In this document: positions 1 through 64,000 of the stretch, one piece after another
How the letters are laid out: every line of letters begins with the position of its first letter
Numbering within the stretch: position 1 is the stretch's first letter
NCBI RefSeq assembly: GCF_002356555.2
Contig: NZ_AP017372.2
Coordinates: forward strand, 558,001 to 622,000
Direction: 5' to 3'
Length of the DNA stretch: 64,000 nucleotides
DNA from: Halorhodospira halochloris
Lineage (GTDB): Bacteria > Pseudomonadota > Gammaproteobacteria > Nitrococcales > Halorhodospiraceae
Position numbers and translations under genes: made by a program
The notes under the pieces: generated by a model
Told to the model about the DNA's origin: nothing
Database searches by the model: none
Seen by the model: the letters and a program-made list of their open reading frames with translations, nothing else

Positions 1-72
1 TTTGTCCCAGTCGATTCGATCTTCGTTCTTTTCTCTTACATGGCCGCGATGGGACTCACCGACTATATCCAT
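1..72 (-). CDS. PP2C-type Ser/Thr protein phosphatase, N-terminal 24 codons only
   Basis: This gene runs off the left edge of the window, so only its first 24 codons are visible. The visible peptide begins MDIVGESHRGHVREKNEDR. It matches the opening of bacterial PP2C (PPM/Stp1-like) phosphatases, where a G-x-V-R-x-x-N-E-D motif supplies the first metal-binding acidic residues (here Glu17 and Asp18). A purine-rich ribosome binding site (AAGGGGGAAAT) lies just upstream of the ATG on the minus strand, which supports the start. PP2C enzymes dephosphorylate Ser/Thr residues using Mn or Mg. Substrate and partner kinase cannot be told from this fragment. The identification rests on a short motif only. 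Confidence 0.6.
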   Translation of the reverse strand, partial: MDIVGESHRGHVREKNEDRIDWDK

Positions 73-163
73 ATTTCCCCCTTGGTTTTTTTGACAGAAG
101 TCGCGCAGGTTCTTAACTATCTATCCTAGCGCTATAGGGCAGTCGGCGAAAAGTAGCACTCTT

Positions 164-185
164 GATATACGCTTTAGCGTATATC
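164..185. promoter_or_regulatory. Putative ArsR/SmtB-type operator palindrome
   Basis: A perfect 9-bp inverted repeat, GATATACGC and GCGTATATC, is separated by TTTA. AT-rich dyads of this form, with a central GC-containing step, are typical of operators bound by ArsR/SmtB-family repressors. It lies in the divergent gap between the phosphatase and the permease-thioredoxin-TspO cluster. Permeases and redox-active small thioredoxins of these families are often controlled by ArsR-type regulators. No arsR gene is visible in the window. The assignment is by resemblance only. Confidence 0.4.
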
Positions 186-270
186 ATTATGGGCCAAATA
201 GCTCTCGAGCGAGGATACCCTTGCGGGAGCCGCGCTACCGTACGCGGATTGTTATTGTTCCAAACGGGAA

Positions 271-410
271 CCTCTAAAACTTCGCCGACGCCACCATCCG
301 CCCCGGTGTGGAGGTCTTGGCGCCAGGGATGGCGCCATGAAGCCTCCAGGGATGGATTCACGGCGTCCTCCACACCGGGGCGGATGGTGGCGTCGGCGAA
401 GTTTTAGAGG
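271..410 (+). repeat. Nested palindromic intergenic element, copy A (complete)
   Basis: This is a near-perfect palindrome of 140 bp. It starts CCTCTAAAACTTCGCCGACG and ends with the reverse complement of that sequence. Inside are the conserved stem ends GGTGTGGAGG (about 305-314) and CCTCCACACC (about 366-375). Between them is the core with two GGCGCC palindromes and the twice-repeated CCAGGGATGG. It lies between the putative operator at 164-185 and the permease start at 439, so it would be in the permease 5' leader. Its arms are of type 1 (GCCACCATCCGCCCC), shared with copies B and F. Confidence 0.9.
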
Positions 411-438
411 CCACCAAACATGCACAAAGAGCCTAATT

Positions 439-1437
439 ATGCTGGAGATATTTGCCTATATAGCGACTCTGTCCACTGAGGGAGTGCTGGGCCTTGATCA
501 GGATAAGAACCTAACCCAGACCCTGCATTTCTTTATTGAAAGTACAACTAAGATCTTCGCCCTCTTGATTGTACTAATATACGTTATCGCGTTGGCGCGG
601 GCCTCGCTTAATGTCGAGAGGGTCAGGGCTTTTCTGGCTGGTAAGAATAGGTTGCTGGGATATTTTCTTGGGTCTACCTTTGGTGCCGTTACTCCATTTT
701 GTTCGTGTTCGAGTGTGCCGGTATTTATCGGCTTTACTTCAGCCCGTATACCTATTGGTATAACGATGGCGTTCCTTATTACCTCGCCGATGATCAACGA
801 AGTGGCTGTTGTGCTGCTCTGGGGGCTGCTGGGCTGGGAGTTGACTCTGCTCTACGTGGTGGTCGGCTTCGCCGTAGGTATGCTGGGCGGTGCATTCCTG
901 GATGCCATTAGGGCAGAGCGCTATCTGCAACCCTTTCTAGCCAAGGCTTATGAGCAGGGGAGTAGTAGCGCCTTAGCTGAGCCGGAGAACAAGCGCCTTA
1001 GCCTTAGCGAGCGGCATGAATTTGCTAAGGGTGAGACTAAAGAGATCTTCCGGCGGGTATGGAAGTGGGTTTTCATTGGGGTCGGGCTAGGGGCCTTGCT
1101 CTATGGCTATGTGCCAGACGGCTGGTTTGAGAAGAACCTGGGCGACGGTGCGTGGTGGCAGGTGCCTGTTGCTGTGCTAGTTGGTATTCCACTTTATACT
1201 AATATCACCGGGGTTGTGCCGGTGATGGAGAGCCTTATTCTGCAGGGGTTGCCGATTGGTACTACGTTAGCCTTTTGTATGAGCACGGTGGCAGCTAGCT
1301 TCCCCGAGTTCGTCCTGCTCAAGCAGGTTATGCAGTGGCGGTTGCTGGTAATCGTCTTCCTAATGCTATTGTTAGCGTTCACAGTGGCAGGCTGGATACT
1401 GAACCTGGTTGGGCCGCTGCTATTTGCCGGGGTGTGA
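439..1437 (+). CDS. UPF0718/ArsP-like permease
   Basis: This is a predicted inner-membrane permease of 332 residues with about eight hydrophobic segments. The hallmark is a CSCSSVPVFIGF motif in the first half, followed by a second conserved hydrophobic half (GIPLYTNITGVVPVMESL). It belongs to the DUF318/UPF0718 family, which includes ArsP-type organoarsenical exporters and YraQ-like permeases; the substrate here is unknown. The start is placed at the ATG after AAAGAG, because the open frame upstream of it (from 337) lies inside repeat copy A. A redox-active thioredoxin-like protein and TspO follow on the same strand. Permease plus small thioredoxin is a recurrent pairing in bacteria, usually under an ArsR regulator. 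Confidence 0.8.
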   Translation: MLEIFAYIATLSTEGVLGLDQDKNLTQTLHFFIESTTKIFALLIVLIYVIALARASLNVERVRAFLAGKNRLLGYFLGSTFGAVTPFCSCSSVPVFIGFTSARIPIGITMAFLITSPMINEVAVVLLWGLLGWELTLLYVVVGFAVGMLGGAFLDAIRAERYLQPFLAKAYEQGSSSALAEPENKRLSLSERHEFAKGETKEIFRRVWKWVFIGVGLGALLYGYVPDGWFEKNLGDGAWWQVPVAVLVGIPLYTNITGVVPVMESLILQGLPIGTTLAFCMSTVAASFPEFVLLKQVMQWRLLVIVFLMLLLAFTVAGWILNLVGPLLFAGV

Positions 1438-1500
1438 TGGGCTTTGGTTGACGTTATGATGCATGTAAGCGGTGCCGCGCACGAAAGGCCTTAGGGATCC

Positions 1501-1552
1501 CCTAAACTCCCGCCGGGGCCACTCAACTGCCCCCGGCGGGAGTTTGTAGAGG
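1501..1552 (+). repeat. Core-less short derivative of the palindromic element (copy J)
   Basis: This is a compact hairpin. The left arm CTAAACTCCCGCCGGGG and the right arm CCCCCGGCGGGAGTTTG flank a short CCACTCAACTG loop, and the sequence ends in GTAGAGG. The outer ends and the loop resemble the arms of the long elements at 43360 and 60412 (CTAAAACTCCC, GCCACT-ACTGCCCC), but the 70-bp core is missing. It lies between the permease stop and the thioredoxin start. It would form a very stable hairpin in the transcript and could act as a terminator or processing site. Confidence 0.65.
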
Positions 1553-1610
1553 TTTCTTTGAGCAGATCGCCTTACAGGTTTGATACTGGCTTAAGAGGTG
1601 AGTTGTGGTC

Positions 1611-1844
1611 ATGAAACACATAAAGGTCTTGGGTAGTGGATGTACCAAGTGCAATAAAACCGCGCAGATTATTGAAGAAAAGGCTGCTAATATGGGCCTA
1701 ACTGTACAGGTGGAGAAAGAGACGCGCCCTGAGGCGCTGTTCGAGTATGGGGTTATGTCTACGCCTGCTGTCGTTGTTGACGAACAACTCGTGCACAGCG
1801 GTTCGATACCAGAGAGTGGCAAGATTGAGGAGTGGTTAAAGTGA
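1611..1844 (+). CDS. Thioredoxin-like small redox protein (redox-active disulfide protein 2 family)
   Basis: This 77-residue protein has a single CTKC motif close to the N-terminus (GSGCTKCNKTAQI) and a cis-proline loop (MSTPAVVVDEQL). It is a minimal thioredoxin fold of the type found beside UPF0718/ArsP permeases, and probably acts as a cytosolic thiol-disulfide reductant or metal-handling partner for the permease. The start is ambiguous: GTG at 1605 lies closer to AGAGGTGAG, while ATG at 1611 gives the usual MKHIKVLG start and is used here. The stop overlaps the downstream tspO start (GTGA), indicating translational coupling. Confidence 0.85.
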   Translation: MKHIKVLGSGCTKCNKTAQIIEEKAANMGLTVQVEKETRPEALFEYGVMSTPAVVVDEQLVHSGSIPESGKIEEWLK

Positions 1845-2314
1845 GTCTAATGCTTTTTTTGATTTTCCTGGCAGCATGTGCAGTGGCGGCGGCGACTGGG
1901 CACTTTTTTGGTCCGGGTCAGTGGTATGCCAAGCTCAATAAACCCGAGTGGACACCGCCTAACTGGGTCTTCCCGCTTGGCTGGGCGATAATGTACCCGG
2001 CTATGGCTATAGCGGCATGGCGGGTAGGCATATCGGGCCACGATCTCGTGCCGCTGGCTCTGGCTCTGTGGGCACTGCAACTTGCCCTGAACACCTTGTG
2101 GACACCGATATTCTTCGGTCTGCAGCAAATATTTACGGCCTTGGTAGCTATTTGCTGCATGTGGGTAGCGGTGCTGTTTACCACGGGTGTATTCTTAACC
2201 GTCGATTGGTTGGCTGGATTGCTCTTCCTGCTCTACCTCGCTTGGGCTAGCTTCGCTTCTGCCCTCAACTATGAAGTGTGGAAGCGCAACAGCGATGTCT
2301 CCGCTGAGGGGTGA
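1841..2314 (+). CDS. tspO: TspO/MBR family tryptophan-rich sensory protein
   Basis: This is a predicted membrane protein of about 157 residues with five transmembrane helices. TspO family signatures are visible: W-Y-x-x-L-N-K-P-x-W-T-P-P-N-W near the first loop, and several tryptophans in later loops. TspO proteins bind tetrapyrroles such as porphyrins and haem, and in Rhodobacter TspO modulates photosynthesis gene expression through porphyrin efflux or breakdown. That is an attractive role in a phototroph, but here it is inference. GTG at 1841 overlaps the preceding stop (GTGA). GTG 1832 and ATG 1850 are alternative starts. Confidence 0.88.
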   Translation: MSLMLFLIFLAACAVAAATGHFFGPGQWYAKLNKPEWTPPNWVFPLGWAIMYPAMAIAAWRVGISGHDLVPLALALWALQLALNTLWTPIFFGLQQIFTALVAICCMWVAVLFTTGVFLTVDWLAGLLFLLYLAWASFASALNYEVWKRNSDVSAEG

Positions 2315-2355
2315 CACCTAGGAGAGCAGTGAGCTTAATAGCTACAGAGGACATT

Positions 2356-2479
2356 GCGCCACCATCCGCCCCGGTGTGGAGGTCTTGGCGCCAGGGATGG
2401 CGCCATGAAGCCTCCAGGGATGGATTCACGGCGTCCTCCACACCGGGGCGGATGGTGGCGCCGGCGAAGTTTTTAGAGG
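2356..2479 (+). repeat. Nested palindromic intergenic element, copy B (left end truncated)
   Basis: The core and inner arms (GCGCCACCATCCGCCCC and its complement) are identical in type to copy A. The right side continues to the outer end GGCGAAGTTTTTAGAGG, but the matching left outer arm is absent. It sits between the convergent 3' ends of tspO and the YciI gene, a natural place for a bidirectional terminator or transcript-end structure. Confidence 0.85.
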
Positions 2480-2484
2480 TTCCC

Positions 2485-2784
2485 CTAGGGCATTACCGCC
2501 TTAAAGGGCAGGACTTCTACATCTTTGTAAACCCCCGCCTTCACATATGGGTCATCGTCAGCCCACTGTTGTGCTGCTTCCCAAGAGGCAAACTCAGCCA
2601 CTACGAGACTGCCTTGAAAACCGGCGTCGCCCGGGTTTTCGGCGTCAACTGCGGGAAATGGGCCTGCCATAAGGAGCCGCCCTTGATCCCGCAGCTGCTC
2701 CAAGCGAGCGAGGTGCTCGGGTCGGGCCTGTTTGCGCAGCGGCAGGCTGTTATCTACATCTTTGCTAATGATTGCATAAAACAT
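2485..2784 (-). CDS. YciI-like family protein
   Basis: This is a 99-residue ferredoxin-like (dimeric alpha/beta barrel) protein. It opens [17 protein letters not shown], includes the [20 protein letters not shown] segment and ends with a [18 protein letters not shown] motif, all typical of YciI. The conserved His in RPEHLARLE is the proposed active-site residue of the family, whose exact reaction is not known. ATG at 2784 is preferred because YciI proteins start with M-(F/W)-YAI; a TTG at 2802 would overlap the upstream gene. The stop lies six bases from repeat copy B. Confidence 0.85.
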
Positions 2785-2794
2785 AATAGTAAAA

Positions 2795-3220
2795 CTACTC
2801 AAAGTTAACGCTGGAGTTGCTTGAAGTTGCGTGTGTTGCCCTCTCTTTTCGGCTAAGCTGGAAGCTGCGGCTCCCCAGGGCGATTAAGACGAACGGCATT
2901 AGTAGAGTTGCTATTGCGACCAGCAGGGCCACTATCCCCAGCACGGTTTTGCCGGTCCCGTAGTCTTGAAAGAGCAACATGGAGGTAGTCCCAAAACCGA
3001 ACATGATCCCGCCGGGGATTAGCTGAAATAACGGGTTAAGCTTTACTGCAAACCCGGGGATGACGAATATAAACAGCGCCAATCCGGTAAGCCCGCCGAA
3101 AAGTGCCGTAATCGCCAAAGAATTGAACACTGCTGCCCCGAGGATCGCTAGTGTTGCGGCTACAACTGCCACGGCTAGAGCGATGATCTCGTACGTAATA
3201 CTTGTCTTCTGTTCTAACAT
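2795..3220 (-). CDS. Hypothetical small membrane protein, four predicted TM helices
   Basis: This 141-residue protein has about four hydrophobic segments (around residues 10-30, 35-55, 65-85 and 92-115) and a hydrophilic, Ser/Arg-rich C-terminal tail. I do not recognise a family. It is encoded just upstream of the YciI gene with only a few bases between them, so the two are probably cotranscribed. A region of about 280 bp holding repeat copy C separates it from sdhB upstream. Confidence 0.6.
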
Positions 3221-3332
3221 AGATCTGCCTCCATAGTCTGAATTAATCGTGGAAGAGCGAACTGCGGTTTTCGCAACCCAAGCTACTTGGGAGACATTAA
3301 GAGACTTCTAGAAGCTCCCAAATGGGGCACCT

Positions 3333-3469
3333 TTAAACTCCTCTGAGCCATGAGCCATGAGTTACCCCGGTGTGGAGGTCTTGGCGCCAAGGATGGCGCC
3401 ATGAAGCCTCCAGGGATGGATTCACGGCGTCCTCCACACCGGGGCAACTCATGGCTCAGGGGAGTTTAA
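3333..3469 (+). repeat. Nested palindromic intergenic element, copy C (complete, different arms)
   Basis: The conserved core is flanked by type-2 arms. The left arm is TTAAACTCCTCTGAGCCATG and continues to GTTACCCC. The right arm is GGGGCAACTCATGGCTCAGG, ending GGAGTTTAA. The left arm contains a duplicated GAGCCAT (GAGCCATGAGCCATGAG) that the right arm lacks. It lies between the 3' end of sdhB and the following minus-strand membrane-protein gene. Confidence 0.88.
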
Positions 3470-3499
3470 CGGTTCTCCGGGGGTCGATCTCACAACTCC

Positions 3500-4255
3500 C
3501 TACCGGCTTGAGAGAGCCTCCAACCAAGCCTTGCGAAAATCGTAATTTAAAAAGGCAATATTATCCATCGACACACCTTTCGGGCAGGCGGCTTGGCACT
3601 CGCCGTGATTGGTGCAGTAGCCAAACCCTTCGGCCTCCATCTGCGCCACCATCGCCCGGGCCCGCTGCTGACGTTCGGCCTGACCCTGCGGAAGCAGCGC
3701 TAAGTGAGTCGCTTTGGCGGCGGTAAATAGCTGTGCTGCCGCATTCGGACACGCAGCCACGCACGCCCCGCAGCCGATACATGTTGCTGCATCCATGGCG
3801 CGCTCGCTATCCTCTTTGGCGACCGGTAGGGAGTTAGCATCCGGTGCGCCGCCGGTGTTTACTGAGGCATAACCGCCGGCGGCAATAATCCGATCGAGCG
3901 CGGTACGATCGACAACCAGATCCTTAATAACCGGGAAGGCTGCCGCCCGCCAAGGTTCGATGATGATGCGCTGGCCATCGCTGAAGTGGCGCATGTGCAG
4001 TTGGCATGTGGTAATGCCTGCAATCGGGCCATGGGGGTGGCCGTTAATCATCAAGCCGCAAGCGCCACAGATACCTTCCCGGCAATCGTGATCGAAGTGT
4101 ATCGGCTCCTGACCGCTGCTGCTAAGACGCTCGTTGACGACATCGAGCATCTCGAGAAACGAACTGTCGGCGCTGATATCCGCTGCCTCGTACTCGACGA
4201 ACTCGCCCGGGGACTCGGGGCCGGACTGTCTCCATACTTGCAGGGTAAACCTCAC
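3500..4255 (-). CDS. sdhB: Succinate dehydrogenase/fumarate reductase iron-sulfur subunit
   Basis: This 251-residue protein carries three iron-sulfur clusters from FADH2 to quinone. Ligands visible are Cys58, Cys63, Cys66 and Cys84 for the [2Fe-2S] cluster ([10 protein letters not shown]), Cys159/162/165 with Cys224 for [4Fe-4S], and Cys169, Cys214 and Cys220 for [3Fe-4S]; the exact sharing between the last two clusters is by family analogy. It is the last gene of the transporter-sdhC-sdhA-sdhB operon and starts at GTG, overlapping the sdhA stop (GTGA). The long C-terminal ferredoxin region resembles subunits from the type with a single large cytochrome b anchor, as in Bacillus or Wolinella, rather than the E. 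coli SdhCD type. Confidence 0.93.
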
Positions 4256-6222
4256 TTGTAACTCCTCTCTTGTAGGCTGGCGTGCTCAAAGCTCAACTGT
4301 TCATGGTGTTGGGCCGCGGGCTGCTCCGCGCCGCGATACTCCCACGCCGTAACGTGGGCGAAGCGGCTGTCGTCACGTAGCGCCTCGCCGCCAGAGCTCT
4401 GGTGCTCGACCCGGAAGTGGCCGCCGCAGGACTCTTCACGCTCCAGGGCGTCGCGGACCATGAGTTCGGCTAGCTCGAAAAAGTCCTCGACCCGAGCCGC
4501 CTTTTCCAGCTCCTGGTTAACTCCGCTAGCGCTGCCAGGCACAGCGAGATCTTTATAGAACTCTTGGCGTAATGCGCCGATATTCTCCTGTAACTCGCGC
4601 AGCTGTGTGGCCTCGCGGGCCATGCCGCAGCCCTCCCACATTAGTTTGCCGAGCTGGCGGTGGAAGGAGTCTGCACTGCGGGAGCCATTAATATTGTGCA
4701 GCCGATCCAGGCGTTCGGCCACATCGCGCTGGGTCTGTTGGAATGCCGGGTGGTCGGTGGCCGGGGGCTGTTCGCCAAGGTGGCCAGCTAGATAGTCGGT
4801 CAGGGTGCTGGGCAGTATGAAGTAGCCGTCAGCAAGGCCTTGCATCAGTGCGCTAGCGCCGAGGCGGTTGGCACCGTGATCAGAGAAGTTGGCCTCGCCA
4901 ATGACGAATAGCCCGGGGATAGTCGACATTAAATTGTAATCGACCCATAGCCCGCCCATGGTGTAGTGGGGCGCCGGGTAGATGCGCATTGGTACCTGCC
5001 ACGGATCCTCGCCAGTAATCATCTGGTACATCTCGAAGAGGTTGCCGTAGCGCTCGGCGATGGCGCGTTTGCCGAGGCGGGCTATGGAGTCAGCAAGATC
5101 GAGGTAGACGCCGACTCCCGAAGGTCCAACGCCGCGCCCCTCATCAACCACCTCTTTGGCGGCGCGCGAACTTATATCGCGCGGGGCAAGGTTGCCGAAG
5201 GCAGGATATTTGCGCTCCAGGAAGTAGTCGCGCTCAGATTCGGGTATTTCGTTGGGCGGGCGCTTATCGCCGGCTGCTTGCGGCACCCAGACCCGACCAT
5301 CATTGCGCAGTGACTCACTCATCAGGGTCAGCTTGCCCTGCTGTTCGCTCGCTGGCGGGATACAAGTGGGGTGGATCTGGGTAAAGCAGGGGTTGGCCAT
5401 GAAGGCGCCGCGGCGATGGGCACGCCACAGCGCGGTGGAGTTGCACGCCTTGGCATTGGTGGTCAGGTAGTAGACGTTGGCATACCCGCCGCTGGCGAGT
5501 ACAACGGCGTGGCCGGAGTAAGAATTGATCTGGCCGCTTAGCAAGTCGCGGCAGACAACTCCGCGGGCTTGGCCATCATGTAGGACTAGGTCGAGCATCT
5601 CGGTGCGCGGATGCAGCGTGACTTGCCCGCGATCGACTTGGCGCATTAGTGCCTGATAAGCGCCGAGTAGCAGTTGCTGGCCGGTTTGACCGCGGGTGTA
5701 AAAGGTTCTGGCTACCTGCGCGCCGCCGAACGAGCGGACATCGAGTAGACCGCCGTAGTCACGGTTAAACGGTACTCCCTGAGCGACACAGTGATCGATG
5801 ATGCTGTTGGCGACTTCGGCGAGTCGGTAGACGTTGGCCTCGCGGGCCCGGAAATCGCCCCCTTTGATGGTGTCCTGAAACAGCCGCTCAATACTATCGC
5901 TGTCGTTACCGTAGTCCTTAGCGGCATTGATACCGCCCTGGGCGGAGACGCTATGGGCTCGGCGCGGCGAGTCGTGGAAGGTGATACAGCGAACCCGATA
6001 GCCCATCTCGGCTAGGGCTGCGGCGGCGGATGCCCCGGCGAGTCCAGAGCCAACCACAATGATCTCAAAGCGCCGGCGGTTGGCAGGGCTAACCAGGCGC
6101 AGGGCATTTTGGTGGCGCTGCCACTTATCCGCCAGCGCTCCGGGCGGTATGCGGCTGTCGAGCCGCGGCGAAGAATGCTCGGTGGCGCTGGATGCGCTCA
6201 TGCTTTGCTCCGTCTTGGCCAT
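4252..6222 (-). CDS. sdhA: Succinate dehydrogenase/fumarate reductase flavoprotein subunit
   Basis: This is a flavoprotein of about 656 residues that oxidises succinate to fumarate or catalyses the reverse. Visible motifs are the N-terminal dinucleotide-binding [18 protein letters not shown], the FAD-attachment segment [14 protein letters not shown], substrate-site residues near [19 protein letters not shown], and [12 protein letters not shown]. Length and organisation fit the type-B enzymes with one large cytochrome b. The start is ATG at 6222, overlapping the sdhC stop as TGATG; a GTG three bases earlier is also possible. In a phototroph the complex may run as fumarate reductase or as succinate dehydrogenase; the sequence alone does not decide. 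Confidence 0.93.
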
Positions 6223-6995
6223 CACTCAATTACCCCAACCATAACCGCTAGTGGCAGCGAGATGTTGCCGAGGCCAATCACTACAGCGACTACTACGGCA
6301 GGCGAGCGCCCACCGCGATGAAAGCCGCGATAAGTCGAGCCCATGGTCTGCAGGGCACTCCACAGGCCGTGGTAGATGTGCAGCGCCAGCGCGGCACAAG
6401 CAATAATATAGAACAGTGATACGTACCACTGTTGGAAGCCACTGACAATATTGCGGTAGACGTCGGCGCTGAAGTCGTGATGGGCGTGGCCGGTGGTCAG
6501 GTGTAGTACATGGAAGATAATGAACAGGGTTATTATCACCCCGCCCCAACGCATGGTGCGCGAGGCGATATCTACTGTGCGGTGTTCGCGGGCGGCATAC
6601 TCTACAGGGCGGGCCGCGCGGGCTAGCCGGACTAGTTGAACAGCAGCGACGATGTGGACGATTACACTGAGCAGCAGGATTACCCGCAGGGCCCAGATGG
6701 CAAAGTACTCGGGCAGCAGCGGCGAGCCGACGGTGCGCAGCCAGTCGGCGTAGGCGTTAGTCGCCTCAGGGCCAGCGAAGACCTTCAAGGTGCCGAGCAA
6801 ATGGACTAGCACGTAGGCGATGAGGATAAACCCGCTGATGGCCATGGCGTACTTCTTGCCGAGTTGCGAGCGCCACAGTTCAAGCCAGCGGTTGCAGCCC
6901 GGCCGTGCGCGTGGCGTTGCGGGATTGGCTAAGCCGTGCGCCAAGCCGTCGACTTGGTTGTTGCCATTGCTCGGGTGGTCTTGTTTGCTCGCCAT
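6222..6995 (-). CDS. sdhC: Succinate dehydrogenase cytochrome b subunit (type B anchor)
   Basis: This is a membrane anchor of 257 residues with five predicted transmembrane helices. Histidines suited to axial haem b ligation lie in or near the helices ([44 protein letters not shown]). Its size and single-subunit form match the dihaem cytochrome b558 anchors of SdhCAB enzymes, which transfer electrons to menaquinone or ubiquinone. The first 40 residues are hydrophilic. The ATG overlaps the stop of the upstream transporter (TAATG), so the genes are translationally coupled. Confidence 0.88.
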
Positions 6996-8476
6996 TACTT
7001 GGAAGCCCCTTGCTCAATCGCGCCGGTCAGCTCGATACCCATTACTACCGGCAAGAGGAAGTAGACGAACAGGGTCGTCAACAAGATGGTTACCATGTTC
7101 AGCACTAGTCCGGCACGCGCCATGTCCGGTACGCTCAGCGCGCGACTGCCGAATACCACGGCGTTAGGGGGGGTGGCGACCGGTAACATGAAGGCGCAGG
7201 AGGCGGCTACGGCGACTGCGGCCATTAGCACCAACGGGTTGAAGCCGGTAGCGACCGCCAAGGCCCCCATCAGCGGTATAAATACTGTAGCGGTTGCGGT
7301 ATTAGAAGTCACCTCAGTGAGAAATACCACTAAGGCGACACAAGCTGCGATTATCAAGATGATGGGGACGCCGCCTAGCACCTCTAGGCTCTCTGCCAGG
7401 GTCTCCGAGAGGCCAGTAGCCGAGAAGCCAGCGGCGATAGCGAAGCCGCCACCGAACAGGAGCACTATGTCCCAGGGGATTTTGGCGGCGGTCTCCCAGT
7501 CAAGCAGGCGTTCACCCTTCTGTTTGCCGGAGGGCAACAGAAAGAGGGCCAGGGCACCGGCAATAGCAATGCTGGCATCGCCCAGCTCATCAAGTACGCC
7601 ATCGGGCAGGAAGCCACGCATGATCCAGGCTAGGGCAACGGTTACGAAGACTATGAGAACGCGCTTCTCGGCGCTGTCCATGCCGCCTATCTCGTTCAGC
7701 TCAGCGCGGATTCGCTCCTGCCCTCCGGGTAAAGTTTTGATGTTCCGGCAGTTACGGCCGCAGGCAAGAAATAGCCAGGTTATGGCGAGAAAGATAACCG
7801 CCATAGGCAGGCCGAAGGCCATCCAGCTAGCGAAGGTGATGTCGACATCGTAGAGCTCTTCTAACTGTCCAGCGAGCACGGCATTAGGCGGGGTGCCGAT
7901 AAGGGTAGCAATACCACCGATGGAGGCAGCGTAGGCAACCCCGAGCATGAGTGCTATGCCGAATCCGGGAGCTAGCTCCTCACCGCGCGAGTGCGCCTCG
8001 TCGCGGCTTTGGGTCAGCACGGCGAGGGCGATCGGCAGCATCATCATCGCCGTAGCGGTGTTGCTGATCCACATTGATAAGCCGGCGGTGGCGAGCATGA
8101 AGCCGAGGATCATGCGCTGCGGCTGCGGGCCGACCAAGTTGATGGTATGCAGCGCGATGCGCCGGTGTAGGTTCCAGCGCTGCATCGTTACGGCGATAAA
8201 AAAACCACCGAGGAATAGGAAAATAAGGTGGTTACCGTAGGCCTGTGTCACATCTCCGACCGGCATCACTCCGAGAGCTGGAAAGGCAACGACGGGAACT
8301 AGGGCGGTAGCAGCCAGGGGCAGCGCTTCGCTGATCCACCAGATCGCCATCAGTATAACGACCACGGCTACCATCCACTCTGCTTGTTCCAGCCCGCCGG
8401 GAGGCCCAAGGAGTAGGCCGACGATGAACACTATTGGTCCGAGGAAAAGCCCGATGCGCTGCCTATAAGATTCCAT
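6995..8476 (-). CDS. SLC13/DASS-family anion (dicarboxylate/citrate) transporter
   Basis: This is a polytopic membrane transporter of about 493 residues from the divalent anion:Na+ symporter (DASS/SLC13) family. Both family signatures are present: SNTATAMMMLP in the first half and SNTATATVFIPLMGALAV in the second. The paired GTPPNAV and ATPPNAV loops are also present. Known substrates are succinate, fumarate, malate or citrate, and some members carry sulfate. The stop overlaps sdhC, which makes import of C4-dicarboxylates for the succinate dehydrogenase the natural reading. The ATG at 8476 has GAGG five bases upstream; a GTG at 8482 is an alternative. Confidence 0.88.
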   Translation of the reverse strand: MESYRQRIGLFLGPIVFIVGLLLGPPGGLEQAEWMVAVVVILMAIWWISEALPLAATALVPVVAFPALGVMPVGDVTQAYGNHLIFLFLGGFFIAVTMQRWNLHRRIALHTINLVGPQPQRMILGFMLATAGLSMWISNTATAMMMLPIALAVLTQSRDEAHSRGEELAPGFGIALMLGVAYAASIGGIATLIGTPPNAVLAGQLEELYDVDITFASWMAFGLPMAVIFLAITWLFLACGRNCRNIKTLPGGQERIRAELNEIGGMDSAEKRVLIVFVTVALAWIMRGFLPDGVLDELGDASIAIAGALALFLLPSGKQKGERLLDWETAAKIPWDIVLLFGGGFAIAAGFSATGLSETLAESLEVLGGVPIILIIAACVALVVFLTEVTSNTATATVFIPLMGALAVATGFNPLVLMAAVAVAASCAFMLPVATPPNAVVFGSRALSVPDMARAGLVLNMVTILLTTLFVYFLLPVVMGIELTGAIEQGASK

Positions 8477-8609
8477 GAACACCTCACCATGCTCGGGAAA
8501 GCGCTAGCGTGAACTACAACCATGCTAATTCTCAAGTCCTTTCTGGTAATGTGGTTGCTGTTTAGTTTAAGATAACAGATAGGAACGGGATACATACGTA
8601 GGGGGCCAT

Positions 8610-8885
8610 ATGAGTACCCTGGCAGCCGCCGGCGCTATTGTAGGTGCAGTTGGTGCCTACCAAGGCTATCAAGCGCAGCAGCAGGCACAGCAAACCCGCG
8701 AGGATCAGACTCAGGTACTGCGCGAACATCTTGATGTTGCGCGGGATAAGAAGAATGAGTATGCCGAGGCCCTGGCAGCGGTAAATGATGCACTGGAGAA
8801 GGTCGGCGCTGAGGAGTTGCACGAGATTAGTGAGAAAAGCGCGGATGAGGTTGGCAAGGGCCTGAAAATCGACGAAAAGGTCTAG
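8610..8885 (+). CDS. Hypothetical small protein with hydrophobic N-terminus and coiled-coil tail
   Basis: This 91-residue protein has an Ala/Gly-rich hydrophobic start (STLAAAGAIVGAVGAYQGY), a Gln-rich stretch, then a charged helical region (around residues 30-85) likely to form a coiled coil. I do not recognise a family. The ATG is preceded by a strong GGGGG ribosome binding site at about 8601-8605. It is flanked by a divergent gene on the left and a convergent one on the right, so it is probably a single-gene unit. It may be a small membrane-anchored or surface-associated protein; no function can be assigned. Confidence 0.6.
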   Translation: MSTLAAAGAIVGAVGAYQGYQAQQQAQQTREDQTQVLREHLDVARDKKNEYAEALAAVNDALEKVGAEELHEISEKSADEVGKGLKIDEKV

Positions 8886-8919
8886 TTGATCAGTGGCCTA
8901 GTACGGGCTGATTCCCTCT

Positions 8920-9750
8920 TTATCGGTGTGACTCCTTGCTGATCCTGCTTATGGCAGGAATGCAGCGCGCCGCCCGCCAGAGCATAGCCAGTGTGGAGCG
9001 ATGTCTTATAGTGGTGTTTGTGCCTCGGGCCGCTCTTATTTTCGGTGCTAGTACTCGAGCGACTGGTTCGGGTTGCTCAGCGAGGATGGCGATTATCTGC
9101 TTGATTTGCTCGTTGGTATCACGCAAGAGCAGTTCGGTGTGAACAAGCCCGGGGCTGATCTCGTGGACACCTATAGATCGCTCGCTATTTTCCCGCAATT
9201 CGCGTGCCAAGTGCCTGGTCAGGGCAGCCACCCCTAGTTTACTGGCTTTATGGGGCACCGGGGTGCGTGAATTGTTAGCGCCAAAATTTGAAAAGCCGAG
9301 ATTGAAGATGTGGTACTTAGGTTCTGAGGCCCCTTTCTGATCCCTCATCAACCGGACGGCTTCGGCGCATCCGAGCACGGCACCAGTGAGGTTGGTATTG
9401 CACGTGCTGGCTATGTCCTCATTACTTAGCTCCCAAAGTGGGCGTTTATGTTCGCCAGCAGTCCCCGCATTGTTAATCCAGCGATCGATATGGCCAAGCC
9501 GGTCTTTGGCAAATGCGGCGAAGTTTGCCATTGCCGAGGGGGAGCTTGTATCGCAGGTTACACCGCTGACGACACTAGAATCGCTGGCATGTCCTTTGAG
9601 TTCATCTAGGGCCAGCTCCAGAGAGGACTGACTGCGCGAGCAGATGACCAAGCCATCCCCCCGCTTGACGAACTCCCTGCCCAGAGCAAGGCCAAGTCCG
9701 CGGCTCGCCCCGGTGATAACAATATTTAGGTTATTATGTTGAGTCGACAT
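8920..9750 (-). CDS. Short-chain dehydrogenase resembling NYC1/NOL chlorophyll b reductases, catalytic Tyr replaced
   Basis: This is a 276-residue classical SDR with the NAD(P)-binding TGASRGLG (residues 13-20) and WINNAG (91-96). The run of HIDRWINNAG, TNLTGAV, HIFN-G, GVHEISPGLV and TELLLRD is like plant NYC1/NOL chlorophyll(ide) b reductases as I remember them. In a bacteriochlorophyll producer a pigment-related substrate is possible but unproven. The catalytic Y-x-x-x-K is H167-K-A-S-K171: the codon is CAT where TAT would be expected. Either activity is altered or the protein has another role. The start is taken at the ATG of MSTQHNN; a TTG at 9768 would extend it by six residues. Confidence 0.72.
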   Translation of the reverse strand: MSTQHNNLNIVITGASRGLGLALGREFVKRGDGLVICSRSQSSLELALDELKGHASDSSVVSGVTCDTSSPSAMANFAAFAKDRLGHIDRWINNAGTAGEHKRPLWELSNEDIASTCNTNLTGAVLGCAEAVRLMRDQKGASEPKYHIFNLGFSNFGANNSRTPVPHKASKLGVAALTRHLARELRENSERSIGVHEISPGLVHTELLLRDTNEQIKQIIAILAEQPEPVARVLAPKIRAARGTNTTIRHRSTLAMLWRAARCIPAISRISKESHR

Positions 9751-9772
9751 TACCGGTAAGCTTAGCAAAGAT

Positions 9773-11434
9773 ATGGCAGGTAGTAATCATGTGGGTACGC
9801 GACAAATGGGTGAGATAGATTATTCCAATAAGAGTGCGTTGGTGGTTGACGATATCCCCAACATGCGCTCGACATTGCGCGAGATGCTGCGCAGTATCGG
9901 CATCAAGAATGTCACCGATGTCAGCACTGGTGAACGGGCCCTGGAAGCTCTCGATAATGGCGATTTCGATGTTGTTTTGTGCGACTACAATCTGGGCCGG
10001 GGCAAGGATGGTCAACAGGTCTTGGAAGAGGCCAGATATCGTGGCTTAATCAGGCTTTCAACCGTTTTTATTATGGTAACGGCGGAGAGTGCCCACTACC
10101 GGGTTATGGGGACGGTGGAGCACCAGCCGGATGATTATCTGACCAAACCATTAGCTCAAGCCCTGTTGGCTAAGCGTATAGAGCGCCATCTATTGCGTCG
10201 CCAGGGGCTGCGTGCGATTGATTACGCGGTTAGTTTAGGGGCGTATGAGCGCGCGATCGAGGTCTGTGATCAATTTCTTGCAAAGGGGGTGGGCAATCCC
10301 GACGAGTTGATGCGCCTGAAGCTCGATTACTGCTTGCGCCTTGCCCGCCATGAGCAAGCCGAGCAGGTATGCCGCGAAGCGTTGCAAAGCCGCCGGGTGG
10401 CTTGGGCCCTGACCGGTATTGGCCGGGTGCGCATGGCTCAGGGAAAGCTGGCAGAGGCCCGCAAGCAGCTCCAGGAGGCTTTGGATGAGCACCCAAATTA
10501 TATGGAGGCTTATGACCTGCTCGCTGACGTCCTGGTGCGTATCGATGATATCCCCCAGGCGCAGCAGTTGCTTGATAAGGCGCTGGATATTTCACCCAAT
10601 TCGGTGGTTAGGCAGCGCCGCTTGGGCGAGGTGGCGCGCAGCGCCGGAGATACTGAGACCGCAGAGCGAGCCTATAGGCGCGCGGCAGCTTTAGGCAAAG
10701 GCTCGGTACAGCGCTCGCATACAGATTACGCTGAGTTGGCCAAGATTCAGGCAGTGCGAGGTGCCCCAGAGATAAACATCGAGCAGACCTTGGGGGATAT
10801 GCGCCGCGAGGCTCGCGGGCGTGGGGAGGCAGGCGTGGAAGCCGCTCTCGCCGAGGCTGCAGTTTACCGCGAGCTTGGTCGTGAGGAGCAGGCTGCAAAA
10901 GCCTATGCTCAGGCTGGCGATGCCTACAACAATCTTGGCGGTAATGTCTCAGCCAAGGTTGCCCTCGAGTTGGGTCAGGCTGCCTTGACTCAGGGTGATA
11001 CTGAACTGGGCATGGCAACCATTAAGCAAGCAGTAAAAAACCACCATGATGATGAGAAGGTAATAAACCAGGCCCAAGCCCTGCTTGCTAAATCGGGTAT
11101 GGGCGAGGAGGGCGAGCGTACGATCAAGGCCCTCACTCAAGATGTGCGGGATAAGAATAATCGTGGGGTTGCTTTGGCTCGGCAAGGCAAGCTTCAAGAT
11201 TCAGTGAGGCTCTTTGAGCAAGCCCTCAAAGAGTTGTCCATGAACGTTACGGTAAATCTGAATGCGGCCCAAGTATATTTAATGTTGGCTAAGCAGGGCG
11301 ATGACAGTGGCTCGCTATTAAGACAGGCTGAGTCGTGTCTGGACCGGGTAGAGCAGCTGGACCCACAGAACACCAAGCTACACAGCCTGCAGGGGGTCTC
11401 CAAGCGTCTGCGTGGCCAAGACCAGCCCTATTAG
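9773..11434 (+). CDS. Response regulator with C-terminal tetratricopeptide repeats
   Basis: This 553-residue protein has an N-terminal CheY-like receiver (about residues 20-140), with acidic Asp26/Asp27, phospho-acceptor Asp71, Thr103 and Lys125 in DDYLTKPL. A long helical region with many TPR motifs follows (about 150-540). There is no DNA-binding or enzymatic domain, so output is probably through protein-protein contacts. A soluble histidine kinase is encoded convergently 28 bp downstream, and the two may form a pair. The ATG at 9773 lies 22 bp from the divergent SDR start, so the two promoters overlap. Neither this ATG nor one at 9806 has a strong ribosome binding site. Confidence 0.85.
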   Translation: MAGSNHVGTRQMGEIDYSNKSALVVDDIPNMRSTLREMLRSIGIKNVTDVSTGERALEALDNGDFDVVLCDYNLGRGKDGQQVLEEARYRGLIRLSTVFIMVTAESAHYRVMGTVEHQPDDYLTKPLAQALLAKRIERHLLRRQGLRAIDYAVSLGAYERAIEVCDQFLAKGVGNPDELMRLKLDYCLRLARHEQAEQVCREALQSRRVAWALTGIGRVRMAQGKLAEARKQLQEALDEHPNYMEAYDLLADVLVRIDDIPQAQQLLDKALDISPNSVVRQRRLGEVARSAGDTETAERAYRRAAALGKGSVQRSHTDYAELAKIQAVRGAPEINIEQTLGDMRREARGRGEAGVEAALAEAAVYRELGREEQAAKAYAQAGDAYNNLGGNVSAKVALELGQAALTQGDTELGMATIKQAVKNHHDDEKVINQAQALLAKSGMGEEGERTIKALTQDVRDKNNRGVALARQGKLQDSVRLFEQALKELSMNVTVNLNAAQVYLMLAKQGDDSGSLLRQAESCLDRVEQLDPQNTKLHSLQGVSKRLRGQDQPY

Positions 11435-11461
11435 GTATTGTTGAGTTGTGTGGTAATTATT

Positions 11462-12190
11462 TTATGCGGCTGCAATCGGTAATTTGATTGCCACGATGCC
11501 GCCACCTAGCTCTCCTCCGCTAGAGACACATATCGATCCTGTCTTGTTGCCGTGCTGGTGCAGGTGGGCCACCATCTCGCAAAAGTAAAGCCCGAGTTTA
11601 GTATCGCCAGCAGCAAATTTGCTCGGCCGGTAATGGCTTACCGAGCCGTCTGCTCCGACTGTATGCACCTCTTCAGGAAACCCCGGGCCGTCATCTTCAA
11701 CGCGAATCTCCAAATCTGCTGAGTCGAGCATTCTGGCCGCGATCCTAATCCGGCTTTGGGCAAAGCGCATGGCGTTTATGACCAGATTATCAAGGACGCC
11801 CTCAACCAAATAGGGGTCAATTTCGGCGAATAAACCCTGAGCAACCTGGACCTCCAGAGCTAATTCCTTGCGTTTAAGGAGGGTATCATGGCGCAAACGA
11901 CAGTCATCGAAGAAATCATCGATATCTACGTTTTGTCGTTGGAGGACATACTGCTTACTCTCCATGCGGTAGAGAGAAAGCAACTGAATCAGGGCCTTGT
12001 TGGCACGTTTGGCTTCGTGGTTCAGTTCTACGGCCAGCTCTGGAGAAAACTCAAGCCGTCCTGAGTCCTCAATAAGGGCTTGGTCTAGCTTGCTGAGGAC
12101 GAAGCCAAGCGAATTCTTGATGTCGTGAATGCTGGATGCAAGTAGGACCGAGAAGTCTACACTCTTCTCCTCTGGGTCGGGGGTGCTCAT
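11462..12190 (-). CDS. Cytoplasmic sensor histidine kinase without a sensor domain
   Basis: This is a protein of about 242 residues with no transmembrane segment. A dimerisation/phospho-acceptor helix has His22 in SSIHDIKNSLGF. The ATPase domain follows, with N box LVINAMRF, G1 VEDDGPGFPEE, and G2 GDTKLGLYFCEMVAHLHQH. The missing sensor region suggests input comes through a partner. The convergent neighbour is a receiver-TPR protein and the likely cognate regulator. The start chosen is the ATG of MSTPDPEE, preceded by AGAGAG; an in-frame ATG at 12247 would add 19 residues and nearly touch the upstream gene. Both genes are close enough to share 3' transcript ends. Confidence 0.82.
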   Translation of the reverse strand: MSTPDPEEKSVDFSVLLASSIHDIKNSLGFVLSKLDQALIEDSGRLEFSPELAVELNHEAKRANKALIQLLSLYRMESKQYVLQRQNVDIDDFFDDCRLRHDTLLKRKELALEVQVAQGLFAEIDPYLVEGVLDNLVINAMRFAQSRIRIAARMLDSADLEIRVEDDGPGFPEEVHTVGADGSVSHYRPSKFAAGDTKLGLYFCEMVAHLHQHGNKTGSICVSSGGELGGGIVAIKLPIAAA

Positions 12191-12250
12191 AGCTGGTCGA
12201 TCTCTCTGCTCGCTGAATGAGTTCTTGGGGGGTTGCCTAGAGAGCATGCC

Positions 12251-12832
12251 TCAAAAGCGGCGCCGTAGACCTACTCTAACGTTCTGCTCATCAGTAAGGT
12301 ATTCACCACTTATCAAGAACCCATACCTGCCGTCTTCATTAAGGGTTAGTATGTCGATGCGTCCGCCGGCCTGGACGTTGGCGTCATCATCTGTGGGGTA
12401 GAGCATGACGGCACGCAGATCGGTTTGAATGTGGTGAGATTGGCCGCGGAATCCCAACTCAACGGCGATATCGGTGCGTTCTCCCTCCCAGTCGCCTTGC
12501 CAGGAGCTATCCAGGTACCTGCCGCCCAGCTCGAGGATGACCGTTTGCTGAGCGTCCCAGCGTCCCAGGGCACCCACGGCGAACTTGCCCTTTAGGGCCT
12601 CGGCAGTTCCGTCGCTCTCGTCTAGCCCCTCTGCAGAGCCGTGGACGTAGAATGGACCAATATGGCCGGTGATGCCCAATCCGCCACCCAGCATAGTATT
12701 ATCGACATCGTCGTAAAGCCCCCCCGAGATGAATAGATCCGTCTCAAGCACAGGGTGATGGAGAAAATCAGTGGCTTGAGCTGGAATTGCGAGCGGCGCC
12801 AGGATGGCTAGGGGAATATAACGGGGTCGCAT
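12251..12832 (-). CDS. YfaZ-like outer-membrane beta-barrel protein
   Basis: This 193-residue protein has a cleavable signal peptide (IPLAILAPLAIPAQA, cleavage near residue 20). Alternating amphipathic strands follow, with the terminal Phe typical of outer-membrane barrels (VRVGLRRRF). Glycine-rich turns (GGLYDDVDNTMLGGGLG) and the overall size resemble the YfaZ family, whose function is unknown. It lies 60 bp upstream of the histidine kinase gene on the same strand, so the two may be cotranscribed. Confidence 0.68.
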   Translation of the reverse strand: MRPRYIPLAILAPLAIPAQATDFLHHPVLETDLFISGGLYDDVDNTMLGGGLGITGHIGPFYVHGSAEGLDESDGTAEALKGKFAVGALGRWDAQQTVILELGGRYLDSSWQGDWEGERTDIAVELGFRGQSHHIQTDLRAVMLYPTDDDANVQAGGRIDILTLNEDGRYGFLISGEYLTDEQNVRVGLRRRF

Positions 12833-12929
12833 TTTGAGGTGTCTCCAGAAGTGATGTCAGACTGAATTGTCGGCCATGATAGGCAAAACGTCCATCCCTT
12901 AATCAGGGTTGTTTGCCCCTTAATCAAGG

Positions 12930-13619
12930 CTATCTGATGGTGATCCACTCAATGATCTCTTCAGGTTGGCGGATTAGCGCGTGAGCTCCCCAGTGAGTAG
13001 GTCGGTCACCGGCGTTGAGATAGCCAAACAGGGCCACAAGGCTTTTTGCTCCCGCGCTGCTGGCGGATTCGATGTCTCTGCGTGCATCACCAATAGCGAT
13101 GCAGTCACTAGGGGAGCGTCCCAAGCTATGAGCTGCGAAGCGCATTGGCAGAGGATCGGGTTTAGCCTTGGCAAGGGTGTCCCCGCTAACCACTACTGTA
13201 GCTCTGTTGCTCAATCCTAGCTTATCAAGCAGTGGTTCGGTTAAATACTGAGGTTTGTTGGTAACCACCCCCCAGGGTATGCCGACGGCATCTGCTATGT
13301 CTAAGACTTGCGCCATGCCGGGAAACAGGCGGCTCTTGTCAGCGATCCGCTGGCGGTAGCGCCGGATCAGTTCAGACTCTAGTCGCTTGGTTATAGTAGC
13401 CTCAGGGGTAAGTGAAAAGGCGTGGCATATCATGGCATTAGCGCCGTGAGATGCAGTGCTGCGCAGCTCGTGTGGGGAGATCGCAGGACGATCGTTCTCG
13501 GCCAGCAGTTCATCAATACAACAGATGAGGTCTGGGGCAGTGTCGACGAGTGTCCCGTCGAGGTCAAAGATTAGTGCCGCAGTATGATCGAATGTGCGCT
13601 CAAGGGCACTACTTGCCAT
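12930..13619 (-). CDS. HAD phosphatase: phosphoglycolate phosphatase or MupP (MurNAc-6-P phosphatase)
   Basis: This HAD-superfamily phosphatase has 229 residues. It shows motif I FDLDGTLVDTAPDL with the nucleophile Asp, motif II VVTNKPQ, the Lys in AKPDPLPM, and motif IV AIGDARRDIESASSAG. Sequence alone fits phosphoglycolate phosphatase (gph), which clears 2-phosphoglycolate from Rubisco oxygenation. Position directly downstream of ubiG is the Pseudomonas arrangement for mupP, which acts in peptidoglycan recycling. The ATG is chosen because AAGGAG lies nine bases upstream; a longer open frame would run into ubiG. Confidence 0.8.
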   Translation of the reverse strand: MASSALERTFDHTAALIFDLDGTLVDTAPDLICCIDELLAENDRPAISPHELRSTASHGANAMICHAFSLTPEATITKRLESELIRRYRQRIADKSRLFPGMAQVLDIADAVGIPWGVVTNKPQYLTEPLLDKLGLSNRATVVVSGDTLAKAKPDPLPMRFAAHSLGRSPSDCIAIGDARRDIESASSAGAKSLVALFGYLNAGDRPTHWGAHALIRQPEEIIEWITIR

Positions 13620-13648
13620 GGCATGAAGCTCCTTGAAGTTATCCAGCA

Positions 13649-14419
13649 CTAGTTCTGCAATTGCGACTTGTGGCGAAAATGGGCTAAGTAATTCATGGTT
13701 GTATCTCTGTTGACCCAGGCGTTGCGGGTGATTGGGTTGTAGCCTAGGCCGCGTAGTTGGATAAGCTCCAAGCCGCTCTGACGGGCCCAATGAGATAGCT
13801 CCGCGGGGCATATTAGCTTGTTGTACTGATGGGTCCCTCTAGGTATCAAGCCGAGTAGATACTCGGCGCCGAGGATGACAAAGGCGTAAGCCTTATGAGT
13901 GCGGTTAATGGTTGAGAAGCAGGCATCTCCGCCGTCACGTAGTAAACAAGCGCATGACTCGATTATTGAGCCTGGATATGGGGCGTGTTCTAGTAGCTCC
14001 ATGCACACAACCGCGTCAAAAGGTTCGATGTTATTGCGCTCTGCCTCGTCGGCTAACTCTTCGACAGTGCAGCAGCGAAACTCCATCCCCTCTAGGCCCT
14101 CATCCTCGGCGTGAAGTTTGGCGCTTTGCAAGGCTTGTGCGGCAGTGTCTATTGCCATCACTTGGGCACCAGATCGCGCTAGTGCCGCAGCAAGAATGCC
14201 ACCGCCGGCGCCGACATCGAGAATTCGCTTGCCTCTCAGGCCGCCGATCCGCTCGGCGATCCAGCTTACTCGTGTCGGGTTGATATCATGGAGCGTGCGC
14301 AGGCTGCCCTGCGGGTCCCACCAATCAGTGGTCGCGTTGAATAGTGCGGTGGCAGAGTTATCCTCGTTCCGCGAACTTTTATTTGCTGTACAAGTGCCCT
14401 TATCACTATGCCCGGCCAT
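13649..14419 (-). CDS. ubiG: Ubiquinone biosynthesis O-methyltransferase
   Basis: This is a 256-residue SAM-dependent methyltransferase. Motif I is ILDVGAGGGILAAALARSGA, and the substrate-region WWDPQGSLRTLHDINPTRVSWI near the N-terminus is characteristic of UbiG. It catalyses both O-methylations in ubiquinone synthesis. Members usually peripherally bind the inner membrane. The N-terminal 30 residues are hydrophilic and longer than in E. coli. The ATG is preceded by AAAGAGAAA. It is followed 29 bp downstream by the HAD phosphatase, and mtaD is upstream on the same strand, as in Pseudomonas. Confidence 0.92.
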   Translation of the reverse strand: MAGHSDKGTCTANKSSRNEDNSATALFNATTDWWDPQGSLRTLHDINPTRVSWIAERIGGLRGKRILDVGAGGGILAAALARSGAQVMAIDTAAQALQSAKLHAEDEGLEGMEFRCCTVEELADEAERNNIEPFDAVVCMELLEHAPYPGSIIESCACLLRDGGDACFSTINRTHKAYAFVILGAEYLLGLIPRGTHQYNKLICPAELSHWARQSGLELIQLRGLGYNPITRNAWVNRDTTMNYLAHFRHKSQLQN

Positions 14420-14463
14420 TTTCTCTTTAATCCCGAAAGATTGCTTTAAATTTAACCATAGAA

Positions 14464-15795
14464 TTAGACGGATTTAGAGTTCTCCGCAGCAATTTGGCTG
14501 CGCCAGTATTCGGCCTGTTTGATCGCTTGGGTCTTGTCAACAGTGCTCAGGCGCCCCTCTCTGACCAGATTTTTTCCGGCTACCCAGACGTCGCTGACAT
14601 GCTGGCGGTTGGTCGCGTAGACGAGGTGGGATAAGGGGTTGTAGATGGGGCTAAGCTCAATTTCATTGAGATTTATCGCAGCTAGGTCGGCCTGTTTGCC
14701 TGGTTCAATTGAGCCCACTAGATCATCGATGCCGAGCGCCTGGGCGCCGTTGAGGGTGGCCATGCGCAGCACCCGTGATGCGGGGATAGCGGCGGCGTTG
14801 GCGGCGACAGCTTTACCCAGTAGGGCCGCGGTGCGCATCTCGCCGATCATGTCTAAATCGTTGTTACTAGCAGCGCTGTCGGTCCCCAGGGCAACATTAA
14901 CGCCTGCCTCATCAAGTGCGGCGCTGGGACAAAAGCCGCTGGCTAGCTTAAGGTTTGATTCCGGGCAGTGGACCACATGGGCACCGGCCTCGGCTAGGCG
15001 TTCGATCTCGGCCTCTTCGAGTTGAGTGGCGTGGATGGCCAGCAGGTGAGGCGATACCAGGCCCATCTCGTCAAGGCGCTGGAGTGGCCGTTTGCCGTGC
15101 TGATCCAGGCTGCCACTTATTTCATCGGCCGTTTCGTGCACATGCATATGAATAGGCAGCTGCAACTCGTCAGAGTAGGTGCGTACCTGAGTTAGCCACT
15201 GCTCATCAACGGTGTATGGTGCGTGGGGGGAGAATATCGGTCGAATGAGTGGGTCGTCTTTGTACTTGTCGTGAAATTCCAGCCCTTTGTGCAGGTACTC
15301 TTGCGGACCGGAGGCGTATGCGCTGGGGACATTAATCACAATCATGCCGATAACCGCGCGCATCCCGGCATCCTTGGCAGCTTGAGCGGTCTGCTCGGGG
15401 AAGAAGTACATGTCGTTAAAGCAGGTTACTCCGCCGCGCAGCATCTCTCCTATTGCTAGTGTACTGCCAGCACGGACAAACTCTTCCCCTACCCAGCGCT
15501 GTTCAGCCGGCCAGATGTGCTCGGTAAGCCAGGTCATGAGCGGCAGATCGTCGGCCAAGCCGCGCAGCAGCGTCATCGCCGCGTGGGTGTGGGAGTTGAT
15601 CAGGCCGGGTATTAGGGCGTGCTGGTCAAGATTACGGACCTGCCCGCTGGTATAGCGGCTATTTAGTTCCGCGCTCGGTGCTAGGTCGACTATGCGCCCG
15701 GCCTCGATGGCAACGCCGAAATTTTCCAGTACCGCCCCCTCAGGCTCGACGGGGATCACCCAGCGGGCGTGGATCAAACTGTCTACTCGCTCCAT
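14464..15795 (-). CDS. mtaD: 5-methylthioadenosine/S-adenosylhomocysteine deaminase (TRZ/ATZ hydrolase)
   Basis: This is a 443-residue amidohydrolase. Metal-binding NSHTHAAMTLLRG (His-x-His), HMHVHETADE, and a later HATQLEE and GTDSAASNN segment supply the expected His/Asp ligands of the MTA/SAH deaminase group. It converts methylthioadenosine to methylthioinosine, or SAH to S-inosylhomocysteine. Divergent mtnA acts later in methylthioadenosine salvage, only 40 bp away, so both are probably controlled from one intergenic region. The same pair order with ubiG occurs in Pseudomonas. Confidence 0.9.
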   Translation of the reverse strand: MERVDSLIHARWVIPVEPEGAVLENFGVAIEAGRIVDLAPSAELNSRYTSGQVRNLDQHALIPGLINSHTHAAMTLLRGLADDLPLMTWLTEHIWPAEQRWVGEEFVRAGSTLAIGEMLRGGVTCFNDMYFFPEQTAQAAKDAGMRAVIGMIVINVPSAYASGPQEYLHKGLEFHDKYKDDPLIRPIFSPHAPYTVDEQWLTQVRTYSDELQLPIHMHVHETADEISGSLDQHGKRPLQRLDEMGLVSPHLLAIHATQLEEAEIERLAEAGAHVVHCPESNLKLASGFCPSAALDEAGVNVALGTDSAASNNDLDMIGEMRTAALLGKAVAANAAAIPASRVLRMATLNGAQALGIDDLVGSIEPGKQADLAAINLNEIELSPIYNPLSHLVYATNRQHVSDVWVAGKNLVREGRLSTVDKTQAIKQAEYWRSQIAAENSKSV

Positions 15796-15835
15796 AATAG
15801 TACTCCCTTGAATTCCGGAAAGAGGTTATCACGTC

Positions 15836-16891
15836 TTGGTTGCGATCTCCCACGATACAGTCAGGGCCCTGGAATGGGTCGATGATACATTGCGCCTGCT
15901 CGATCAGCGTCTATTGCCGGGGCAGGAGGTATATGTAGATTGTAACGATGCCAGCTCGGTTGCCACAGCCATAGCCGATATGGTTGTGCGTGGGGCTCCG
16001 GCTATCGGTATTGCGGCCGCTTACGGTGCCGCTTTTGCCGCCCGGGATGCCTGGCGCAATCACGCCGAAAGTTGGCAGAAGCAGATGATGCAAGGGTTGG
16101 AGGAGCTGCGCTGTTCGCGGCCGACGGCTGTCAATTTGGCTTGGGCCTTGCAGCGGATGCATAAGCTTGCTATGACCTTGCCGGCTGCTGCCGATCCGTG
16201 GCCGCAGATGCTGGCTGAGGCTCACGCTGTGCATGAGGAAGATGTTGCGGCTAATCGGCGCATGGGGCGATCGGGGGCGGCGTTGATCCACAGCGGTAGC
16301 GGGGTGTTAACCCACTGCAATACTGGTTCGCTGGCGACTGGTGGTTTGGGTACAGCTCTGGGGGTTATTCGAACTGCTTGGGCGGATGGGCGGATCAGCA
16401 GGGTATTCGCTGATGAAACTCGGCCGTGGCTGCAGGGCTCGCGCTTAACTGCCTGGGAATTGGCTGCCGACGGTATCCCGGTCGACTTGCTGGTTGATGG
16501 AGCTGGCGCTGCTTTGATGCGTTCGGGCGCGGTTGATTGGGTGATTGTTGGTGCCGATCGGATTGCCGCTAATGGCGATGTGGCGAATAAGATTGGTACT
16601 TATTCTGCCGCTTTGTGCGCCCGCCAGCATGGGGTGCGCTTTATGGTGGTTGCGCCGACTTCTACTATTGATATGCAGTTAGCTGATGGGGAGCAGATCC
16701 CTATCGAGTCGCGGGGGGCTGAGGAGGTTCTGGCGGCCGGTGGGCAACGGGTTGCGCCGGTGGCTGAGGGGGTTGGTGCTTGGAATCCGGTTTTTGATGT
16801 TACGCCGGCGGAGTTGGTTGATGTGATTGTTACTGAGGTGGGTGTGGTGCATGGGCCGGATGCGGAGTCGATGGCGCGGTTGTTTGAGTGA
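15836..16891 (+). CDS. mtnA: Methylthioribose-1-phosphate isomerase
   Basis: This 351-residue enzyme isomerises methylthioribose-1-phosphate to methylthioribulose-1-phosphate in methionine salvage. The catalytic Cys161 lies in [12 protein letters not shown] and the acid Asp241 in [11 protein letters not shown], with the substrate loop [14 protein letters not shown] near residue 55. The start is unusual: the only plausible initiator after the in-frame stop at about 15809 is TTG at 15836, with AAAGAGG about ten bases upstream. Downstream, where gyrA follows in Pseudomonas, there is repeat-rich DNA and two extra genes. Confidence 0.92.
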
Positions 16892-16903
16892 GTGCTGTTT
16901 TTA

Positions 16904-17240
16904 GTAGTCCGCTTGCGGCGGCAACGCCTCGCCCAGGTTCACGCGATCGCTCCGCGGTCGCGCTGCTTGCCAAAGCCGGCTAAGCGCGCTTTCGCGCGCG
17001 ACTGCTACGTCTAGTGGTCTGCTTGCGGCGGCAACGCCTCGCCCAGGTTCACGCGATCGCTCCGCGGTCGCGCTGCTACGCCAAGACCGGCCAAGCGCGC
17101 TTCCATGCGCGCATGGCCGGCGCTCGCATCCCTGCGAGCGCCCTGCGGGTCTGGTTTGGCTGCGCAGCGCTGCTCCGCTAAATGCGTGAACCTGGGCGAG
17201 GCGTTGCCGCCGCAAGCGGACTTCTAGACGTAGCAGGTTA
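16904..17240. repeat. Composite palindromic repeat cluster (REP/BIME-like)
   Basis: A unit beginning TAGTCCGCTTGCGGCGGCAA and ending TCGCGCTGCT occurs at about 16904-16967 and again at 17013-17077. Part of it (GGCAACGCCTCGCCCAGGTT and flanks) occurs inverted at about 17184-17225. The motif CTGCTACGTCTAG at about 17003 reappears inverted (CTAGACGTAGCAG) at about 17224-17236, so the second and third units form one long palindrome. GCGCGC hairpins lie between units. The minus-strand open frame through this DNA is an artefact of its composition. Confidence 0.75.
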
Positions 17241-17310
17241 CTAGACGTAGTAGGGGCGTTGCTGCACTAGCGGCGGCTTGGTTGTTTGGCGTCTTTTTGA
17301 CCTTGTGCGC

Positions 17311-17416
17311 GACAAGCCCTGTCGTTCAGGGCAGGGAAGGGTAGCTCAGGGGCGGACCAATGCCGTGCTTGGTGCCGGAGGGACCTCCGGTCTTCAGACC
17401 GGAGAGGATTTCAAGA
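17311..17416 (+). mobile_element. IS200/IS605-like end remnant (omegaRNA-like hairpins), no transposase
   Basis: Two hairpins resemble the 3' ends of IS200/IS605 elements that carry tnpB. The first, GACAAGCCCTGTCGTTCAGG followed by GCAGGG, is at about 17311-17336. The second, CTCCGGTC-TTCA-GACCGGAG, is at 17385-17404 and is followed by AGGATTTCAAG. The 5' half of the second can instead pair with the preceding CCGGAGG, giving mutually exclusive folds. No tnpA or tnpB is present, so this would be a solo end or non-autonomous remnant. The call is by motif resemblance only. Confidence 0.4.
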
Positions 17417-17476
17417 GCGGCAGAGTTTGCCGCTAGATGTCTTGTGGTCATAGCATCTGGGTGGTTAGTGACTTAG

Positions 17477-17504
17477 CTAGTTGGTTAGTTGGTTAGTTGG
17501 TTAG
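17477..17504. repeat. Short tandem repeat, 8-bp unit GTTGGTTA
   Basis: About three consecutive copies of GTTGGTTA are followed by a degenerate GGTAAGTAGG. The tract lies about 45 bp upstream of the DsbA-like gene, where slippage could alter promoter spacing or leader length. Functional effect is speculative. Confidence 0.6.
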
Positions 17505-17549
17505 GTAAGTAGGTTCTAATAGCTTCTGTGTGAAGGTACGTTTGGTCTT

Positions 17550-18413
17550 ATGACAGCTAGTAATAGACTGCTTGTTTTTGCCTTTACTGACCCGGTCTGC
17601 ACTTGGTGTTGGGGCAGTGAGCCGATATTGCGCAAGCTGCAGGTCTGCTACGGCGAGCGCCTGGAGATAAGTTATGTCATGGGTGGGTTGGTGGCAGATA
17701 TTCGGGCCTTTTACGACCCTGCTAACGATATAGGGGGTGATCCGGAGCGCTCTAATGAACAAGTGGCGCGCCATTGGCTGGAGGCATCGCAGCGCCACGG
17801 TATGCCGGTGCGCACGGAAGGGTTCCGGTTGTTTTCACAGCAGGCTGTATCCACTTTCCCGCAAAACATTGCCGTTAAAGCGGCGGAGTTGAGTTCTCCG
17901 GAACTTGCCCCTGGGTTTTTGCGGCGGCTGCGTGAGGCTTCGGCAGCTCAGGCAAGGGAGACGGGCAGGCAGGAGGTTCTCCTGGAGATAGCCGAAGAGG
18001 TTGGGGTCGATGTTGAAAGGTTTCGCCGCCACCTTGATGACGGTTCTGCTAACGAGGCCTTTCAAGCCGACCGTGAGCTAGCGCAGCAATACGGTGTGCG
18101 CGGGTTCCCGTCATTTCTGTTGCGCTATCAAGGTCGCGAGATGTTGCTGCCGGGGTATCAGCGCTACAGCGCATTTGAGCGCAAGATTAGTGATTTAACT
18201 GACGGTAATCTCAAAGGCCAAGTGCCAGCAGCAACCCCGGAGAGCATACTCAAGTTTCTGCGTCAGTATGGCCGTGTTGCACCTGTTGAGATTGAGACGG
18301 TGTTTGAATTATCACCTGCAGAGTGCGAAGAGGTTATCAATGAGCTATCTGCCCAAGGGCAGGTGCGCCGGATTAGCGCTGGTAACGGGGTTTTGATCGA
18401 AGGAAAGCTCTAA
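17550..18413 (+). CDS. DsbA-family thioredoxin-fold oxidoreductase with C-terminal helical domain
   Basis: This is a 287-residue protein with the redox motif C17-T-W-C20 near the N-terminus (TDPVCTWCWGSEP), a helical insertion, and a cis-Pro loop VRGFPSFLL. It lacks a signal peptide, so it is probably cytoplasmic, like FrnE/SpxH-type DsbA relatives. The last 60 residues (ESILKFLRQYG through VLIEGKL) look like a small winged-helix domain, an uncommon addition. The stop codon TAA forms the first bases of repeat copy D. It sits in an interval between mtnA and gyrA that has no counterpart in Pseudomonas order. Confidence 0.83.
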   Translation: MTASNRLLVFAFTDPVCTWCWGSEPILRKLQVCYGERLEISYVMGGLVADIRAFYDPANDIGGDPERSNEQVARHWLEASQRHGMPVRTEGFRLFSQQAVSTFPQNIAVKAAELSSPELAPGFLRRLREASAAQARETGRQEVLLEIAEEVGVDVERFRRHLDDGSANEAFQADRELAQQYGVRGFPSFLLRYQGREMLLPGYQRYSAFERKISDLTDGNLKGQVPAATPESILKFLRQYGRVAPVEIETVFELSPAECEEVINELSAQGQVRRISAGNGVLIEGKL

Positions 18414-18547
18414 AAGCTCCCCCTGAGCCGTTTAGCTGCTCCGGTGTGGAGGTCTTGGCGCTAGGGATGGCGCCATGAAACCTCCAGGGATGGATTCACG
18501 GCGTCCTCCACGCCGGAGCGGCAAATGGCTCAAGGGGGGAGCTTTTA
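18411..18547 (+). repeat. Nested palindromic intergenic element, copy D (complete)
   Basis: The left arm is TAAAAGCTCCCCCTGAGCCG and continues to GCTGCTCC. The right arm is GGAGCGGCAAATGGCTCAAG, ending GGGAGCTTTTAA. The arms pair with a few mismatches and G-T pairs. The core shows small substitutions (GCGCTAGGG, GAAACCTCC, CCTCCACGCC). It starts in the stop codon of the DsbA-like gene and lies between that gene and the convergent antiporter gene, so transcripts from both sides would carry the hairpin at their 3' ends. Confidence 0.88.
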
Positions 18548-18659
18548 AGGCGCCCTAAGGGCATTAAGTCATTAAGCACGTCGATGCGATCGTGGGGCAA
18601 ATCCTTGCGCCAAGTATCTGCTTGTCCTTGTGCCGTGCCTCAGCACAAGCGCGTTGGCC

Positions 18660-20399
18660 TCAACCATCCTTACTGAGCCTCATTCCCACCGAGCGAATCT
18701 CCCCGTCCTCAATCTCCCGTACCGTAAACTGCAGGTTATCGATCCTCACCCGGTCACCGACTACCGCCTTACCATTAAAGATCCATAGCAGATAGTCGCT
18801 AAGCGTCTCCTCTGGTTGAGCCCCCTGCGGTACTGAGACCCCGTAAGCTGTTGCTAGGTCGATTAAGCGGGTCTGGCCATCGAGTGTGAACTCGCCGAAG
18901 AAACGTTGCTCTTCAAGGTAGCTGGGCCCATCAGGTGCCACGAAAATGCGATCCAAAGCGCTGATATCTTTAGGCAAGGTTACCAGATAAATGTAATCGC
19001 CCGACTTGAGGATCTGGCGCTGCGGGTCTCTTAGCGCCTTGCCATCGCGAAAAAGTGCCGCGACTTGCGCCGATTCGGGCAGGGTAATCGTGTTAACCGG
19101 CTTGTGCTGGGCAGGAGATTTGCTGCTAATCCGGTAGACAACAATCTCGTAATCGGTCTGTTGCGGGACGTCGATCTCTTGGCGGAGATTGGCGCCGCTG
19201 TCCGGGGGTACTTCGAGCCCTAAAAGTCGTGCCGCCGGGGCAATAGTCCAGCCTTGGACTATCAGGGAGACCAAGACCACAAAGAAGGCGACGTTGAAGA
19301 ATAGCTCGGCATCCTCTATGCCCGCTAAGAGAGGGAATAGCGCCAGGATAATAGGTACCGCGCCACGCAATCCGACCCATGAGATGAAGGCCTGTTCGCG
19401 CCATGGGAAGCGGAAGGGGGCCAGGCAGACTATAACGGCCAACGGCCGGGCGATAAGGATCAGGGTTGCTGCTACAAGTATTGCGCTGCCGGCGATGGGG
19501 AGCAGCTCGCTAGGGGTTACCAGTAGGCCGAGGACCACAAACATAGTTATCTGAGCCAGCCAGGCGAAGCCGTCGTGGAAGCGGCGGATGTTTTGTGCCG
19601 CCTGGAGGCGGCGATTGCCCATCATCAGGCCGGCTAGATAGGCAGCTAGGAAGCCGCTGCCGCCGAGCACTGCAGCGCTACCAAAGATCGCTAAACCGCC
19701 ACCTAGGGCGAGCAGGGGGTAGAGTCCGGGGCTGAGGTTAATGCGGTTTATAGTCGCAGCTAGCAGGATGCCGCCGGCAATGCCCAGTATCGTCCCCAGC
19801 CCCATCTGCTGGATCAGCTCAGCAAGCGCGGCTAGGGCTAATGAGTCGGGTTGTTGGACTAAGATCTCGACGAGCAAGATGGTCAGCAGGATGGCCATCG
19901 GATCGTTACTGCCCGACTCGATCTCCAAGGTGGCGCCTACCCGCTGCTTAAGTTCAAGGCCGCGCGAATGGAGCAAGCCGAATACTGCTGCAGCATCCGT
20001 GGAGCTGACTATGGCGCCTACCAGGAGCGCTTGTTCCCAGCTCAGCTCAAACAGCCAGCTAACCGCAAGCGCGGTTATGCCGGCGGTCATGACTACTCCG
20101 AGAGTAGCTAAGGTGATCGCCGGCTTGAGGGCCACTCGGAAAGTCGAGAACTGGGTGCGTAAGCCACCGTCGAAGAGAATAATGGCTAAGGCGAGGCTGC
20201 CGATTAAGTGTGCTGCTTGAATGTCATCGAAGCTGATGCCAAACAGCCCATCTTCACCGAGGATCATGCCGATGGCGAGGAAGGCGAGCAGCATCGGCGC
20301 GCCGAGCCGATCAGAGACGGCGCTGGCGATGATGCTGATCAACAATAGTCCTGCGCCAAACAGGATTAGCTGATTGGTAAGCTCCAAGTAAGACCCCAT
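18660..20399 (-). CDS. cvrA: CvrA/NhaP2-type potassium/proton antiporter
   Basis: This is a 579-residue CPA1-family antiporter. It has about twelve transmembrane helices in the first 390 residues, with the ion-binding region GAIVSSTDAAAVFG and ESGSNDPMAILLT. A cytoplasmic part follows, with a TrkA-C-like domain (about 410-495) and a CorC/HlyC-type C-terminal domain (about 500-579), the architecture of CvrA/NhaP2 proteins. These expel K+ (or Na+) in exchange for protons and serve in volume or osmotic control, which suits a halophile. It is divergent from gyrA and convergent with the DsbA-like gene. Confidence 0.9.
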   Translation of the reverse strand: MGSYLELTNQLILFGAGLLLISIIASAVSDRLGAPMLLAFLAIGMILGEDGLFGISFDDIQAAHLIGSLALAIILFDGGLRTQFSTFRVALKPAITLATLGVVMTAGITALAVSWLFELSWEQALLVGAIVSSTDAAAVFGLLHSRGLELKQRVGATLEIESGSNDPMAILLTILLVEILVQQPDSLALAALAELIQQMGLGTILGIAGGILLAATINRINLSPGLYPLLALGGGLAIFGSAAVLGGSGFLAAYLAGLMMGNRRLQAAQNIRRFHDGFAWLAQITMFVVLGLLVTPSELLPIAGSAILVAATLILIARPLAVIVCLAPFRFPWREQAFISWVGLRGAVPIILALFPLLAGIEDAELFFNVAFFVVLVSLIVQGWTIAPAARLLGLEVPPDSGANLRQEIDVPQQTDYEIVVYRISSKSPAQHKPVNTITLPESAQVAALFRDGKALRDPQRQILKSGDYIYLVTLPKDISALDRIFVAPDGPSYLEEQRFFGEFTLDGQTRLIDLATAYGVSVPQGAQPEETLSDYLLWIFNGKAVVGDRVRIDNLQFTVREIEDGEIRSVGMRLSKDG

Positions 20400-20466
20400 G
20401 CGCTCTTATAACGGCGTCGGTATGGTACCATTGTCCCTTTAAGCATTAACGGCTTGAGAATCACAA

Positions 20467-23052
20467 ATGTCCGGCGTTGCCCGTGAAATTCTGCCAGTAA
20501 ACCTCGAAGACGAGATGCGTCAGTCCTACCTTGATTACGCTATGAGCGTAATCGTGGGACGTGCCCTGCCTGATGTTCGCGATGGTCTTAAACCCGTCCA
20601 TCGGCGAGTGCTTTATGCCATGCGCGAACTCGGTAACGACTATAATAAACCTTACAAGAAATCTGCCCGCGTTGTGGGTGACGTGATCGGTAAGTATCAC
20701 CCCCATGGCGATGCCGCTGTTTACGACACTATAGTCAGGTTGGCGCAGACCTTCAGCATGCGTTACCGCCTAGTCGACGGCCAAGGTAACTTTGGCTCCA
20801 TCGACGGCGACTCGCCTGCCGCCATGCGCTATACCGAAGTTCGCATGGCGCGCCTTGCCCATGAGATGCTCGCCGATATCGATAAGGAGACGGTCGATTT
20901 CGGTGCCAACTACGACGGCTCTGAGTATGAACCTCAGGTTCTGCCGACCAAGCTGCCCAATTTGCTGGTCAATGGCGGATCGGGCATAGCTGTCGGCATG
21001 GCAACCAATATTCCGCCGCACAACCTGCGTGAGGTTGTTGATGCTTGCCTGGCCCTGATTGATGACGAGCAGACCCCCCTCGAGACATTGATTGAGCGCC
21101 TGCCGGCACCTGATCTGCCGACCGGCGGCATAATCTTTGGCACTGCCGGCATTCATCAGGCCTATCGCAGCGGACGCGGACGTATGGTGATGCGGGCCCG
21201 GGCCAATGTCGAGGCCATGGATGGTGACCGGGAACGGATAGTAGTTAATGAGCTGCCTTACCAGGTCAACAAGGCGCGCCTGGTTGAGAAGATTGCTGAA
21301 CTGGTCAAAGAGCGGCGTCTTGAAGGCATCTCTGAGCTGCGCGATGAGTCGGATAAGGAGGGTATCCGCATTGTCATCGAGCTCAAGCGCGGCGAGGCTG
21401 GCGAGATAATCCTCAATAACCTCTATCGCCACACCCAGATGCAGACTGTTTTCGGCATTAACATGGTAGCCCTGCATGAGGGAGAGCCGCGGACACTGAA
21501 TCTGAAGCAGGTCCTTGAGGCCTTTATCCGCCATCGCCGTGAGGTGGTGACCCGGCGGACCGTATATGAGCTACGCAAGGCTCGCGAGCGGGCTCATGTC
21601 CTCGAAGGACTGGCCGTGGCGCTGGCCAATATTGATGAAGTTATAGCGCTAATCAAATCCTCTGCCGGGCCTAGTGAGGCCAAAGCCGAGTTGGTGCGGC
21701 GCGACTGGCGCCCCGGCGTGGTTACGCAGATGCTCGAGCGCGCCGGGGCAGAAGCTACCCGCCCAGAGGGGCTGGCGCAGGGCTTGGGGCTGGATCCGCA
21801 AAGCGGCGTCTATCGCCTCTCAGAGGCCCAGGCGCAGGCTATCCTTGATCTGCGCTTACACCGGCTGACCGCCATGGAGCAGGATAAGATCGTCGACGAG
21901 TACAGCAAGTTGCTGGAAAGAATCGCCGAGCTAATTCACATCCTGGAGAGTGGCGAAAGGCTCATGGAGGTTATCCGTGAGGAGCTAGTCGAGCTGCGCG
22001 ATCAATACGCCGATGAGCGTAAGACCGAGATCCGCGAGGATACCGCTGAGCTGGCGCTCGAAGACCTGATTAGCGAAGAGGACATGGTGGTTACCCTCTC
22101 CCACCACGGCTATGTTAAGGCGCAGCCGTTAGACGGCTACCGCGCCCAGCGCCGGGGAGGGCGTGGTAAAAGTGCCACTGCGATGAAGGATGAGGACTTC
22201 ATCGACAAGCTGTTTATCGCCAATACCCACGATACCCTGCTGTGCTTCTCGAGCACCGGTAAGTGCTACTGGCGCAAGGTCTACGAGCTGCCGCAGGGGA
22301 CGCGTGCCTCGCGCGGGCGGCCGATGGTCAACTTGCTGCCGTTAGCCGAGAATGAGCGGATTAACGCTGTAGTGCCGGTTCGCGAGTTTGATTCTGACCA
22401 CTTTGTCTTTATGGCCACCCGCAATGGGACGGTCAAGAAGACCCCCCTATCGCACTTCTCTCGACCGCGACCGAGTGGCATTATTGCGGTCGATTTGCGC
22501 GGCGACGATACCCTTGTCGATGCCGCGATAACCAATGGCCAACGCCAGGTAATGCTCATCTCGGACGCCGGTAACGCGCTGCGCTTTCACGAAGCGGATG
22601 TCCGCGCCATGGGTAGGACCGCCGGCGGTGTGCGGGGTATTGGGTTAGAGCAGGGCCAGCGGGTAATCGCCTTGTTGATACTTGGTGAGGGGGATGTCCT
22701 GGCTACCACCGAGCACGGCTTTGGTAAGCGGACTCCAGTTGAGGAGTATCCGCTGCGCAGGCGCGGTGGTCGGGGGGTAATATGCATCCGTACTTCGGCA
22801 CGTAACGGCAAGGTGGTCGGTGCGGTGCAGGCCTCTGAGGATGATGAGATCATGCTGGTCACACGCAATGGTACCTTAGTGCGAACGCCGGTTGCCGATA
22901 TCTCCCGCGTGGGCCGCAATACCCAGGGTGTCAAGCTGATCAGCCTGGATAGAGATGAGTATTTGGTCGGCCTAGAGCGGGTTGAGGCTCTGGGTGAAGA
23001 GGAAAACGGTGAGTCAGACGAACAAAGAGGTGACGATGAGCAGAGTCTATAA
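20467..23052 (+). CDS. gyrA: DNA gyrase subunit A
   Basis: This 861-residue type II topoisomerase subunit cuts and rejoins DNA in the gyrase A2B2 complex. The active-site Tyr122 lies in [10 protein letters not shown], and numbering matches E. coli through this region. The quinolone-determining region reads [11 protein letters not shown], so position 83 is Ala and 87 is Asp. The C-terminal beta-pinwheel includes the GyrA box QRRGGRG starting at residue 561. An acidic tail ([20 protein letters not shown]) follows. The last 17 bases overlap the start of serC, which suggests coupling. Confidence 0.97.
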
Positions 23053-24115
23053 CTTCAGTGCTGGGCCGGCAATGCTGCCGGAGAGTGTCATGCGCCGTGC
23101 TGCCGAAGAGATGCTAGATTGGCAGGGGACGGGCATGTCGGTCATGGAGATGAGTCACCGCGGCAAGGCCTATGTCTCAATCGCCGAGCGTGCTGAGGCG
23201 GATCTGCGCGAGTTGCTGAATATCCCGGACAATTACCGTGTCCTCTTCCTGCAGGGCGGGGCTACCGGTCAGTTCTCAGCAGTGCCGATGAATCTGCTGC
23301 GTGGAGCTAATAGGGCCGATTATGTCTATACCGGTTCGTGGTCGAAAAAGGCCATCAGCGAGGCCAAGAAATTCTGTCAGGTAAATGTCGCCGCCTCCGG
23401 CGAGCCTGACCTAATGCATGTGCCAGAGTTCTCTGAGTGGCAGCTAGCCGACGATGCTGCCTATGTGCACATCACCCCCAATGAGACTATTAGTGGGGTT
23501 GAGTTTACTTGGACCCCAGAGGTCGGTGATAAGCCGCTAGTTGCCGATATGTCATCCAACCTCTTGTCGCGGCCGCTGGATGTCAGCAAGTTTGGCCTTA
23601 TCTATGCTGGGGCGCAAAAGAATATCGGGCCAGCCGGGGTGACCCTGGTTATTGTGCGCGATGATCTGCTCGGTGGGGCCATGGCACAGACACCGACGGT
23701 TTGGGATTACAAGCAGCAAGCTGATGCCGATTCGATGCTCAACACACCGGCTACGTATCCGCTCTATATAGCCGGATTGGTCTTCCAGTGGCTAAAGGAG
23801 CTCGGCGGCTTAGAGAAGATGGCTGAGATAAATCAGCGTAAAGCGCAGAAGCTCTACTCCGCTATCGATAATTCCAGCTTCTATTCCAACCCGGTGGCGC
23901 CAGAGAACCGCTCCTGGATGAATGTGCCGTTCGTCCTCGCCGATTCTTCTCTCGATGCCAAGTTTCTCGAGGAAGCACAGGCCGTTGGCCTCACCACCCT
24001 CAAGGGCCACCGCTCGGTAGGCGGGATGCGCGCCTCTATCTACAACGCCATGCCCGAAGCTGGGGTCGATCGACTGATTGAGTTCATGGCCGATTTTGAA
24101 AAGCGCAATGGGTAG
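23036..24115 (+). CDS. serC: Phosphoserine aminotransferase
   Basis: This is a 359-residue class V PLP aminotransferase that converts 3-phosphohydroxypyruvate to phosphoserine and also serves pyridoxine synthesis. It begins [18 protein letters not shown], with [14 protein letters not shown] and the PLP lysine in [13 protein letters not shown]. The ATG is set by AAAGAGG upstream and by homology to SerC starts; it lies inside the gyrA 3' end. It is followed by a phosphoglycerate dehydrogenase gene, so two serine pathway steps are adjacent. Confidence 0.96.
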
Positions 24116-24120
24116 TGATC

Positions 24121-25290
24121 ATGTACAGGATACTTACACTCAATAATATCTCGGTGAAGGGGCTTGATCGGCTGCCGCGCGAGCGCTTCGAGACATCTTC
24201 GGATATCGCCCACCCGGATGCGGTTATGGTTCGTTCGGCAGATCTGCATGAGCGTGAAATCCCCGACTCGGTGTTGGCAGTAGGGCGGGCTGGCGCCGGG
24301 GTGAACAATGTGCCGGTGGCTGAGCTCACCAACCGCGGGGTGCCGGTGTTCAATGCCCCGGGTGCTAACGCCAATGCGGTTAAGGAGCTAACCATTGCTG
24401 GCATGCTAATCGCTGCGCGCAACATTTGCCCGGCTTGGGAGTACGCGCGCAACCTCAAGGGAAGCGATGAGCAGTTGCATGAGGCGATGGAGGCGAACAA
24501 AAAGAACTATGTCGGTTTCGAACTGCCCGGGCGTACCCTGGGCATAGTTGGGCTTGGCGCAATCGGGGTGAAGGTGGCTAACAGTGCGCGAGCCCTGGGG
24601 ATGAATGTCGTCGGCTACGATCCGCAGATTACCGTAGATGCTGCCTGGCAACTTGATGCCGGAGTTGAGTCGGCGCATAGCGTCGGTGATGTGATGGCGC
24701 GCTCGGATATCATTACCGTGCATGTCCCCTTAGTCGAGGCTACTCGCGGCTTGATCGATGCCTCGCGTCTGGCGCAGGTGCACGAGGGGGCGACGCTGCT
24801 CAACTTCTCACGCTCTGAGGTGGTGGAAGAGGCCGACGTTATTAGGGCGCTGGATGAGGGTCGGTTGCGCTCCTATGTGTGTGACTTCCCGAGCAATGCC
24901 ATTAAGGACCATCCCAAGGTAGTTACTTTGCCGCACTTAGGGGCGTCGACCTTGGAGGCGCAGGAGAACTGCGCCATCATGGTGGCAGATCAGCTGCGTG
25001 AATATCTCGAGTTGGGCAATATCCGCAATGCGGTCAACTTCCCTGATATGAGCATGCCGCGGGGCAGTAAGGGTGATCGGCTGTGCGTAGTCAATGCCAA
25101 TGTGCCGAATATGCTTGGCCAAATCTCAGGTTTGTTGGCTCAGGCCGGGCTCAATATCGATGACATGTTCAATAAGGCACGCGAGAAGTTGGCCTACACT
25201 TTGGTCGATGTCGAGGGCAGTGTCCCCGATTCCGTTGTAGAGCAACTTAGCGCCATTGATGGTGTGCTCAAGGTGCGAGTGCTGCGTTGA
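24121..25290 (+). CDS. serA: D-3-phosphoglycerate dehydrogenase with ACT domain
   Basis: This 389-residue enzyme is the first step of serine synthesis. The Rossmann motif GRTLGIVGLGAIGVKVANSA (about 140-160) binds NAD. Catalytic positions lie in NFSRSEVVEEADV and LPHLGASTLEAQENCA, and a C-terminal ACT domain (about 320-389) suggests serine feedback. Compared with canonical SerA the active-site Arg/Glu/His triad can be traced to NFSRSE, the acidic region after it and PHLGAS. ATG at 24121 is used; GTG at 24115 overlaps the serC stop. This gene is an insertion relative to the Pseudomonas serC-pheA order. Confidence 0.88.
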   Translation: MYRILTLNNISVKGLDRLPRERFETSSDIAHPDAVMVRSADLHEREIPDSVLAVGRAGAGVNNVPVAELTNRGVPVFNAPGANANAVKELTIAGMLIAARNICPAWEYARNLKGSDEQLHEAMEANKKNYVGFELPGRTLGIVGLGAIGVKVANSARALGMNVVGYDPQITVDAAWQLDAGVESAHSVGDVMARSDIITVHVPLVEATRGLIDASRLAQVHEGATLLNFSRSEVVEEADVIRALDEGRLRSYVCDFPSNAIKDHPKVVTLPHLGASTLEAQENCAIMVADQLREYLELGNIRNAVNFPDMSMPRGSKGDRLCVVNANVPNMLGQISGLLAQAGLNIDDMFNKAREKLAYTLVDVEGSVPDSVVEQLSAIDGVLKVRVLR

Positions 25291-25321
25291 GCCCAGAGGA
25301 TTAAAAAGCGAACTGATAGCG

Positions 25322-26410
25322 ATGACGGATTCGCGAGATGAGTTAGCGCAACTGCGCCAGCGTATAGATGGTATAGATGACCAGATTCTGGAGCTGGTCA
25401 GCGAGCGGGCGCGGGTGGCCGAAGAGGTTGCCCAAGTAAAGGCCGCGCGGGGTGAGGCTGTGCAGGTCTATCGGCCTGAGCGCGAGGCCGAGATACTGCG
25501 CCGTCTAAGCGATGCTAATCCCGGGCCGCTAAGTAATGAGCAGGTCGCGGTTTTGTTCCGCGAGGTGATGTCGGCTTGCCGCGCCCTGCAGCAGCCGCTG
25601 ACAGTCGCCTTTTTGGGGCCACACGGTACTTTCACCGAAGAGGCGGCGACCAAGCATTTCGGCCATGGCGCTACATTCTCGCCCCAGAATACAATTGGCA
25701 GTGTGTTTCGGGAGGTGGAGTCGGGCAGTGCCCATTATGGCTTGGTGCCGGTGGAGAACTCCTCTGAGGGGGTGGTTAGCCATACCCTTGACCGCTTTCT
25801 TGGCTCCGAATTGGCAATTGTCGGTGAGGTTGAGTTGCGGATTCGTCACGCCCTAGCCTCCCATGCCCGTGCCTTAGATGAAGTCGAGCGAGTCTACTCG
25901 CATCAGCAAGGTTTGTCGCAGTGCCGGGCGTGGCTTGATGTCCATCTACCCGAGGTGGAGCGGCTACCGGTGGCTAGCACAGCAGAGGCCGCCCGGTTGG
26001 CTGCGCTCGACGCTAAATCGGCCGCTATCGCCAGCGAGGCAGCTGCTGAGCGCTATGGTTTGCCGTTATTGCAGCTGCGCATCGAAGATCACCATGGCAA
26101 TACGACCCGCTTCTTGGTACTCGGCTACGGTGCGCCGCCACCAAGTGGACGCGATAAGACCTCATTGGTGGTATCCAGCGCCAATCGAACTGGGCTGCTG
26201 TACCAGCTTCTCGAGCCGTTGGCGCGCAATGGTATAGACATGACCCGGATCGAGTCGCGTCCGGCGCGTCAGCAAGGGGTGTGGGAGTATGTCTTTTTCA
26301 TCGATGTCCAAGGGCACGCCGAGGATGAGCAGTTGAGTGAGGCCCTCAGCGAGGTGCGTGACCGGGCCAGCCTATTCCGTATCCTGGGTTCTTATCCGCG
26401 GGCGATTTGA
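25322..26410 (+). CDS. pheA: Bifunctional chorismate mutase/prephenate dehydratase (P-protein)
   Basis: This is a 362-residue bifunctional enzyme of phenylalanine synthesis. The N-terminal AroQ chorismate mutase domain (residues 1-90) starts LAQLRQRIDGIDDQILELV. The prephenate dehydratase domain follows (about 95-270), with FLGPHGTFTEEAA, VPVENSSEGVV and the catalytic Thr in HGNTTRFLVLG. A C-terminal ACT domain contains the ESRP motif, used for Phe feedback. The ATG matches PheA starts. An upstream in-frame ATG at 25256 would overlap serA and is rejected. Confidence 0.95.
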   Translation: MTDSRDELAQLRQRIDGIDDQILELVSERARVAEEVAQVKAARGEAVQVYRPEREAEILRRLSDANPGPLSNEQVAVLFREVMSACRALQQPLTVAFLGPHGTFTEEAATKHFGHGATFSPQNTIGSVFREVESGSAHYGLVPVENSSEGVVSHTLDRFLGSELAIVGEVELRIRHALASHARALDEVERVYSHQQGLSQCRAWLDVHLPEVERLPVASTAEAARLAALDAKSAAIASEAAAERYGLPLLQLRIEDHHGNTTRFLVLGYGAPPPSGRDKTSLVVSSANRTGLLYQLLEPLARNGIDMTRIESRPARQQGVWEYVFFIDVQGHAEDEQLSEALSEVRDRASLFRILGSYPRAI

Positions 26411-26421
26411 GCGAGCGAGAC

Positions 26422-27561
26422 ATGGCCAACGAATCATTTGACTTTATTCAGTTAGCTACTCCGGGAGTACAAGGCCTAGCGCCGTATGAACCGGGCAAAC
26501 CGATTGACGAACTGCGCCGTGAGTACGGTTTAGAGAGGGTAATCAAGCTGGCCTCGAATGAGAATCCCCTCGGGCCATCCCCACGGGCCCAAGAGGCTGC
26601 AGCGGCAATGCTCAGCGAGGCGCATCGCTATCCTGACGGCAATGGTTTTGAGCTTAAAGCAGCAATTGCCGAGCGCCACGGTGTAGGGCCGGAGCGGGTG
26701 ACCCTGGGTAATGGCTCCAATGATGTATTGGCGTTGGTGGCTATGGCCTTTCTCGAGCCCGGTCGTAAGGCGATGTTCTCTGAGCACGCCTTCGCGGTGT
26801 ACCCCATAGTCACCCAGGCGGCCGGGGCTGAGGCGATTGTAACGCCGGCCTTTGGTCCTGAGGCAGCGCAGCCGCACGGCCATGATCTGGCGGCAATGGC
26901 CGAGCTTATTGACGAGTCTGTGGCGGTGGTTTTTGTCGCCAACCCCAATAATCCTACAGGCACTTGGCTTGAGGAGCTGGAACTGCGCAGCTTTCTTGAT
27001 CGAGTTCCAGTGAGCACGATTGCTGTGGTCGACGAAGCCTATTTTGAATACGCTGCCAGTGAGTCCGGTTATCCCGATGCCAGTAAGTGGCTTGATGATT
27101 ATCCGAACCTGGTGGTCACTAGGAGCTTCTCCAAGGTTCATGGTCTTGGTGGCTTGCGGGTCGGTTATGCCTTGTCCCATCCCCAGGTTGGCGACCTGCT
27201 TAATCGGGTACGCCAGCCGTTCAATTGTTCGGCACCAGCTCAGGCCGCAGCGGCAGCATCATTGGCAGATAAAGAACACATTGAGCGTTCCGTATCACTC
27301 AATGACGAACAGCGCGACGTGTTAGCGCGTGGTTTAGCCGAGCTAGGAGTAGCGGCGCTACCTTCGGTGGGTAACTTTCTAACCTTTGATGCGGGAGACA
27401 AGGCGGCGCAAATAAACGAGGGTTTGTTGCGCAGTGGCGTGATTGTCCGCCCTGTAGACGCCTATGGACTGCCGGGGCATATTCGGGTAACTGTTGGAAC
27501 CCCGGCTGAGAACCGGACATTTCTCGCTGCACTTGCCGAGCAACTTAAGGGGGTGAGGTGA
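26422..27561 (+). CDS. hisC: Histidinol-phosphate aminotransferase
   Basis: This is a 379-residue class II PLP aminotransferase (HisC2 type). Landmarks are LASNENPLGPSP, NPNNPTGTWL, VDEAYFEYA and the PLP lysine in TRSFSKVHGLGGLRVGY. It makes histidinol phosphate and, in this pheA-tyrA-aroA context, may also transaminate aromatic precursors. ATG at 26422 is used, but a TTG at 26407 overlapping the pheA stop is possible and the ribosome site is weak. Its stop overlaps the tyrA GTG (GTGA). Confidence 0.94.
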   Translation: MANESFDFIQLATPGVQGLAPYEPGKPIDELRREYGLERVIKLASNENPLGPSPRAQEAAAAMLSEAHRYPDGNGFELKAAIAERHGVGPERVTLGNGSNDVLALVAMAFLEPGRKAMFSEHAFAVYPIVTQAAGAEAIVTPAFGPEAAQPHGHDLAAMAELIDESVAVVFVANPNNPTGTWLEELELRSFLDRVPVSTIAVVDEAYFEYAASESGYPDASKWLDDYPNLVVTRSFSKVHGLGGLRVGYALSHPQVGDLLNRVRQPFNCSAPAQAAAAASLADKEHIERSVSLNDEQRDVLARGLAELGVAALPSVGNFLTFDAGDKAAQINEGLLRSGVIVRPVDAYGLPGHIRVTVGTPAENRTFLAALAEQLKGVR

Positions 27562-28433
27562 TCAAACGCTTGTGCGTTATCGGCGTCGGCCTGATCGGCG
27601 GTTCCCTGGCACTGGCATTGCGGCGCGCGGGGGTTGTGGGCGAAGTGGTCGGCTGTGGCCGCAATCGGGATTCGCTGGCGCGAGCTGTGGAGTTGGGAGT
27701 TATCGACAGGTGGGAGCAGGATCCCAGCAAGGCTGCTGCGGGTGCCGATGTGGTAGTTGTCTGCGTGCCGCTGCGTGCTATGCAGGAGATCTTTCGGCGG
27801 CTGCGCGGAGCCCTGGAGCCGAGCGCTGTTCTGACCGATGTGGGTAGCGTCAAGGGTTCTGTGGTCGAGGATGCGCGACAGGTCTTTGGTGAGGTACCAG
27901 CATGGCTAGTCCCTGGCCATCCAATCGCGGGTACCGAGCATAGTGGCGTGGATGCCGCCTTTGCCGAACTCTACGAGCGCCGCCGCGTGGTATTGACGCC
28001 GTTGGCAGAGACAGCGCCTGAGGCCCTGGAGAGGGTCGAGGGCATGTGGCGGGCAGCAGGTTCTGATGTCGTCAAGATGGAGCCGGAGCATCACGATGAG
28101 GTGCTGGCGGCGACATCTCACTTGCCCCATGCGCTGGCTTACGCCTTGGTTGATACGTTGGCGCGCTGGGATGATAGGCAGGAGATCTTTGAACTCGCTG
28201 CCGGTGGTTTTCGTGATTTTACCCGCATTGCCTCATCAGATCCGCGCATGTGGCGGGATATAAGTGCTGCCAACCGGGAGTGGCTGGTGGCCGCCCTGCG
28301 CCGCTATCAAAGCGATCTGCAAGAGTTGACCGATGCCCTTGAGGCTGAAAACGATGAGCATGTCTTGCGGGTCTATCAGCACGCCTGCGATGAACGGGCA
28401 CGATTTTTAAAAATCCTGGAGGGACGTAAGTGA
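27558..28433 (+). CDS. tyrA: Prephenate dehydrogenase
   Basis: This 291-residue monofunctional enzyme makes 4-hydroxyphenylpyruvate in tyrosine synthesis. The NAD-binding VIGVGLIGGSLALALRRAG is at the N-terminus. Active-site residues fall in GHPIAGTEHSGV, the SHLPHALAYAL helix and GGFRDFTRIASS. It begins at GTG overlapping the hisC stop and ends overlapping the aroA GTG. In Pseudomonas the corresponding tyrA and aroA are fused; here they are separate genes joined by a four-base overlap. Confidence 0.95.
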   Translation: MIKRLCVIGVGLIGGSLALALRRAGVVGEVVGCGRNRDSLARAVELGVIDRWEQDPSKAAAGADVVVVCVPLRAMQEIFRRLRGALEPSAVLTDVGSVKGSVVEDARQVFGEVPAWLVPGHPIAGTEHSGVDAAFAELYERRRVVLTPLAETAPEALERVEGMWRAAGSDVVKMEPEHHDEVLAATSHLPHALAYALVDTLARWDDRQEIFELAAGGFRDFTRIASSDPRMWRDISAANREWLVAALRRYQSDLQELTDALEAENDEHVLRVYQHACDERARFLKILEGRK

Positions 28434-29758
28434 GCCTGACTGCGAACGGCGGCGGTGAGACGTGGCAGTTTCAGCCTGGTGGTAGTGTTCGCGGCGAACT
28501 GCGGGTCCCCGGAGATAAGTCGATCTCCCATCGCGCCGTGATGCTTGGGGCCTTGGCGCAGGGCAGCACCGAGATTGCGGGTTTGCTTGAGGGGGCCGAT
28601 GTCTTAGCCACTATCGAGGTCTTTCGCCGCCTGGGCGTTACCATAGAAGGGCCACAGTATGGCCGTGCGGTTGTCCATGGAGTCGGACGGCATGGGCTTC
28701 GTGAGCCGGAGGGCGTGCTTGATGTGGGCAATTCGGGGACATCTATGCGTCTGCTCTGCGGCCTGTTCGCGGGCTTGCCGTTTGACTTGACCCTAACCGG
28801 AGACGAGTCCCTGCGGCGGCGGCCGATGGGCAGGGTTACTGAGCCCCTCACTCAAATGGGAGCTAAAATAACTACTGCTGAGGGTGGTTTAGCCCCGCTT
28901 CACTTGGCGGCAGGAGGGGAGCTAACCGGGATTAGCTATCACATGCCGCTGGCTAGTGCTCAGGTCAAGTCGGCCTTGTTGCTGGCTGGTATGTATGCCC
29001 GGGGGCGGACCTGTGTGACCGAGCCGGCGCCTACCCGCGATCATACCGAGCGCATGCTGGCCGGGTTCGGTTACTCGGTGCAGCGCCATGGTGACACTGT
29101 GTGCCTGGAAGGTGGCGGCACTTTGTCGGCTACATCAATAGATGTGCCAAGTGACATATCTTCGGCGGCCTTCCCGATGGTGGCGGCTGCTATAACCCCT
29201 GGCTCAGACTTGACCCTCCGCCATGTCGGGTGGAACCCGACGCGCACCGGAGTCTACGAAATCCTGCGCTTGATGGGGGCGGCGATAGAGGTGCTGGCTA
29301 CACGCGAGGTGGGTGGGGAGACGGTAGCCGATTTGCATATTCAGCATGCCCCGCTGCGGGGTATCCATATTCCGGAAGAACTGGTGCCGCTGGCTATTGA
29401 CGAGTTTCCGGCGCTGTTCGTAGCCGCTGCGTGTGCACAGGGGGAGACAGTCTTGACCGGCGCCGCCGAGTTGCGTGTCAAGGAATCGGATCGTATCGCG
29501 GTAATGGCTGAGGCATTGCAGAGTCTTGGTGTCAGCGCTGAGCCTCAGGACGATGGCGTGCGTATCCAGGGGCAGCCAAACCTGCAGGGCGGGCGAGTCA
29601 ACAGCTACGGCGATCACCGCATCGCAATGGCAGCCGCCGTTGCCTCGCTGCGCGCCGAGGGGCCGGTAACTATTGCTGACTGTGCTAATGTTGCCACCTC
29701 GTATCCCGGATTTATCAGCCAGATGGCCGAGATCGGCATCTGTGGGAGCAGTTTATAA
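28430..29758 (+). CDS. aroA: 3-phosphoshikimate 1-carboxyvinyltransferase (EPSP synthase)
   Basis: This 442-residue enzyme joins PEP to shikimate-3-phosphate. Family signatures are [17 protein letters not shown] at residues 25-42, [21 protein letters not shown] and the C-terminal RVKESDRI and YGDHRIAMA. The Gly of GNSGT is present, but the Pro following in E. coli (MRPL) is Leu here. The GTG start overlaps tyrA. Together with pheA, hisC and tyrA it forms a compact aromatic amino acid block, cotranscribed with cmk. Confidence 0.96.
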
Positions 29759-29763
29759 ATACT

Positions 29764-30441
29764 ATGAGCGGTGCAATCCATATTCCAGTTTTGACTATTG
29801 ACGGTCCTAGCGGTGCGGGCAAGGGAACCATAGCTCGTGAAGTGGTGCTGGCAAAGGGTTGGCATTTTCTCGATAGCGGAGCCTTGTATAGGCTTACAGG
29901 TCTGCATTGCCAGCGCTGTGGGGTAGATACACAAGATGCTGACTTAGCTGCGGAATTGGCAGCCAACCTGCCGGTGGAGTTTGTTGTCGGCGCCGAGGGT
30001 GAGCGAGTATTGCTGGCGGGAGATGATGTAACCGCTGAAATCCGCACTGAGACTACAGGGGCCCTGGCCTCTCAGGTTGCTGCCTTGCAGCCGGTAAGAG
30101 AGGCCTTGCTGCAGCGCCAGCGTGATTTCCGCCAGCCCCCCGGATTGGTTGCCGATGGTCGCGATATGGGGACAGTTGTTTTCCCCGATGCAGATTTTAA
30201 GGTATTTTTAACCGCCAGCGCCGAGGAGCGGGCAGAGCGGCGATATAAACAGTTGAAGGAGCAGGGAGCCGATGTTAGCCTTGCCGTCCTCACTGAGGAG
30301 ATTGCAGAGCGTGATAGACGTGATGCCTCACGTTCTGTTTCCCCGCTCGTGCCGGCCGCCGATGCCCAGGTGATAGATACCACTGGAATTGGGGTAGGGG
30401 CCGTATTTGAGCGGGTTATGGCTGTACTAGCGGAGCGCTAG
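29764..30441 (+). CDS. cmk: Cytidylate kinase
   Basis: This 225-residue kinase phosphorylates CMP and dCMP. It has a P-loop [16 protein letters not shown], the CMP-binding GALYRLTGL and [19 protein letters not shown] segments, and the lid arginines in [13 protein letters not shown]. The gene lies five bases after aroA. The cmk-rpsA order is widely conserved in Gammaproteobacteria. About 160 bp of leader separates it from rpsA. Confidence 0.96.
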
Positions 30442-30603
30442 CAGCATTAGAGGGTTCTCTTTAGTAGTGGGGTAACCAGCTAAGGCTGCGACAAAGTGCA
30501 GCAATTAGCTGATGTTACTATATAAGTTTTAGGGCGGCTCAAACGGGCCGGTGTAATTCACACGCAACAATAGACCGTTTTACGGTCCTGGATCGACTGA
30601 GTG

Positions 30604-32295
30604 ATGACCGAAAGTTTTGCTGAGCTCTTTGAAGAGAGCCTTGCCAACACCGACATGCGCCCCGGCGCCATAGTTATGGCGCAGGTAGTGGATATAGACA
30701 GCGAAGATGTGATCGTAAATGCCGGACTTAAGTCGGAGGCTGTGATCCCCATCTCCCAATTTTACGATGAGTCTGGCAACCTCGAAGTCAGTGTTGGCGA
30801 TGAGGTAGAGGTAGCCCTTGATTCTGTTGAGGATGGATTCGGCGAGACTCGCCTATCGCGCGAACGCGCTAAGCGGGCTTATGCTTGGAGGGCGCTGGAG
30901 GAGGCCTTTGAGCAGTCAAGGACGGTCAACGGCCTGATAAGTGGTAAGGTTAAGGGTGGTTTCACCGTTGATCTTGGCCATATCCGGGCGTTCCTACCGG
31001 GCTCACTGGTTGATATCCGCCCAGTGCGGGACACCACTTACCTGGAAGGCAAGAATCTAGAGTTCAAGGTCATCAAGCTCGATGCCCGGCGCAACAACGT
31101 GGTCGTTTCGCGCCGTGCTGTGGTGGAAGAAGAATACAGCGCCGAGCGCGAGGCCCTGCTTGAGAAGCTCCAGGAAGGTGAGAGCCTCAAGGGTATCGTC
31201 AAGAACTTGACCGATTATGGCGCATTCGTCGATTTGGGCGGCATTGACGGCCTGCTACACATCACTGATATGGCGTGGCGCCGGGTCAAGAACCCTTCAG
31301 AGATCGTCGAGGTAGGCCAGGAGATCGATGTAAAGGTTCTTAAATTCGATCGCGATCGCAATCGCGTATCCCTCGGCCTCAAGCAGCTTGGTGCCGACCC
31401 CTGGGAGGCTATTGCCCAGCGCTATCCTGAAGGCGCCAGGGTTCCCGGTAAGGTCACCAATATTACTGAGTACGGCTGCTTTGTCGAGATAGAAGAAGGC
31501 GTAGAGGGGCTGGTGCACGTCTCAGAAATGGACTGGACCAATAAGAACGTCAATCCGGCCAAGCTGGTCTCGGTCGGGGATGAGGTTGAGGTCATGATCC
31601 TCGATATCGACGAGGAACGTCGGCGTATATCACTGGGGATGAAGCAGTGCCAGCCTAATCCATGGGATGAATTCGCTGCCCAATACTCCAAAGGCGATCG
31701 GGTGGTAGGCCAGATCAAGTCGATAACTGACTTTGGCATCTTCGTCGGCCTTGAGGGAGGTATTGACGGGCTCGTCCATCTCTCCGACCTGTCCTGGGAT
31801 GATGCTGGAGAGGAAGCGGTGCGCAAGTACCGTAAGGGCGATGAGGTAGAGACGGTAGTCCTGTCAATCGACCCGGAACGCGAGCGCATCTCTCTGGGTG
31901 TCAAGCAGCTCGAGCAAGACCCGCTTAGCCAGTGGCTTGGGGAGCACCAGAAGGGATGTAGCGTTACCTGCACAGTAACCAGCGTTGAGCCCAAAGGCGC
32001 TAGTGTCGATCTCGGTGGCGGGGTAGAAGGGTATATCAGGGCATCTGATCTATCGCGGGAGAGGGTTGAGGATGCCCGGACCATGCTGAAAGAAGGCCAG
32101 GAGCTTGAGGCAAAGTTCATCGGCGTCGATCGCCGCAACCGCCTTATCAACCTGTCCCTGCGCAGCCAGGAGGCTGAAGAAGAGCAGCAGGCGGTCCAGG
32201 AGCACGGTCGCCCAAGTCCGAGCAGTGCCGGGACTACTCAACTTGGAGATCTACTAAAAGAGCAAATGAGTAGCAGCCGCGATAGCAACGACTAG
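30604..32295 (+). CDS. rpsA: 30S ribosomal protein S1
   Basis: This 563-residue protein contains six S1 (OB-fold) RNA-binding repeats. The last four show the classic [20 protein letters not shown] / [16 protein letters not shown] / [16 protein letters not shown] / [16 protein letters not shown] openings. It brings mRNA to the ribosome during initiation. ATG at 30604 is chosen after a GTG at 30601. The 160-bp leader includes a GACCG-TTTTA-CGGTC hairpin just before the start, a possible site for S1 autoregulation, although this is only inferred. A strong hairpin follows the gene. Confidence 0.97.
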
Positions 32296-32307
32296 CGGGC
32301 CAGGCTA

Positions 32308-32334
32308 CCGGATGGCAGTGTTGCTGCCATCCGG
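32308..32334 (+). other. Stable hairpin between rpsA and ihfB
   Basis: An 11-bp perfect stem CCGGATGGCAG/CTGCCATCCGG surrounds a TGTTG loop. It is not followed by a T run, so it is not a textbook intrinsic terminator. It may be a pause or processing site, or reduce readthrough from rpsA to ihfB. Confidence 0.7.
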
Positions 32335-32381
32335 TCTGGATATGTGGCATCATCTGGGGATCAACAGGGACTCTTAACCAA

Positions 32382-32687
32382 ATGACGAAGTCCGAGCTTA
32401 TTGAGGCACTCACATCAAAGCAGGCATTCCTTGCCCAAAAGGATGTCGAGGACGCCGTGAAGAAGGTGCTCGAGCATATGAGTGAGTCTCTTGCCAATGG
32501 TGAACGGATTGAGATCCGCGGTTTCGGGAGTTTCGCTCTGCATTACCGGCCCGCGCGGATGGGGCGCAATCCCAAGACCGGCGAGCCAGTGGCGTTGGCT
32601 GAAAAGTATGTCCCCCACTTTCGCCCCGGTAAGGAATTGCGCGAGCGTGTTAATCAGGGCCGTCAAAGTGCGGCGGGGTCTTCTTAA
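32382..32687 (+). CDS. ihfB: Integration host factor subunit beta
   Basis: This 101-residue nucleoid protein has the HU/IHF fold. The beta-arm sequence [22 protein letters not shown] includes the Pro that intercalates into bent DNA, and the N-terminal [13 protein letters not shown] is typical of IhfB. It pairs with IhfA to bend DNA at specific sites. Its position after rpsA is conserved. The extra residues at the C-terminus ([11 protein letters not shown]) are hydrophilic. Confidence 0.96.
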
Positions 32688-32726
32688 CTCAAGCTGATTG
32701 TTTATAAGTAGTCTGGGAGCCGGCCC

Positions 32727-33023
32727 ATGCGAAGAATATTCGCCGTTATTGGAATTCTGCTGATAGTTATGTTCGGGCTGGCGTTCTCGGTTTTGAACGC
32801 CGATCCGGTGGACCTCGACCTCTTCTTTGCCGATGTTGAGGTCGCCTTGTCGGTGGCAATGGTGGGAGCCCTTATGCTTGGTGCTGCCCTAGGCGGTTTG
32901 GCCAGCCTTGGTGCAGTATGGCGACGGGGGCGTGAGATCCATAGGCTGCGCCGCCAGCTGGGTTATAGTGAGCGTCAATTGCAGGCTATGCGCCGCTCTC
33001 CCCTAAGTGGTTCTTCAGATTGA
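32727..33023 (+). CDS. lapA: LapA-domain (YciS-like) inner-membrane protein
   Basis: This is a 98-residue protein with two transmembrane helices (about 3-25 and 40-62) and a short C-terminal coiled region (REIHRLRRQLGYSERQLQ). It matches LapA/YciS, the partner of LapB in controlling lipopolysaccharide synthesis via LpxC turnover in enteric bacteria. It lies just upstream of lapB, the conserved arrangement. Confidence 0.9.
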   Translation: MRRIFAVIGILLIVMFGLAFSVLNADPVDLDLFFADVEVALSVAMVGALMLGAALGGLASLGAVWRRGREIHRLRRQLGYSERQLQAMRRSPLSGSSD

Positions 33024-33034
33024 GCAACTAGGCC

Positions 33035-34195
33035 ATGCATGAGTTGATGTGGCTGCTGTTGCCGGTAGCCGCCTTGACTGGTTGGGTAGTTGGTCGCCGC
33101 GAGGCGGCGTCCGTGCAAGGCTCTGGGCGCCGTGGGTCTATCCCTGATTCATATCTGCAGGGCATAAACTATTTGCTCAATGATGAGCGTGACAAGGCTC
33201 TCGAAGTCTTCACGCAAATGGCTGAAATCGACAGTGAGACTGCTGAAGCTCACCTGGCCCTCGGCAGCTTGTTCCGACGCCGGGGCGAAGTCGATAGGGC
33301 AATTCAGATACATCAGAATCTGGTAGCCCGTCCCAACCTTACCACGCAACAACGGATATATGCCCTACTTGCCCTAGGCGAAGACTTCATGAAGGCGGGG
33401 CTCTTTGACCGCGCTGAAGAGGTCTTCGGTAAGGTAATAGAGCAGGATGCCCACGTCGAGCAAGCCTTAAGAAACTTGCTGACCATATATGAGCACGAGA
33501 AGGAGTGGAGCAAGGCCATCGATGTTGCTCAGCGCCTTGACCGTATCAGCAACCGGGACTATCGGGACTCTATAGCCCAATTACACTGTGAGCTTGCCGC
33601 TGCTGCCATGGCCGAGGGCGAGGTGGCGACAGTGCGTGAGCAGATTAACAAGGCCCTTAAGGTCGATCGAGGCTGTGTTCGGGCGAACATACTGCGGGGG
33701 GATTTGGAGCGCGAGCAAAAGCGGTGCAGGGCGGCAATTAAGGCCTACAAGGCAGTTGCACGCCAGGATTTGGCGATGGTGCCAGAGATAGTTGATGGTC
33801 TGGATGCTTGCTTTGAGGCGCAGGGAACGCCGGAGCGACTCGAAGGCTTTCTGCGCGAAGTAATTAATCAGTACCCGGACGGCAGGTTGGTCGCCCGTCT
33901 CGCTGAGATAGTAAGTGAGCGGCGTGGAACCCACGAGGCCCTTAATGAGCTGACCGGCCTGCTCAGGCGCCATCCCACCTTGGTAGGCATTAGGAGGCTC
34001 GTCTCACTGGCTTACTCGATGGGGCAACCTATAGATCCTCGCGATCTACAAATTCTGCTCGGTCTATTTGATCGCCTTGAGGCTATCAGGTCGCTGTACA
34101 GGTGTAAAAAGTGTGGCTTCTCGAGTCGGTCACTATTTTGGCACTGTCCAGGCTGTAAGCAGTGGGCGAGCATGCGTCCGGTAGAGGAAATCTAA
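33035..34195 (+). CDS. lapB: Lipopolysaccharide assembly protein LapB (YciM)
   Basis: This 386-residue protein has one N-terminal transmembrane helix (LMWLLLPVAALTGWVVG), about nine TPR motifs (residues 45-330), and a C-terminal rubredoxin-like zinc/iron site. The four ligands are in CKKCGFSSRSLFWHCPGC. LapB adapts LpxC for FtsH degradation and so balances LPS with phospholipid. It follows lapA by 11 bp. Its TPRs face the cytoplasm in E. coli. Confidence 0.95.
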   Translation: MHELMWLLLPVAALTGWVVGRREAASVQGSGRRGSIPDSYLQGINYLLNDERDKALEVFTQMAEIDSETAEAHLALGSLFRRRGEVDRAIQIHQNLVARPNLTTQQRIYALLALGEDFMKAGLFDRAEEVFGKVIEQDAHVEQALRNLLTIYEHEKEWSKAIDVAQRLDRISNRDYRDSIAQLHCELAAAAMAEGEVATVREQINKALKVDRGCVRANILRGDLEREQKRCRAAIKAYKAVARQDLAMVPEIVDGLDACFEAQGTPERLEGFLREVINQYPDGRLVARLAEIVSERRGTHEALNELTGLLRRHPTLVGIRRLVSLAYSMGQPIDPRDLQILLGLFDRLEAIRSLYRCKKCGFSSRSLFWHCPGCKQWASMRPVEEI

Positions 34196-34345
34196 GGGCT
34201 TGCCGTAAGCAAATCGTTCGGCAGCCGAGTAACGCGGGCCGATGATCCAGCGCGAGCAGCAAGAAGTATAATTGATTTACACCTTGACTAGAGAATGTGA
34301 GTACGGCAAAATCACAGTCTGTACTCGGCGAGTGGCAATAGCGTT

Positions 34346-34420
34346 TCCCCGGTAGCTCAGCGGTAGAGCAAGTGGCTGTTAACCACTGGGTCGGCGGTTC
34401 GAATCCGTCCCGGGGAGCCA
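34346..34420 (+). tRNA. tRNA-Asn (GTT anticodon)
   Basis: A cloverleaf can be drawn. The acceptor stem is TCCCCGG paired with CCGGGGA. The D arm includes AGCTCAGCGGTAGAGC, and the anticodon arm is AGTGG-CTGTTAA-CCACT with anticodon GTT. The T arm is GGCGG-TTCGAAT-CCGTC. The CCA tail is encoded (34418-34420). There is no intron. It lies in a 450-bp gap between lapB and the quinone reductase gene. Confidence 0.97.
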
Positions 34421-34649
34421 TAAAAGTCGGCTTTGAACTTCAGACATAGCCCGATTTATCGGCATACCCTCACCGCGCCTTAATCCGGTCGCTAACCCCC
34501 CCCACACACACCCACCTAGTCCTGAGTTTGCTACCATTTCCATGTGACCGGCTGCGACACTATCTGGTTGCTGGCGTAATCCTGTCTGACCAGCTAGACT
34601 AATCTCAATACAGTGTTTAGTAGACTAAATACAAGAGGTTAGCTCGGTT

Positions 34650-35648
34650 ATGCGCTGTGTACAGATGACTGCTATAGGTGGGCCAGAGGTGCTGCGAGTC
34701 GAGGATTCCACGGCTGCAGAACCAGGGCCTAGACAGGCAAAGGTGAAAATCTCTGCTGCTGGAATAAACCCTATCGACACCAAGATACGCAGTCGTGGAC
34801 TGTTTAGCTCGGATGCCTCACTACCGGCAGTGTTAGGGTGTGATGGAGCAGGGGTTGTCGAGGCTATCGGAGAGGGGGTAGAGCGAGTTAGCCCTGGTGA
34901 TAGAGTCTTCTATTTTAATGGTGGGATTGGTTTCGACCCGGGGAACTACGCCGAGTATGCGGTGGTCGACGAGCGCTGTCTGGCCATAATTCCGCAAAAC
35001 ATTGACCACGTAACAGCTGCAGCAACCCCGCTGGCCGCGCTTACCGCCTGGGAGGGGCTGTTTGACAGGGGTAGGCTTGGTGGCGATGAAACCGTACTTA
35101 TCCATGCTGGTGCGGGCGGGGTTGGGCACTTAGCCATACAGCTGGCAAGCGAGACTGGTGCTCGGGTGTTGACCACCGTAAGTGATGACAAAAAAGAGTG
35201 TTTTGTCGGCGAGTTAGGTGCTGATGAGGTTATTCGCTACCGAGAGCGGGACTTTGTCGATGTAGCTTTAGAACTGACCGATGGCGAAGGCGTCGATCTG
35301 GTGCTTGACTGCGTCGGGGGTGAGACCTGCGCGCGATCACTGCATGCCCTGGCCACTTATGGCCGTTTGGTGACCATATTAGCTTTACCGGAAGGACTGG
35401 ATTGGCAGCATGCTCGTATGCATAACCTCAGTGTGGCGCAGGAGTTAATGCTGACTCCTATGGTTTTGGGGCGGATGGATCTACGCGAGCATCAAACTTC
35501 CATTCTAGAAGCCATGGCAACTCGGTTAGCAGCAGGTAGAGTTAAGGTGCACGTCGAAAAGACATGGCCGCTGGAGCGGGCAGAGGAAGCGCACCGTTAC
35601 CTCGAAGCTGGTGGGGTTATGGGCAAATTGGCATTGACGATAGATTAG
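34650..35648 (+). CDS. Zinc-independent quinone oxidoreductase (zeta-crystallin-like MDR protein)
   Basis: This is a 332-residue medium-chain dehydrogenase/reductase of the NADPH:quinone reductase group. The NADP site is HAGAGGVGHLAIQLASETGA (about 152-172). The GroES-like N-terminal domain has GINPIDTKIR and LGCDGAGVVEAIGEGV. The structural and catalytic zinc Cys/His ligands of alcohol dehydrogenases are missing, as usual for this branch. AAGAGG lies about ten bases upstream of the ATG. Its stop overlaps the convergent cysK stop by four bases. Confidence 0.88.
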   Translation: MRCVQMTAIGGPEVLRVEDSTAAEPGPRQAKVKISAAGINPIDTKIRSRGLFSSDASLPAVLGCDGAGVVEAIGEGVERVSPGDRVFYFNGGIGFDPGNYAEYAVVDERCLAIIPQNIDHVTAAATPLAALTAWEGLFDRGRLGGDETVLIHAGAGGVGHLAIQLASETGARVLTTVSDDKKECFVGELGADEVIRYRERDFVDVALELTDGEGVDLVLDCVGGETCARSLHALATYGRLVTILALPEGLDWQHARMHNLSVAQELMLTPMVLGRMDLREHQTSILEAMATRLAAGRVKVHVEKTWPLERAEEAHRYLEAGGVMGKLALTID

Positions 35649-36625
35649 CCGCTTTCTAAGAGCCCGGCGAAGAGGGCGGTGGAGAGATATCTTTCCGCCG
35701 CCGAGGGCAGGATTGTGACCAGTCTTTTGTCACGGTTCTCCGCGCGGCTGGCGACCTCTATAGTGGCCTGCAGTGCAGCGCCACTGGAGATTCCCGCGGG
35801 GATGCCCTCAAGATGGGCAATCTCTTGGCTCCGTGCTAGGGCATCCTCATCCTTGACGGCGATTGTTTCGTCTATGAGGCTAGTATCTAGGGTCTTGGGT
35901 ATGAAGCCTGCGCCTATGCCTTGCAGTCCATGAGGGCCAGGTTTGCCACCGGAGAGTACGGGTGAGTTAGCTGGTTCGACGGCGATTGCTTGCAAGTCGG
36001 GGTTGCGCTGCTTGAGCACGTCAGCAACACCGGTTAGGGTGCCGCCGGTGCCGACCCCGGCAACGAATATATCAATCTCTCCTGCAGTGTCGCGCCAAAT
36101 CTCTTCAGCCGTCGCACGGCGGTGGGTTTCCGGGTTGGCAGGATTCTCGAACTGTCCAGGGCAGTAGCTATCGGGGATCTGTGTCAATAGTTCAGTGGCC
36201 TTGTCAATTGCTCCGCGCATCCCTCCACTGGGTGGGGTCAGGGCCATTTCGGCGCCGAAATAGGCGAATAATTTGCGTCTCTCTGCGGACATGCTCTCCG
36301 GCATGGTCAGAATCAGTCGGTAACCGCGAGCCGCAGCGATAAAGGCGAGGCCGATGCCGGTGTTGCCGGATGTGGGCTCAATCAGTGTCGAAGCGCCAGG
36401 TCTTATGTGGCCGGCTCTTTCAGCGCTGTCGATCATAGCCTTGGCTATGCGATCCTTGACCGAACTTAAGGGGTTGAAAAATTCTAGTTTGGCTAGCGGT
36501 TCGGCTACCAATTTTTTGTTTTGCTTGAGCCTGGCAAGGCTTACAAGCGGAGTGTTGCCAACTGTCTCGAGTAGATCTGCGTAAATCTTTCCGCGTGCTT
36601 CGAAGCCGTTATTTTGTGCCTGCAT
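35645..36625 (-). CDS. cysK: Cysteine synthase A (O-acetylserine sulfhydrylase)
   Basis: This is a 326-residue fold-type II PLP enzyme that makes cysteine from O-acetylserine and sulfide. The PLP lysine is in SSVKDRIAKAM. The PTSGNTGIGLAFIAAARGY loop binds substrate, and GVGTGGTLTGVADVL binds the cofactor phosphate. In a sulfide-using phototroph this would be a main route of sulfur assimilation. It overlaps the end of the quinone reductase gene tail to tail. The 5' side is followed by a degenerate and a complete palindromic element. Confidence 0.95.
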   Translation of the reverse strand: MQAQNNGFEARGKIYADLLETVGNTPLVSLARLKQNKKLVAEPLAKLEFFNPLSSVKDRIAKAMIDSAERAGHIRPGASTLIEPTSGNTGIGLAFIAAARGYRLILTMPESMSAERRKLFAYFGAEMALTPPSGGMRGAIDKATELLTQIPDSYCPGQFENPANPETHRRATAEEIWRDTAGEIDIFVAGVGTGGTLTGVADVLKQRNPDLQAIAVEPANSPVLSGGKPGPHGLQGIGAGFIPKTLDTSLIDETIAVKDEDALARSQEIAHLEGIPAGISSGAALQATIEVASRAENRDKRLVTILPSAAERYLSTALFAGLLESG

Positions 36626-36689
36626 ACTGGTGCCCTAGACAATTGTCTGATTGGTTATTTTTCGTGCTGGCGCTTAGGTCATTATGCAA

Positions 36690-36763
36690 TCTCTAAAACT
36701 GCCCCTGAGCCGATTGGCTGCCCCGGCGTGGATAAATTACGCCGTGAATCACTCCTCGGGGTG
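36690..36763. repeat. Degenerate partial copy of the palindromic element, next to copy E
   Basis: This stretch begins CTCTAAAACTGCCCCTGAGC and continues CGATTGGCTGCCCC-GGCGTGGA, so it has the left outer end and type-2 arm of the family, then a shortened core remnant (ACGCCGTGAATC) and a GGGG. It ends where complete copy E begins. It may be the remains of an older copy into or beside which E inserted. Confidence 0.6.
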
Positions 36764-36907
36764 CCTCTAGAACAGTTCCGGGAGCCACTTATCTGTTCCG
36801 GTGTGGAGGGTGCCGTTAATCCATCCCTGGAGGCTTCATGTCGCCATACCAGGCGCCAAGTCCTCCACACCGGAACAGATAAGTGGCTCCCGGAACTGTT
36901 CTAGAGG
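36764..36907 (-). repeat. Nested palindromic intergenic element, copy E (complete, core inverted)
   Basis: The outer ends are CCTCTAGAACAGTTCCGGGA and its reverse complement. Arms CAGTTCCGGGAGCCACTTAT and ATAAGTGGCTCCCGGAACTG are perfectly complementary and unlike those of copies A-D in their outer part. The core reads in the opposite orientation to copy A (CCATCCCTGGAGGCTTCATG). It lies upstream of cysK and downstream of the comEA-like gene, both on the minus strand. Confidence 0.88.
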
Positions 36908-37004
36908 TTCCTCTTGGAGGTTTCATGCCCGTCCCTGACGGCATAACCGCCGCGGCGGAGCTTTGCGTAGCTCACCGCGGCAGCCTTAAAAATAACTTCA
37001 GTAA

Positions 37005-37295
37005 TTACTCTTCAGCCCCGACAGTAATCGATTCTTGATTACGGGCGATAGTCGCCGGCCCAATGCCCGATACCTTAGTTAGGTCATCGGCGCTGTTAAA
37101 AGGCCCGTGCAGATCGCGGTGTTCGATGATCGCCTCAGCTAGTGTGGGCCCGACCCCAGTCAACGTTGTCAGTTCAGCGGCATTAGCGCTGTTGATGTCG
37201 ACATTGCCTGCGGCGAATGCCAGGGAGCTGATCGAACCAGCTACAACAGCTGCCCCACCTAGTGCCTTGTATGTATTGCGGATGATAGTGCTCAT
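37005..37295 (-). CDS. ComEA-like helix-hairpin-helix protein
   Basis: This 96-residue protein has a hydrophobic signal-like N-terminus (YKALGGAAVVAGSISSLAFA) and a ComEA-type DNA-binding region with two HhH motifs: INSANAAELTTLTGVGPTLA and the later VSGIGPATI. Secreted members bind DNA in competence; short soluble ones like this are common in Gammaproteobacteria and their role is uncertain. ATG at 37295 follows AAGGAGG at good spacing, so a longer upstream reading frame is rejected. Confidence 0.88.
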   Translation of the reverse strand: MSTIIRNTYKALGGAAVVAGSISSLAFAAGNVDINSANAAELTTLTGVGPTLAEAIIEHRDLHGPFNSADDLTKVSGIGPATIARNQESITVGAEE

Positions 37296-37466
37296 TGAAA
37301 ACCTCCTTGTACGCTTAATAAGCCTTTTTGACCGCTGGCCACTCTGTCCAGCGGGGGCCGATCCGTTCGACACCAGGGCAAGTTAGCACCGTGCCCATAA
37401 ATGGGCAAGCGATTTAGTCGTCTTTTTGGTGCGTAATAATGCGCACTCCCTGCCTCCCTATGGTAA

Positions 37467-37547
37467 CCTCTAAAACTTCGCCGGCGCCGCCATCCGCCCC
37501 CGGTGTGGAGGACGCCGTGAATCCATCCCTGGAGGCTTCATGGCGCC
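37467..37547 (-). repeat. Half copy of the palindromic element (copy F) abutting the aspC stop
   Basis: The left outer end CCTCTAAAACTTCGCCGGCG, type-1 arm GCCATCCGCCCC, GGTGTGGAGG and half of the inverted core down to the GGCGCC palindrome are present. The other half is missing, and the sequence passes directly into the aspC stop codon at 37548-37550. The break falls at the centre of the core. Confidence 0.8.
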
Positions 37548-38729
37548 TTAGCTCAAGGCCTTATGGAGCCGCTCCATAGCCTTCTCGAGATTCTCCATTG
37601 AGGTGGCGTAGGAGATGCGGGCATAGCCCGGTAGTCCGAATGCCGACCCAGGTACTAGGGCCACGCCTGTTTCATTGAGCAGTTTCTCGGCAAAGGCAAC
37701 ATCGTCATCGCAGCCTAGCCGCTCCATTGCCTCTTGCATCAGCGGGAAGCAGTAAAAGGTACCGTCACATGGGGTACAACTCACCCCGGGCATGGAGTTG
37801 AGCTTGTCCAGGACGAAGTCGTGGCGCTCCTTGAAGGCCTTCAGCATGGGCTCAATGCACCCTTGATCGCCATTTAGTGCCGCGACCGATGCAGCCTGAG
37901 AGATCGAAGTAGGGTTGGAGGTGCTTTGTGATTGGACTTTGTTCATGGCCCCAATCAGTGGTGCTGGCCCGGCAGCATAGCCAATTCTCCAGCCGGTCAT
38001 GGCATACGCCTTGGAGACACCGTTGACTACGACGGCGCGGTCAGCTAGCGAGGGGCAGGCATTGACTATGTTGCTGAATGGTTCCTCGCGCCAGATGATG
38101 TGCTCATAGATATCATCGCTGGCTACCACCACCTGCGGGTAGCGCTCTAAGACGCTGCCTAGCTCGGCTAGCTCGGCCTTGGTATAAGCTGTCCCGGTGG
38201 GGTTAGAAGGGCTGTTGAGGATGACTAGGCGGGTCTTGTCAGTAATGGCCTCTTCAAGTTGCTGAGGTGAGATCTTGAAGCGACTCTCTGCCCCGGCCTT
38301 GACGAGTTTTGGCTTGGCGCCGAAGAGCAGGGCTATATCCGGGTACGAGACCCAGTAGGGAGCCGGAATTACTACCTCATCACCGTCGTTAAGTAGCGCG
38401 GCCATCAGGTTAAACAGTGATTGCTTGGCGCCGCATGAGACGAGGATCTGTTTCGCTGAGTAGGATAACTGGTTATCGCGATGTAGCTTATCGATAATCG
38501 ATTGCTTTAACTCAGCCGTGCCATCTACCGCGGTGTAACGGGTTTGACCGTTGCGGGCGGCGTCTATAGCTGCCTCGACAATGTGCTGTGGTGTATCAAA
38601 GTCGGGCTCACCGGCCCCAAGACCGATGACATCCTCACCAGCTGCGCGCAATTCCGCGGCACGGGCGGTAACGGCTAAGGTTGGCGATGGCTTGATACGG
38701 TTGACACGGTCGGCGAGTTTAAACTCCAT
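37548..38729 (-). CDS. aspC: Class I PLP aminotransferase (aspartate/prephenate type)
   Basis: This is a 393-residue fold-type I aminotransferase. It starts LADRVNRIKPSPTLAVTARA and has the PLP lysine in VNGVSKAYAMTGWRIGYAAG, NSPSNPTGTAY and the C-terminal Arg in YARISYATS. This is the aspartate aminotransferase Ib branch, which can also use prephenate in some bacteria. The ATG is set by GGGGGATTCC upstream. Divergence from uvrB, 85 bp away, is conserved in Pseudomonas. The 3' end abuts half repeat F. Confidence 0.93.
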   Translation of the reverse strand: MEFKLADRVNRIKPSPTLAVTARAAELRAAGEDVIGLGAGEPDFDTPQHIVEAAIDAARNGQTRYTAVDGTAELKQSIIDKLHRDNQLSYSAKQILVSCGAKQSLFNLMAALLNDGDEVVIPAPYWVSYPDIALLFGAKPKLVKAGAESRFKISPQQLEEAITDKTRLVILNSPSNPTGTAYTKAELAELGSVLERYPQVVVASDDIYEHIIWREEPFSNIVNACPSLADRAVVVNGVSKAYAMTGWRIGYAAGPAPLIGAMNKVQSQSTSNPTSISQAASVAALNGDQGCIEPMLKAFKERHDFVLDKLNSMPGVSCTPCDGTFYCFPLMQEAMERLGCDDDVAFAEKLLNETGVALVPGSAFGLPGYARISYATSMENLEKAMERLHKALS

Positions 38730-38814
38730 GGAATCCCCCAATTAGACTTAAAAACCTGGACGCTATGATACTAACTTTTCGGCATGTATTGCTATGAAGA
38801 GCTATAATCGCACT

Positions 38815-40839
38815 ATGACCGAACGTTTTCAGATTAAATCACGCTATCAGCCAGCGGGTGATCAACCCCAAGCAATAGAAGGCCTGGTTGACGGGCTGGA
38901 GAGCGGTCTGGCCGATCAGACTCTGCTCGGAGTCACTGGCTCTGGGAAGACCTTTACCATCGCCAACGTAATTGAGCAGCTGCAGCGCCCGGCATTGATC
39001 CTCGCCCCTAACAAGACTCTGGCAGCGCAGCTTTACGGCGAGATGCGCGAGTTTTTGCCGCACAACCGGGTTGAGTACTTCGTCTCCTACTACGACTACT
39101 ATCAGCCCGAGGCCTATGTGCCATCCTCGGATACCTTTATCGAGAAGGATGCCTCGGTTAACGAGCACATCGAGCAGATGCGCCTATCAGCGACCAAGGC
39201 CGTGCTCGAACACCGCGACACGGTGATCGTTGCCTCTGTCTCCTCCATCTATGGCTTGGGCGACCCTCAGGCTTATATGTCAATGCTGCTGCACTTGGTG
39301 CGCGGAGAGGTTATAGATCAGCGCGATATTTTGCGACGCTTAGCGGAGCTACAGTATACCCGCAATGACGTCGAGTTAAGTCGGGGCACTTATCGGGTCC
39401 GCGGTGAGACTATCGATGTATTTCCTGCTGAGTCGCAAGAAGAGGCGGTGCGCATCCAGCTCTTTGATGATGAGATTGAAGAGTTGGCTTGGTTCGATCC
39501 GCTGACCGGAGAAGTGCACAGGAGCGTACCCAGGGTAACCATCTATCCGAAGACCCACTACGTTACCCCGGCCGAGCAGATCAAAAAGGCGGTCGAGCAG
39601 ATTGGCGAGGAGTTGCGCGAGCGACTCGCTGAACTGCGCTCTGCTGACAAGTTAGTCGAGGCGCAACGGCTTGAGGAGCGGACCCGCTTTGATATGGAGA
39701 TGATGCTCGAGCTTGGTTACTGTAACGGTATCGAGAACTACTCGCGCTATCTTTCTGGGCGTGCCCCAGGGGAGCCACCACCGACACTGCTCGATTACGT
39801 GCCGTCTCATGCAGTGGTCTTCATCGATGAATCTCACGTTACGGTGCCCCAAATTGGCGGGATGTATAAGGGTGATCGTTCGCGCAAACAGACCTTGGTG
39901 GAATACGGCTTTCGGCTGCCCTCGGCGTTGGATAATAGGCCGTTAAAATTCGATGAGTTCCGCCGTCTCTCCCCTCAGACGGTATATGTCTCAGCAACTC
40001 CGGGGCCCTTTGAGGATGAACACTCTGGTCAGGTGGTGGAGCAGGTGGTGCGCCCTACCGGTCTGGTCGATCCAGAGGTCGAAGTGCGGCCGGCCGGCTC
40101 GCAGATTGATGACCTCTATGCCGAGATCCGCAAGCGCGTGGAGTTGGCGCAACGGGTACTGGTTACTACCTTGACCAAGCGCATGGCTGAGGATCTAACC
40201 GACTATTTACAGGAAAACGGCGTGCGCGTGCGCTATCTCCACTCAGATGTAGACACGGTAGAGAGGACAGAGATCATCCGTGATCTGCGCCTGGGCCATT
40301 TCGACGTTTTGGTGGGGATTAACCTGTTGCGGGAGGGGTTGGATATCCCCGAGGTCTCCTTAGTGGCAATACTCGACGCTGATAAGGAGGGGTTTCTGCG
40401 CTCAACTCGTTCGCTGATCCAGACTATTGGCCGGGCCGCTCGCAATGTTGAAGGTCGTGCCATTCTCTATGCCGATAAGATAACCGATTCTATGCGCCGG
40501 GCGATTGATGAGACCGAGCGGCGTCGGGCCAAGCAGATTGCGCATAACCGCGAGCACGGCATCACCCCGCAGTCTATATGTAAGGATGTGCCGGATATCA
40601 TGGAGCGAGGCGGGGTTCCAGCCCCAGGTGATGCACGTAAGTATGCTCAGGTAGCTGATGCAGCTGCTGAGTACAACGCTATGACTCCGGCGCAGGGGGT
40701 TAAAAAGATTCGTGAGTTAGAGAAGCTTATGCAACAGCATGCCCGTAATCTGGAGTTCGAACAGGCAGCCAAGATGCGCGATGAAATTAAACGGGTTGAG
40801 CAGTATGTGTTGGGCGGCGAAGTGGAAAACCTAGCCTAA
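38815..40839 (+). CDS. uvrB: UvrABC system protein B
   Basis: This is a 674-residue damage-recognition helicase of nucleotide excision repair. Walker A is [12 protein letters not shown]. The beta-hairpin region [20 protein letters not shown] inserts between DNA strands. DESHV is the Walker B. The helicase half has [20 protein letters not shown] and [11 protein letters not shown]-terminal UVR motif binds UvrC (about residues 630-665). ATG at 38815 fits UvrB starts; an in-frame ATG at 38794 lacks a ribosome site. Confidence 0.97.
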
Positions 40840-40989
40840 CAGTATTTCTTAAGGTGCCAAGATAACGGTTTGTGAGAGCTTTATTTAATTGGCGAAGAGC
40901 TGCTGGCTCTTCGGTGTGAGCATGGACTACGTTACGACATCCCGAGTCGGGGTCCCCTGGCTGATCATACGGGCTAGGGGATAGTTTTC

Positions 40990-41271
40990 TCATCTTTGCG
41001 GGCGGCGGTTTCTCATAAGATTCTCGATGTCTAGCATCTTGTCGCCGTGACGCGTCCTGATCAGGACATCGCGGTCGTAGTGGTAGTAGTGAGCCATGAA
41101 GTAAGCTGATCGTAAGGCGCCGATCTCGTTATCGGAGCGGCTGATATGCTGGACGCGGCCCTCGGTATCGAAGAATATGACCTCCCAACCAGTGTCTCGT
41201 TCTTCAATGATCAGTCGGTAGTTATGCCGCGGCGGTGCTGATTTCTTTTTGTCAGGCACGTTGTCCTCCAT
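40990..41271 (-). CDS. Hypothetical protein, 93 residues
   Basis: This is a charged, soluble protein beginning MEDNVPDKKKSAPPRHNYRL, followed by a likely beta-rich middle (RLIIEERDTGWEVIFFDTEG) and an aromatic/His-rich segment (MAHYYHYDRDVLIRTRHGDK). I do not recognise a family. It lies alone between convergent uvrB and the divergent suf regulator, starting 82 bp from the latter, so it may share a regulatory region with the suf operon. The gap to uvrB holds a CGAAGAGC-TGCTG-GCTCTTCG hairpin at 40893-40913. Confidence 0.6.
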   Translation of the reverse strand: MEDNVPDKKKSAPPRHNYRLIIEERDTGWEVIFFDTEGRVQHISRSDNEIGALRSAYFMAHYYHYDRDVLIRTRHGDKMLDIENLMRNRRPQR

Positions 41272-41353
41272 TGTCTAAATCAGTTCCAAAGACTTCCATC
41301 GGCTAGATTTAATCTGTACCCTGTGAGTACGGTTTATTTGCAGGTTCAACCTA

Positions 41354-41836
41354 ATGCTGCGCATCAATCGCGAAACAGACTACGGCGTGCTCATACTTAG
41401 CGCTATGGCCCGTGTGCCTGAGCAAAGGGCTAGCTCTGCGCAGTTGGCGTACGCTCACGGTTTACCGCAGCCTATAGTTAGTAAAGTAATGAAGCAACTG
41501 GTTCATGCTGGGCTGCTTTGCTCCTTTCGGGGAACGAAGGGTGGCTATGGCCTGTCGCGAACACCCGATCAGGTAAATATCTTGGAAGTCATTGAGGCCC
41601 TTGAGGGGCCTATTGCCATAACGGATTGCGTCGAGAATGGTACTCAAAGTTGTGCTCATGCCTACGATTGTAACGCGGGAGCCGCGTGGTCGCGAATCAG
41701 TGATGTTGTGCGCACAGCCTTGCAGGGGGTGACGCTGGAGCAGATGGGCGCGCCTCAGGAGCAGTCAGTAACCTTTCACAATCAGCGCTCAGATAGCGTG
41801 GGCACGGGGGCCAATTATGGCGTCGCAGAAGAATGA
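41354..41836 (+). CDS. Rrf2-family regulator of SUF Fe-S assembly
   Basis: This 160-residue winged-helix regulator has the Rrf2 DNA-binding region [19 protein letters not shown], then [20 protein letters not shown]. Three cysteines spaced [18 protein letters not shown] are in the position of the [2Fe-2S] ligands of IscR. It matches the SUF-system regulators found before sufB in Xanthomonas-type operons. It probably senses cluster status and controls the downstream operon. The last 20 bases overlap sufB. Confidence 0.9.
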
Positions 41837-43340
41837 CTACATTGAGCAGTTTTCACAGCGTGGCTATGCAGCAGGATTCTATACCGATATAGAGCAGGAG
41901 TTTGCCCCCCCGGGGCTTAACGAGGAGACAATACGCTTTATCTCGGCTAAAAAAAATGAGCCGCAGTGGATGCTCGAGTGGCGTTTGGAGGCGTACCACT
42001 CGTGGCTACAAATGAGCATGCCTAATTGGCAAAAGGTCAGCTTTGAACCCATAGATTTCCAGGCGATCTCGTACTTTGCGGCCCCCAGTAAAAAGCCCGG
42101 CAGCCTCGATGAGGTCGATCCAAAGCTCTTGGAGACCTACGCCAAGCTGGGCATCCCCCTGCACGAGCAAAAGATGTTAGCCGGGGTGGAAGAGGATGGT
42201 TCTGCGGCTGCAGGTGAGGGTGAGGATGGCTCTGCAGAAGGAGATAAAGGGTCATTTACCAAAAAGGTGGCTGTCGACGCAGTTTTTGACTCTGTGTCGG
42301 TAACTACCACCTTCAAGGATGAGCTCGCCAAGCATGGGGTTATATTTTGCTCTATTTCGGAGGCCCTGCGCGATCATCCAGAACTGGTCCAGCGATACAT
42401 TGGTTCCGTTGTGCCGCGTAAGGATAACTACTTTGCCGCGCTGAATTCAGCAGTATTCTCCGATGGCTCTTTTGTCTATATCCCTGAAGGCGTTGAATGC
42501 CCGATGGAATTATCGACTTACTTTCGCATCAACGCCGGCCATACCGGACAGTTTGAGCGGACTTTGATAATTGCTGAGCCAGGCAGCTACGTCTCTTACC
42601 TGGAAGGGTGTACTGCGCCGCAGCGTGATGAGCATCAGCTGCACGCAGCCGTAGTTGAGCTAGTTGCCCACCACGATGCCCACATTAAATACTCGACGGT
42701 GCAGAACTGGTATCCAGGCGATGAGCAGGGGCGGGGAGGCGTCTATAATTTCGTCACCAAGCGTGGTTTGTGTGAGGGGGCACGCTCGAAGATATCCTGG
42801 ACCCAAGTTGAGACAGGTTCGGCGATAACCTGGAAATACCCGAGTTGTGTTCTCAAGGGCGATGAGTCGAGCGGTGAGTTTTATTCAGTCGCGGTAACGC
42901 GCGGTAAGCAACAGGCCGACACCGGCACCAAAATGATCCATATCGGCAAGCATACCCGCAGTCAGATAGTCTCCAAGGGGATATCGGCAGACTCTGCCGA
43001 TCAGAGCTATCGTGGTTTGGTCAAGATATTGCCGACCGCTAATGGTGCACGCAATCACTCGCAGTGCGACTCTATGTTGCTGAGTTCGAGTTGTGGGGCA
43101 CACACCTACCCTTATATGGATGTTCAGAACCCCAGTGCTCAACTAGAGCATGAGGCGACCACCTCAAAAATCAGCGATGAGCAGATCTTTTACTGCAAAC
43201 AACGCGGCATTAGTGAAGAAGATGCCGTGTCGATGATAGTAAACGGTTTCTGTAAAGAGGTTTTCCAAGAATTGCCGATGGAATTCGCGGTTGAGGCACA
43301 AAAATTGCTAGAAGTAACCCTTGAGGACAGTGTCGGTTAA
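41817..43340 (+). CDS. sufB: Fe-S cluster assembly scaffold subunit SufB
   Basis: This 507-residue protein is the scaffold core of SufBC2D. Landmarks are [20 protein letters not shown] at the N-terminus, [32 protein letters not shown], and the C-terminal [20 protein letters not shown], whose Cys and the upstream [19 protein letters not shown] residues fit cluster-assembly positions. A low-complexity acidic insert with a repeated EDGSA motif lies at about residues 125-147, making the protein longer than usual. Unlike most suf operons, a palindromic element lies between sufB and sufC. Confidence 0.95.
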
Positions 43341-43359
43341 ATCTCCTAGCTATAGGTCG

Positions 43360-43500
43360 CCTCTAAAAACTCCCCCGCGCTATTGTTGCCCGGCGTGGAG
43401 GTCATGGGGCGCCAGGGGGTGGCTCCATGATGTCTCCAGGGATGGATTCACGGCGTCTTGCACACCGGGGCAACAACGGGGGGTGGTGGAGTGTTAGAGG
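43360..43500 (+). repeat. Nested palindromic intergenic element, copy G, inside the suf operon
   Basis: The ends are CCTCTAAAAACTCCCCCGCG and GGTGGTGGAGTGTTAGAGG. Arms pair imperfectly (CGCTATTGTTGCCCGG against CCGGGGCAACAACGGGG). The core is more diverged than elsewhere (GGCGTGGAGGTCATGG, CTTGCACACC), suggesting an older copy. It occupies most of the 217-bp gap between sufB and sufC. Confidence 0.85.
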
Positions 43501-43557
43501 CACTCTATTGGGATAATAAAGCCAAATCAATCTACAGACCTAGCGCGGAGTCTGACT

Positions 43558-44310
43558 ATGCTCAGGATAGAAAACCTCCAGGCATCCATCGAAGATAGTC
43601 CCATCCTGAAGGGATTGAACCTGGCTATGGAGCCGGGCGAAGTACACGCAATAATGGGGCCTAACGGCTCGGGTAAGAGCACTTTGTCGAAAGTGCTAGC
43701 CGGTGATGAAGGCTACACAGTCACCGGCGGCAAGGTAGAGTTTGACGGCCAGGATCTCTTTGCAATGGAGCCTGAAGAGCGGGCCAGGTCTGGCCTTTTC
43801 ATGGGGTTCCAGTATCCGGTGGAGATCCCTGGGGTTAGTAATAGCTACTTCCTAAAGGCAGCACTGAATGCTGCGCGCCGAGCACGTGGCGAAGAGGAGA
43901 TCGATCCGGTCTCATTTCTTAAGCTTGTCAGAGAGCGTGCTCAGTGGGTGGGGCTTGATGACTCGCTGCTAAAGCGTGCGGTAAACTCCGGCTTCTCGGG
44001 GGGGGAGAAGAAGCGCAACGAGATATTCCACCTGACTGTATTAGAGCCGAAGCTGGCAATACTTGATGAAACCGACTCAGGCCTGGATATCGATGCCCTT
44101 AAGGCTGTTGCCGAGGGCGTTAACCGGATGCGTTCGGAGCAGCGCTCGTTCTTGCTAATCACTCACTACCAGCGCCTGCTCAGTTACATTGAGCCGGACT
44201 ATGTTCATGTTATGGTCAACGGGCGCATCGTGCGCTCAGGCGGTAAGGAATTAGCCCAAGAGCTAGAGGATAGCGGCTACTCCTTGTTTGAAGATGAGGA
44301 GGCTGCGTAA
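43558..44310 (+). CDS. sufC: Fe-S assembly ATPase SufC
   Basis: This is a 250-residue ABC-type ATPase that drives conformational change of SufBCD. Walker A is GPNGSGKSTLSKVLAG. The signature is SGFSGGEKKRNEI and Walker B is LAILDETDSGLD, with an H-loop His in LLITHYQRLL. The ATG follows GCGGAG at good spacing. The stop overlaps the sufD ATG (TAATG), so these two are translationally coupled, whereas sufB is separated by the repeat. Confidence 0.96.
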   Translation: MLRIENLQASIEDSPILKGLNLAMEPGEVHAIMGPNGSGKSTLSKVLAGDEGYTVTGGKVEFDGQDLFAMEPEERARSGLFMGFQYPVEIPGVSNSYFLKAALNAARRARGEEEIDPVSFLKLVRERAQWVGLDDSLLKRAVNSGFSGGEKKRNEIFHLTVLEPKLAILDETDSGLDIDALKAVAEGVNRMRSEQRSFLLITHYQRLLSYIEPDYVHVMVNGRIVRSGGKELAQELEDSGYSLFEDEEAA

Positions 44311-45638
44311 TGGCGACTGGGCAGGGCAGGGCACCGGTCGCGGCGCTTGACGATATGAGCTTGCCCACTGGCGGCCCCGATTGGTTGTCGCAACTGCGTG
44401 AGCAGGCTCAATTGGCCCTTAGCTCCAGCGGACTGCCGGATAAGGGTTGGGAGCATTGGCGCCATAATAATCTGGCCGCGTTTGCGGGGCGTCAGCTGCA
44501 AGCCCCCTTAAGTCCCGGGGATGCAGCCAAGGGCATAGCTGTACTAGATGAGTTGCTGCCGGTCGATTCTGGGCCGCGGTTGGTCTTTGTTGATGGCCAG
44601 CTTGACTGGTGCCTTTCCGATTTGGATCTACTGCCTGAGGGGATAACTCTGTCTAGCCTTAGCGGCGGCTTGCAGGCTACGGACATTGAGGATTGGTCGC
44701 ATAGGCTCTCCAGCAGTGTAGATCTGCAGGCTAACCCAATCGTTGCATTGAACACCGCCCTGCTACGTGATGCCCTGTTTGTCCACGTAAAGCCGCAAGT
44801 TAAGCCCGACAGACCGTTGTTGGTGGCGAGTTACTCAACTGCCCAGGCCGACTCCAGTATTTGTTATCCGCGCCTACTGGTTGAGGTTGCTGAGGGGGCC
44901 GAACTGCAACTAATCGAGTGGCACGGGGGCGCGGATGGGGTCGACTACACCAGTACCCCGGTCAGTGAATTCTTTGTCGCTGCTAACGGCAGTGCTGAGG
45001 TGGCGCGGATTAGTGAAGAGGGTGATAATGGCCATCAGCTGGGCGCGGTAACTGCCGATGTTGCTGCTGCTGCCGAAGTATCATTCCATAGTTATGTGCA
45101 AGGGGGTGACCAGGTAAGGGTCGAGATGGCTGCGGCTCTTAGAGGTGAGGGTGGTGATGCCAGCCTGACAGGATTCCATCTCAGTGATAAACGCCGCTTT
45201 GTAGAGCACCATAGTTCGGTTCGTCACTGCTGTGAGCAGACGCGCAGTCGGCAGTTCTTTAAAGGGGTGCTGGCGGGGCGCTCGGAGAGCCTTTTCGACG
45301 GTATGGTGCACGTTGATCCGGGTGCACAAAAGACCGATGCCGAGCAGCAGAACCGTAACTTGCTGCTTAGCCCGCTAGCGCTAGCACACTCAGTACCGCG
45401 CTTGGAGATATATGCAGATGATGTACGGTGTAGCCATGGTGCTACCGCAGGGGAGTTGGATGAACAAGCGATTTTCTACATGCGCGCCCGTGGCATAGAT
45501 GAGCAGACTGCTAAGTCTTTGTTGATTAGGGCCTTTGCGGCACAAGCGATTGATTATTGCCCGGTTTCATTAGCCGCAGAGTATGAGCTGAAGCGTCTCG
45601 ATGATTTTCTCTCTTTGGTTGCAGGCGAGCACGGCTAA
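44310..45638 (+). CDS. sufD: Fe-S assembly protein SufD
   Basis: This is a 442-residue SufB paralogue. The C-terminal half has the SufBD fold with ARISEEGDNGHQLGAVTADV, VEHHSSVRHCCEQTRSRQFF, FDGMVHVDPGAQKTDAEQQN and SHGATAGELDEQAIFYMRAR, where the His in CSHGAT is the equivalent of the SufD cluster-assembly His. The N-terminal 190 residues are less conserved. It is translationally coupled to sufC and followed 97 bp later by sufS. Confidence 0.93.
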   Translation: MATGQGRAPVAALDDMSLPTGGPDWLSQLREQAQLALSSSGLPDKGWEHWRHNNLAAFAGRQLQAPLSPGDAAKGIAVLDELLPVDSGPRLVFVDGQLDWCLSDLDLLPEGITLSSLSGGLQATDIEDWSHRLSSSVDLQANPIVALNTALLRDALFVHVKPQVKPDRPLLVASYSTAQADSSICYPRLLVEVAEGAELQLIEWHGGADGVDYTSTPVSEFFVAANGSAEVARISEEGDNGHQLGAVTADVAAAAEVSFHSYVQGGDQVRVEMAAALRGEGGDASLTGFHLSDKRRFVEHHSSVRHCCEQTRSRQFFKGVLAGRSESLFDGMVHVDPGAQKTDAEQQNRNLLLSPLALAHSVPRLEIYADDVRCSHGATAGELDEQAIFYMRARGIDEQTAKSLLIRAFAAQAIDYCPVSLAAEYELKRLDDFLSLVAGEHG

Positions 45639-45735
45639 AGGCTGCCGTGGTGAGTGACGTACTACTCCAATTGTGTTTAAGCGCTAGTGGGTGGCGCCAT
45701 AAACTCCCTGTCCCCTTGCTGATTGGTAGCGTGAT

Positions 45736-47004
45736 ATGAGCAAAGATATTGACATGGCTGTCGCTACAGCCGCTAAAGCGTTCGATGTCGAGAGCGTCCG
45801 CGCTGACTTTCCAGTCTTGCAACGCCGCTTGCAGGATAAGAGGCTAATCTATCTGGATAGCGCCGCTAGTGCCCAGAAACCTCAAGCAGTGATTGATGCA
45901 GAGATGGACTGCTATAGGCGCTACTACGCTAACGTCCATCGTGGTTTGCATACCCTCTCTCAGGAGTGCACTCGGGAGTTTGAGGCAGCTCGCTCCAAGG
46001 CCAAGGAGTTCATCAACGCTCCCGACTCACGCGAAATAATCTTTGTACGCGGCACAACCGAGGCAATTAATCTGGTTGCTAGCTCATTTCTCGCGCCGCG
46101 TCTTGAGCCGGGTGACGAGATCCTTATCACGCACCTTGAACACCATTCCAATATTGTTCCCTGGCAGCTGCTTGAGCAGCGCTGTGGGGCCAAACTACGG
46201 GTGGTGCCAATAAACGATCAAGGCGAAATCGAGCTGGACTCGGTCGCTGAACTTATGAATGAGCGAACCAAGCTGGTAAGCGTAAGCCACGTCTCCAATA
46301 CTTTAGGTACTGTTAACCCGGTAAGCGATATAGTAACTATGGCCAAGGGACGGGGAATCCCGGTGCTGGTAGACGGGGCGCAGGCGGCGCCGCATCTGCC
46401 TATAGATGTGCAGCAGCTTGAGGCGGATTTTTATGCCTTCTCCGGGCATAAGGTCTACGGGCCGACCGGCATAGGTGTCCTTTACGGGCGGTATGATCTT
46501 CTCGCGCAGATGCAGCCATACCAAGGTGGCGGGGATATGATTAAACGTGTCTCTTTTGGTGGTACTGAATTTGCCGAGCCGCCGGCACGTTTTGAAGCCG
46601 GCACCCCGAACATTGCCGGTGCTATAGGTCTGGGGGCCGCTATTGACTACTTAAATTCCTTTGATCGTCGCCAAGTCGCTGAACACGAGGAGGCACTGCT
46701 GGAGTACGCGGTTGAGCGAATAGCTCAGATTGAAGGTGTAAGTTTAATCGGTAAGCCCGATAAGCGTGCCGGCGCGATTTCCTTTGTAATGGCTGGACCT
46801 CATCCGAACGACGTGGCTATGCTGCTAGATGAGCAGGGTATTGCAGTCCGGGCTGGCCATCATTGTACTCAGCCCTTAATGGAGAGTTACGGTGTTCCAG
46901 CTACTGTGCGAGCCTCAGTTGGCCTGTACAACGGTTACGAGGATATTGATCAACTAGTTGTAGGACTTGGGAAGATCTCACGCATGTTTGCTAACATACA
47001 ATGA
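45736..47004 (+). CDS. sufS: Cysteine desulfurase SufS
   Basis: This is a 422-residue class II cysteine desulfurase that supplies sulfur to SufBCD. PLP Lys239 is in SGHKVYGPTG, and the persulfide-forming Cys377 is in AGHHCTQPLMESYGVP. RGTTEAINLVASSF and VDGAQAAPHLPID are typical. No SufE or SufU gene follows in the window, so the sulfur acceptor must be elsewhere. The first 15 residues (SKDIDMAVATAAKAF) are longer than in E. coli; an in-frame ATG at 45754 is possible. Confidence 0.95.
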   Translation: MSKDIDMAVATAAKAFDVESVRADFPVLQRRLQDKRLIYLDSAASAQKPQAVIDAEMDCYRRYYANVHRGLHTLSQECTREFEAARSKAKEFINAPDSREIIFVRGTTEAINLVASSFLAPRLEPGDEILITHLEHHSNIVPWQLLEQRCGAKLRVVPINDQGEIELDSVAELMNERTKLVSVSHVSNTLGTVNPVSDIVTMAKGRGIPVLVDGAQAAPHLPIDVQQLEADFYAFSGHKVYGPTGIGVLYGRYDLLAQMQPYQGGGDMIKRVSFGGTEFAEPPARFEAGTPNIAGAIGLGAAIDYLNSFDRRQVAEHEEALLEYAVERIAQIEGVSLIGKPDKRAGAISFVMAGPHPNDVAMLLDEQGIAVRAGHHCTQPLMESYGVPATVRASVGLYNGYEDIDQLVVGLGKISRMFANIQ

Positions 47005-47038
47005 GGTACCAGCAAGCATCTGACCGAGGTAACAGAAG

Positions 47039-47752
47039 ATGATACGTGGCTTGGGGGCTGTGGTTATCGTTAGTGGCTTGATCCATATTGCAGGCTGCTA
47101 TGTGCCTCCCGAGGAGGGGGGTGCGCCTCAGGCGCAGGACTCTCGGCAGCCCCAGGCTGCTGGCCGGGATTCCCAGCAGGATGATGGTAGTGACGACAGA
47201 TCAGGGTGGCTCCATCAAGATCAACGAAGCGCTGATGATCGCCGGCAACAGGGTCAATCGCCTGGTTGGGGAAGAGAGCAGGGGGTGAGTGGTCTCTCTA
47301 GGCAAGCGCGGGAGGCGTATGAGGCGGGCAATTACCATAGTGCAGCGGAGAGTTTAGAGTCGGCGCTAGAGCAGGAGCCTGATCATCCGGTATTGCTACA
47401 GAAGTTGGCGGCTGTCAGGTATCAGTTGGGCGATTTCCAGCGCTCGGAAAACCTGGCTCAGCGTGCTATTAGCCGGGGTGGCAATAATAATGACGTGCTG
47501 CGGGAGAGTTGGTGGTTAATAGCTGCCTCGCGTATGCAAGTGGGTGACACTCAGGGGGCACAACAGGCTGCCCAAACTGCGAGTAGGTACGAAAGCGGTG
47601 GCCAGATGCCATCTCCTCCAGGCGGCGGGCAACAACAGCCAGCCGGTCCAGGACAAGGTGGGGGCATGGGCGCACCGGGGCCTGCTCAGCAAGCACCTTT
47701 TGGCGGCCAGCAACAACCCCCTTCCCCGCAGATGGCGCCAGGGAGCTTCTAA
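47039..47752 (+). CDS. TPR-containing lipoprotein
   Basis: This 237-residue predicted lipoprotein has a hydrophobic signal peptide and a lipobox at IHIAGC (lipidated Cys20). A polar Gln/Asp/Ser-rich linker follows (about residues 25-85). Two or three TPR units (about 87-180) contain AREAYEAGNYHSAAESLESA and LAAVRYQLGDFQRSENLA. The low-complexity C-terminus is rich in Gly, Gln and Pro. It lies 35 bp after sufS and may be cotranscribed. The role is unknown; periplasmic TPR lipoproteins often scaffold envelope complexes. Confidence 0.78.
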   Translation: MIRGLGAVVIVSGLIHIAGCYVPPEEGGAPQAQDSRQPQAAGRDSQQDDGSDDRSGWLHQDQRSADDRRQQGQSPGWGREQGVSGLSRQAREAYEAGNYHSAAESLESALEQEPDHPVLLQKLAAVRYQLGDFQRSENLAQRAISRGGNNNDVLRESWWLIAASRMQVGDTQGAQQAAQTASRYESGGQMPSPPGGGQQQPAGPGQGGGMGAPGPAQQAPFGGQQQPPSPQMAPGSF

Positions 47753-47946
47753 AGCCAGTTGAGCTGCGCAACTCTCCTGGAGCGCTGAGCCCTGGAGCGC
47801 TAAGCTTTGCAATCATTCGCGGGAGAGGTTGGTGGCGCTATCCATGGCAGCTGGATCGGTAAGAATCGCTCTTACTGCTTTGCTCAACTGGGTTTAGAGG
47901 GGCAATCAATCTTGCGGCGCTGATAGGTAGAGCGTATAGCACCCAC
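47753..47946. other. Intergenic stretch between the TPR lipoprotein and the light-harvesting terminator
   Basis: This 194-bp stretch contains the direct repeat CTGGAGCGCT (about 47777-47801) and a short palindromic GAGCGCTAAGC region. No gene, promoter or RNA was recognised. Confidence 0.5.
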
Positions 47947-47984
47947 AAAAAAACCGGCCAACTTAGTTATAAAGTTGGCCGGTT
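47947..47984 (-). terminator. Rho-independent terminator of the light-harvesting operon
   Basis: Read on the minus strand, AACCGGCCAACTT and AAGTTGGCCGGTT flank a short loop, and the second arm is followed by a run of T. It lies about 63 bp downstream of the alpha gene stop, as expected for the end of a highly expressed operon. Confidence 0.88.
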
Positions 47985-48046
47985 ACTACACGTACCGCTA
48001 AGTTGTGCTTGCCGCGAGTCGCTGCGGCAAGACTCTAAGAGCCAAC

Positions 48047-48244
48047 TTAGCCGTCGTAGGAAGTACGGGCCCAGATGCCCGGATTCTCATCCATGTAGTA
48101 CTCCGCTGCAGGCGCACCTTCCAGCCAGTTGAAGCGCTCTGAGCTGATGCAGGCGAAATGCACTGCGAACGCCAGCAGCGCGAAGAACAGGTGGAAGCCT
48201 ACCGCAGTCATGCGAAAGTCAACAAATTTCCAAAGTTTCCACAT
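48047..48244 (-). CDS. Light-harvesting complex alpha polypeptide
   Basis: This 65-residue antenna polypeptide has the standard alpha layout. The N-terminal WKLWKFVDFRMTAV is cytoplasmic. One membrane helix follows with bacteriochlorophyll-ligand His29 (LLAFAVHFACISS), then ERFNWLEG. A second His at position 18 (VGFHLFF) lies 11 residues before it. The C-terminal tail is acidic and 20 residues long. AAGGAGA precedes the ATG. It follows the beta gene by 19 bp, the usual beta-alpha order. No reaction-centre genes are in the window, so this is a stand-alone antenna operon and LH1 or LH2 type cannot be decided. Confidence 0.92.
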   Translation of the reverse strand: MWKLWKFVDFRMTAVGFHLFFALLAFAVHFACISSERFNWLEGAPAAEYYMDENPGIWARTSYDG

Positions 48245-48263
48245 GGTTAAGTCTCCTTAGCCG

Positions 48264-48524
48264 TTAGCCGATTACGGGCATTTGTTGAGCAGCGGCAGTT
48301 ACACTGCTGGCTTGCTCTTGAACCGAGGTGAGTGCGGAACGCACGTAATCCGGCGCATGATCCTCAAGGCGGTTACCGGCACGGCCTTGGTGGAACGGAC
48401 GCCAGGCGTAGGCCAAAGCGTTGGCGATCAGGCCGATCGACCAGTAAGCATGCATGCCGAGCATGTTCATCTCGTGGATCTCTTGGCACTCCTCGTCGGT
48501 GAGGCCCGTGCGAATGTCAGTCAT
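48264..48524 (-). CDS. Light-harvesting complex beta polypeptide, ligand His replaced by Asn
   Basis: This is an 86-residue antenna beta polypeptide, longer than the common 45-70. The family pattern is clear: a polar N-terminus with LTDEECQEIHEMN, a membrane helix, and AYAWRPF at its end. Aligning on WRPF, His17 matches the conserved upstream His, but the ligand His six residues before the Trp is Asn35 (LIANALAYAWRPF; the codon is AAC). An extra His25 is near the middle of the helix. A 42-residue polar tail follows Phe44. GGAGGT before the ATG indicates strong translation. Confidence 0.88.
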   Translation of the reverse strand: MTDIRTGLTDEECQEIHEMNMLGMHAYWSIGLIANALAYAWRPFHQGRAGNRLEDHAPDYVRSALTSVQEQASSVTAAAQQMPVIG

Positions 48525-48756
48525 GGTACTACCTCCGTATTGGACTTTATGTCATCCTCAGCCGTTATGCTCTTGAGACGCCGGCTTGGGATGTTACTGC
48601 AACCTCTGCTGCCTACATACCCGACCCGGGTTACTAACTCGAGCCGCGGAACCATCATTTATAAGCTCAGATCCTGCTTGACCGGTGCCTGTGGCTACCG
48701 GATCCCTTCCCTGGCGTCGAGCATAGGATGTTACGTAAAGGGGGGAGAACACAATA
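48525..48756. promoter_or_regulatory. Divergent control region of the light-harvesting operon and rplU leader
   Basis: This gene-free region lies upstream of the light-harvesting beta gene on one side and of the rplU leader on the other. It must contain the antenna promoter. No clear sigma-70 pair or PpsR/CrtJ-type TGT-N12-ACA palindrome could be fixed by eye. A TTGACC at 48678-48683 could be a -35 box facing rplU, with no convincing -10. Nothing else was recognised. Confidence 0.4.
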
Positions 48757-48784
48757 GAAGGTGCGCTTTCGCCGCACTTTTTTT
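48757..48784 (+). terminator. Intrinsic-terminator-like hairpin in the rplU leader
   Basis: On the plus strand AAGGTGCG pairs with CGCACTTT (one G-T pair) around a CTTTCGC loop, followed by seven or more T. No plus-strand gene ends nearby, the closest being about 1 kb upstream. It therefore ends either a short leader transcript of rplU (start 48909) or a small RNA. An attenuator role is plausible but inferred. Confidence 0.6.
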
Positions 48785-48908
48785 GTCTGCTCCTCGTGGC
48801 AATGCCTTTGCGGCTTTACCTGTGCGGCTTGATCGTCTATCATACCACGCACTTCGCAACTCTGCGATTATAAAGAATCGATAGGTAGAACATAGGAGCA
48901 CAAGGCTG

Positions 48909-49223
48909 ATGTACGCGGTGATCCGTAGTGGCGGCAAACAGTATCGCGTCACCGAGGGAGATGTGGTGCGGGTTGAGAAGCTGTCAGCACAGGTCGGGGA
49001 AAAGATTAATCTCGACGACGTATTGATGGTAGGAAGCAAAGGTGACGTCAAGATCGGTGCGCCGCGAGTTGAGGGCAGCACGGTTCAGGCTGAGGTTGTA
49101 GATCAGGGGCGGGGCCGCAAGATTGATGTGACCAAGTTCAAAAGGCGTAAGAACTATCGTCGCCACCATGGGCATCGCCAGTCTTATACCGAGCTAAAAA
49201 TCACCGGCATTAGTGCCGGCTGA
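48909..49223 (+). CDS. rplU: 50S ribosomal protein L21
   Basis: This 104-residue protein has the L21 start [20 protein letters not shown] and the C-terminal [20 protein letters not shown] that binds 23S rRNA. It begins the rplU-rpmA-obgE-proB block, whose order matches Pseudomonas. A terminator-like hairpin lies about 125 bp upstream. Confidence 0.97.
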
Positions 49224-49240
49224 CTGGAGGAGTAAACGAG

Positions 49241-49498
49241 ATGGCGCACAAAAAGGCTGGTGGAAGCACCAAGAACGGACGCGATTCGCATTCTAAACGT
49301 CTTGGTGTCAAAAGATTTGGTGGTGAGCAGGTTAACGCCGGGAGCATAATAGTGCGCCAGCGCGGAACGCACTTTCATCCTGGTGATTATGTCGGTATTG
49401 GCAAAGACCACACTCTCTTCGCCAAGCGTGATGGCCGTGTAGTGTTTGAGCGTAAGGGGCCCAACAAGCGTCGCCAAGTTCGGATTGAGGCGATCTGA
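49241..49498 (+). CDS. rpmA: 50S ribosomal protein L27
   Basis: This 85-residue protein starts [20 protein letters not shown], the N-terminal tail that reaches the peptidyl transferase centre. It continues with [20 protein letters not shown]. It is unprocessed (starts directly with AHKKAGGS), as in other Gammaproteobacteria. GGAGGAG lies upstream. A rho-independent terminator follows. Confidence 0.97.
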
Positions 49499-49528
49499 TT
49501 GGCCAGCGGAAAACGTTCCGACACTTAA

Positions 49529-49557
49529 GCCCCGCCCCAGAGCGGGGTTTTTTATTT
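49529..49557 (+). terminator. Rho-independent terminator after rpmA
   Basis: GCCCCGC pairs with GCGGGG around CCCAGA and is followed by TTTTTTATTTT. It separates rplU-rpmA from obgE, so obgE is transcribed by readthrough or from its own promoter. Confidence 0.88.
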
Positions 49558-49566
49558 TCTGACTGA

Positions 49567-51739
<2,173 letters not shown>

Positions 51740-51768
51740 ATATTGAACTGAGTTTGGCATGGCTAACT

Positions 51769-53646
51769 ATGGCTAGGCGGATCTTAAGTGGGCGTTGTCT
51801 CAGATTTTTCCTCTGTAAGGGGTTATTGCTAGGGCTTGTGCTAGGTCATGTTGGAGGGTGCGCCTTATGGCAACCCTTGAACGGCGGCAGAGATGCGATA
51901 GAGGCGATTCGCGCGGCGGACCAGAGTCGTCTGGAAGAGGCGCTGGAAGTGGGAGACCTGACTTCCTATACGGATCAAGTTGGCCGCAACCTCCTCCACT
52001 ACGCTGCAGTCCATGGGCAGGACTCTATGCTGGTATCGCTGCTGGAGTACGGCATATCGCCTAATAAAACCGATAATTCGGGGCGTTTGCCTTTGCACTA
52101 TGCGCTTGAAAGTGATTTAACGCCCGCATTGGCAGATTTGCTCGAGGCAACTCAAAGAGTCGATCAGCCGGACGAGCAAGGCCTTACGCCGCTCATGCTG
52201 GCTGCCAGGAATGGCCAACATGAGGTGGTTGAAAAACTGCTCGCAGCTGGTGCTGACCCTGATCGACGTGATGAGCTAGGTGCTACTGCCTTGTCATTGG
52301 CAGCGGCTGCTGATCATCCCCGTGCGGTTAGCATCTTACGGCAAGTAACTGAGCGTCCCCCGTCTGCCTACGCAGCTGCCGATGTGGTGCGGGCTGGCGA
52401 TGTCGAAACCCTGAATTGGATGATTGAACACGGGCTTGATATCTGGGCCACATGGGAGGAGAGCGGCCAGGAGATGAATTTGGCTGCGGTGGCGGTTGAT
52501 TCAAGCCCGCAAGCGGCAGCTCTACTAATGCGCTATGGTGCCGGTTTAGATGCTACCGGTGATAAGGCCTTGGTTGCAGTAGCCCTGCGTGGCGACGTCT
52601 CACGTGTTAAAGAGCTGTTGGCCGCCGGTGCTGACCCTAATGCTGAAGTGCCCAGAGCCGATGCTGCTGGGCGTAAGGTGTTGATGGAAGTGTCCCGTTT
52701 GGGCTTGGTTGATACAGCCATGGCCCTGATTGAAGCGGGCGCTGATCCGCAGCTCGCTGATGAGCACGGTGCAGATAGTCTCTGGCATGCTGCTGTAGGT
52801 TATATCTCAAGACGCGATAGAGCAGCGGGGCTTGAGCGCGGTAGTAGTCGTGACGATATTCTACTCGCCTTACTGGAGGCTGGCGCTAGCCCAAGTGGTG
52901 GTGACCGTTTTGAGTTTACTCCCTTGCATGCCGCCGCGGCATGGGGGAGTAAGGAGAGCGTACAGGCGCTCTTGGATGCGGGGGCAGCACTGGAGAGCAC
53001 TGATCGTAACGGACGCACCCCGCTGGTTTTTGCTGCGCAGTTTGGCAATGCGCAGACCTTGCAAGAATTGATTGATAGTGGCGCTGATCCGTCGGCAGTT
53101 TCATACATAGGTTCTAGCGTTGTGACCTATGCTAGGCTCGCGGATAGGTTAGCCGGTGATGGCGCTTCAGGTGTGGCCGAGCTGGTTCGTTCGGCGGGGG
53201 GCGGAAAGAGTCCAGGGCCACGCAGCGGCACCCCGAGCTTGTCAGTAAGTAGCGATGAGCGCAGGGTAATGCGCCTTGATCAGCCAGTTGCGGTCTATGA
53301 TAGTGCTGATCCGGGCGGTTCGAGCGGCAGATTCCTACCTTATACCACTACTTGTAGCGGGATTTCTTGCATCTATCCCCCTGTGGTTGTCTTGCCGGCG
53401 GGAACTGTGGTTGAGTTGATTTACCGCGAGGCAGGATCATCAGGTAGGCTGCATAGCATTTACATGGTTCAAGAGTCCGGGCTGCGTGGCTTTCTCTTTG
53501 AGGATGATCTTTATGGGGCTTGGCCGCCTGCGGGGGCGGCAGCGAGTGAGCTGACGGTAGGCCGAGTTGCGCACATCAGGGGCATGCGCTGGGTTGAGGA
53601 ATTTGATGTAAATCTCACTGAGGCTAGCGGCGGGCTGATTTGGTAA
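51769..53646 (+). CDS. Ankyrin-repeat lipoprotein with SH3-like C-terminal domain
   Basis: This is a protein of about 625 residues. A signal peptide with lipobox HVGGC (Cys about residue 31) is followed by about ten ankyrin repeats (residues 45-465), for example GLTPLMLAARNGQHEVVEKL and FTPLHAAAAWGSKESVQALL. A linker and a C-terminal beta-rich domain (about 495-600) follow; the latter contains two Cys in TTTCSGISCIYPP and resembles SH3-like wall-associated domains. It is not in the Pseudomonas proB-rpsT interval. It is probably exposed in the periplasm or on the outer membrane. ATG at 51769 is favoured over a TTG at 51754. Confidence 0.8.
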   Translation: MARRILSGRCLRFFLCKGLLLGLVLGHVGGCALWQPLNGGRDAIEAIRAADQSRLEEALEVGDLTSYTDQVGRNLLHYAAVHGQDSMLVSLLEYGISPNKTDNSGRLPLHYALESDLTPALADLLEATQRVDQPDEQGLTPLMLAARNGQHEVVEKLLAAGADPDRRDELGATALSLAAAADHPRAVSILRQVTERPPSAYAAADVVRAGDVETLNWMIEHGLDIWATWEESGQEMNLAAVAVDSSPQAAALLMRYGAGLDATGDKALVAVALRGDVSRVKELLAAGADPNAEVPRADAAGRKVLMEVSRLGLVDTAMALIEAGADPQLADEHGADSLWHAAVGYISRRDRAAGLERGSSRDDILLALLEAGASPSGGDRFEFTPLHAAAAWGSKESVQALLDAGAALESTDRNGRTPLVFAAQFGNAQTLQELIDSGADPSAVSYIGSSVVTYARLADRLAGDGASGVAELVRSAGGGKSPGPRSGTPSLSVSSDERRVMRLDQPVAVYDSADPGGSSGRFLPYTTTCSGISCIYPPVVVLPAGTVVELIYREAGSSGRLHSIYMVQESGLRGFLFEDDLYGAWPPAGAAASELTVGRVAHIRGMRWVEEFDVNLTEASGGLIW

Positions 53647-53867
53647 GCGGATGGGGCGGACCTAAGACGGTGCCATGTCGCCAAACCAGCCGAGGGGCGC
53701 TGCCCGGGGGTTGCTGGCCGAGGCAGGTATGCTGGGGAGATCGACGTAGCGCCCTAAAATCCCAGTGGATCAGTTAACCTGCCTCGTTTCCATGCTGCCC
53801 GCCTAGAAAGCTAAATAAAGGCTAGAGATCCAGCCATAGATCCATACAGGTGGTTTTGAGCTCACTC

Positions 53868-54134
53868 TTAGCTAGCTAGGCTGCGGACCTTGTCGTTGAG
53901 GCGTGACTTATGCCTTGCTGCCTTATTCTTGTGGATTATGCCGCGATTAGCAGAGCGGTCGATCACGCGTACAGCACTGCGATAAGCCTCTTGTGCCTTG
54001 CTAGGATCCCCGCCTTTGACGGCTTGCAGTACTCTCTTGATTGAGGTGCGCATCTCACTGCGCCGCGACTTGTTGCGCTTGCGTCGACCTTCTGCCTGAA
54101 TTGCGCGTTTTTTGGCGCTGGGGATGTTCGCCAC
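53868..54134 (-). CDS. rpsT: 30S ribosomal protein S20
   Basis: This 88-residue, Lys/Arg-rich helical protein starts [20 protein letters not shown] and ends with [19 protein letters not shown], typical S20. It lies divergent from murJ as in Pseudomonas. The 220-bp gap after its stop, towards the ankyrin gene, shows no recognisable feature. Confidence 0.97.
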
Positions 54135-54389
54135 GATTACACTCCTGCCTAATGATCGTTTACAAAGAGTAACTCTGTTCTTCTAATCGTAATCTTTCTT
54201 TGAATCGCTGCAACGGGGTCGGTCTCGATGACTAACCCTCTGACAATGGTAGGCGATCAGATAGACGCGATACTATGCCCTCGCTGAAGAGTTATGTCAA
54301 GGTCTACGAGAGAAATAGCACTTTTGCGGTGCTTGTGGGCGGTGTTAAGGGTCTATGTTGAGGTACAATTCCTGCCCTTGAGGCGCGAA
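54135..54389. other. Upstream region of rpsT
   Basis: This part of the 344-bp divergent gap between rpsT and murJ holds the rpsT leader. A small hairpin AGCAC-TTTTGCG-GTGCT is at about 54317. No RNA gene was recognised. The rest of the gap holds a half copy of the palindromic element. Confidence 0.45.
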
Positions 54390-54440
54390 GACCTCCACAC
54401 CGGGGCAACTAAGTGGCGCAGGGGGAGTTGCTAGGGGAGC
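54390..54440 (-). repeat. Half copy of the palindromic element (copy H)
   Basis: Only one side remains: GAAGACCTCCACACCGGGGC, the type-2 arm AACTAAGTGGCGCAGGGGGA and GTTGCTAGGGG. The partner arm and most of the core are gone, so no large hairpin can form. It lies about 40 bp upstream of the murJ start, possibly within its promoter or leader. Confidence 0.75.
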
Positions 54441-54478
54441 CGTATTGGTAATCTTGCAAATTTTGCAGCGAGGCGTAC

Positions 54479-56053
54479 GTGGTTACAGGCCTTTTTCGGC
54501 ATATCTTTACATTTGGTTCACTGACTTTTGTCTCGCGTATCCTTGGTCTAGGACGGGACATAATCATAGCCAGCGTTTTCGGTTCAAGCGCGCAGACGGA
54601 CGCCTTCATCGTTGCCTTCAAGATACCCAATTTTATGCGTCGGATTACCGCCGAGGGGGCGTTCTCTCAGGCGTTTGTCCCGGTTTTGACCGATTATAAG
54701 ACCAGCCGCAGCCATGCCCAGGTCCGCGAGATGGTTGCCTCTGTGGCGGGTACCCTGGCGGCATTCCTTGCCGGTATAGTGGTGCTTGGTATGCTCGCTG
54801 CGCCGGCAGTTGTTTATATCTTCGCGCCCGGTTTTAGCAATGATCCGTACCGCTTTGAGTTGACCGCACAGCTATTGGTTCTAACCTTTCCTTATATCCT
54901 ATTGATATCGCTGGTTGCCTGCGCCGGAGCGGTGCTGCATACCTGTAACAGATTTGCCTCATTTGCCTTTGCCCCGGTTTTGCTCAATGCCACGTTGATT
55001 GCGGCTGCGTTGTGGTTGTCGCCTTTGCTCGATGAGCCTATTTGGGCTTTGGGTATTGGGGTTGCGGTGGCCGGGGTATTACAGCTGCTCCTGCAATTGC
55101 CGTTTCTCTATCGTGAGGGGTTGCTGGTTTTGCCGCGTCCCTCGCTGCGCCATGCAGGAGTGCGGCGAGTAGCTAAGCTGATGGGGCCAGCTGTGCTCGG
55201 CTCTTCGGTCATGCAGATAAACCTGCTAGTGGATACGATTCTGGCCTCATTTCTGATTGCTGGCAGTGTAAGTTGGCTCTACTTTTCCGACCGACTGGTT
55301 GAGTTCCCTCTCGGTGTATTTGGCATTGCTTTAGGGACTATCCTGCTACCGCGCTTGTCAGCTGAACACGTAAACAGCGCCCCTGAGCATTTTTCGCGGA
55401 CCTTGGACTGGGGGTTTAAGCTGGTAGTGGTGGTCATCGCGCCAGCCACGCTCGGGCTAATGGTGTTGGCCGGCCCTATTTTGGCGACGCTCTTTCAGTA
55501 TGGGGAGTTCGGCCCTAGTGATGTAGTTGCAGCCGGCTATTCACTTGCTGCTTATAGCCTCGGGCTGTTTGGCTTCGTTATGGTTAAGGTTCTTACCCCC
55601 GGATATTTTTCCCGGGAAGATATGACTACCCCGGTAAAATGTGCTGTAGTTGCTGTGATAGTCAACCTAGTTCTGTCAGTTACCGCTGTTTGGTGGCTAC
55701 ACGAGACAGCGTATGGCCATGTTGCTCTGGCCGCGGCGACGGCGGTTTCTGCCACTGTCAACTCAGCGCTGCTCTATTATGGCTTGCGTCGCAAAGGGGT
55801 ATATAAGCCCGGTGCCGGCTGGTTGGCGCTGGCGATCAAAGTGGCGGTAGCAACCTTCTCTATGGGGTTGGTTTTGCTCTATCCGGCGTTGCAGCTGGAG
55901 GCGTGGCTGGAAGCTGAACTGCAAGTCCGTCTCTTGTGGCTGGTAGCGGCGGTATTCGGCGGCATGTTGGTCTATATTGGGATGCTGTATGCCCTAGGCA
56001 TGCGCTTGGCAGAGTTTAGGGAGCCGCCGGTAAGTGATGCAGCAGCGCATTGA
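54479..56053 (+). CDS. murJ: Lipid II flippase MurJ
   Basis: This is a 524-residue polytopic protein of the MOP superfamily with about fourteen helices. It starts FRHIFTFGSLTFVSRILGLG and has RRITAEGAFSQAFVPVL, the charged segment characteristic of MurJ/MviN. It flips lipid II for peptidoglycan synthesis. The only suitable start after an in-frame stop at about 54449 is GTG 54479, with GAGG seven bases upstream. It precedes ribF as in Pseudomonas. Confidence 0.95.
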   Translation: MVTGLFRHIFTFGSLTFVSRILGLGRDIIIASVFGSSAQTDAFIVAFKIPNFMRRITAEGAFSQAFVPVLTDYKTSRSHAQVREMVASVAGTLAAFLAGIVVLGMLAAPAVVYIFAPGFSNDPYRFELTAQLLVLTFPYILLISLVACAGAVLHTCNRFASFAFAPVLLNATLIAAALWLSPLLDEPIWALGIGVAVAGVLQLLLQLPFLYREGLLVLPRPSLRHAGVRRVAKLMGPAVLGSSVMQINLLVDTILASFLIAGSVSWLYFSDRLVEFPLGVFGIALGTILLPRLSAEHVNSAPEHFSRTLDWGFKLVVVVIAPATLGLMVLAGPILATLFQYGEFGPSDVVAAGYSLAAYSLGLFGFVMVKVLTPGYFSREDMTTPVKCAVVAVIVNLVLSVTAVWWLHETAYGHVALAAATAVSATVNSALLYYGLRRKGVYKPGAGWLALAIKVAVATFSMGLVLLYPALQLEAWLEAELQVRLLWLVAAVFGGMLVYIGMLYALGMRLAEFREPPVSDAAAH

Positions 56054-56128
56054 TTGCCTGCTCGGGCGCGCCGGTTCTGGTCGAACTGGCAGTGAAGCTA
56101 GTACACTTGAGGTTTTTGCCGATTATCC

Positions 56129-57082
56129 ATGGAGCTAATACGCGGTATCCATAATATTCGCCACCGCCATAGGGGGGCAGCAGTTACCATCGGTAATTTC
56201 GATGGCGTCCACCGTGGCCATCAGGCAATGATCGCTAGGCTGCGTGAGCAGGCCTCCCGCCGAGGTTGTCCCGCGTATGTGGTAACGTTTGAGCCGCATC
56301 CAGCCGAGTATTTGACGCCCCACCGTGCGCCAGCGCGGTTGACCGGTTGGCGCGAGAAGCTGCGCCGCCTGGGCAATTCGGGCATAGATGGCGTCGTGGT
56401 GTTGCGCTTTGATCAGCACCTTGCTGGCCTCGATGCTGCTAGCTTTGCTACCGACCTGCTCGGAGAGCGTTTGGGCGTTAGCCATGTGCTGGTAGGCGAT
56501 GATTTTCGCTTTGGCTGTGCGCGCGGCGGTGATTTAAATCTGCTACTGGAACTGGGTAAGCGAGCCGGTTTCGATGTTTGCGCCATGGAGACAATTGAGG
56601 TCGCCAATGAACGGGTAAGCAGTACGCGGGTTAGGGCAGCTATAGCTTTAGGGGACTTCGCAGCTGCCGAGCAGATGCTTGGAGAGCCATATAGGGTGAG
56701 TGGCCGGGTGGTGCGTGGCGATGCTATGGGCAGGCGCTTGGGCTGGCCGACGGCCAATCTGCGCTTGGCGGCCGCACGGCTGCCCCTGCAAGGCATATAC
56801 GCCGCGCGCGTCTGCGGGGATGACCTGCGGGATTGGCCCGCAGCTGTGAGTGTCGGGGTGCGGCCGACCGTTGATGGGCGTGTGGCGGTATTTGAAGTGC
56901 ATTTGATAGGTTTCGAGGGCGATCTCTACGGCAGCCATCTTAGTGTGGAGCCGGTGAAGTGGCTGCGTGGAGCAAAACAGTTTGCCGATCTGAATGCCCT
57001 TGCGGCTCAGATTGGGCGTGATATTCAGCAGGCAGAACAGGTCCTGCGAGGCAATCCGGATTCAGACGAGGCGCTAAAGTGA
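56129..57082 (+). CDS. ribF: Bifunctional riboflavin kinase/FAD synthetase
   Basis: This 317-residue enzyme makes FMN and FAD. The N-terminal adenylyltransferase domain has [19 protein letters not shown]-like residues, with FEPHPAEYL and [14 protein letters not shown]. The C-terminal kinase domain contains [20 protein letters not shown] and [11 protein letters not shown]. It overlaps ileS by four bases, the conserved ribF-ileS-lspA order. Confidence 0.96.
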
Positions 57083-59904
57083 GCGATTATAAAAACACCC
57101 TTAATCTTCCCCATACCGATTTTCCCATGCGTGCTCGGTTAGCTGAACGCGAACCGCAGCGCCTGGAGCAGTGGCGCAACCAAAACCTTTATGCGCAGGT
57201 GCGTCAAGCAAGAAAGGGGCGGGAGAAGTTCATCCTCCATGATGGTCCGCCTTATGCGAATGGGGATATACACATTGGCCATGCCGTTAACAAGATCCTT
57301 AAGGATATTATCGTTAAGGCCCGGACTATGGACGGCTATGATGCCCCCTATGTCCCGGGCTGGGACTGCCACGGCTTGCCCATTGAGCATAAGGTAGAGG
57401 AGGAGGCCGGCAAGCCGGGCGTTAAGCTTGACTATGCCGAATTCCGGCGCCGTTGTCGTGATTTCGCGGCCAGCCAAGTGGCAAAGCAAAAGGCCGATTT
57501 TGAACGGTTGGGAGTCTTAGGTGATTGGCAGAACCCTTATCTGACCATGGATTTTGCGACCGAGGCAGGGATCTTGCGGGCGTTGGCGAGTATCTTTGCC
57601 GCTGGTCATATCACCCAGGGGTTCAAGCCGGTGCACTGGTGTGCTGAGTGTGGTTCGGCCTTGGCCGAGGCCGAGGTCGAGTACGAGGAGAGGACCTCGC
57701 CCGCTGTCGATGTGCGCTTCAGTGTCGTTGATGAGCTTGATCTGCAACGGCGCCTCCACTTGGAAGGAGAGGGGGCGCAAGCGGGTGAGGCGGCAGTGAT
57801 TATCTGGACTACCACGCCGTGGACGCTGCCGGCAAACCGTGCTGTGGCACTGCACCCCGAACTCGAGTACGTCGTGGTAGCGATTGGCCATGCCGAGCGC
57901 CTGATTGTGGCTGCTGAGTTGCTCGAGTCGGTGCAGCAACGGGTCGGATTTGACAGCTGTGAGGTAGTTGGTCGCTGTCGTGGCGATAAGCTCGAGGGCT
58001 TAGAGCTGCGCCATCCGTTTGTTGATCGGCAAGTGCCGGTAATTCTGGGTGAGCATGTAACCGTTGATGGTGGCACAGGTTGTGTCCACACCGCTCCCGG
58101 CCACGGTCAGGAGGATTTTGAAGTAGGTGGCCGTTACGGTCTGGAGGTGACCAATCCGGTAGCAGGCGACGGCAGCTTTAAGGAGGATACCGAACACTTC
58201 GCCGGCATGAATGTCTTTGCGGCTAATCCCGAAGTGGTGAAACTGCTCGAGCAGCGAGGTAAGCTGCTGCACCATGAGCCTTACCAGCACAGCTACCCGC
58301 ACTGCTGGCGACATAAGACTCCGGTGATCTTTCGGGCCACCCCACAGTGGTTTATTGATCTCGGTCGCCACGGTTTGCGCGAGTTGGCCCTTGCTGAGAT
58401 AGACCAGGTTAAGTGGATGCCGCACTGGGGTCGGGCACGTATTGAGGCCATGGTCGGCGGTCGTCCCGACTGGTGTATCTCCAGGCAGCGGCATTGGGGG
58501 GTGCCGATAGCCATATTTATCCACAAGAGCAGCGGCGAACCGCATCCGGAAACGCCGGCTATTATGGAAGAGGTCGCCCGGCGCATGGAGCGTTTCGGCC
58601 TCGAAGGGTGGTGGGAGCTTGATGCTGATGACCTGCTCGGCGACGAGGCGCAAGAGTATGAGAGGGTCACCGATATACTCGATGTTTGGTTTGACTCCGG
58701 GGTAACTCACGCAACTGTGTTGGAACGCCACCCTGACCTGCAGGTCCCCGCCGATCTCTACCTTGAGGGTTCTGATCAGCATCGTGGCTGGTTCCAATCG
58801 TCATTGCTTTCCTCCGCCGCTGTTCGCTCTACTGCACCTTACAAGGCGGTTTTGACGCACGGGTTTACCGTCGATGAGCACGGCCGCAAGATGTCGAAAT
58901 CGCAGGGCAACGTGGTTGCCCCGCAGGATGTTATGGATCGACTCGGCGCCGATATTTTGCGCTTGTGGGTCGCCTCAGCCGATTATAGTGGCGAAATCGC
59001 GGTCTCCGATAATATCTTGCAGCGCACTGCTGATGCCTATCGCAGACTGCGCAACACCGCCCGCTTTCTGCTCGGTAATCTCCACGGTTTCGAGCCGCAG
59101 CGCGATATGCTTGATGGCGGTTCTCTGCTGCCCCTCGATCGCTGGGCAGTGGGTCGAACCCATGAGCTACAAAAGCTCATCGTCGAGGCCTACGACCGCT
59201 ACGAACTGCACCGGATATATCACCTGCTGCACAACTTTTGTGTTGTCGATATGGGTGGCTTTTACCTCGATATCATCAAGGATCGGCTTTATACCACCCC
59301 CCCGGAGAGTCGGGCGCGGCGCTCGGCGCAGACGGCGATGAACCATATTGCTGAAGCCCTGGCGCGTTGGTTAGCACCAATCCTCTCTTTTACCGCCGAT
59401 GAGATCTGGGAGCAATTACCCGGGGCGAGAGAGGGATCACTGTTTACCGCCGAGTGGTATGACGGGCTCTTTGCGCTTGACGAGGGTGAGACTGGGGAGC
59501 AGTTTTGGGAGCGGGTGATAGAAGTCCGTGCTGCAGTAAGCCGGGAGCTTGAGAGTCTGCGTAACTCCAAGGTCATCGGTGCCAATCTTGATGCCGAGGT
59601 AACCCTCTACATGCCCGAAGATCTGCTCCAAGAGTTTGCCGTTCTGGCCGATGAACTGCGTTTCGTGCTGATCACATCGGAAGCTGCGATCCGTCCGCTT
59701 GCCGAAGTGCCAGAGGATGCAACAGCGATAACTCTCGCTAATGGAGCGGAATTGTTTGTCACTGTCGCGGCCTCCGAGCACGCTAAGTGCCCGCGCTGCT
59801 GGCATCGTCGGGCCGATATCGGTACCAGCAATGAGCACCCTGAGTTGTGCGCGCGTTGCGTCGCGAATGTCTCTGGGACAGGTGAACAGCGTTTGGTGGC
59901 GTGA
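57079..59904 (+). CDS. ileS: Isoleucyl-tRNA synthetase
   Basis: This 941-residue class I synthetase has the HIGH motif in [15 protein letters not shown] (residues about 58-72) and KMSKS in [12 protein letters not shown] (about 600). The editing domain with [16 protein letters not shown] lies between them. The C-terminal zinc site is [15 protein letters not shown] and CARC, typical of the bacterial type I enzyme. It starts at GTG overlapping ribF and its stop overlaps lspA. Confidence 0.97.
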
Positions 59905-60371
59905 TGTTCTATTGGTGGCTAGGGGTGGCAGCAGTATGGGTGTTGCTGGATCAGGTGACCAAACTCTGGGCAGATAGTGCCCTGACCTTTGGTCAATCTA
60001 TCGAGTTGCTACCGGTGCTCAATTTGACGTTGGGCTATAACACCGGTGCTGCGTTTAGCATTCTTGGCGGCGGAGATGGCTGGCAGAGATGGTTTTTGGC
60101 GGCGATCGCTGTTGCGGTCAGCAGCTACTTGGTTTATTGGTTGCGTCAGATCGCCGACACCGAGCGGTGGCTTGCGCTGGGGCTGACCTTGGTGCTGGCG
60201 GGTGCGATTGGTAATCTAATCGACCGTCTGCGGCTCGGTTATGTTGTTGATTTCATCCACATGTACTACCAGGACTACCACTGGCCAATATTCAATGTCG
60301 CCGATATCGGGATAACCGTTGGCGCCGGTATAGTCGTAGTGGCTATGTTGGTGAAGGGCAATAATCCGTGA
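59901..60371 (+). CDS. lspA: Lipoprotein signal peptidase
   Basis: This is a 156-residue aspartyl peptidase with four transmembrane helices. Catalytic Asp residues are in [16 protein letters not shown] and [11 protein letters not shown], and NTGAAFS is the conserved loop. It cleaves prolipoprotein signal peptides, such as those of the two lipoproteins predicted in this window. In many Gammaproteobacteria fkpB follows; here a palindromic element and then ispH follow. Confidence 0.96.
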
Positions 60372-60411
60372 AGAGGGTTTGCGCCTCTAGCGAGATTGGT
60401 GTTTAGGGGAA

Positions 60412-60558
60412 CCACTAAAACTCCCCCGGAGCCACTTACTGCCCCGGTGTGGAGGGCGCCGTTAATCCATCCCTGGAGGCTTCATGGCGCCATCCCTGGC
60501 GCCAAGAGCTCCACACCTGGGCAGTAAGTGGCTCCGGGGTGGGGAGTTTGTTAAGAGG
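60412..60558 (-). repeat. Nested palindromic intergenic element, copy I (complete, core inverted)
   Basis: The left side is CCACTAAAACTCCCCCGGAG with CCACTTACTGCCCCGG. The right side is CTGGGCAGTAAGTGGCTCCG, ending GGGGAGTTTGTTAAGAGG. The arms pair almost perfectly. The core is inverted relative to copy A and retains GGCGCC palindromes and CCATCCCTGG repeats. It fills most of the 240-bp gap between lspA and ispH. Confidence 0.88.
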
Positions 60559-60609
60559 CGCCCTTAGGCTTAGGTGGCTAAGCGCCGACAAAATATCAGG
60601 AGAGAGCCC

Positions 60610-61557
60610 GTGACTAAGATCTACCTTGCTAACCCACGCGGTTTTTGTGCCGGGGTCGACCGTGCCATAGCAGTAGTTGAGCGCTCCCTCGAGGTGTGCG
60701 GCGCCCCTGTCTATGTCAGACATGAAGTAGTCCATAACCGCTACGTGGTTAAAGATTTGAAGAAGCGCGGCGCTGTCTTTGTCGAAGAGCTAGACGAAGT
60801 TCCTGACGGCGCTACAGTCATTTTCAGTGCCCACGGGGTCCCTCGTCATGTGGAGGATGAGGCGGCTAGACGGGGTTTGCAGGTTTTTGATGCCACTTGT
60901 CCGCTGGTGACTAAGGTTCACAAGGAAGTCCGTGCGCATGCTCAGCAAGGACGCGAGGTGATACTGATCGGTCATGCCGGTCACCCCGAGGTCGAGGGCA
61001 CTATGGGGCAGTATTTGCCCCCCTCCGGTGATGGTGGCATATATCCTGTGCAGGGTGTCGAGGAGGCGCGCAGTCAGCAGGTCAAAAACCCAGACGATGT
61101 GGCCTTTGTTACCCAAACCACGTTGTCGGTAGATGATGCTGCGGCCGTAGTGGAGGTCCTCAAGGAGCGTTTCCCGGACATTCGCGGGCCGAGTAAGAAC
61201 GATATTTGTTATGCCACCCAAAATCGCCAGGATGCCGTGCGTGCCTTGGCAGAAAGGGTTGATCTGCTGCTGGTCTTAGGGTCGGTGAATAGTTCCAATT
61301 CAAACCGGCTGCGGGAGCTGGCCGTACGTTGCGGTACGCAAGCTTATCTGGTGGATGGGGCAGCAGACTTGAACAGGGAGTGGCTCTCGGAGTGTCGGGC
61401 AGTAGGGGTTACTGCTGGCGCCTCGGCGCCTGAGAGTACGGTCATTGAGGTAGTCGAGCAGCTTAAATCATGGGGCTGTTGTGAGCCTGAGGAGATAGTC
61501 GCCGGTAAGTCGGAAAGGGTGACTTTCGCTCTACCTAAGGAATTGGTAGGTGGTTAA
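60610..61557 (+). CDS. ispH: 4-hydroxy-3-methylbut-2-enyl diphosphate reductase
   Basis: This 315-residue Fe-S enzyme is the last step of the MEP isoprenoid pathway, which feeds carotenoids, the bacteriochlorophyll tail and quinones. Cluster ligands are Cys13 ([10 protein letters not shown]), Cys97 ([10 protein letters not shown]) and Cys200 ([11 protein letters not shown]). HEVVHN and SSNSNRL are the other active-site segments. Start at GTG 60610 with AGGAGAG upstream; in-frame codons before it do not match the family. Confidence 0.96.
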
Positions 61558-61612
61558 AACATTTGAAAACGTTTGGCGTTGGAAGATTCGTCTATGGCAT
61601 GAAGATTGGCTG

Positions 61613-63250
61613 CTAATCCTTAGCTAGACCAGGAAGTGATGACTCATCCACTTCATCAATGAGCTCAGGCAGCATATGTTCGTGGGCATATTTCAGATAG
61701 ACCTTTTCTTCTATAAAGATTTGGAAAAGATTCTTGTCGAAGTGTCCTTCTTCGGCCATAAAGCCCATAATCTTGAGGGCTTGGCTGAGGGTTTTGGTCT
61801 CCTTATAGGGCCTGTCGGGAGCGGTTAGGGCCTCGAAGACGTCGGCAATTGCCAGTATCCTAGCGCCGAAACAGATTTGCTCGCCGGCAAGGTTATCCGG
61901 GTAACCCCCTCCGGCCATGCGCTCATGGTGCTGCCCGGCGATCTGCGGTGTCCTTTGCAGGTGCTTGGGGAAATTTAGCTGTTCGAGCATCTCGCGGCTA
62001 ACACGAACATGGTCGTGCATGATCGCCATTTCTTGCTGATTGAGGGTGCCGCGACGAATCTTAAGATTTTCTATTTCATCCTCTGTCAGCAAAGGATGTT
62101 CCTTGCCTAAATGGTCGGTCCAAGTGTAGCGTTCGGCTATACGGTCGACCCTCTCTTGTGCTGCCTCTTCCATGAACTCTTTGCCGGTGTTGGCGCTGCA
62201 CAGAAAATCCATGTCATCTTGGAGTTGCTGTTCAAAAACTTTAAGCTCCTCCTTAGCACGCTCGGCAGCTTCGGTGTCACCACTTGTAATTGCTTGATGT
62301 TGCTCGGTGAGGGATTTTAGTTGAGCCTCTTGGCGTGTGGCAGCGGCTCTGGTCATTATCTCATTTATGCCGTCGATCTGCCGCTCAAGCTTTGTTGCCT
62401 TGTTGACTATAGCCTCTGGAGTGGTGACCTTGCCGCAATCGTGTAGCCAAGCCGCCAAGGATAGCTCGTCATACTGCTCGGGGCTAAGCTTGAAATCTTC
62501 GGTTGTGCTGCTCTGTGATTCATTAATCGCGTCGGCCACCATCATGGTTAAAAGCGGCACCCGCTCGCAGTGCTTGCCTGTAGTGGGATTTTTGCGGTCG
62601 ATGCTTTTGGCTATGACCTTGGTGAAAGAGTTGAACAGCGCGCGTTGAGCATCAATCAGCTGCTGCTTGGTTAGGGCTATGGCTGCCTGCGAGGCGAGGG
62701 AACTGGCGATCTTTTCATCCGCAGCGCTAAACTCAGTAGGCTCGCCGCTGTGCGGGTCGAGTGCATTGATTAACTGAAGTACTCCAATGACTGATCCTTC
62801 ATGGTCGCGCATTGGAACTGTTAGAAAGGACTTTGAGCGGTATCCAGTCTGCGCGTCTATGCGCCGAGTACCACTGAAATCGAATCCCTCTGCGTCATAG
62901 GCGTCAGCTATCCTAACGGCCTCCCCGCTTACTGCTGAGTAGGCCGCAACGTTTCTATCGTTGGGTGATCCATCTTCGGTGTACAGCGGCAATGTAGGGA
63001 AATCTACCGGGTTGCCGCTAGTTCCGCCGAGGTGCAGCCCTAAGCTATCGTTATGGACTGTCTCGAAACTTAAGAAGCTTTCTTCCTCGACACTGTAAAC
63101 TGTCCCCGCATCAGCATTGGTCAGATTGCGAGCCCCCCGCAGGATCATCTCTACCAGAGCGTCGGTATTCGTCTCTGCCGAAAGCGCCTGACCTATGGAT
63201 AGCAGCTGTTCTAACCGCTCCTCCAGAGGTTGCCCTGAGCCACGGGACAT
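61613..63250 (-). CDS. GAF domain and HD-GYP domain protein (putative c-di-GMP phosphodiesterase)
   Basis: This 545-residue cytoplasmic protein has a GAF domain (about residues 15-195) and an HD-GYP domain (about 205-525). Metal ligands include His227, and His270-Asp271 in AAWLHDCGK. A coiled-coil insertion of about 100 residues lies between these and the GYP segment. The latter reads HHERMAGGGYP (441-451), with Ala where the usual HHExxDGxGYP motif has Asp. HD-GYP enzymes hydrolyse cyclic di-GMP; activity here is uncertain because of that change. An inverted repeat precedes the gene. Confidence 0.87.
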   Translation of the reverse strand: MSRGSGQPLEERLEQLLSIGQALSAETNTDALVEMILRGARNLTNADAGTVYSVEEESFLSFETVHNDSLGLHLGGTSGNPVDFPTLPLYTEDGSPNDRNVAAYSAVSGEAVRIADAYDAEGFDFSGTRRIDAQTGYRSKSFLTVPMRDHEGSVIGVLQLINALDPHSGEPTEFSAADEKIASSLASQAAIALTKQQLIDAQRALFNSFTKVIAKSIDRKNPTTGKHCERVPLLTMMVADAINESQSSTTEDFKLSPEQYDELSLAAWLHDCGKVTTPEAIVNKATKLERQIDGINEIMTRAAATRQEAQLKSLTEQHQAITSGDTEAAERAKEELKVFEQQLQDDMDFLCSANTGKEFMEEAAQERVDRIAERYTWTDHLGKEHPLLTEDEIENLKIRRGTLNQQEMAIMHDHVRVSREMLEQLNFPKHLQRTPQIAGQHHERMAGGGYPDNLAGEQICFGARILAIADVFEALTAPDRPYKETKTLSQALKIMGFMAEEGHFDKNLFQIFIEEKVYLKYAHEHMLPELIDEVDESSLPGLAKD

Positions 63251-63265
63251 CTAAACACCCCTCCG

Positions 63266-63315
63266 CCTGACACCCTGGGTTGAGATGGTATTAGCGCAAT
63301 CCTCAGGGTGTCAGG
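63266..63315. repeat. 12-bp inverted repeat upstream of the HD-GYP gene
   Basis: CCTGACACCCTG at 63266-63277 and CAGGGTGTCAGG at 63304-63315 are perfectly complementary with 26 bases between. It lies 16-65 bp upstream of the HD-GYP start and just downstream of the small membrane-protein gene on the same strand. It may be an operator or an intergenic hairpin. There is no T run on either strand. Confidence 0.7.
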
Positions 63316-63347
63316 GATGACGTGAGCAAAGTGTAAGTCGTTGCTGG

Positions 63348-63545
63348 CTATATTACCCCCTTCTCTCGCATCAGTACATAACCAATGCCAGAGCCGACCA
63401 GGATCGATGTCAGCATCCAGCTGAGTGAAATCAAACGCGGATCCAAGGTTATGGCAATCGCTATCATCAGGAACAGAGTCAGGCCGACTCCCACTCCTAG
63501 CGAAACGATTAACTTGCCGCTCCAGGTGCTGGTGTCGATATCCAT
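63348..63545 (-). CDS. Hypothetical small membrane protein, two TM helices
   Basis: This is a 65-residue protein starting MDIDTSTWSGKLIVSLG. Hydrophobic helices lie at about 12-35 and 41-60, and the C-terminus is positively charged (VLMREKGVI). The ATG follows GAGGGGAAACAAG. I do not recognise a family. It lies 97 bp upstream of the HD-GYP gene on the same strand, with an inverted repeat in between. Confidence 0.6.
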   Translation of the reverse strand: MDIDTSTWSGKLIVSLGVGVGLTLFLMIAIAITLDPRLISLSWMLTSILVGSGIGYVLMREKGVI

Positions 63546-63789
63546 CTTGTTTCCCCTCAAGTTATGATTATGGATTCAGTGCTGCTATTAGTCAGCCTTA
63601 TGTCTCACCGTGGCAACCTTTACTGATAGAGGCTAACTGGGCGCCCCTAAAATCCATGCGCCACCTGGCGAGCCAATTTTAACCTAAAAATTACGCTGTT
63701 CGTGCCGGTCTGGCAAGATGATCTTCCCCTATACGTTTCGCCCGGCTAACATACCGGCGTTCTGTGGTTTTATTTTATTGGGGAGCCCG

Positions 63790-64000
63790 ATGAGCGAGAC
63801 AATCAAATATCAGCTTGACGAGAGCCGTCTACCGCGCAGTTGGTACAACATCAACGCCGATTTGCCAGAGCCGCTCGCACCGGTTCTGCACCCAGGGACC
63901 AAAGAGCCGGTTGGGCCGAGTGACCTAGCTCCTCTCTTCCCAAACGGCGTCATTGAGCAGGAGATGAGCCTGGAGCGTGACATCGATATCCCGGCACCTG
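63790..64000 (+). CDS. TrpB2-type tryptophan synthase beta chain, N-terminal part
   Basis: The gene runs off the right edge; 70 codons are visible. It begins [20 protein letters not shown], followed by [20 protein letters not shown] and the later [16 protein letters not shown]. That start is characteristic of TrpB2 (TrpB-like PLP-dependent) proteins, in which a stretch precedes the region shared with canonical TrpB. TrpB2 condenses indole or another nucleophile with serine. The physiological role in bacteria that also have TrpAB is debated. Confidence 0.85.

Follow-up and report, generated by a model that had tools for sequence, protein, structure and literature searches.

A stand-alone pufBA pair of Halorhodospira halochloris encodes a near-identical copy of the LH1 beta chain with Asn at the bacteriochlorophyll-ligand position

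The 64,000-nucleotide stretch of the Halorhodospira halochloris genome analysed here (the window) contains a pufBA pair that stands by itself and has a terminator of its own, and the beta chain of this pair has Asn at the position of the usual bacteriochlorophyll (BChl)-binding His, His0. Our preferred reading, to which we assign a probability of roughly 0.7, is that this is an orphan Asn-type pufBA pair of the BChl b LH1 ring, with Asn0 ligating Mg and contributing to the 1016-1020 nm band. The preliminary description of this DNA allowed for the chain being new; it is in fact a known variant of the genus, the substitution, expression and cryo-EM structure of the Asn-for-His0 LH1 beta of Hlr. 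halochloris all having been published. Specifically, Asn replaces the beta-BChl-binding His0 in PufB1 and PufB2, which are expressed at levels comparable to PufB3 (PMC9146400), and, as relayed in the same paper, Kimura et al. (2021) hypothesised that the Asn amide oxygen is the axial ligand of BChl b and modulates the Qy energy. The original reading of the chain as an LH1 beta with altered ligation was right; the further idea that altered ligation shifts absorption is already the published hypothesis (PMC9146400). What our analysis adds, and what we regard as its useful remainder, is twofold: Asn0 genes are present in Hlr. abdelmalekii as well, and the stand-alone copy is conserved.

The window beta has both the N-terminal TDEE..E.H motif with His-18 and the C-terminal W-R-P-(W/F), and its histidines are located at -18 (H17), -10 (H25), +10 and +21; the His0 usual in LH1 betas is replaced by Asn35. 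His0 was not used to define an LH1 beta, the LH1 beta of 8K5O likewise having Asn there. As had been described from the letters alone, the codon of Asn35 (AAC, given at about 48420-48422 and read by us at 48422..48420) is located at the BChl-ligand position, His17 (-18) is kept and His25 (-10) is present in the helix, the partner alpha keeps His29, which is its His0, and 42 residues extend beyond WRPF (Table 1). Searching the PDB with the window beta at E values up to 0.1 yielded 43 sequences, which their depositors name as antenna chains, with the LH1 beta of Rba. sphaeroides matching the helix (E 4e-7). A Pfam search with the same chain yielded no match, and the chain was not placed in PF00556 (LHC).

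Table 1. Positions of the pufBA features in the window and of the related betas in Hlr. abdelmalekii
Feature	Position	Strand	Basis or remark
pufB paralogue, LH1 beta, 86 aa, Asn at His0	48264..48524	(-)	ORF, ATG start; 82/86 identity to 8K5O chain x, E 8.6e-54
Asn35 codon AAC, His0 position	48420..48422	(-)	frame set by WRPF and tblastn alignments of related betas
His25 (-10), probable B800 BChl b ligand	48450..48452	(-)	8K5O ligand per PMC12817894; position assigned by inference
His17 (-18), conserved in LH1 betas	48474..48476	(-)	sequence comparison
C-terminal extension, 42 residues after WRPF, and stop codon	48264..48392	(-)	sequence
pufB ribosome-binding site GGAGG	48532..48536	(-)	sequence; kept in 6/6 copies
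pufA paralogue, LH1 alpha, 65 aa	48047..48244	(-)	E 2.4e-42 to 8K5O chain w; PF00556 36.6 bits, cut-off 23
pufA ribosome-binding site GGAGA	48252..48256	(-)	sequence; AAGGAGA kept in 6/6 copies
Intrinsic terminator 3' of pufA, 13-bp stem then T run	47952..47984	(-)	-21.5 kcal/mol, z -5.7
Upstream element GTGCGGCGAAAGCGCACCTTCTATTGT, 27 bases, common to one pufBALMC operon	48751..48777	(-)	pattern search and alignment
Conserved CGTAACATCCTATG, possible core promoter	48722..48735	(-)	kept in four loci; promoter role inferred
Three Asn0 betas, Hlr. abdelmalekii DSM 2110	L033:3519-3776, L034:5998-6255, L035:5998-6255		each syntenic with a halochloris copy

The PDB entry 8K5O is the RC-LH1 of Hlr. 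halochloris (PMC12817894), and its chains x and w, each present in 16 copies, match the window beta and alpha, respectively (E values in Table 1). Chain x is the beta of the 656-kb locus, from which the window beta differs only at residues 79, 82, 84 and 85 (four of the last eight); chain w is the alpha of the 656-kb and 1788-kb loci, and the window alpha is near-identical to it. A near-identical chain, then, sits in the LH1 ring, and as judged by sequence identity the window copy would be a ring member as well. For 8K5O, the ligand of the B800 Mg has been reported as a beta1 His with the printed number 10, and that of the B820 Mg as an alpha1 His with the printed number 11 (PMC12817894). Since there is no His at sequence position 10 or 11 of these chains, and since His is present at -10 of the beta (H25) and -11 of the alpha (H18), we read the printed numbers as -10 and -11. 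His25, singled out as new in the preliminary description, is indeed there, but it is not unexplained: it matches the beta1 residue reported to ligate B800 BChl b. Taken together, the published structure and the sequences speak for a conventional role in the LH1 ring, with two additional BChl populations.

The Hlr. halochloris genome (one contig of 2,834,560 bases) has betas of the Asn type at 606 kb (the window copy), 656 kb and 1788 kb, and a beta of the His0 type at 859 kb. L, M and C subunit genes come after the copies at 656 kb and 1788 kb, and the 656-kb copy lies behind a gene with a product resembling a chlorophyllide reductase subunit; the window pair is isolated, flanked by a TPR-like gene on one side and by rplU-rpmA-obg on the other (all of these neighbours were named by eye). 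According to Tsukatani et al. (2019), as cited in PMC9788563, the species has two pufBALMC operons and two extra pufBA pairs, one of which is the divergent pufB3A3; the window pair is therefore the other. The three Asn-type loci have counterparts in Hlr. abdelmalekii: one beta (C12) has rplU, rpmA, obg, proB and sufS-like genes next to it, as does the window copy, another (C26) shares its upstream gene with the 656-kb copy and is followed by pufL, and the third (C63) has the neighbour genes of the 1788-kb copy and is likewise followed by pufL. Given the synteny of all three, the three-locus layout is older than the split of the two species. Separately, two nearly identical pufLMC sets are found in one genome (L010:6909-9861 and L011:6524-9458), and the PufL and PufM translations listed for the two appear to be the same, the start call of pufL excepted.

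In the window pufA starts 19 bases downstream of pufB and encodes an alpha with His29 (His0), His18 (-11) and Cys32 (+3). The 27-base upstream element, together with the downstream CGTMACATCCTATR, is found before the window pair, before the 1788-kb operon and before both abdelmalekii counterparts. Each BChl b genome has two exact sites and only two; as the pattern was built from these four sites, their match holds by construction, and what is informative is the lack of any further site even when three mismatches are allowed. No site was found in two red Halorhodospira genomes, and none with reversed-pattern controls. The element may well serve as a promoter: the orphan pair would be driven by a promoter resembling that of one operon and would probably add LH1 subunits beyond the supply from the reaction-centre operons. 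We also considered an RNA role for the element; its short hairpin is not clearly better than shuffles, and a DNA/promoter element is preferred. Some patches of the pufB leader of about 200 bases (48525-48720, (-)) are conserved between loci, ACGCCAnGGArGGGAwCCGG being one; searched against Rfam, the leader matched no RNA family, with nothing convincing at relaxed thresholds.

Between the six Asn-type copies dN is 0.01-0.06 and dS 0.1-1.1, with a dN/dS of about 0.02-0.2, all rough estimates from 258 bases. Asn0 is encoded by AAC in every one of the six, and the retention of the same codon in paralogous and orthologous genes with such dN and dS values argues that it is not there by chance. The window copy is the most silent-site-diverged in its genome (dS of about 0.55-0.58 versus its sisters; 36-37 third-position differences from the operon copies, versus 6 between the two operon copies), yet its protein is nearly identical, and these ratios place it under strong purifying selection. 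In the pufBA tree the copies cluster by species (100/99 support), not by locus, which, with three syntenic loci, points to gene conversion within each genome. The apparent exchange of sequence between copies would suit an explanation in which the window pair is a spare, little expressed and held close in sequence to the operon copies through gene conversion, as would the fact that the 8K5O model carries the 656-kb sequence. We consider this quite improbable: a spare copy is hard to square with a protein preserved in spite of the largest silent divergence, with a locus conserved in the sister species, and with the terminator and the upstream element that the pair has in common with a pufBALMC operon. 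A functional orphan within a three-copy Asn-type pufBA family, supplying an LH1 alpha-beta pair, is the reading that we favour.

The long tail is less unusual than had been supposed. The preliminary description held that betas normally end soon after RPW; this does not stand, as tails of 22-30 residues are common in the related betas read (29-30 residues after RPW in the other Halorhodospira LH1-type betas, 22-29 in other genomes). Several of the other Halorhodospira tails end in VTAAVxxIAPxAG or similar, reminiscent of the window VTAAAQQMPVIG; the window beta tail ends in AAAQQMPVIG. Nearly invariant across the Asn family save at its end, the 42-residue tail is, by sequence comparison, a lengthened version of an extension that is widespread in the genus. 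AlphaFold2 modelling of the beta alone (four sequences) gave a low-confidence model (mean pLDDT of 66) with helices at 10-45 and, in the tail, 59-80, and fold searches with this model returned only unrelated helical hairpins; we therefore make no claim on tail structure.

To establish the distribution of Asn0 and His-10, betas were read at both positions in loci from genus, family, order, phylum and class searches and from a genome collection, the phylum and class searches being samples. Asn0 and His-10 are combined in each of the six Asn-type genes of the two BChl b species, and the combination was seen in no further beta read; the remaining true betas all carry His0 and lack His at -10, a position that is approximate for the Burkholderiales betas, where some alignments are gapped. 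The comparison with the antenna genes of the same genome and of Halorhodospira, proposed when the chain was first described, accordingly finds the combination only in the two BChl b species, where the 42-residue tail accompanies it in 6/6 genes. This distribution bears directly on the published argument: the Asn hypothesis was rejected on the ground that Asn is absent from the LH1 beta of Hlr. abdelmalekii (WP_200191743.1, close to PufB3; PMC9146400). This protein is probably the product of the His0 locus (C3) of the Hlr. abdelmalekii genome, and with three further Asn0 beta genes in that genome the objection falls. The Asn hypothesis for extreme infrared absorption is thus open again, and can be tested in two species.

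Mechanistically, we suggest that alpha His29 and beta Asn35 hold the periplasmic B1020 pair, and that His25 (-10) would ligate the cytoplasmic-side B800 and alpha His18 (-11) the B820. Most probably the Mg of the beta-BChl b is coordinated by the amide oxygen of Asn0, either directly or with a water in between; the geometry that results would contribute to the band at 1016-1020 nm, much as an Asn does at the red chlorophyll pair of Lhca4 in plants. The exact coincidence of His0 loss with His-10 gain in the sequences examined could also suggest that the Asn0 site is vacant, the beta having lost its B1020 BChl and gained B800 through His-10. This we think very improbable, as published work takes the beta-BChl to be present, with Asn as a candidate ligand (PMC9146400), and a strong 1016-1020 nm band would be hard to explain with half the ring empty.

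A pigment held through Asn0, as we prefer, may still owe its band to something else. Because Asn0 and His-10 go together in these genes, sequence does not allow the red shift to be assigned to one or the other. The betas of Blastochloris have His0. Since absorption past 1000 nm is reached in this organism too, with the help of a gamma subunit (PMC9788563), it does not require Asn0, which weakens the role proposed for that residue; PufB3 with His0 is also expressed (PMC9146400), a further point against. In an Asn0 that is spectrally neutral, the Mg would be held by water or weakly, and the band would be set by BChl b, a gamma chain and electrostatics (alpha Cys+3, salt, pH): salt and pH shift the Qy band strongly (PMC9146400), the alpha Cys+3 is present in the copies here, and Blastochloris reaches its >1000 nm absorption with the gamma subunit. 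We nevertheless regard neutrality as unlikely, given that Asn is invariant in six genes of two species despite widely diverged synonymous sites, which suggests selection. Ligation of the B1020 beta-BChl by Asn0, and its contribution to the red shift, would be in line with this conservation and with the Lhca4 parallel.

Four comparisons place the window beta among known systems. It has 82 of 86 residues in common with 8K5O chain x, including Asn35, His25, His17 and the tail, and differs in four residues near the C-terminus, chain x being the 656-kb operon copy and not the window copy. The Hlr. abdelmalekii Asn betas resemble it in Asn0, His-10, the 42-residue tail, 92-95% identity and matching loci, but have Pro instead of Gln at residue 46; PMC9146400, where Asn is given as absent from the LH1 beta of that species, does not refer to them. 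PufB3 (859-kb locus; 8K5O chain 4 by similarity) is likewise a long-tailed LH1 beta of the same genome, but has His0, Phe at -10 and about 40% identity. Finally, at the Chl a603 site of Lhca4, as here, Asn takes the place of a ligand His in a low-energy pigment pair with strong coupling, and changing this Asn to His abolishes the red emission, an effect ascribed to pigment geometry (PMC11335733); Lhca4 belongs to an unrelated protein family and binds chlorophyll a, so that it serves as a parallel only. It is conceivable, though we hold it tentatively and with some doubt, that the gain of Asn0 and His-10 was a lineage-wide change of the BChl b Halorhodospira in which the Asn ligand puts the B1020 pair in a geometry mixing exciton and charge-transfer states, convergent with Lhca4.
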